Source of the DNA: a bacterium
GTDB lineage: Bacteria; CG2-30-53-67; CG2-30-70-394
Direction of reading: 5' to 3'
Assembly (NCBI GenBank): GCA_024278555.1
Contig: JAJRSX010000208.1
Coordinates: forward strand, 1-12,848
DNA length: 12,848 nucleotides
This document shows positions 1-12,848 of this stretch, piece after piece. The notes beneath the pieces were generated by a model. The model was not told the DNA's origin, did no database searches, and saw nothing but the letters and a program-made list of their open reading frames with translations. The translations under genes were made by a program, and so were the position numbers. The stretch's first letter is position 1. Each line of letters begins with the position of its first letter.

Positions 1-28
1 AAGATGGCGTGCATGGCGCCGCCGTCTC
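1..28 (+). repeat. Edge copy of the ~50-bp intergenic repeat
   Basis: Bases 1-28 are identical to 2601-2628, the outer half of the intergenic repeat that follows the HD-GYP gene. This copy is cut by the window edge and ends two bases before the ATG at 31. Confidence 0.8.
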
Positions 29-30
29 CT

Positions 31-681
31 ATGCACTGGCTCGTCCTCTACTACTCCCAGACTGGCCAAACCCGCCGCGCCCTGGAGGAGGTGGCCGCAC
101 CCCTGGTGGAGGCGGGCCACACCCTCGACTGGCTGCCGATCGAGCCGGTGGAGCCCTACCCCTTTCCGTGGCCGCAGCGCCGCTTCTGGGGGGTGGCGGG
201 TGAGTGCCGGCGCGGCCTCGGCTGTGCGATCCGACCGATCGAGCTGCCGCCCGCCTTCGACGCGGTCCTCCTCGGGGCGCAGCCGTGGTTCCTCGCCCCG
301 TCGCCGCCGGTGATGGGATTTCTCAACTCCGGCGACGCCGAGCGGCTGCGCGATCGGCCGGTCTACCCGGTGATCACCTGCCGCGCCGCGTGGCGGAAGA
401 GCTATCGCATGTTGCGGGCGGCGATTCTCGCCCACGGGGGCCGCATCCCCACCCGCCTGGTGCTCAAGGACCGCGCCCCGACGCCGCTCAACATCATCAC
501 CACGGTCTACCACCTCTGGTGGGGCTCCGACCTCCACGACCACCCCCTCGGCCGACCCTTCCCCCCCTTCGGCATCCCACCGCGCGGGTGGCGACGGGCG
601 CGTCGCTTCGGCGCCCGCCTCGCGATCGGTGAACCCACGCGCCCCGCCGACGGCTCTACAGGGGCGGCAGATAGGGGTTGA
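31..681 (+). CDS. DarA-like flavodoxin-fold protein (dialkylresorcinol biosynthesis-type)
   Basis: Predicted cytoplasmic flavodoxin-like protein of 216 aa from ATG 31. The N-terminal strand and phosphate loop read LVLYYSQTGQT (residues 4-14), the FMN phosphate-binding signature of flavodoxins. PYPFPW (42-47) and a second strand with LLGAQPWFLAPSPPV (about 80-94) match from memory the family annotated as dialkylresorcinol condensing enzyme DarA, which works with a ketosynthase (DarB) to make dialkylresorcinols; its role there is probably redox or aromatisation. No DarB ketosynthase or carrier protein lies downstream, and the left side is outside the window. Upstream in-frame ATGs at 4 and 14 fall inside an intergenic repeat copy (1-28), so 31 is the better start even though no clear ribosome-binding site precedes it. 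The C-terminal tail is Arg/Gly-rich and probably disordered. Fold assignment is firm; the exact substrate is not. Confidence 0.75.
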   Translation: MHWLVLYYSQTGQTRRALEEVAAPLVEAGHTLDWLPIEPVEPYPFPWPQRRFWGVAGECRRGLGCAIRPIELPPAFDAVLLGAQPWFLAPSPPVMGFLNSGDAERLRDRPVYPVITCRAAWRKSYRMLRAAILAHGGRIPTRLVLKDRAPTPLNIITTVYHLWWGSDLHDHPLGRPFPPFGIPPRGWRRARRFGARLAIGEPTRPADGSTGAADRG

Positions 682-934
682 CCCCCCTTTACCGGGTCGT
701 CACTCTTTCGTCACAAGTCTTATCCCTTACTGGTCTCGGGGCGTGGTTCCCGCCCGCTCTCCTTGGGCAACGTCGCGTACTCCCTCCCTTATCGCGTCGT
801 CTTCCACGTCCCTCCTCTCCACCACCACTCACGTCTACTCACATGGCCCACGCTCGACAGGCACATCGGCGCGCCGCCACGGCGGTGAAGAGAGGCCATC
901 CATCCACCCGGGAGGGATTCGGAGGAGTATCGGC
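682..934 (+). promoter_or_regulatory. C/T-rich leader of the porin gene
   Basis: This 253-bp gap holds no gene I can support. From about 684 to 845 the plus strand is strongly pyrimidine-biased and poor in A, with runs such as CTCCCTCCCTTATC and CCTCCTCTCCACCACCACTC. A TTGACC sits at 678-683, but no good -10 box follows at normal spacing, so I do not name a promoter. A C-rich, structure-poor transcript is the type of sequence Rho loads on, which makes a long regulated leader possible. The ribosome-binding site of the porin (GGAGGAG, 921-927) closes the region. Confidence 0.35.
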
Positions 935-2263
935 ATGAAGAACTTCAACCAGTGGTTCGGCGTACGGGCACGGCTCGTCTCCATGGGGCTCGCGGCTACC
1001 GTCGTCGCCCTGCCGGCGATCGCCCAGGCGGCAGGCGTCGAGGTGGGGGGCCAGGTGCGCTACCGCGGTGAGTACGACCTGCGTGACTTCAACCCGGACA
1101 CCAACGCCGACTTCGTCAACACCCAGCGCTCACGAGTCAACGTGAAGTACAACAACGAGCGCTACCACGGCTTCCTCCAGATCCAGGACGTACGCGTCTG
1201 GGGTGAAGAGATGAACACGCTCAAGGATGTCTCCGCCGACTCCCTCGACATGCACCAGGCGTACCTCAAGGTCGACGACGTCTTCGGCACCGGCGTCGGC
1301 GTCCAGGTGGGTCGCCAGGAGATCAACTTCGCCGACCAGCGCCTCGTGGGGGCGGTGAACTGGACCCAGAACGCCCGCTCACTCGACGGCATCGTCCTCT
1401 CCCGCGCCTTCGGCGACCAGGGGGTGGTGATCCCCTTCTACCTCCAGCTCACGGAGGCCGACCTCAGCGACGCGGTCCATGGGAGCAACGTGCTCGCGGA
1501 TGAGGGGAAGGATGAGGACTCCTATGCCGCCGGCTTCCACTCCGTGTGGAACGTTGCCGAGGGCCACTCCTTCCAGCCGCACCTCTACTACCTGCACAGC
1601 GGTGTGGGCGACAACCTCAACCTCTACACCCTCGGCTTCTACTACACCGGGACAAGCGACGCGGTGAGCTACGACTTCACCGCCGACTACCAGACCGGTG
1701 ATCAGGGTGACATCGACATCAGCGCCTACCTCGTCTCCGCCCATGTATTCTTCAACAGCGGCGACCTGAAGGTGGGGGCGGGGGTCGACTACCTCTCGGG
1801 TGACGACGACGCCACCGACACCGACAACAACTCCTTCAACACCCTGATCCCGACGAACCACAAGTTCTACGGCTACATGGACTACTTTCTCACCTTCGGC
1901 TCCACGAGCGATAACGTCGCCGGCCTCGGCCTGATCGACTACCAGCTCAAGGGGAGCTACGCGGTGGCGAAGGCGACGAAGGTGGCGGCCGACCTCCACT
2001 ACTTCCAGACCGCCGAGTCCACCGACTCCACCGGTGCCGATGTCCGCCTCGCCGGCGAGGACACTCTCGGCACCGAGCTCGACCTCACCGTGAAGCACCA
2101 GACCGGTCCGGTCACCGTCCAGGTCGGCTGGTCCGCCTTCATCAAGGACGACGGGATGGAGGCGAAGCTCTACCCGACGAACTTCGACAGCGACACGACG
2201 AATGACGTCTCCGTCGACAGCGTCGGCTACTGGGGCTACGTGATGGCGAGCCTGAGCTTCTAG
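935..2263 (+). CDS. Alginate-export-type outer-membrane porin
   Basis: Predicted beta-barrel channel of the outer membrane, 442 aa. ATG 935 is chosen because GGAGGAG lies seven bases upstream and it begins a good Sec signal peptide (Lys/Arg N-region, hydrophobic core LAATVVALPAIA, cleavage near AQA-A at about residue 33). The reading frame is open upstream of this ATG but has no signal there. The mature protein starts with a VEVGGQVRYRGEYDLRDF strand, followed by QRSRVNVKY and GFLQIQDVRVWGEE. This pattern is typical of the alginate_exp (AlgE-like) family. Alternating aromatic and polar strands continue to a C-terminal Phe (VMASLSF), the recognition signal for barrel insertion. Many such porins sit in bacteria that do not make alginate, so the substrate is unknown. 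The gene appears monocistronic, with a terminator just downstream. Confidence 0.85.
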   Translation: MKNFNQWFGVRARLVSMGLAATVVALPAIAQAAGVEVGGQVRYRGEYDLRDFNPDTNADFVNTQRSRVNVKYNNERYHGFLQIQDVRVWGEEMNTLKDVSADSLDMHQAYLKVDDVFGTGVGVQVGRQEINFADQRLVGAVNWTQNARSLDGIVLSRAFGDQGVVIPFYLQLTEADLSDAVHGSNVLADEGKDEDSYAAGFHSVWNVAEGHSFQPHLYYLHSGVGDNLNLYTLGFYYTGTSDAVSYDFTADYQTGDQGDIDISAYLVSAHVFFNSGDLKVGAGVDYLSGDDDATDTDNNSFNTLIPTNHKFYGYMDYFLTFGSTSDNVAGLGLIDYQLKGSYAVAKATKVAADLHYFQTAESTDSTGADVRLAGEDTLGTELDLTVKHQTGPVTVQVGWSAFIKDDGMEAKLYPTNFDSDTTNDVSVDSVGYWGYVMASLSF

Positions 2264-2288
2264 ACCTCACCCATCGCACCACAGGGAA

Positions 2289-2323
2289 GGGGGGTGTCGG
2301 CGTCGCCGGCACCCCCCTTTTTT
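2289..2323 (+). terminator. Intrinsic terminator of the porin gene
   Basis: A 13-bp GC-rich stem (2289-2301 with 2305-2317, one G-U pair) closes a three-base loop (GTC) and is followed by six T residues (2318-2323). It starts 26 bases after the porin stop codon. This is a textbook Rho-independent terminator on the plus strand. Confidence 0.92.
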
Positions 2324-2330
2324 CTCCCGT

Positions 2331-2399
2331 CCCCCGACCCCGGACCGAAGGGCCGGCCGGCGCCGCCGGCGCCGGGTCGCGGGCGTGGCCCGCTCCTAC
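2331..2399 (+). repeat. Half REPIN (REP-like element)
   Basis: The segment matches the inner spacer and right arm of the REPIN at 7030-7113, including GAAGGGCCGGCCGGCGCCG. It ends in the arm CGCGGGCGTGGCCCGCTCCTAC, itself a small palindrome. The left REP arm (GTAGGAGGGGGTTGCA in the other copy) is missing; the porin terminator tail occupies that place. Confidence 0.8.
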
Positions 2400-2404
2400 C
2401 CGTT

Positions 2405-2452
2405 TACATCGAGGATCCCCGGCCGAGCGCGCAAGCCGAAGATGGCGTGCAT
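2405..2452 (+). repeat. Truncated copy of the ~50-bp intergenic repeat
   Basis: Bases 2409-2452 are identical over 44 bp to 2571-2614, and the match extends four more bases leftward with one mismatch. After 2452 the sequence diverges, so the outer GGCGCCGCC end is lost. It directly follows the half REPIN, the same order seen at 7030-7174. Confidence 0.85.
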
Positions 2453-2502
2453 CCTCGCCACCCAAGGCCCCGTGTTCAAACCCCGCCCGCCCCCCCTTTG
2501 TA

Positions 2503-2628
2503 GGCGGCGCCAGGTGCGTCAGATTCGGCTTGCGCGCTCGGCCGGGGACCGGAGGCGTACTCGTTGTACGTCGAGGATCCCCGGCCGAGCGCGCAAGCCG
2601 AAGATGGCGTGCATGGCGCCGCCGTCTC
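2503..2628. repeat. Large inverted pair of the intergenic repeat
   Basis: Two copies of the repeat face each other with arms 2503-2548 and 2578-2623. The inner 25 bp (2524-2548 against 2578-2602) are perfectly complementary, and the outermost 10 bp (GGCGGCGCCA/TGGCGCCGCC) are also perfect, with a diverged stretch between. The loop is 29 bases. The right copy ends at 2628, immediately against the stop codon of the minus-strand HD-GYP gene. RNA copied from this region could form a very long hairpin. There is no T-run, so it is not a standard intrinsic terminator. Confidence 0.85.
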
Positions 2629-3726
2629 TCAAGAGGCGCCGGCGACTTTGGCCAGGTAGGGCACCGCCCTTGGCGGATCCTGGTACTTGTCCTGGACCTG
2701 CTGCACCTGCTCCTGGCAGCGGAAGAAGGCGTCTACCACCTGTGCGTCGAGGTGGGTACCGGTGACCCGGCGGATCTCCGCCAGGGCCCGCTCCCGCCCC
2801 CACGCCTCCTTGTAGGGGCGCTCGGAGGTGAGGGCGTCGTAGATGTCCGCCACCGCCACGATGCGGGCGTTCAGGGGGATCTCCTCTCCCTCCAGACCGT
2901 TGGGGTAGCCGTTACCGTCCCACCACTCGTGGTGACAGAGGGCGATCTCCGCCGCCGCCTGCATGAGGGGCGACGAGTGGCCCTCGAGGATGCGGGCGCC
3001 GTGGACGGTGTGCGACTGCATGATCCGCCACTCCTCCGCGTCGAGCTTGCCGGGCTTGAGCAGGACCCGGTCGGGGATGGCGATCTTGCCCACGTCGTGC
3101 ATCGGGCTCGCCTGGAGGATGGTCGACACACCGCTGTCGTCGAGCCCCATCTCCCGGGCGATGAGCATGGCGTACTGGCTCATGCGCACCACGTGGAGAC
3201 CGGTCTCGTTGTCGCGGAACTCGGCGGCGCGCACCAGCCGGGCGATGATCTCGCGGCGGCTCTCATCGAGGCTCTTGGAGTACTCGCTCACCAGCTCCGA
3301 GAGGTGGTCGGAGGAGGAGCGGAGCATGCTCTGGTAGGTGGAGAGGCGACAAAGGTTGCGCACCCGCGCCACCAGCTCAAGCTGGTCGAAGGGCTTGTTG
3401 ACGAAGTCGGTGGCGCCGGCGGCGAGGGCCTCCAGCTTCACCTCCCGCTGGTGGATCGAGGTCATGATGATCACCGGCACCATCTCCGTCTCAGGCCTCG
3501 CCCGCACGTGGCGGAGGAAGGTGAGACCGTTCATCTCCGGCATCTCAATATCGAGGAGGATGACGTGCGGCAGGTGGTCCTCAAGCCAGGTGAGACCGTC
3601 GAGGGGGTTGGAGAAGGACTCCACCTGGTCAAAGTGGGTGTGGTGGAGAACCCGCTCGAGGAGGTCGACCACGGCGGTGGAGTCGTCCACCACCAGGATC
3701 TGGGTGTCATTGGAGAGGTTTGGCAT
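2629..3726 (-). CDS. Response regulator with HD-GYP phosphodiesterase domain
   Basis: Cytoplasmic two-domain signalling protein of 365 aa, RpfG-like. The CheY-type receiver spans about residues 8-125: acidic pair D14-D15, phospho-acceptor D59 in ILLDIEMPEMNG, T89 and K111 (NKPF). A helical linker (about 130-165) leads to the HD-GYP domain: H210-D211 with K214 (MHDVGKIAIPD), then HHEWWDGNGYPNG (265-277), which carries the full HHExxDGxGYP signature, and DIYDALTSERPYK. All metal-binding and GYP residues expected of an active enzyme are present, so hydrolysis of cyclic di-GMP is likely; some family members cut cGAMP instead. No histidine kinase is adjacent, so its activating kinase is elsewhere. 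The start is the only ATG before the receiver domain, and its ribosome-binding site is weak. The stop codon touches the inverted repeat at 2503-2628. Confidence 0.93.
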   Translation of the reverse strand: MPNLSNDTQILVVDDSTAVVDLLERVLHHTHFDQVESFSNPLDGLTWLEDHLPHVILLDIEMPEMNGLTFLRHVRARPETEMVPVIIMTSIHQREVKLEALAAGATDFVNKPFDQLELVARVRNLCRLSTYQSMLRSSSDHLSELVSEYSKSLDESRREIIARLVRAAEFRDNETGLHVVRMSQYAMLIAREMGLDDSGVSTILQASPMHDVGKIAIPDRVLLKPGKLDAEEWRIMQSHTVHGARILEGHSSPLMQAAAEIALCHHEWWDGNGYPNGLEGEEIPLNARIVAVADIYDALTSERPYKEAWGRERALAEIRRVTGTHLDAQVVDAFFRCQEQVQQVQDKYQDPPRAVPYLAKVAGAS

Positions 3727-3825
3727 CGGCAGGCAGGACCCGGTGAGAGGGGGGTTCAGGCTCCCCTACCGTATCGACGCCGTGGCGCAGGCGATTAAAT
3801 CTCCTTGTAATGACTGGGTTTTTCC

Positions 3826-4701
3826 CTATCTGCCCCCTTTTCCAGCCCCCTCCTCCGGCGGCCGGCTCGCCGCCTCCCCGCGGAGGAGACAAAGGCCGCC
3901 GGCGAGGCTGACGGCGCTCACCAGGATGAGCCAGGCAAGGGCGAAGGCGGCCGCCCCGGCCCCCCTGACGCCCACCGTCCGGAGGAGGGCGACATACCCC
4001 CACTCGCGCGGGCCGAGGCCGCCGAGGCTGATCGGGATGGTGGCCATCAACCCCACCGCCGGGGCGATCCAGAGCCACCCACCCCACCCGAGGTCGAGGC
4101 CGAGGGCGGCGGCGAGGGTCGCGTGGACCGCCACGTAGAGGAGCTGCACCGCCACCGAGGCGGTGAGGACCGCCGGGGTCACCGCGGCGAGGCGCCTCCA
4201 TTGCCGCGCCAGGATGGCCACAACGAGCAGCGCGACCGCGACCACCGCGCCGCCCCCTGGGTAGCCGACCACCGCGAGGCCGGCGGCCGCGACCACGCAC
4301 AGCCCCCACAGACCGGTGGCGCGTTCGAGAAAGACGGAGGCGACCGCGTGCCGCGACGGCCGCCACCCCTCCCCCCCCAGCCGCGCCGCCCGAAAGAGGT
4401 CGCCACCCACGAGGGAGGGGAGGAAGAGGGAGAGGAACATCGCCGCGAAGTAGAGGCGCAGGTGGCGACCCACAGGGCGGCCACAGCCGAGGGTCGCGGC
4501 GATCCAGCGCCACTTGAGGGCGCTAAGCCCCTGGGCGGCGACGAACAGTCCGAGGGCACCGGCGGCAATCGGCAGGCGGATGCGCGCCAGGAGCACGCCC
4601 ACCGGCCGCCACTCCACCTGCAGGGCGAGGAGGAGGAGCAGCAGGAGGGAGAGGGCGACGCGAAGCAGCGGGCGGCGCAGGAGCCGTCCCGCCGCGGTCA
4701 C
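3826..4701 (-). CDS. UPF0104 / flippase-like integral membrane protein
   Basis: Inner-membrane protein of about 291 aa with roughly eight hydrophobic segments, related to the lysylphosphatidylglycerol synthase transmembrane region family (LPG_synthase_TM). Recognisable landmarks are FLSLFLPSLVGGDLFRAARL, FLERATGL and IPISLGGLGPREWGYVALL. Stand-alone members lack the aminoacyl-transferase domain, and their function is mostly unproven; lipid or lipid-linked sugar translocation is the usual guess. I prefer the GTG at 4701 because its GTGA overlaps the TGA stop of the upstream propeller gene by four bases, a normal coupling arrangement. A GTG at 4719 would add six residues. The C-terminus is a short Gly/Glu/Lys tail. 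The overlap implies co-translation with the propeller protein and a shared task at the cell surface, but this is inference. Confidence 0.85.
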   Translation of the reverse strand: MTAAGRLLRRPLLRVALSLLLLLLLALQVEWRPVGVLLARIRLPIAAGALGLFVAAQGLSALKWRWIAATLGCGRPVGRHLRLYFAAMFLSLFLPSLVGGDLFRAARLGGEGWRPSRHAVASVFLERATGLWGLCVVAAAGLAVVGYPGGGAVVAVALLVVAILARQWRRLAAVTPAVLTASVAVQLLYVAVHATLAAALGLDLGWGGWLWIAPAVGLMATIPISLGGLGPREWGYVALLRTVGVRGAGAAAFALAWLILVSAVSLAGGLCLLRGEAASRPPEEGAGKGGR

Positions 4702-6080
4702 CGCGCCCCGGAGCTCCACCGGCGCAGGATCGGCAGGAGCGCCAGGGGGAGGAGCATGGGCCAGGCGGCCGCCGCGCCACCGTTCGGGACCGTCTCACAG
4801 CCACCGCCCCCGGAGCCGCCGCTGAAGCCAAAGGCGGTGAGGATGAAGAGGCCGTTGTCGTCGGTGGAGAGGAAGATGTCGCCGTAGTCCTGGTCCATCT
4901 TGGCCACGCTCACCGAGGAGGCGTTGACGATCGCCCCCACCACTCCGGGGGTCGGGGTGTCGGTCCGGTCGAGGACGAGGACGCTCCCCTGGCGGTCGCC
5001 GAGGTAGACCTTGTCGTCGTCGACAAAGACCGAGTCAAAGCCGTCGGACTTGGTGAGGTTGAGGGAGGGGTCGATCTGGAGGATCTCCCGCTGGTCGAGC
5101 TCTCCGTTACTCAGCGACTCCACCCGCTTCACCAGGAGGCCGTCCTCGAAGACGATGTAGACGAACTCGCCGTTGGCGATGAGGTCGCGGTACGGGCTCT
5201 TGTCGCCGCCGGTGAAGAGGGCGGTGAGGCAGTTGAAGAAGGAGCCACACGAGTCCTTAACCCGAACCTTCTTGGGATCACCGGCATCGACCACCGAGAG
5301 CTGCTCATCAAAACCGAGGAAGAGGCGCCCGGACTCGTAGTCGAAGGACTTGATGTCGTCGCCGGCGTCCGCGAGGTTGTCGAGAAGGACCTGGCGGGTC
5401 TGTGTCCCGGTCTGCGACGCCGCCTTGATGCGGAAGGGGAAGGTGTCGATGTCGTCGATCACCGCCACTGAGCTGGTGGTCGCCTTGGGGAGGAAGAGGT
5501 CGGTATCCACCGCAAAATCGAAGAGGACGTACATGCGACCATACTCGACGATGATCCGCCGGTACTTGATGTTCTTCACCTTCGAGAAATCGAAGCCAAA
5601 GAGGTCGACGTCGAACTTGTCCCTCACATCGTCGATCAGGGCATCGGTGCGCACGAAGCGCACCGGCAGCTCGGTCTTGGAGATGTCGAAGACAAAGAGG
5701 TCATCGCCGTCCCCGGCCATGTAGAGGTAGTCACCGCTCACATCCAGCGTGCTGAGCTCGAAATCAGCGCCGGGCTCGGAGGCGATCGGGGCGGTCGCGG
5801 CGAGGCGCGGCCGGCTCCGCTCGCGCACGTCGTAGATGAAGACACGCCAGGCGCCCGTGGGATCCACCGACGACGGCGGACCAAACCCGAGCACGTAGAG
5901 ACGGTCGCCGCGCACCACGAAGTCGGGGATCCCCTTGGTGGGATCGAACTCGCCGGCCACCGGCAGGTGGGCACGGAAGTCGCCGGCGTCGAGATCGCGG
6001 ATCGACTGGGCGGTCGCGGTCACCGGAGAGAGGAGGGCCGCCGTAGCCGCCAGAATGGCCACCAACCATGCCGATCGCAT
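4698..6080 (-). CDS. Secreted beta-propeller protein with C-terminal sorting-type tail
   Basis: Exported protein of 460 aa. ATG 6080 follows AAGGGG at eight bases and opens a signal peptide (MRSAWLVAILAATAALL, cleavage near ATA-Q at about residue 25); the ATG at 6086 would sit too close to that site. The body holds about seven blades of one pattern, a strand with D/G-x-LY/VY then D-x-x-D: DRLYVLGFG, DYLYMAGDGDDLFVFDIS, GRMYVLFDF, GRLFLGFDEQLSVVD, EFVYIVFEDGLLV, DKVYLGDRQGSVLVLD and DIFLSTDDNGLFIL. It resembles LVIVD-type propellers. The last ~40 residues are GGSGGGGCETVPNG, a hydrophobic stretch (AWPMLLPLALLPIL) and RRWSSGAR. This order (Gly run, Cys, membrane helix, basic end) recalls GlyGly-CTERM or Synergist-type CTERM sorting signals processed by an intramembrane protease. 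Ligand and function are unknown. Confidence 0.82.
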   Translation of the reverse strand: MRSAWLVAILAATAALLSPVTATAQSIRDLDAGDFRAHLPVAGEFDPTKGIPDFVVRGDRLYVLGFGPPSSVDPTGAWRVFIYDVRERSRPRLAATAPIASEPGADFELSTLDVSGDYLYMAGDGDDLFVFDISKTELPVRFVRTDALIDDVRDKFDVDLFGFDFSKVKNIKYRRIIVEYGRMYVLFDFAVDTDLFLPKATTSSVAVIDDIDTFPFRIKAASQTGTQTRQVLLDNLADAGDDIKSFDYESGRLFLGFDEQLSVVDAGDPKKVRVKDSCGSFFNCLTALFTGGDKSPYRDLIANGEFVYIVFEDGLLVKRVESLSNGELDQREILQIDPSLNLTKSDGFDSVFVDDDKVYLGDRQGSVLVLDRTDTPTPGVVGAIVNASSVSVAKMDQDYGDIFLSTDDNGLFILTAFGFSGGSGGGGCETVPNGGAAAAWPMLLPLALLPILRRWSSGAR

Positions 6081-6132
6081 CGTCATAACCCCTTGTATTT
6101 TCAGCATGTTTTTCCCCACCCCGTGAGTGATG

Positions 6133-6162
6133 ACGCTACCAGAGGGATACAAAGAGGGTCAA
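6133..6162 (-). promoter_or_regulatory. Possible promoter of the propeller gene
   Basis: On the minus strand TTGACC (6162-6157) is followed after 18 bases by TAGCGT (6138-6133). The -35 is good and the -10 weak. The position would give a leader of about 45 bases before the start at 6080. Confidence 0.3.
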
Positions 6163-6174
6163 CGGCACCCGGAC

Positions 6175-6192
6175 GGCGGGTTTACACCCGCC
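6175..6192. promoter_or_regulatory. Palindrome in the divergent promoter region
   Basis: A perfect inverted repeat, GGCGGGT-TTAC-ACCCGCC, lies in the 155-bp space between the divergent propeller and barrel genes, 43 bases before the barrel start codon. It could be an operator or a leader hairpin for the barrel gene. The arms also resemble the core of the local REP arms, so a degenerate REP remnant is an alternative. Confidence 0.45.
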
Positions 6193-6235
6193 GAAGCGGT
6201 GGGCGAGACTGCCGCGCCTTCATCCGGAGCCGCCC

Positions 6236-6931
6236 ATGCGCGCAACCTTCACCCTTTTCGCCGCCCTCCTCCTCCCTGCCGCCGCCGCTGCTCAGGGGAT
6301 CGGCAACCCGGTCTTCTCCCACTACGACTTCGTCCTCCAGGGCACCGTCGAGTACAGCTCCATCGACCGCGACCTCGACTCGGGACGCCAGGACCCCGAG
6401 TCCTCCGAGCTCACCACCACCCTCTTCAAGGGGGTCGTCGGCATCCACCCGCGCCTCGACCTCTACGTCCTCCTCGGCCAGGCGAGCCTCGACCTCTGCT
6501 CCGGCGACGCCCAGGACATCTGCGGCGAGGACGGTGAGATCAGCGCCTCCGACTTTGCCTACGGCGGCGGCGTCCGTTGGACCTTCTGGCAGGGCAAGCA
6601 CGTGGAGGCGGCGGTCGGCGGCCAGGCCCTCTGGTTCTCGGTGAACGACCGATCGGAGAACACCAGCCGCACGGTCGACTGGGTCGGCTACCACCTCTTC
6701 GCCGGCGCCAGCTTCCCCACCGTCCCCTACGCCACCCCGTACATCGGGGTCGTCTACGACATCATCGACGCCAAGCTGAAGGGGCCGAACACCATCGACC
6801 TGGAGGCGGACTCCCCGACCAGCGCCTTCTTCGGCGTCGACGTCCCGTGGGGGAACTACCTCAGCCTGTCGCTGGAGGGTCAGCTCGGCGACAACACCGG
6901 CTGGACCATCGGGGTGAACGCCCGGTACTAA
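6236..6931 (+). CDS. Small outer-membrane beta-barrel protein
   Basis: Protein of 231 aa. GGAG at 6226-6229 precedes the ATG by six bases. The signal peptide is MRATFTLFAALLLPAAAAAQ, with cleavage around residue 19. The mature part consists of amphipathic strands separated by acidic turns: YDFVLQGTVEYSSIDRDL, LTTTLFKGVVGIHPRLDLYVLLGQA, FAYGGGVRWTFWQGKHVEAAVGGQ, and a final LSLSLEGQLGDNTGWTIGV ending in ARY. The terminal aromatic residue and the size fit an 8- to 10-stranded barrel of the OmpA/OprF-like or OmpW-like type. Two Cys (LCSGDAQDIC) in one loop could form a disulfide. I do not recognise a specific family. It is transcribed away from the propeller gene, so the two may share regulation. 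Confidence 0.75.
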   Translation: MRATFTLFAALLLPAAAAAQGIGNPVFSHYDFVLQGTVEYSSIDRDLDSGRQDPESSELTTTLFKGVVGIHPRLDLYVLLGQASLDLCSGDAQDICGEDGEISASDFAYGGGVRWTFWQGKHVEAAVGGQALWFSVNDRSENTSRTVDWVGYHLFAGASFPTVPYATPYIGVVYDIIDAKLKGPNTIDLEADSPTSAFFGVDVPWGNYLSLSLEGQLGDNTGWTIGVNARY

Positions 6932-7029
6932 GCTGCCGTCGGCTGCACAGAGCGCGTGGCGCTGCCGGGGAGCGGAAATGGAGAGGAGGCGGGCAACGCC
7001 CCGCGGGCCAGCCCAACCCCGCGCCCCCG

Positions 7030-7113
7030 GTAGGAGGGGGTTGCACCCCCGACCCCGCCCGAAGGGCCGGCCGGCGCCGGTAGCGCCGGATCGCGGGTAC
7101 AACCCGCTCCTAC
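7030..7113. repeat. REPIN: two inverted REP arms around a palindromic spacer
   Basis: The left arm GTAGGAGGGGGTTGCACCCCC starts at 7030. The right arm ends at 7113 with CGCGGGTACAACCCGCTCCTAC, which read on the other strand begins GTAGGAGCGGGTTGTACCCG. Each arm is itself a hairpin, and the spacer contains GCCGGCCGGCGCCGG. GTAGGAGCGGG is the typical REP head of gammaproteobacteria such as Pseudomonas. REP elements are mobilised by RAYT (TnpA_REP) transposases; none is encoded in this window. Confidence 0.88.
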
Positions 7114-7118
7114 CGGGG

Positions 7119-7174
7119 TACGTCGAGGAGCCGGCTGCGCACGCAGGCCGAAGATGGCGTGCCTGACGCCGCCG
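7119..7174 (+). repeat. Diverged copy of the ~50-bp intergenic repeat
   Basis: The sequence follows the same order as 2568-2624 (TACGTCGAGGA, a G/C-rich palindromic centre, GCCGAAGATGGCGTGC, then GCCGCCG), with several substitutions in the middle. It follows the REPIN directly, and its outer end runs into the stop codon of the minus-strand ABC exporter gene (7175-7177). Confidence 0.8.
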
Positions 7175-8938
7175 TCACTCGCCGAACTGGATCTGGTAGA
7201 GGTGGCGATACAACCCGTCGTGGGCAAGGAGCTCCGCGTGGCTCCCCTCCTCCACGATCCGCCCCGCCTCCAGGACGTAGATGCGGTCCGCCGACTGGAC
7301 GGTGGAGAGGCGGTGGGCGATGACGAAGGTGGTGCGCCCCTGCATCAGGTGGGTGAGGGCCTCCTGGACCAGGGCCTCGCTCTCCGTGTCCAGCGCCGAG
7401 GTCGCCTCGTCAAGGATCAGGATCGGGGCGTCCTTGAGGATCGCGCGGGCGATGGAGAGGCGCTGCTTCTGGCCGCCGGAGAGACGCACCCCCTGCTCCC
7501 CCACCACCGTGTCGTACCCCTCGGGCAGCTCCGCAACAAAGGTGTGGGCGTTCGCCGCCCTCGCCGCCGCCACGATCTCCGTCTCGCTCGCCCCGGGGCG
7601 GCCGTAGGCGATGTTGTCGCGCACGGTGGTGTTGAAGAGGAAGGTGTCCTGTCCCACCAGGGCGATCTGACGGCGCAGGGAGTGGAGGGTGACGTCGCGG
7701 ATGTCGATGCCGTCGATGGTGATCGCCCCCTCCTCCACCTCGTAGAAGCGGGGGATCAGGTGGACGAGGGTGGTCTTGCCGCCACCCGACGGGCCGACGA
7801 AGGCGACGGTCTCGCCGGCCCGGGCGGTGACCTCCACGTCGCGCAGGATCCACTCCGCCTCGTAGCGGAAGGAGACCCGCTCGAAGCGCACCTCGCGGGA
7901 GAAGGGGGCGAGCTCCGTCGCCCCGGGCCGGTCGCGGATCCCCGGCTCCTCGTCGAGGAGGTGAAAGATGCGCGCCGCCGCCGCCAGCCCCTCCTGGATC
8001 CCCACGTGGAGGTTGCCGAGCTTGCGGATCGGCTGATACGACATGATCAGGGCGGTGAGGAAGGAGAAGAATGTCCCCGGGGTGAGCTCGCCGGCGATCA
8101 CCCGGGTGCCGCCGTAGTAGACCGCCGCCACCGCCCCCACCGCGACGATCATCTCCACCGTGGGCGAGGTGAAGGCGCGCGCCTGGGTCTTCTTCATCAG
8201 CTTGCGAAAGTAGAGGTGGTTGTGCTCCCCAAACCGCTCCCGCGCCCGCGCCTCGGCGGTGAAGGCCTGGATCACCCGGTGGCCTGCCAGGGACTCGGTG
8301 AGAAAGTCGGTGAGGTCGGCCACCGCCTCCTGGGAGAGGCGGGAGATCCGCTTCATTCGCCGGCCGAAGTAACGGATCGGCCCGAGGGCCACCGGGGTCA
8401 CCCCGAGGGCGATGAGGGCTAGCCGCCAGTCGCGGTAGACCACCACCCCGAGGAGGGTGATGAGGGTGATCGAGTCGGAGAGGAGCGAGGTGAAGGAGGT
8501 GTCGATCGTCTCCTTCAAGACGGTGACGTCGTTGAGGGTGCGGGAGACGAGGTTGCCGGTGGGGTGGGTCTCGTAGAAGCGCAGGTCCATCTCCTGGAGG
8601 TGGTCGTAGACCTCGCCCCGTAGGTCACGGATCACCCCCTGGCCGATGTACCCCATGAGGTACTGCTGACCGTAGTAAAAGAGCCCCTTGAGGAAGAAGG
8701 TGGCGAGGATCGCCCCGGGGATCACCTTGAGCATGAAGCGATCGCCGTGGATGAAGACGTCGTCGAGGACATTCTTGATGAGCAGGGCAAAGGCACCGGT
8801 AAAGGCGGCGACGCCCAACATGCAGAGCCCGGCGGCCACCATGCGCGGGATGTACGGCCGCAGGTAGCCCATGACGCGGCGAAAGTCGCCGAACCCGGTC
8901 GCCCCCTCTCCACCCCTTGCCGGAGTCCCACCGTTCAT
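7175..8938 (-). CDS. msbA: MsbA-like lipid exporter, ABC half-transporter
   Basis: Inner-membrane protein of 587 aa, the full length of the MsbA family, with a fused membrane domain and ATPase that works as a homodimer. The membrane domain covers about residues 20-320 with six helices. The ATPase carries every expected motif: Walker A GPSGGGKTT (382-390), Q-loop Q430 (LVGQD), signature LSGGQ (486-490), Walker B ILILDE (506-511), D-loop SALD and switch H542 (IAHRLS). MsbA flips lipid A-core or related lipid-linked glycans to the periplasmic side at the cost of ATP. The ATG overlaps the stop of the small upstream ORF as ATGA, so translation is probably coupled. Being downstream of sugar ketoisomerases, it may be dedicated to a modified surface glycan, and a general multidrug exporter cannot be excluded. 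Confidence 0.88.
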   Translation of the reverse strand: MNGGTPARGGEGATGFGDFRRVMGYLRPYIPRMVAAGLCMLGVAAFTGAFALLIKNVLDDVFIHGDRFMLKVIPGAILATFFLKGLFYYGQQYLMGYIGQGVIRDLRGEVYDHLQEMDLRFYETHPTGNLVSRTLNDVTVLKETIDTSFTSLLSDSITLITLLGVVVYRDWRLALIALGVTPVALGPIRYFGRRMKRISRLSQEAVADLTDFLTESLAGHRVIQAFTAEARARERFGEHNHLYFRKLMKKTQARAFTSPTVEMIVAVGAVAAVYYGGTRVIAGELTPGTFFSFLTALIMSYQPIRKLGNLHVGIQEGLAAAARIFHLLDEEPGIRDRPGATELAPFSREVRFERVSFRYEAEWILRDVEVTARAGETVAFVGPSGGGKTTLVHLIPRFYEVEEGAITIDGIDIRDVTLHSLRRQIALVGQDTFLFNTTVRDNIAYGRPGASETEIVAAARAANAHTFVAELPEGYDTVVGEQGVRLSGGQKQRLSIARAILKDAPILILDEATSALDTESEALVQEALTHLMQGRTTFVIAHRLSTVQSADRIYVLEAGRIVEEGSHAELLAHDGLYRHLYQIQFGE

Positions 8939-9030
8939 CCGCCGGCGACCTCCGTCAGGGTCTTGCGCAGCGCCGTCGCCACCCGCGCCACCTCCCGGGA
9001 GGGCACCATGAGGGGGATCGTCTCGCCCAT
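8935..9030 (-). CDS. 31-aa ORF coupled to msbA; possible aminotransferase-tail remnant
   Basis: A short reading frame begins at ATG 9030 just after GGGAGGGGTA and ends in TGA that overlaps the exporter start (ATGA). The product contains IPLMVPSREVARVATALRKTL. This reminds me of the C-terminal end of DegT/DnrJ/EryC1 sugar aminotransferases, which often finish with a Pro-Leu strand followed by an E/D-x-V-x-x-V-x-x-A-(L/I)-R helix. Such an enzyme (FdtB/QdtB) normally follows the cupin ketoisomerase, exactly here. The same frame stays open upstream to about 9135, but that part is antisense-like and overlaps the cupin. So this is either a deletion scar or a small leader ORF that hands ribosomes to msbA. 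The homology is a weak, by-eye impression. Confidence 0.35.
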   Translation of the reverse strand: MGETIPLMVPSREVARVATALRKTLTEVAGG

Positions 9031-9070
9031 TACCCCTCCCAGGCGCACTCGATCGATCGCCCTGCGCGCC

Positions 9071-9514
9071 TCACCCTCTCGCCTCGCGCTCGCGCACCGC
9101 GGCGAGGAAGGCCTCGTAGGTGGTGAGGTAGTCATCGGGGTCGTAGCGCAGCGACGCCAAGAACATGCACACGGCGCCGCCGCTGAAGTTGTTCAGAGTA
9201 CGCCAGTGGAGCGGCGGCACGTAGAGCCCCTCGTCGCTGGCGTTGAGGGTAAAGGTCGACCGCCGGGCGCCGTTGTCCACCACCACGTCGAAGGCGCCGC
9301 TGATGGCGATGATCACCTGCTCCAGGTCGCGGTGGGCGTGCTCGCCGCGCACCGTCTCCTTCACCACCTCATAGAGGTAGTAGATTCGCTCGATGGCGAA
9401 GGGAATGTGGTTGTTCCCCTCCACAAAGGTGAGGCTGCCACGGTCATCGGAGAACTTCGGCAGGTGGATGATGTGCGGGCGGGACCACTCGGGTCCGCGA
9501 TCAAACGCAGCCAT
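9071..9514 (-). CDS. FdtA/QdtA-type sugar 3,4-ketoisomerase (cupin), copy 1
   Basis: Cytoplasmic single-domain cupin of 147 aa in the WxcM-like/FdtA family. These enzymes convert dTDP-4-keto-6-deoxyglucose into the 3-keto sugar, which an aminotransferase then turns into a 3-amino sugar for O-antigens or S-layer glycans. Family marks are RGSLTFVEG (25-33), IPFAIERIYYLYEV, RGEHAHRDLEQ (56-66; H59 and H61 are the HxH pair used in catalysis) and YVPPLHWRTLNNFSGGAV. AGGAGG sits five bases before ATG 9514. It lies 62 bases downstream of a close paralogue, with about 60-65% identity by eye. Which epimer it makes (FdtA against QdtA) cannot be read from the sequence. No complete aminotransferase is present next to it. 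Confidence 0.9.
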   Translation of the reverse strand: MAAFDRGPEWSRPHIIHLPKFSDDRGSLTFVEGNNHIPFAIERIYYLYEVVKETVRGEHAHRDLEQVIIAISGAFDVVVDNGARRSTFTLNASDEGLYVPPLHWRTLNNFSGGAVCMFLASLRYDPDDYLTTYEAFLAAVREREARG

Positions 9515-9576
9515 AAGGGCCTCCTATCCGCCACAGTCCACCAGCACGGGGCCACCGTGGCAAGGGTGGCCGCGGC

Positions 9577-10035
9577 TCAGCCGTGCGGTGCGGGGGGCGG
9601 GCCGCCCCGGCGCTGCATCTCGGCGAAGAGGTCGTCGTAGGTAGGGAGGTAGTCGTCCTGGTCGTAGGGCATCGAGGCGAGGACCAGGGCGGCGGCCGCA
9701 CCGCTGAAGTTGTTCAGGGTCCCCCAGTGGAGCGGCGGCATGTACAGCCCCTCGTCGCAGGCGTTGAGGGAGAAGGTCCACTGGCGTTCACCGTCAAAGA
9801 CCACCACGTCGAAGGCGCCGTTGATGGCGATGATGAACTGCTCCAGATCGCGGTGGGCGTGCTCGCCGCGGATTGTCTGCTTCTTCACCTCGCTCAACAC
9901 AAAAATACGGGCGATGGAGAAGGGGATCTGGTTCCCCCCCTCGATGTAGGTAAGGCTGGCACCCCGGCCGCCGTGCTTCGGGAGGGAGATGATGTGGGGC
10001 TGCGACCACCTCCGGTCGCCGGGATGGGTCACCAT
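9577..10035 (-). CDS. FdtA/QdtA-type sugar 3,4-ketoisomerase (cupin), copy 2
   Basis: Protein of 152 aa, first gene of the minus-strand set that ends with the exporter. It has the same architecture as the next gene: ASLTYIEGGNQIPFSIARIF, RGEHAHRDLEQ (56-66, H59 and H61 kept) and YMPPLHWGTLNNFSG. Changes cluster at the surface: the DDRG turn near residue 25 is replaced by GRGA, and the C-terminus gains a GGPPPAPHG tail. Both copies keep the catalytic HxH, so neither looks dead. GGAG lies nine bases before ATG 10035. The tandem order suggests gene duplication followed by divergence, perhaps to a different nucleotide sugar or to a heteromer, since family members are dimers. Both last points are inference. 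Confidence 0.9.
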   Translation of the reverse strand: MVTHPGDRRWSQPHIISLPKHGGRGASLTYIEGGNQIPFSIARIFVLSEVKKQTIRGEHAHRDLEQFIIAINGAFDVVVFDGERQWTFSLNACDEGLYMPPLHWGTLNNFSGAAAALVLASMPYDQDDYLPTYDDLFAEMQRRGGPPPAPHG

Positions 10036-10169
10036 GGGCGTCTACTCCAGCAGGGGAGGGGAACGAAGACAAGGGTGAAGCGCCGCGCCGTGTATGTCGC
10101 TCTTCACCATGACAAGATCGCCACCCGATGCCCACCCTGCCGGTCGTGGTGTCGGCCGCCCCCAACGAC

Positions 10170-11173
10170 ATGAGCCTCCGCCTGCTAATGGTCTGCGCCG
10201 ACCCCCGGCTCCCCTCCTCGCGGATCCGGATGGTGCAGATGGTGCCGTGGCTCCAGCGGCTCGGGATCGACAGCGACGACCGCCTCTACCCCCACTCCCT
10301 CGCCGACCGCCTCGCCCTGCGCCGCAGCCTCCGGCGCTACGACGCCGTTGTTCTCCAGAAGAAGCTCCTCACCGCCACCGACACCCTCCTGTGGAGCCGT
10401 ATTGGCCGCCCCCTGATCTTCGACTTCGACGACGCCATCCCCTTCCGCCAGGAGGCCCACCGCGGCAGCCACTGCTCCGCCACCCGCGCCCGCCGCTTCG
10501 CGCGCACCCTGCGCCGCGCCGACGCCGTCTTCGCCGGCAACCGCTACCTCGCCTCCCTGTGTGAGGAGGCCCACAAACCGTACTCATCTCCCCGTCGCCG
10601 GTACCGTACCCGGTGCCTAGCCGTGCCGACCGCCCGGACAACCCGGTGGCCTGCATCGGCTGGGTCGGCGGCCAGGGCAACCTCGCCTCCCTGGCCGCCA
10701 TCGGACCCATCCTCCAGCGCCTCGCCGAACGGCGCCGCTTCCGCTTTACCGTGGTCTCCGACGGCCGCTTCGAGCTCGACGGCGTCGAGGTGGTGAATAT
10801 CCCGTGGAGCCTAGAGCGCCAGGAGGAGGAGATCGCCCGCTTCGACATCGGCGTCATGCCCCTGGAGGAGGCGACGCCGTGGAGCCACGGCAAGTGTTCC
10901 TACAAGCTCCTCCAGTACATGGCCGCCGGGGTCGCCCCGGTGGCCTCGCCGGTGGGGATGAACACCGAGGTCGTCGAAGACGGCGTCAACGGCCTCCTCG
11001 CCGGTGACCCGCAGGCGTGGGAGCTGTGTCTAACGCGACTCCTCGACGACGCCCCCCTGCGCCTCCGCCTCGGCGTGGCCGGCCAGCGAACCGTGGCCGA
11101 GGGGTACACCTACCCGGTGATCGCCGAACGGTGGTGCGACTTCCTCCAGGCCACCTTCAACGTCCACCCGTGA
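10170..11173 (+). pseudogene. GT4-family glycosyltransferase, frameshifted
   Basis: Two overlapping frames together make one glycosyltransferase of about 335 residues with the GT-B fold. The first half, from ATG 10170, runs RLLMVCADPRLPSSRIRMVQ, YDAVVLQKKLL, PLIFDFDDAIPF and ADAVFAGNRYLASLCEEAHK. The second half continues in the next frame with VLISPSPVPYPVPS, CIGWVGGQGNLASL, FDIGVMPLEEATPWSHGKCSYKLLQYMAAG (the donor-binding region) and GMNTEVVEDGVNGLLAGD. The switch falls at about 10577-10580: one missing base, for example a C in AAACC(C)GTA, restores a continuous protein. So the gene is either a recent pseudogene or the base was lost in sequencing or assembly. It may alternatively be split into two peptides, since a GTG at 10613 can start the second half. 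No clear ribosome-binding site precedes 10170 or the alternative ATG at 10128. Confidence 0.82.
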
Positions 11174-11455
11174 TGGACATTGAGAGAGCCCTCGGCTTTC
11201 AGCGATCAGCGACGCCAGGAATGCGGGTGCAAGGATAGGAGCACGCGCGACCCGCCATTGCCGTCTATTTCGCATACGGCAGAGGTGACGCTGGGTGCCG
11301 CCAGAGGCGGATAAAGCGAGCAAGAGGTGCGGAAAATGGGGCGATGCATGCCTTAAAACTCACTCGTTTTACAGTGGCATACCTCTTCATCTATGTGCGA
11401 ATACGCTCTTTCAGACTGCACAACGAGAGGCAATAAAGATTACCGCCACAGCCTT
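11174..11455. other. Transition zone between GC-rich and AT-rich sequence
   Basis: This 282-bp gap has no gene I can support. Base composition drops to AT-rich by about 11340-11400, and the region marks the left border of the acquired segment. A weak AAAAC-TCACTC-GTTTT hairpin lies at 11355-11370, but it is too small to call a terminator. I see no IS end or direct repeat here. Confidence 0.4.
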
Positions 11456-12535
11456 TCATGAGAGACACGAACGTATGGCTTGGAGAATTTCCTCCACAGC
11501 GATAGTCGACACCGGATGGTCCTTGTCCTTAGTAAGAACCTGCATTGCCTTTGAATAACCTGGGCCCCAAACCTTCCTGTTAACAAATTTTCCGTGCATA
11601 TCATGTCCATAGAGACACACCAGCGGTATTTTAAACGCAGCACAAATATGTACAATTGATGTATCTGGAGAAACTACAACATCCGCCAATCGAACTATTT
11701 CAACCGCACTGGCAATAGAACCAAATGGATTGATGTTAGTACCTTCAATATTAAGTTTTGAAATCCTATCAGGAACACCGATGAATATTATAATCGCATC
11801 TTTCGATATCGATTTTATCCCAGAAACAAGCAGTTCAATCTGCGCTAACGATAGATCGCGACGAACGCCGGAAGAATATGGATTAATGACAACCATGTTA
11901 GCTCCACGCAAAGAGTTAACATAGCCTTTAACCATCGCCTTTACATCTTCTGAAATATATATATCGTAATCCAAACTGAAATCTTTAATTTCAAGACTCT
12001 TAAGAAGCATACTATAACGTGTTGTTACATGCTCTTCATAACCGCAAAAATCAATGGACTTGTTGTAGATATTAAATCGACCCTTATTAAACCCAACGAC
12101 ATTACGGGCATTGACAGCTTTAAGAAATCGCAAATGAAAGAGCGACATCTTATCTCCCATATCAACTATAAGATCATAATGCTGTTTCGCCATCTGCCTC
12201 GCCATCACCAGTTTTAGATTGCGATCAACGGGGGCGATGTATGCATGGTTGACATATGGATTATGTTCAATAATACAATAATTTTTCTCACCAGCGAGCA
12301 CGTCGACGACATACCCAGCACGATGAAATTCGCGAAACAGCAATGTCGAAACTACCATGTCGCCTATTTTGTCATCGTCGCGCAATAGCAGTATGCGCCT
12401 GATAGCGCCTAAATCGAAAATTGCCGACCTTCTATAGTCCAACACTAATCTGGCAAGATTTATGCGCAGATCTTTCATGAAATAGTTACGACGGCGGTTC
12501 CACTCGCGGAATTTTGCGAACCTCTTTTTCTTCAT
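11456..12535 (-). CDS. GT9-family glycosyltransferase (heptosyltransferase-type)
   Basis: Cytoplasmic glycosyltransferase of 359 aa, related to ADP-heptose:LPS heptosyltransferases. It has the expected N-terminal IRRILLLRDDDKIGDMVVSTLLFRE (family form: R-x-D-x-x-GD-x-x-x-T-P), YDLIVDMGDKMSLFHLRFL and NVVGFNKGR. Further on come VVINPYSSGVRRDLS and the donor-site motif VVVSPDTSIVHICAAFKIPLVCLYG. Such enzymes add heptose or another sugar to LPS core or surface glycans. ATG 12535 follows GGAG at nine bases; an in-frame ATG at 12565 has no site. Codon use is AT-rich (many AAA, ATA, TTA and GAT), unlike every other gene here, so recent horizontal transfer is likely. It is convergent with the frameshifted GT4 gene and bounded upstream by a MITE-like element. 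Confidence 0.85.
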   Translation of the reverse strand: MKKKRFAKFREWNRRRNYFMKDLRINLARLVLDYRRSAIFDLGAIRRILLLRDDDKIGDMVVSTLLFREFHRAGYVVDVLAGEKNYCIIEHNPYVNHAYIAPVDRNLKLVMARQMAKQHYDLIVDMGDKMSLFHLRFLKAVNARNVVGFNKGRFNIYNKSIDFCGYEEHVTTRYSMLLKSLEIKDFSLDYDIYISEDVKAMVKGYVNSLRGANMVVINPYSSGVRRDLSLAQIELLVSGIKSISKDAIIIFIGVPDRISKLNIEGTNINPFGSIASAVEIVRLADVVVSPDTSIVHICAAFKIPLVCLYGHDMHGKFVNRKVWGPGYSKAMQVLTKDKDHPVSTIAVEEILQAIRSCLS

Positions 12536-12569
12536 CCTGCAATCTCCAGGACCTTTGGCTCCCAAGCTG

Positions 12570-12722
12570 CCCTAGCAGGCTGTTGAAAAAGTCCTCAGGA
12601 TGCCGATTTCTGGGAAATTTCGAAACGTGCCTTCATCGTAAGTAATTGATAATTCGTTCTTGTCGTTGCCAGATACACAGGTTCAGGGTGCTTCCGGAGA
12701 GTTTTTCAACAGCCTGTTAGGG
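12570..12722. mobile_element. 153-bp MITE-like element with IS-type terminal repeats
   Basis: The ends are near-perfect inverted repeats: CCCTAGCAGGCTGTTGAAAA from 12570, and its complement TTTTCAACAGCCTGTTAGGG ending at 12722, with one mismatch over 21 bp. AGGCTGTTGAAAAA ends are typical of several DDE-transposase IS groups, and I cannot name the family with confidence. The interior is non-coding and AT-rich. With no transposase it must be a deletion derivative moved in trans. No target duplication is obvious, and a TA at both edges (12573-12574 and 12718-12719) is the only shared candidate. Confidence 0.8.
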
Positions 12723-12774
12723 TACGGTTCAATCCTCGGAGGAAGCGCCGCGCGTCGCCTGTAATCTGCGCTGA

Positions 12775-12848
12775 GTGCGCCACATCTCCCACAACTTCGC
12801 CTCCCGCAAGCAGACGTACCACGCGGTGGAGCAGGCGATCATGAAGCC
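12775..12848 (+). CDS. Partial GC-rich reading frame at the right edge, unknown product
   Basis: From GTG 12775 the frame reads RHISHNFASRKQTYHAVEQAIMK to the window end. Every third codon position is G or C, which marks real coding sequence in this genome. An in-frame TGA sits immediately before the GTG, and no ribosome-binding site is well placed (GGAGGA at 12738-12743 is about 31 bases away). So either the gene starts here weakly, or its 5' end was lost next to the MITE. I do not recognise the peptide. Confidence 0.45.
   Translation, partial: MRHISHNFASRKQTYHAVEQAIMK

Follow-up and report, generated by a model that had tools for sequence, protein, structure and literature searches.

A genus-limited gene pair joins a secreted, probably beta-propeller protein with a Gly-run, Cys and Arg-Arg tail to an MprF-flippase-like membrane protein

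Two described C-terminal sorting signals are told apart by a Cys: by curation, the GlyGly-CTERM signature never contains one and the MYXO-CTERM signature always does (PMC3237569). The VesB protein has a glycerophosphoethanolamine moiety attached following cleavage by rhombosortase (PMC6219818), and myxosortase is a CPBP protease whose cleavage requires the invariant Cys (PMC11980579). For Cys-type tails a lipid-attaching step has been proposed for which no enzyme is identified (PMC11980579). Where a genome has a single GlyGly-CTERM target, the gene next to it usually encodes the sorting enzyme (PMC3237569), and the same rule holds for JDVT-CTERM and MrtJ, whose target and protease genes are adjacent (PMC11980579). 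UPF0104 proteins are homologous to the flippase domain of MprF (PMC5898192, PMC11980842). In Pseudomonas, MprF is a scramblase that accepts many lipids and needs no energy source (PMC11980842), and for members of the UPF0104/MprF family a role in the movement of lipids, or of sugars linked to lipids, has been proposed (PMC5898192, PMC12713373). Literature searches turned up no paper on a pairing of a propeller protein with UPF0104.

Such a pair, real and genus-limited, is present in an uncultured Nitrospirae-like bacterium, on the minus strand of a DNA stretch of 12,848 nucleotides that was analysed as a whole (the window). Its first gene (4698..6080) encodes a secreted, probably beta-propeller protein of 460 aa, here called the propeller, which starts with an ATG at 6080 preceded by AAGGGG about 8 nt upstream and has a signal-peptide-like N-terminus, MRSAWLVAILAATAALLSPVTATAQ (6006..6080, minus strand; hydrophobic segment at residues 6-24). 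The last 42 residues, FSGGSGGGGCETVPNGGAAAAWPMLLPLALLPILRRWSSGAR (4701..4826, minus strand), comprise a Gly/Ser run, a Cys, a hydrophobic stretch and Arg-Arg, the Gly-run/Cys signature being SGGSGGGGC. The second gene (3826..4701) encodes a UPF0104 / LPG_synthase_TM (MprF-flippase-like) membrane protein; its open reading frame has a first GTG at 4719, an alternative start, and a second at 4701, which overlaps the propeller stop codon TGA as GTGA (4698..4701). Both the overlap and the composition of the tail had been read in this way in a preliminary description of the DNA, and both were confirmed. No sigma-70-like promoter or terminator was found within 3500-6400. Downstream of the pair lies a response regulator with an HD-GYP domain (2629..3726, minus strand), which is probably separate from it, and on the other side a divergent outer-membrane beta-barrel protein (6236..6931, plus strand; PF13505, E 1e-4, with a score below the gathering score). 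The window holds many envelope genes, including those for an MsbA-like ABC transporter, two FdtA-like proteins and a heptosyltransferase-like protein. The FdtA-like genes (9071-10035) stand in tandem and are 81% identical over 277 nt, likely a duplication of a sugar-modifying gene. A dispersed intergenic repeat family with units of 48 and 87 nt recurs in the window, at 2332-2623 and 7046-7164; it includes a 58-nt inverted repeat at 2503-2623.

The sister species CG2_30_70_394 (contig MNYW01000032.1; genome 94% complete) has both genes, with 84% identity for the propeller and 71% for the UPF0104 protein, and with the GTGA overlap, the upstream GTG and the tail including its Cys (signature GGGGGGGGGC). 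There, too, the pair stands between the HD-GYP regulator, downstream, and the divergent outer-membrane protein, both of which belong to the same synteny block. A comparison of the two species shows purifying selection on the propeller body (dN 0.08, dS 0.45) and looser constraint on the tail (dN 0.19, dS 0.40); despite this, the Cys and the motif LLPLALxPILRRWS are common to both. The signal-peptide-like N-terminus evolves fast, dN being about equal to dS.

The propeller contains one LVIVD repeat (PF08309, 21.4 bits; gathering score 20.2) and no other Pfam domain above its gathering score, and its full-length sequence gave no NCBIfam match at E 1. In Foldseek comparisons its top match was BamB (E 6e-7) and the matches were mostly propellers with TM about 0.2. 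As the AlphaFold models were built on two-sequence alignments and are poor (pLDDT 41 for the propeller and 57 for the UPF0104 protein), these fold matches are supportive only; together with the repeat they make a beta-propeller fold likely. The UPF0104 partner was identified by PF03706 (LPG_synthase_TM; 87.2 bits, gathering score 33.4) and scored 21.9 bits with the TIGR00374 flippase-like domain (cut-off 43.2). Its best PDB fold match was MprF (7duw), weak at E 0.07 and obtained with the low-confidence model. It is the sole UPF0104 match found in the window's genome, as its orthologue is in that of the sister species. A sequence search of the PDB returned no meaningful relative of either protein.

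No CTERM model reached its cut-off on the window or the sister tail. With MYXO-CTERM (TIGR03901, cut-off 20) the window tail scored 18.3 bits in isolation and 16.8 in the genome scan, with GlyGly-CTERM (TIGR03501, cut-off 15.5) 14.1 and 14.2 bits, respectively, and with JDVT-CTERM (NF033191, cut-off 27) 10.1 bits, compared with 21.1 (E 2e-4) for the sister tail. The window tail has the tripartite layout with a Cys in the signature that characterizes MYXO-CTERM, and the Cys-free signature of GlyGly-CTERM is found in neither species. Because the Cys stands after the Gly run, the tail is to be placed among the Cys-type tails according to the published curation (PMC3237569). The preliminary description had called it a CTERM-type tail, and what holds of this is the Cys-type layout with near-threshold scores, not a model match at cut-off.

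Of the 114 GGGGC sites in the genome of the window about 100 were read, and a strongly hydrophobic stretch with a basic end within 45 residues follows only one of them, that of the propeller tail. No further tail of this type was found there with a tail profile, the GlyGly and MYXO models and these GGGGC sites; the other C-terminal matches shown were PEP-CTERM tails. PEP-CTERM proteins were seen at three loci in the window's genome and at three each in two genomes of its class (G001 and G004). Another genome of the class, G002, contains two unrelated proteins that share the layout of Gly run, Cys, helix and basic end. One carries delta-60 repeats and a choice-of-anchor U domain (G002:C11) and ends in GGGGGGGGGCALRQGAPAGPDLVFLLLPLLLIYLAKRRRA; the second, of a PKD/calcium-repeat type (G002:C68), ends in SSSGGGSGGGCAVSAQPDAADVLLLLLPLFALAGTRWARKRLNK. 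Both tails score below the JDVT-CTERM cut-off. They are possibly a lineage-specific sorting signal of the Cys type.

Candidates for the protease that might act on the propeller tail were also considered. The preliminary description had guessed at a rhombosortase-like enzyme, and a genuine rhombosortase is indeed encoded in the window's genome (TIGR03902, 148.8 bits; cut-off 84). With the tail at 14.1 of 15.5 bits, a divergent GlyGly-CTERM cut by this enzyme could be envisaged; by analogy with VesB the protein would then receive a glycerophosphoethanolamine-lipid anchor, for which UPF0104 would supply or redistribute the phospholipid. We consider this unlikely. The signature contains the Cys that curated GlyGly-CTERM tails never have, and the sister species has the tail but no rhombosortase above cut-off in its 94% complete genome, where the best match is a generic rhomboid of 32.8 bits. 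Likewise, the Gly-Cys tails of G002 occur with a best rhomboid match of 23 bits. Moreover, the rhombosortase gene shares an ATGA overlap with a giant gene of PKD repeats that has a GlyGly-like segment of its own, an arrangement typical of one-target systems. On these grounds, the pairing with another gene, the result in the sister and the broken Cys rule, rhombosortase was rejected as the protease of the tail. The giant gene itself (G000:C110; L091:1538-10117 and L034:1-1363) is a 2859-aa frame with PKD-type repeats and the GlyGly-CTERM-like segment GRGGSGGIGGVELLLLLAWLVWRRRLR; immediately after this segment, and still in frame, come a stretch resembling a signal peptide and a barrel of the OmpA-like kind, with a possible internal GTG start. 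Either substrate and barrel are fused here, or the start of a separate barrel gene overlaps the first gene.

A CPBP protein is the better candidate, given that the Cys-requiring myxosortase belongs to this family (PMC11980579). The window's genome yielded a single CPBP protease, with 187.6 bits for TIGR03008 and with intact EExxxR and HxxxN-type motifs. It scored 24.8 bits with MrtJ (cut-off 75) and 15.1 of 100 bits with Mrt_core, and no myxosortase of the MrtX type was found in this genome. TIGR03008 is the PEP-CTERM-associated CAAX protease type, and the PEP-CTERM proteins are the likelier clients of the enzyme.

Our preferred reading, to which we assign a probability of roughly 45%, is that of a C-terminally anchored envelope protein of the Cys type, lipidated and cleaved, which is encoded in a two-gene operon with an MprF-like translocase. 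The propeller would be exported by Sec, as its signal peptide suggests, and held in the inner membrane by the C-terminal helix and Arg-Arg. The tail would then act as a sorting signal like those of MYXO- and JDVT-CTERM: its Cys, which follows the Gly run, would receive a lipid, and an intramembrane protease, for which the CPBP protein of the TIGR03008 type is the most plausible candidate, would cut off the helix. By analogy with myxosortase, the product would be a lipid-anchored envelope or surface protein. The UPF0104 protein, presumably an MprF-like lipid translocase or scramblase, would be made in step with it, as a membrane partner or a mere operon neighbour. The anatomy of the pair, its coupling, the conservation of this coupling in two species and the candidate proteases were observed here, whereas lipidation, cleavage and any link between the propeller and UPF0104, be it physical or functional, are steps that we infer. 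A direct role of UPF0104 in the anchor is a possibility raised only by the conserved adjacency in one genus.

The Cys-type anchor is favoured by the retention of the tail and its Cys in two species at 84% identity, by the recurrence of its layout in two unrelated proteins of G002, one of them with a choice-of-anchor U domain, and by the sub-threshold JDVT (sister) and MYXO (window) scores; the operon part is favoured by the conserved GTGA overlap. Against the anchor stand the CTERM scores below cut-off and the PEP-CTERM association of the CPBP family, and the reading as a whole is weakened by the confinement of the pair to one genus. The tail would be explained nearly as well by a simple membrane anchor that is never cleaved.

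The distribution of the two genes was examined by searching 386 genomes with both proteins. The propeller family was found in two of them, those of the window and of the sister species; one further match, in G002, is restricted to the tail and C-terminal end of another protein. UPF0104 has a wide distribution, with matches in 117 of the 386 genomes at E 1e-4, and 28 loci of its best matches outside the genus were taken for comparison. Among 20 genes upstream of these close relatives that were scanned, 12 have GT2 domains (one weak), and the other eight encode a class II tRNA synthetase, an ABC permease, TPR, YfhO or hexapeptide proteins or have no assigned domain. At 23 of the 28 loci the upstream gene was resolved, and none of these genes has a tail of Gly/Cys, helix and basic end; of the other loci, L103 has a GT2-like frame downstream. 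The YfhO-type protein, of a polytopic family, ends in a helix and RRR with no Gly-Cys signature. Since no UPF0104 match accompanies the two Gly-Cys tails of G002, and since the resolved upstream neighbours of the UPF0104 relatives have no such tail, UPF0104 is no general requirement for these tails and the tails are not its usual partners. On the 386-genome searches a generic propeller/UPF0104 module was rejected, and the two-gene module put forward in the preliminary description does not hold as a general one. The neighbourhood it had pointed to is kept in the sister species, but the resolved upstream genes of close UPF0104 relatives elsewhere carry no such tail. Within the 386 genomes the pairing was seen in no more than one genus, of uncultured bacteria.

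These neighbourhoods bear on a rival explanation, namely an ordinary operon with no shared mechanism, in which a periplasmic propeller that is never cleaved, and is permanently held by a C-terminal helix on a Gly linker, is encoded next to an unrelated translocase of lipids or sugar-lipids belonging to the cell-envelope region. That close UPF0104 relatives adjoin GT2 glycosyltransferases or unrelated genes, that every CTERM score lies below cut-off and that envelope genes are numerous in the window all agree with it, and we regard it as a serious, if doubtful, possibility. Against it stand a Cys kept right after the Gly run in two species and the layout in the unrelated G002 proteins, and the conserved start/stop overlap suggests coordinated synthesis.

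The adjacency rule of one-target systems also raises the question of whether UPF0104, in the place of the sorting enzyme, serves a single tail as its dedicated anchoring factor. The propeller tail is the only one of the GGGGC-helix-basic kind found at the sites read, and the conserved gene next to it, where GlyGly-CTERM (PMC3237569) and JDVT-CTERM/MrtJ (PMC11980579) systems have their enzyme, is the sole UPF0104 match of either genome. UPF0104 is, however, not known as a protease, G002 has its two tails with no UPF0104 match, and the resolved upstream neighbours of the close relatives have no such tail, so that this is highly improbable. We give slightly more, though still little, credence to a one-target sorting system of the Cys type whose dedicated, coupled partner is an MprF-like lipid translocase rather than a protease and would deliver or redistribute the anchor lipid or hold the lipidated protein in the correct leaflet.

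If a sorting tail and a coupled lipid translocase do belong together, the pair would be a rare genetic hint at lipid handling in the attachment step. Its present value is that of a lead, from one genus and with a tail below cut-off, together with the evidence of Gly-Cys tails in a deep-branching class.

Of the known systems, the JDVT-CTERM/MrtJ pairs of beta- and gammaproteobacteria resemble the locus in having a single Gly/Cys-helix-basic target beside one conserved partner. They differ in that the tail here remains below the cut-off of 27 and the partner is UPF0104, not a CPBP protease; the genes around the target are those for UPF0104, the HD-GYP regulator and the outer-membrane protein. 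MYXO-CTERM with myxosortase MrtX shares the Cys signature, the helix and the basic end (18.3 bits for the isolated tail), whereas the present tail falls below the cut-off of 20, comes from outside the Myxococcota with no MrtX found, and is one tail, not one of dozens. GlyGly-CTERM with rhombosortase is similar in its Gly/Ser run, helix and Arg and in the occurrence of a rhombosortase in the same genome, and is set apart by the Cys in the window signature, the score below cut-off, a sister species with no above-cut-off rhombosortase and an enzyme that is paired elsewhere. Finally, the partner has PF03706 (87.2 bits) in common with the UPF0104/COG0392 flippase-like proteins (the MprF flippase domain, YbhN, the AglD C-terminus and GpgF); its close relatives mostly adjoin GT2 glycosyltransferases, whereas here it is coupled to a tail-bearing propeller.
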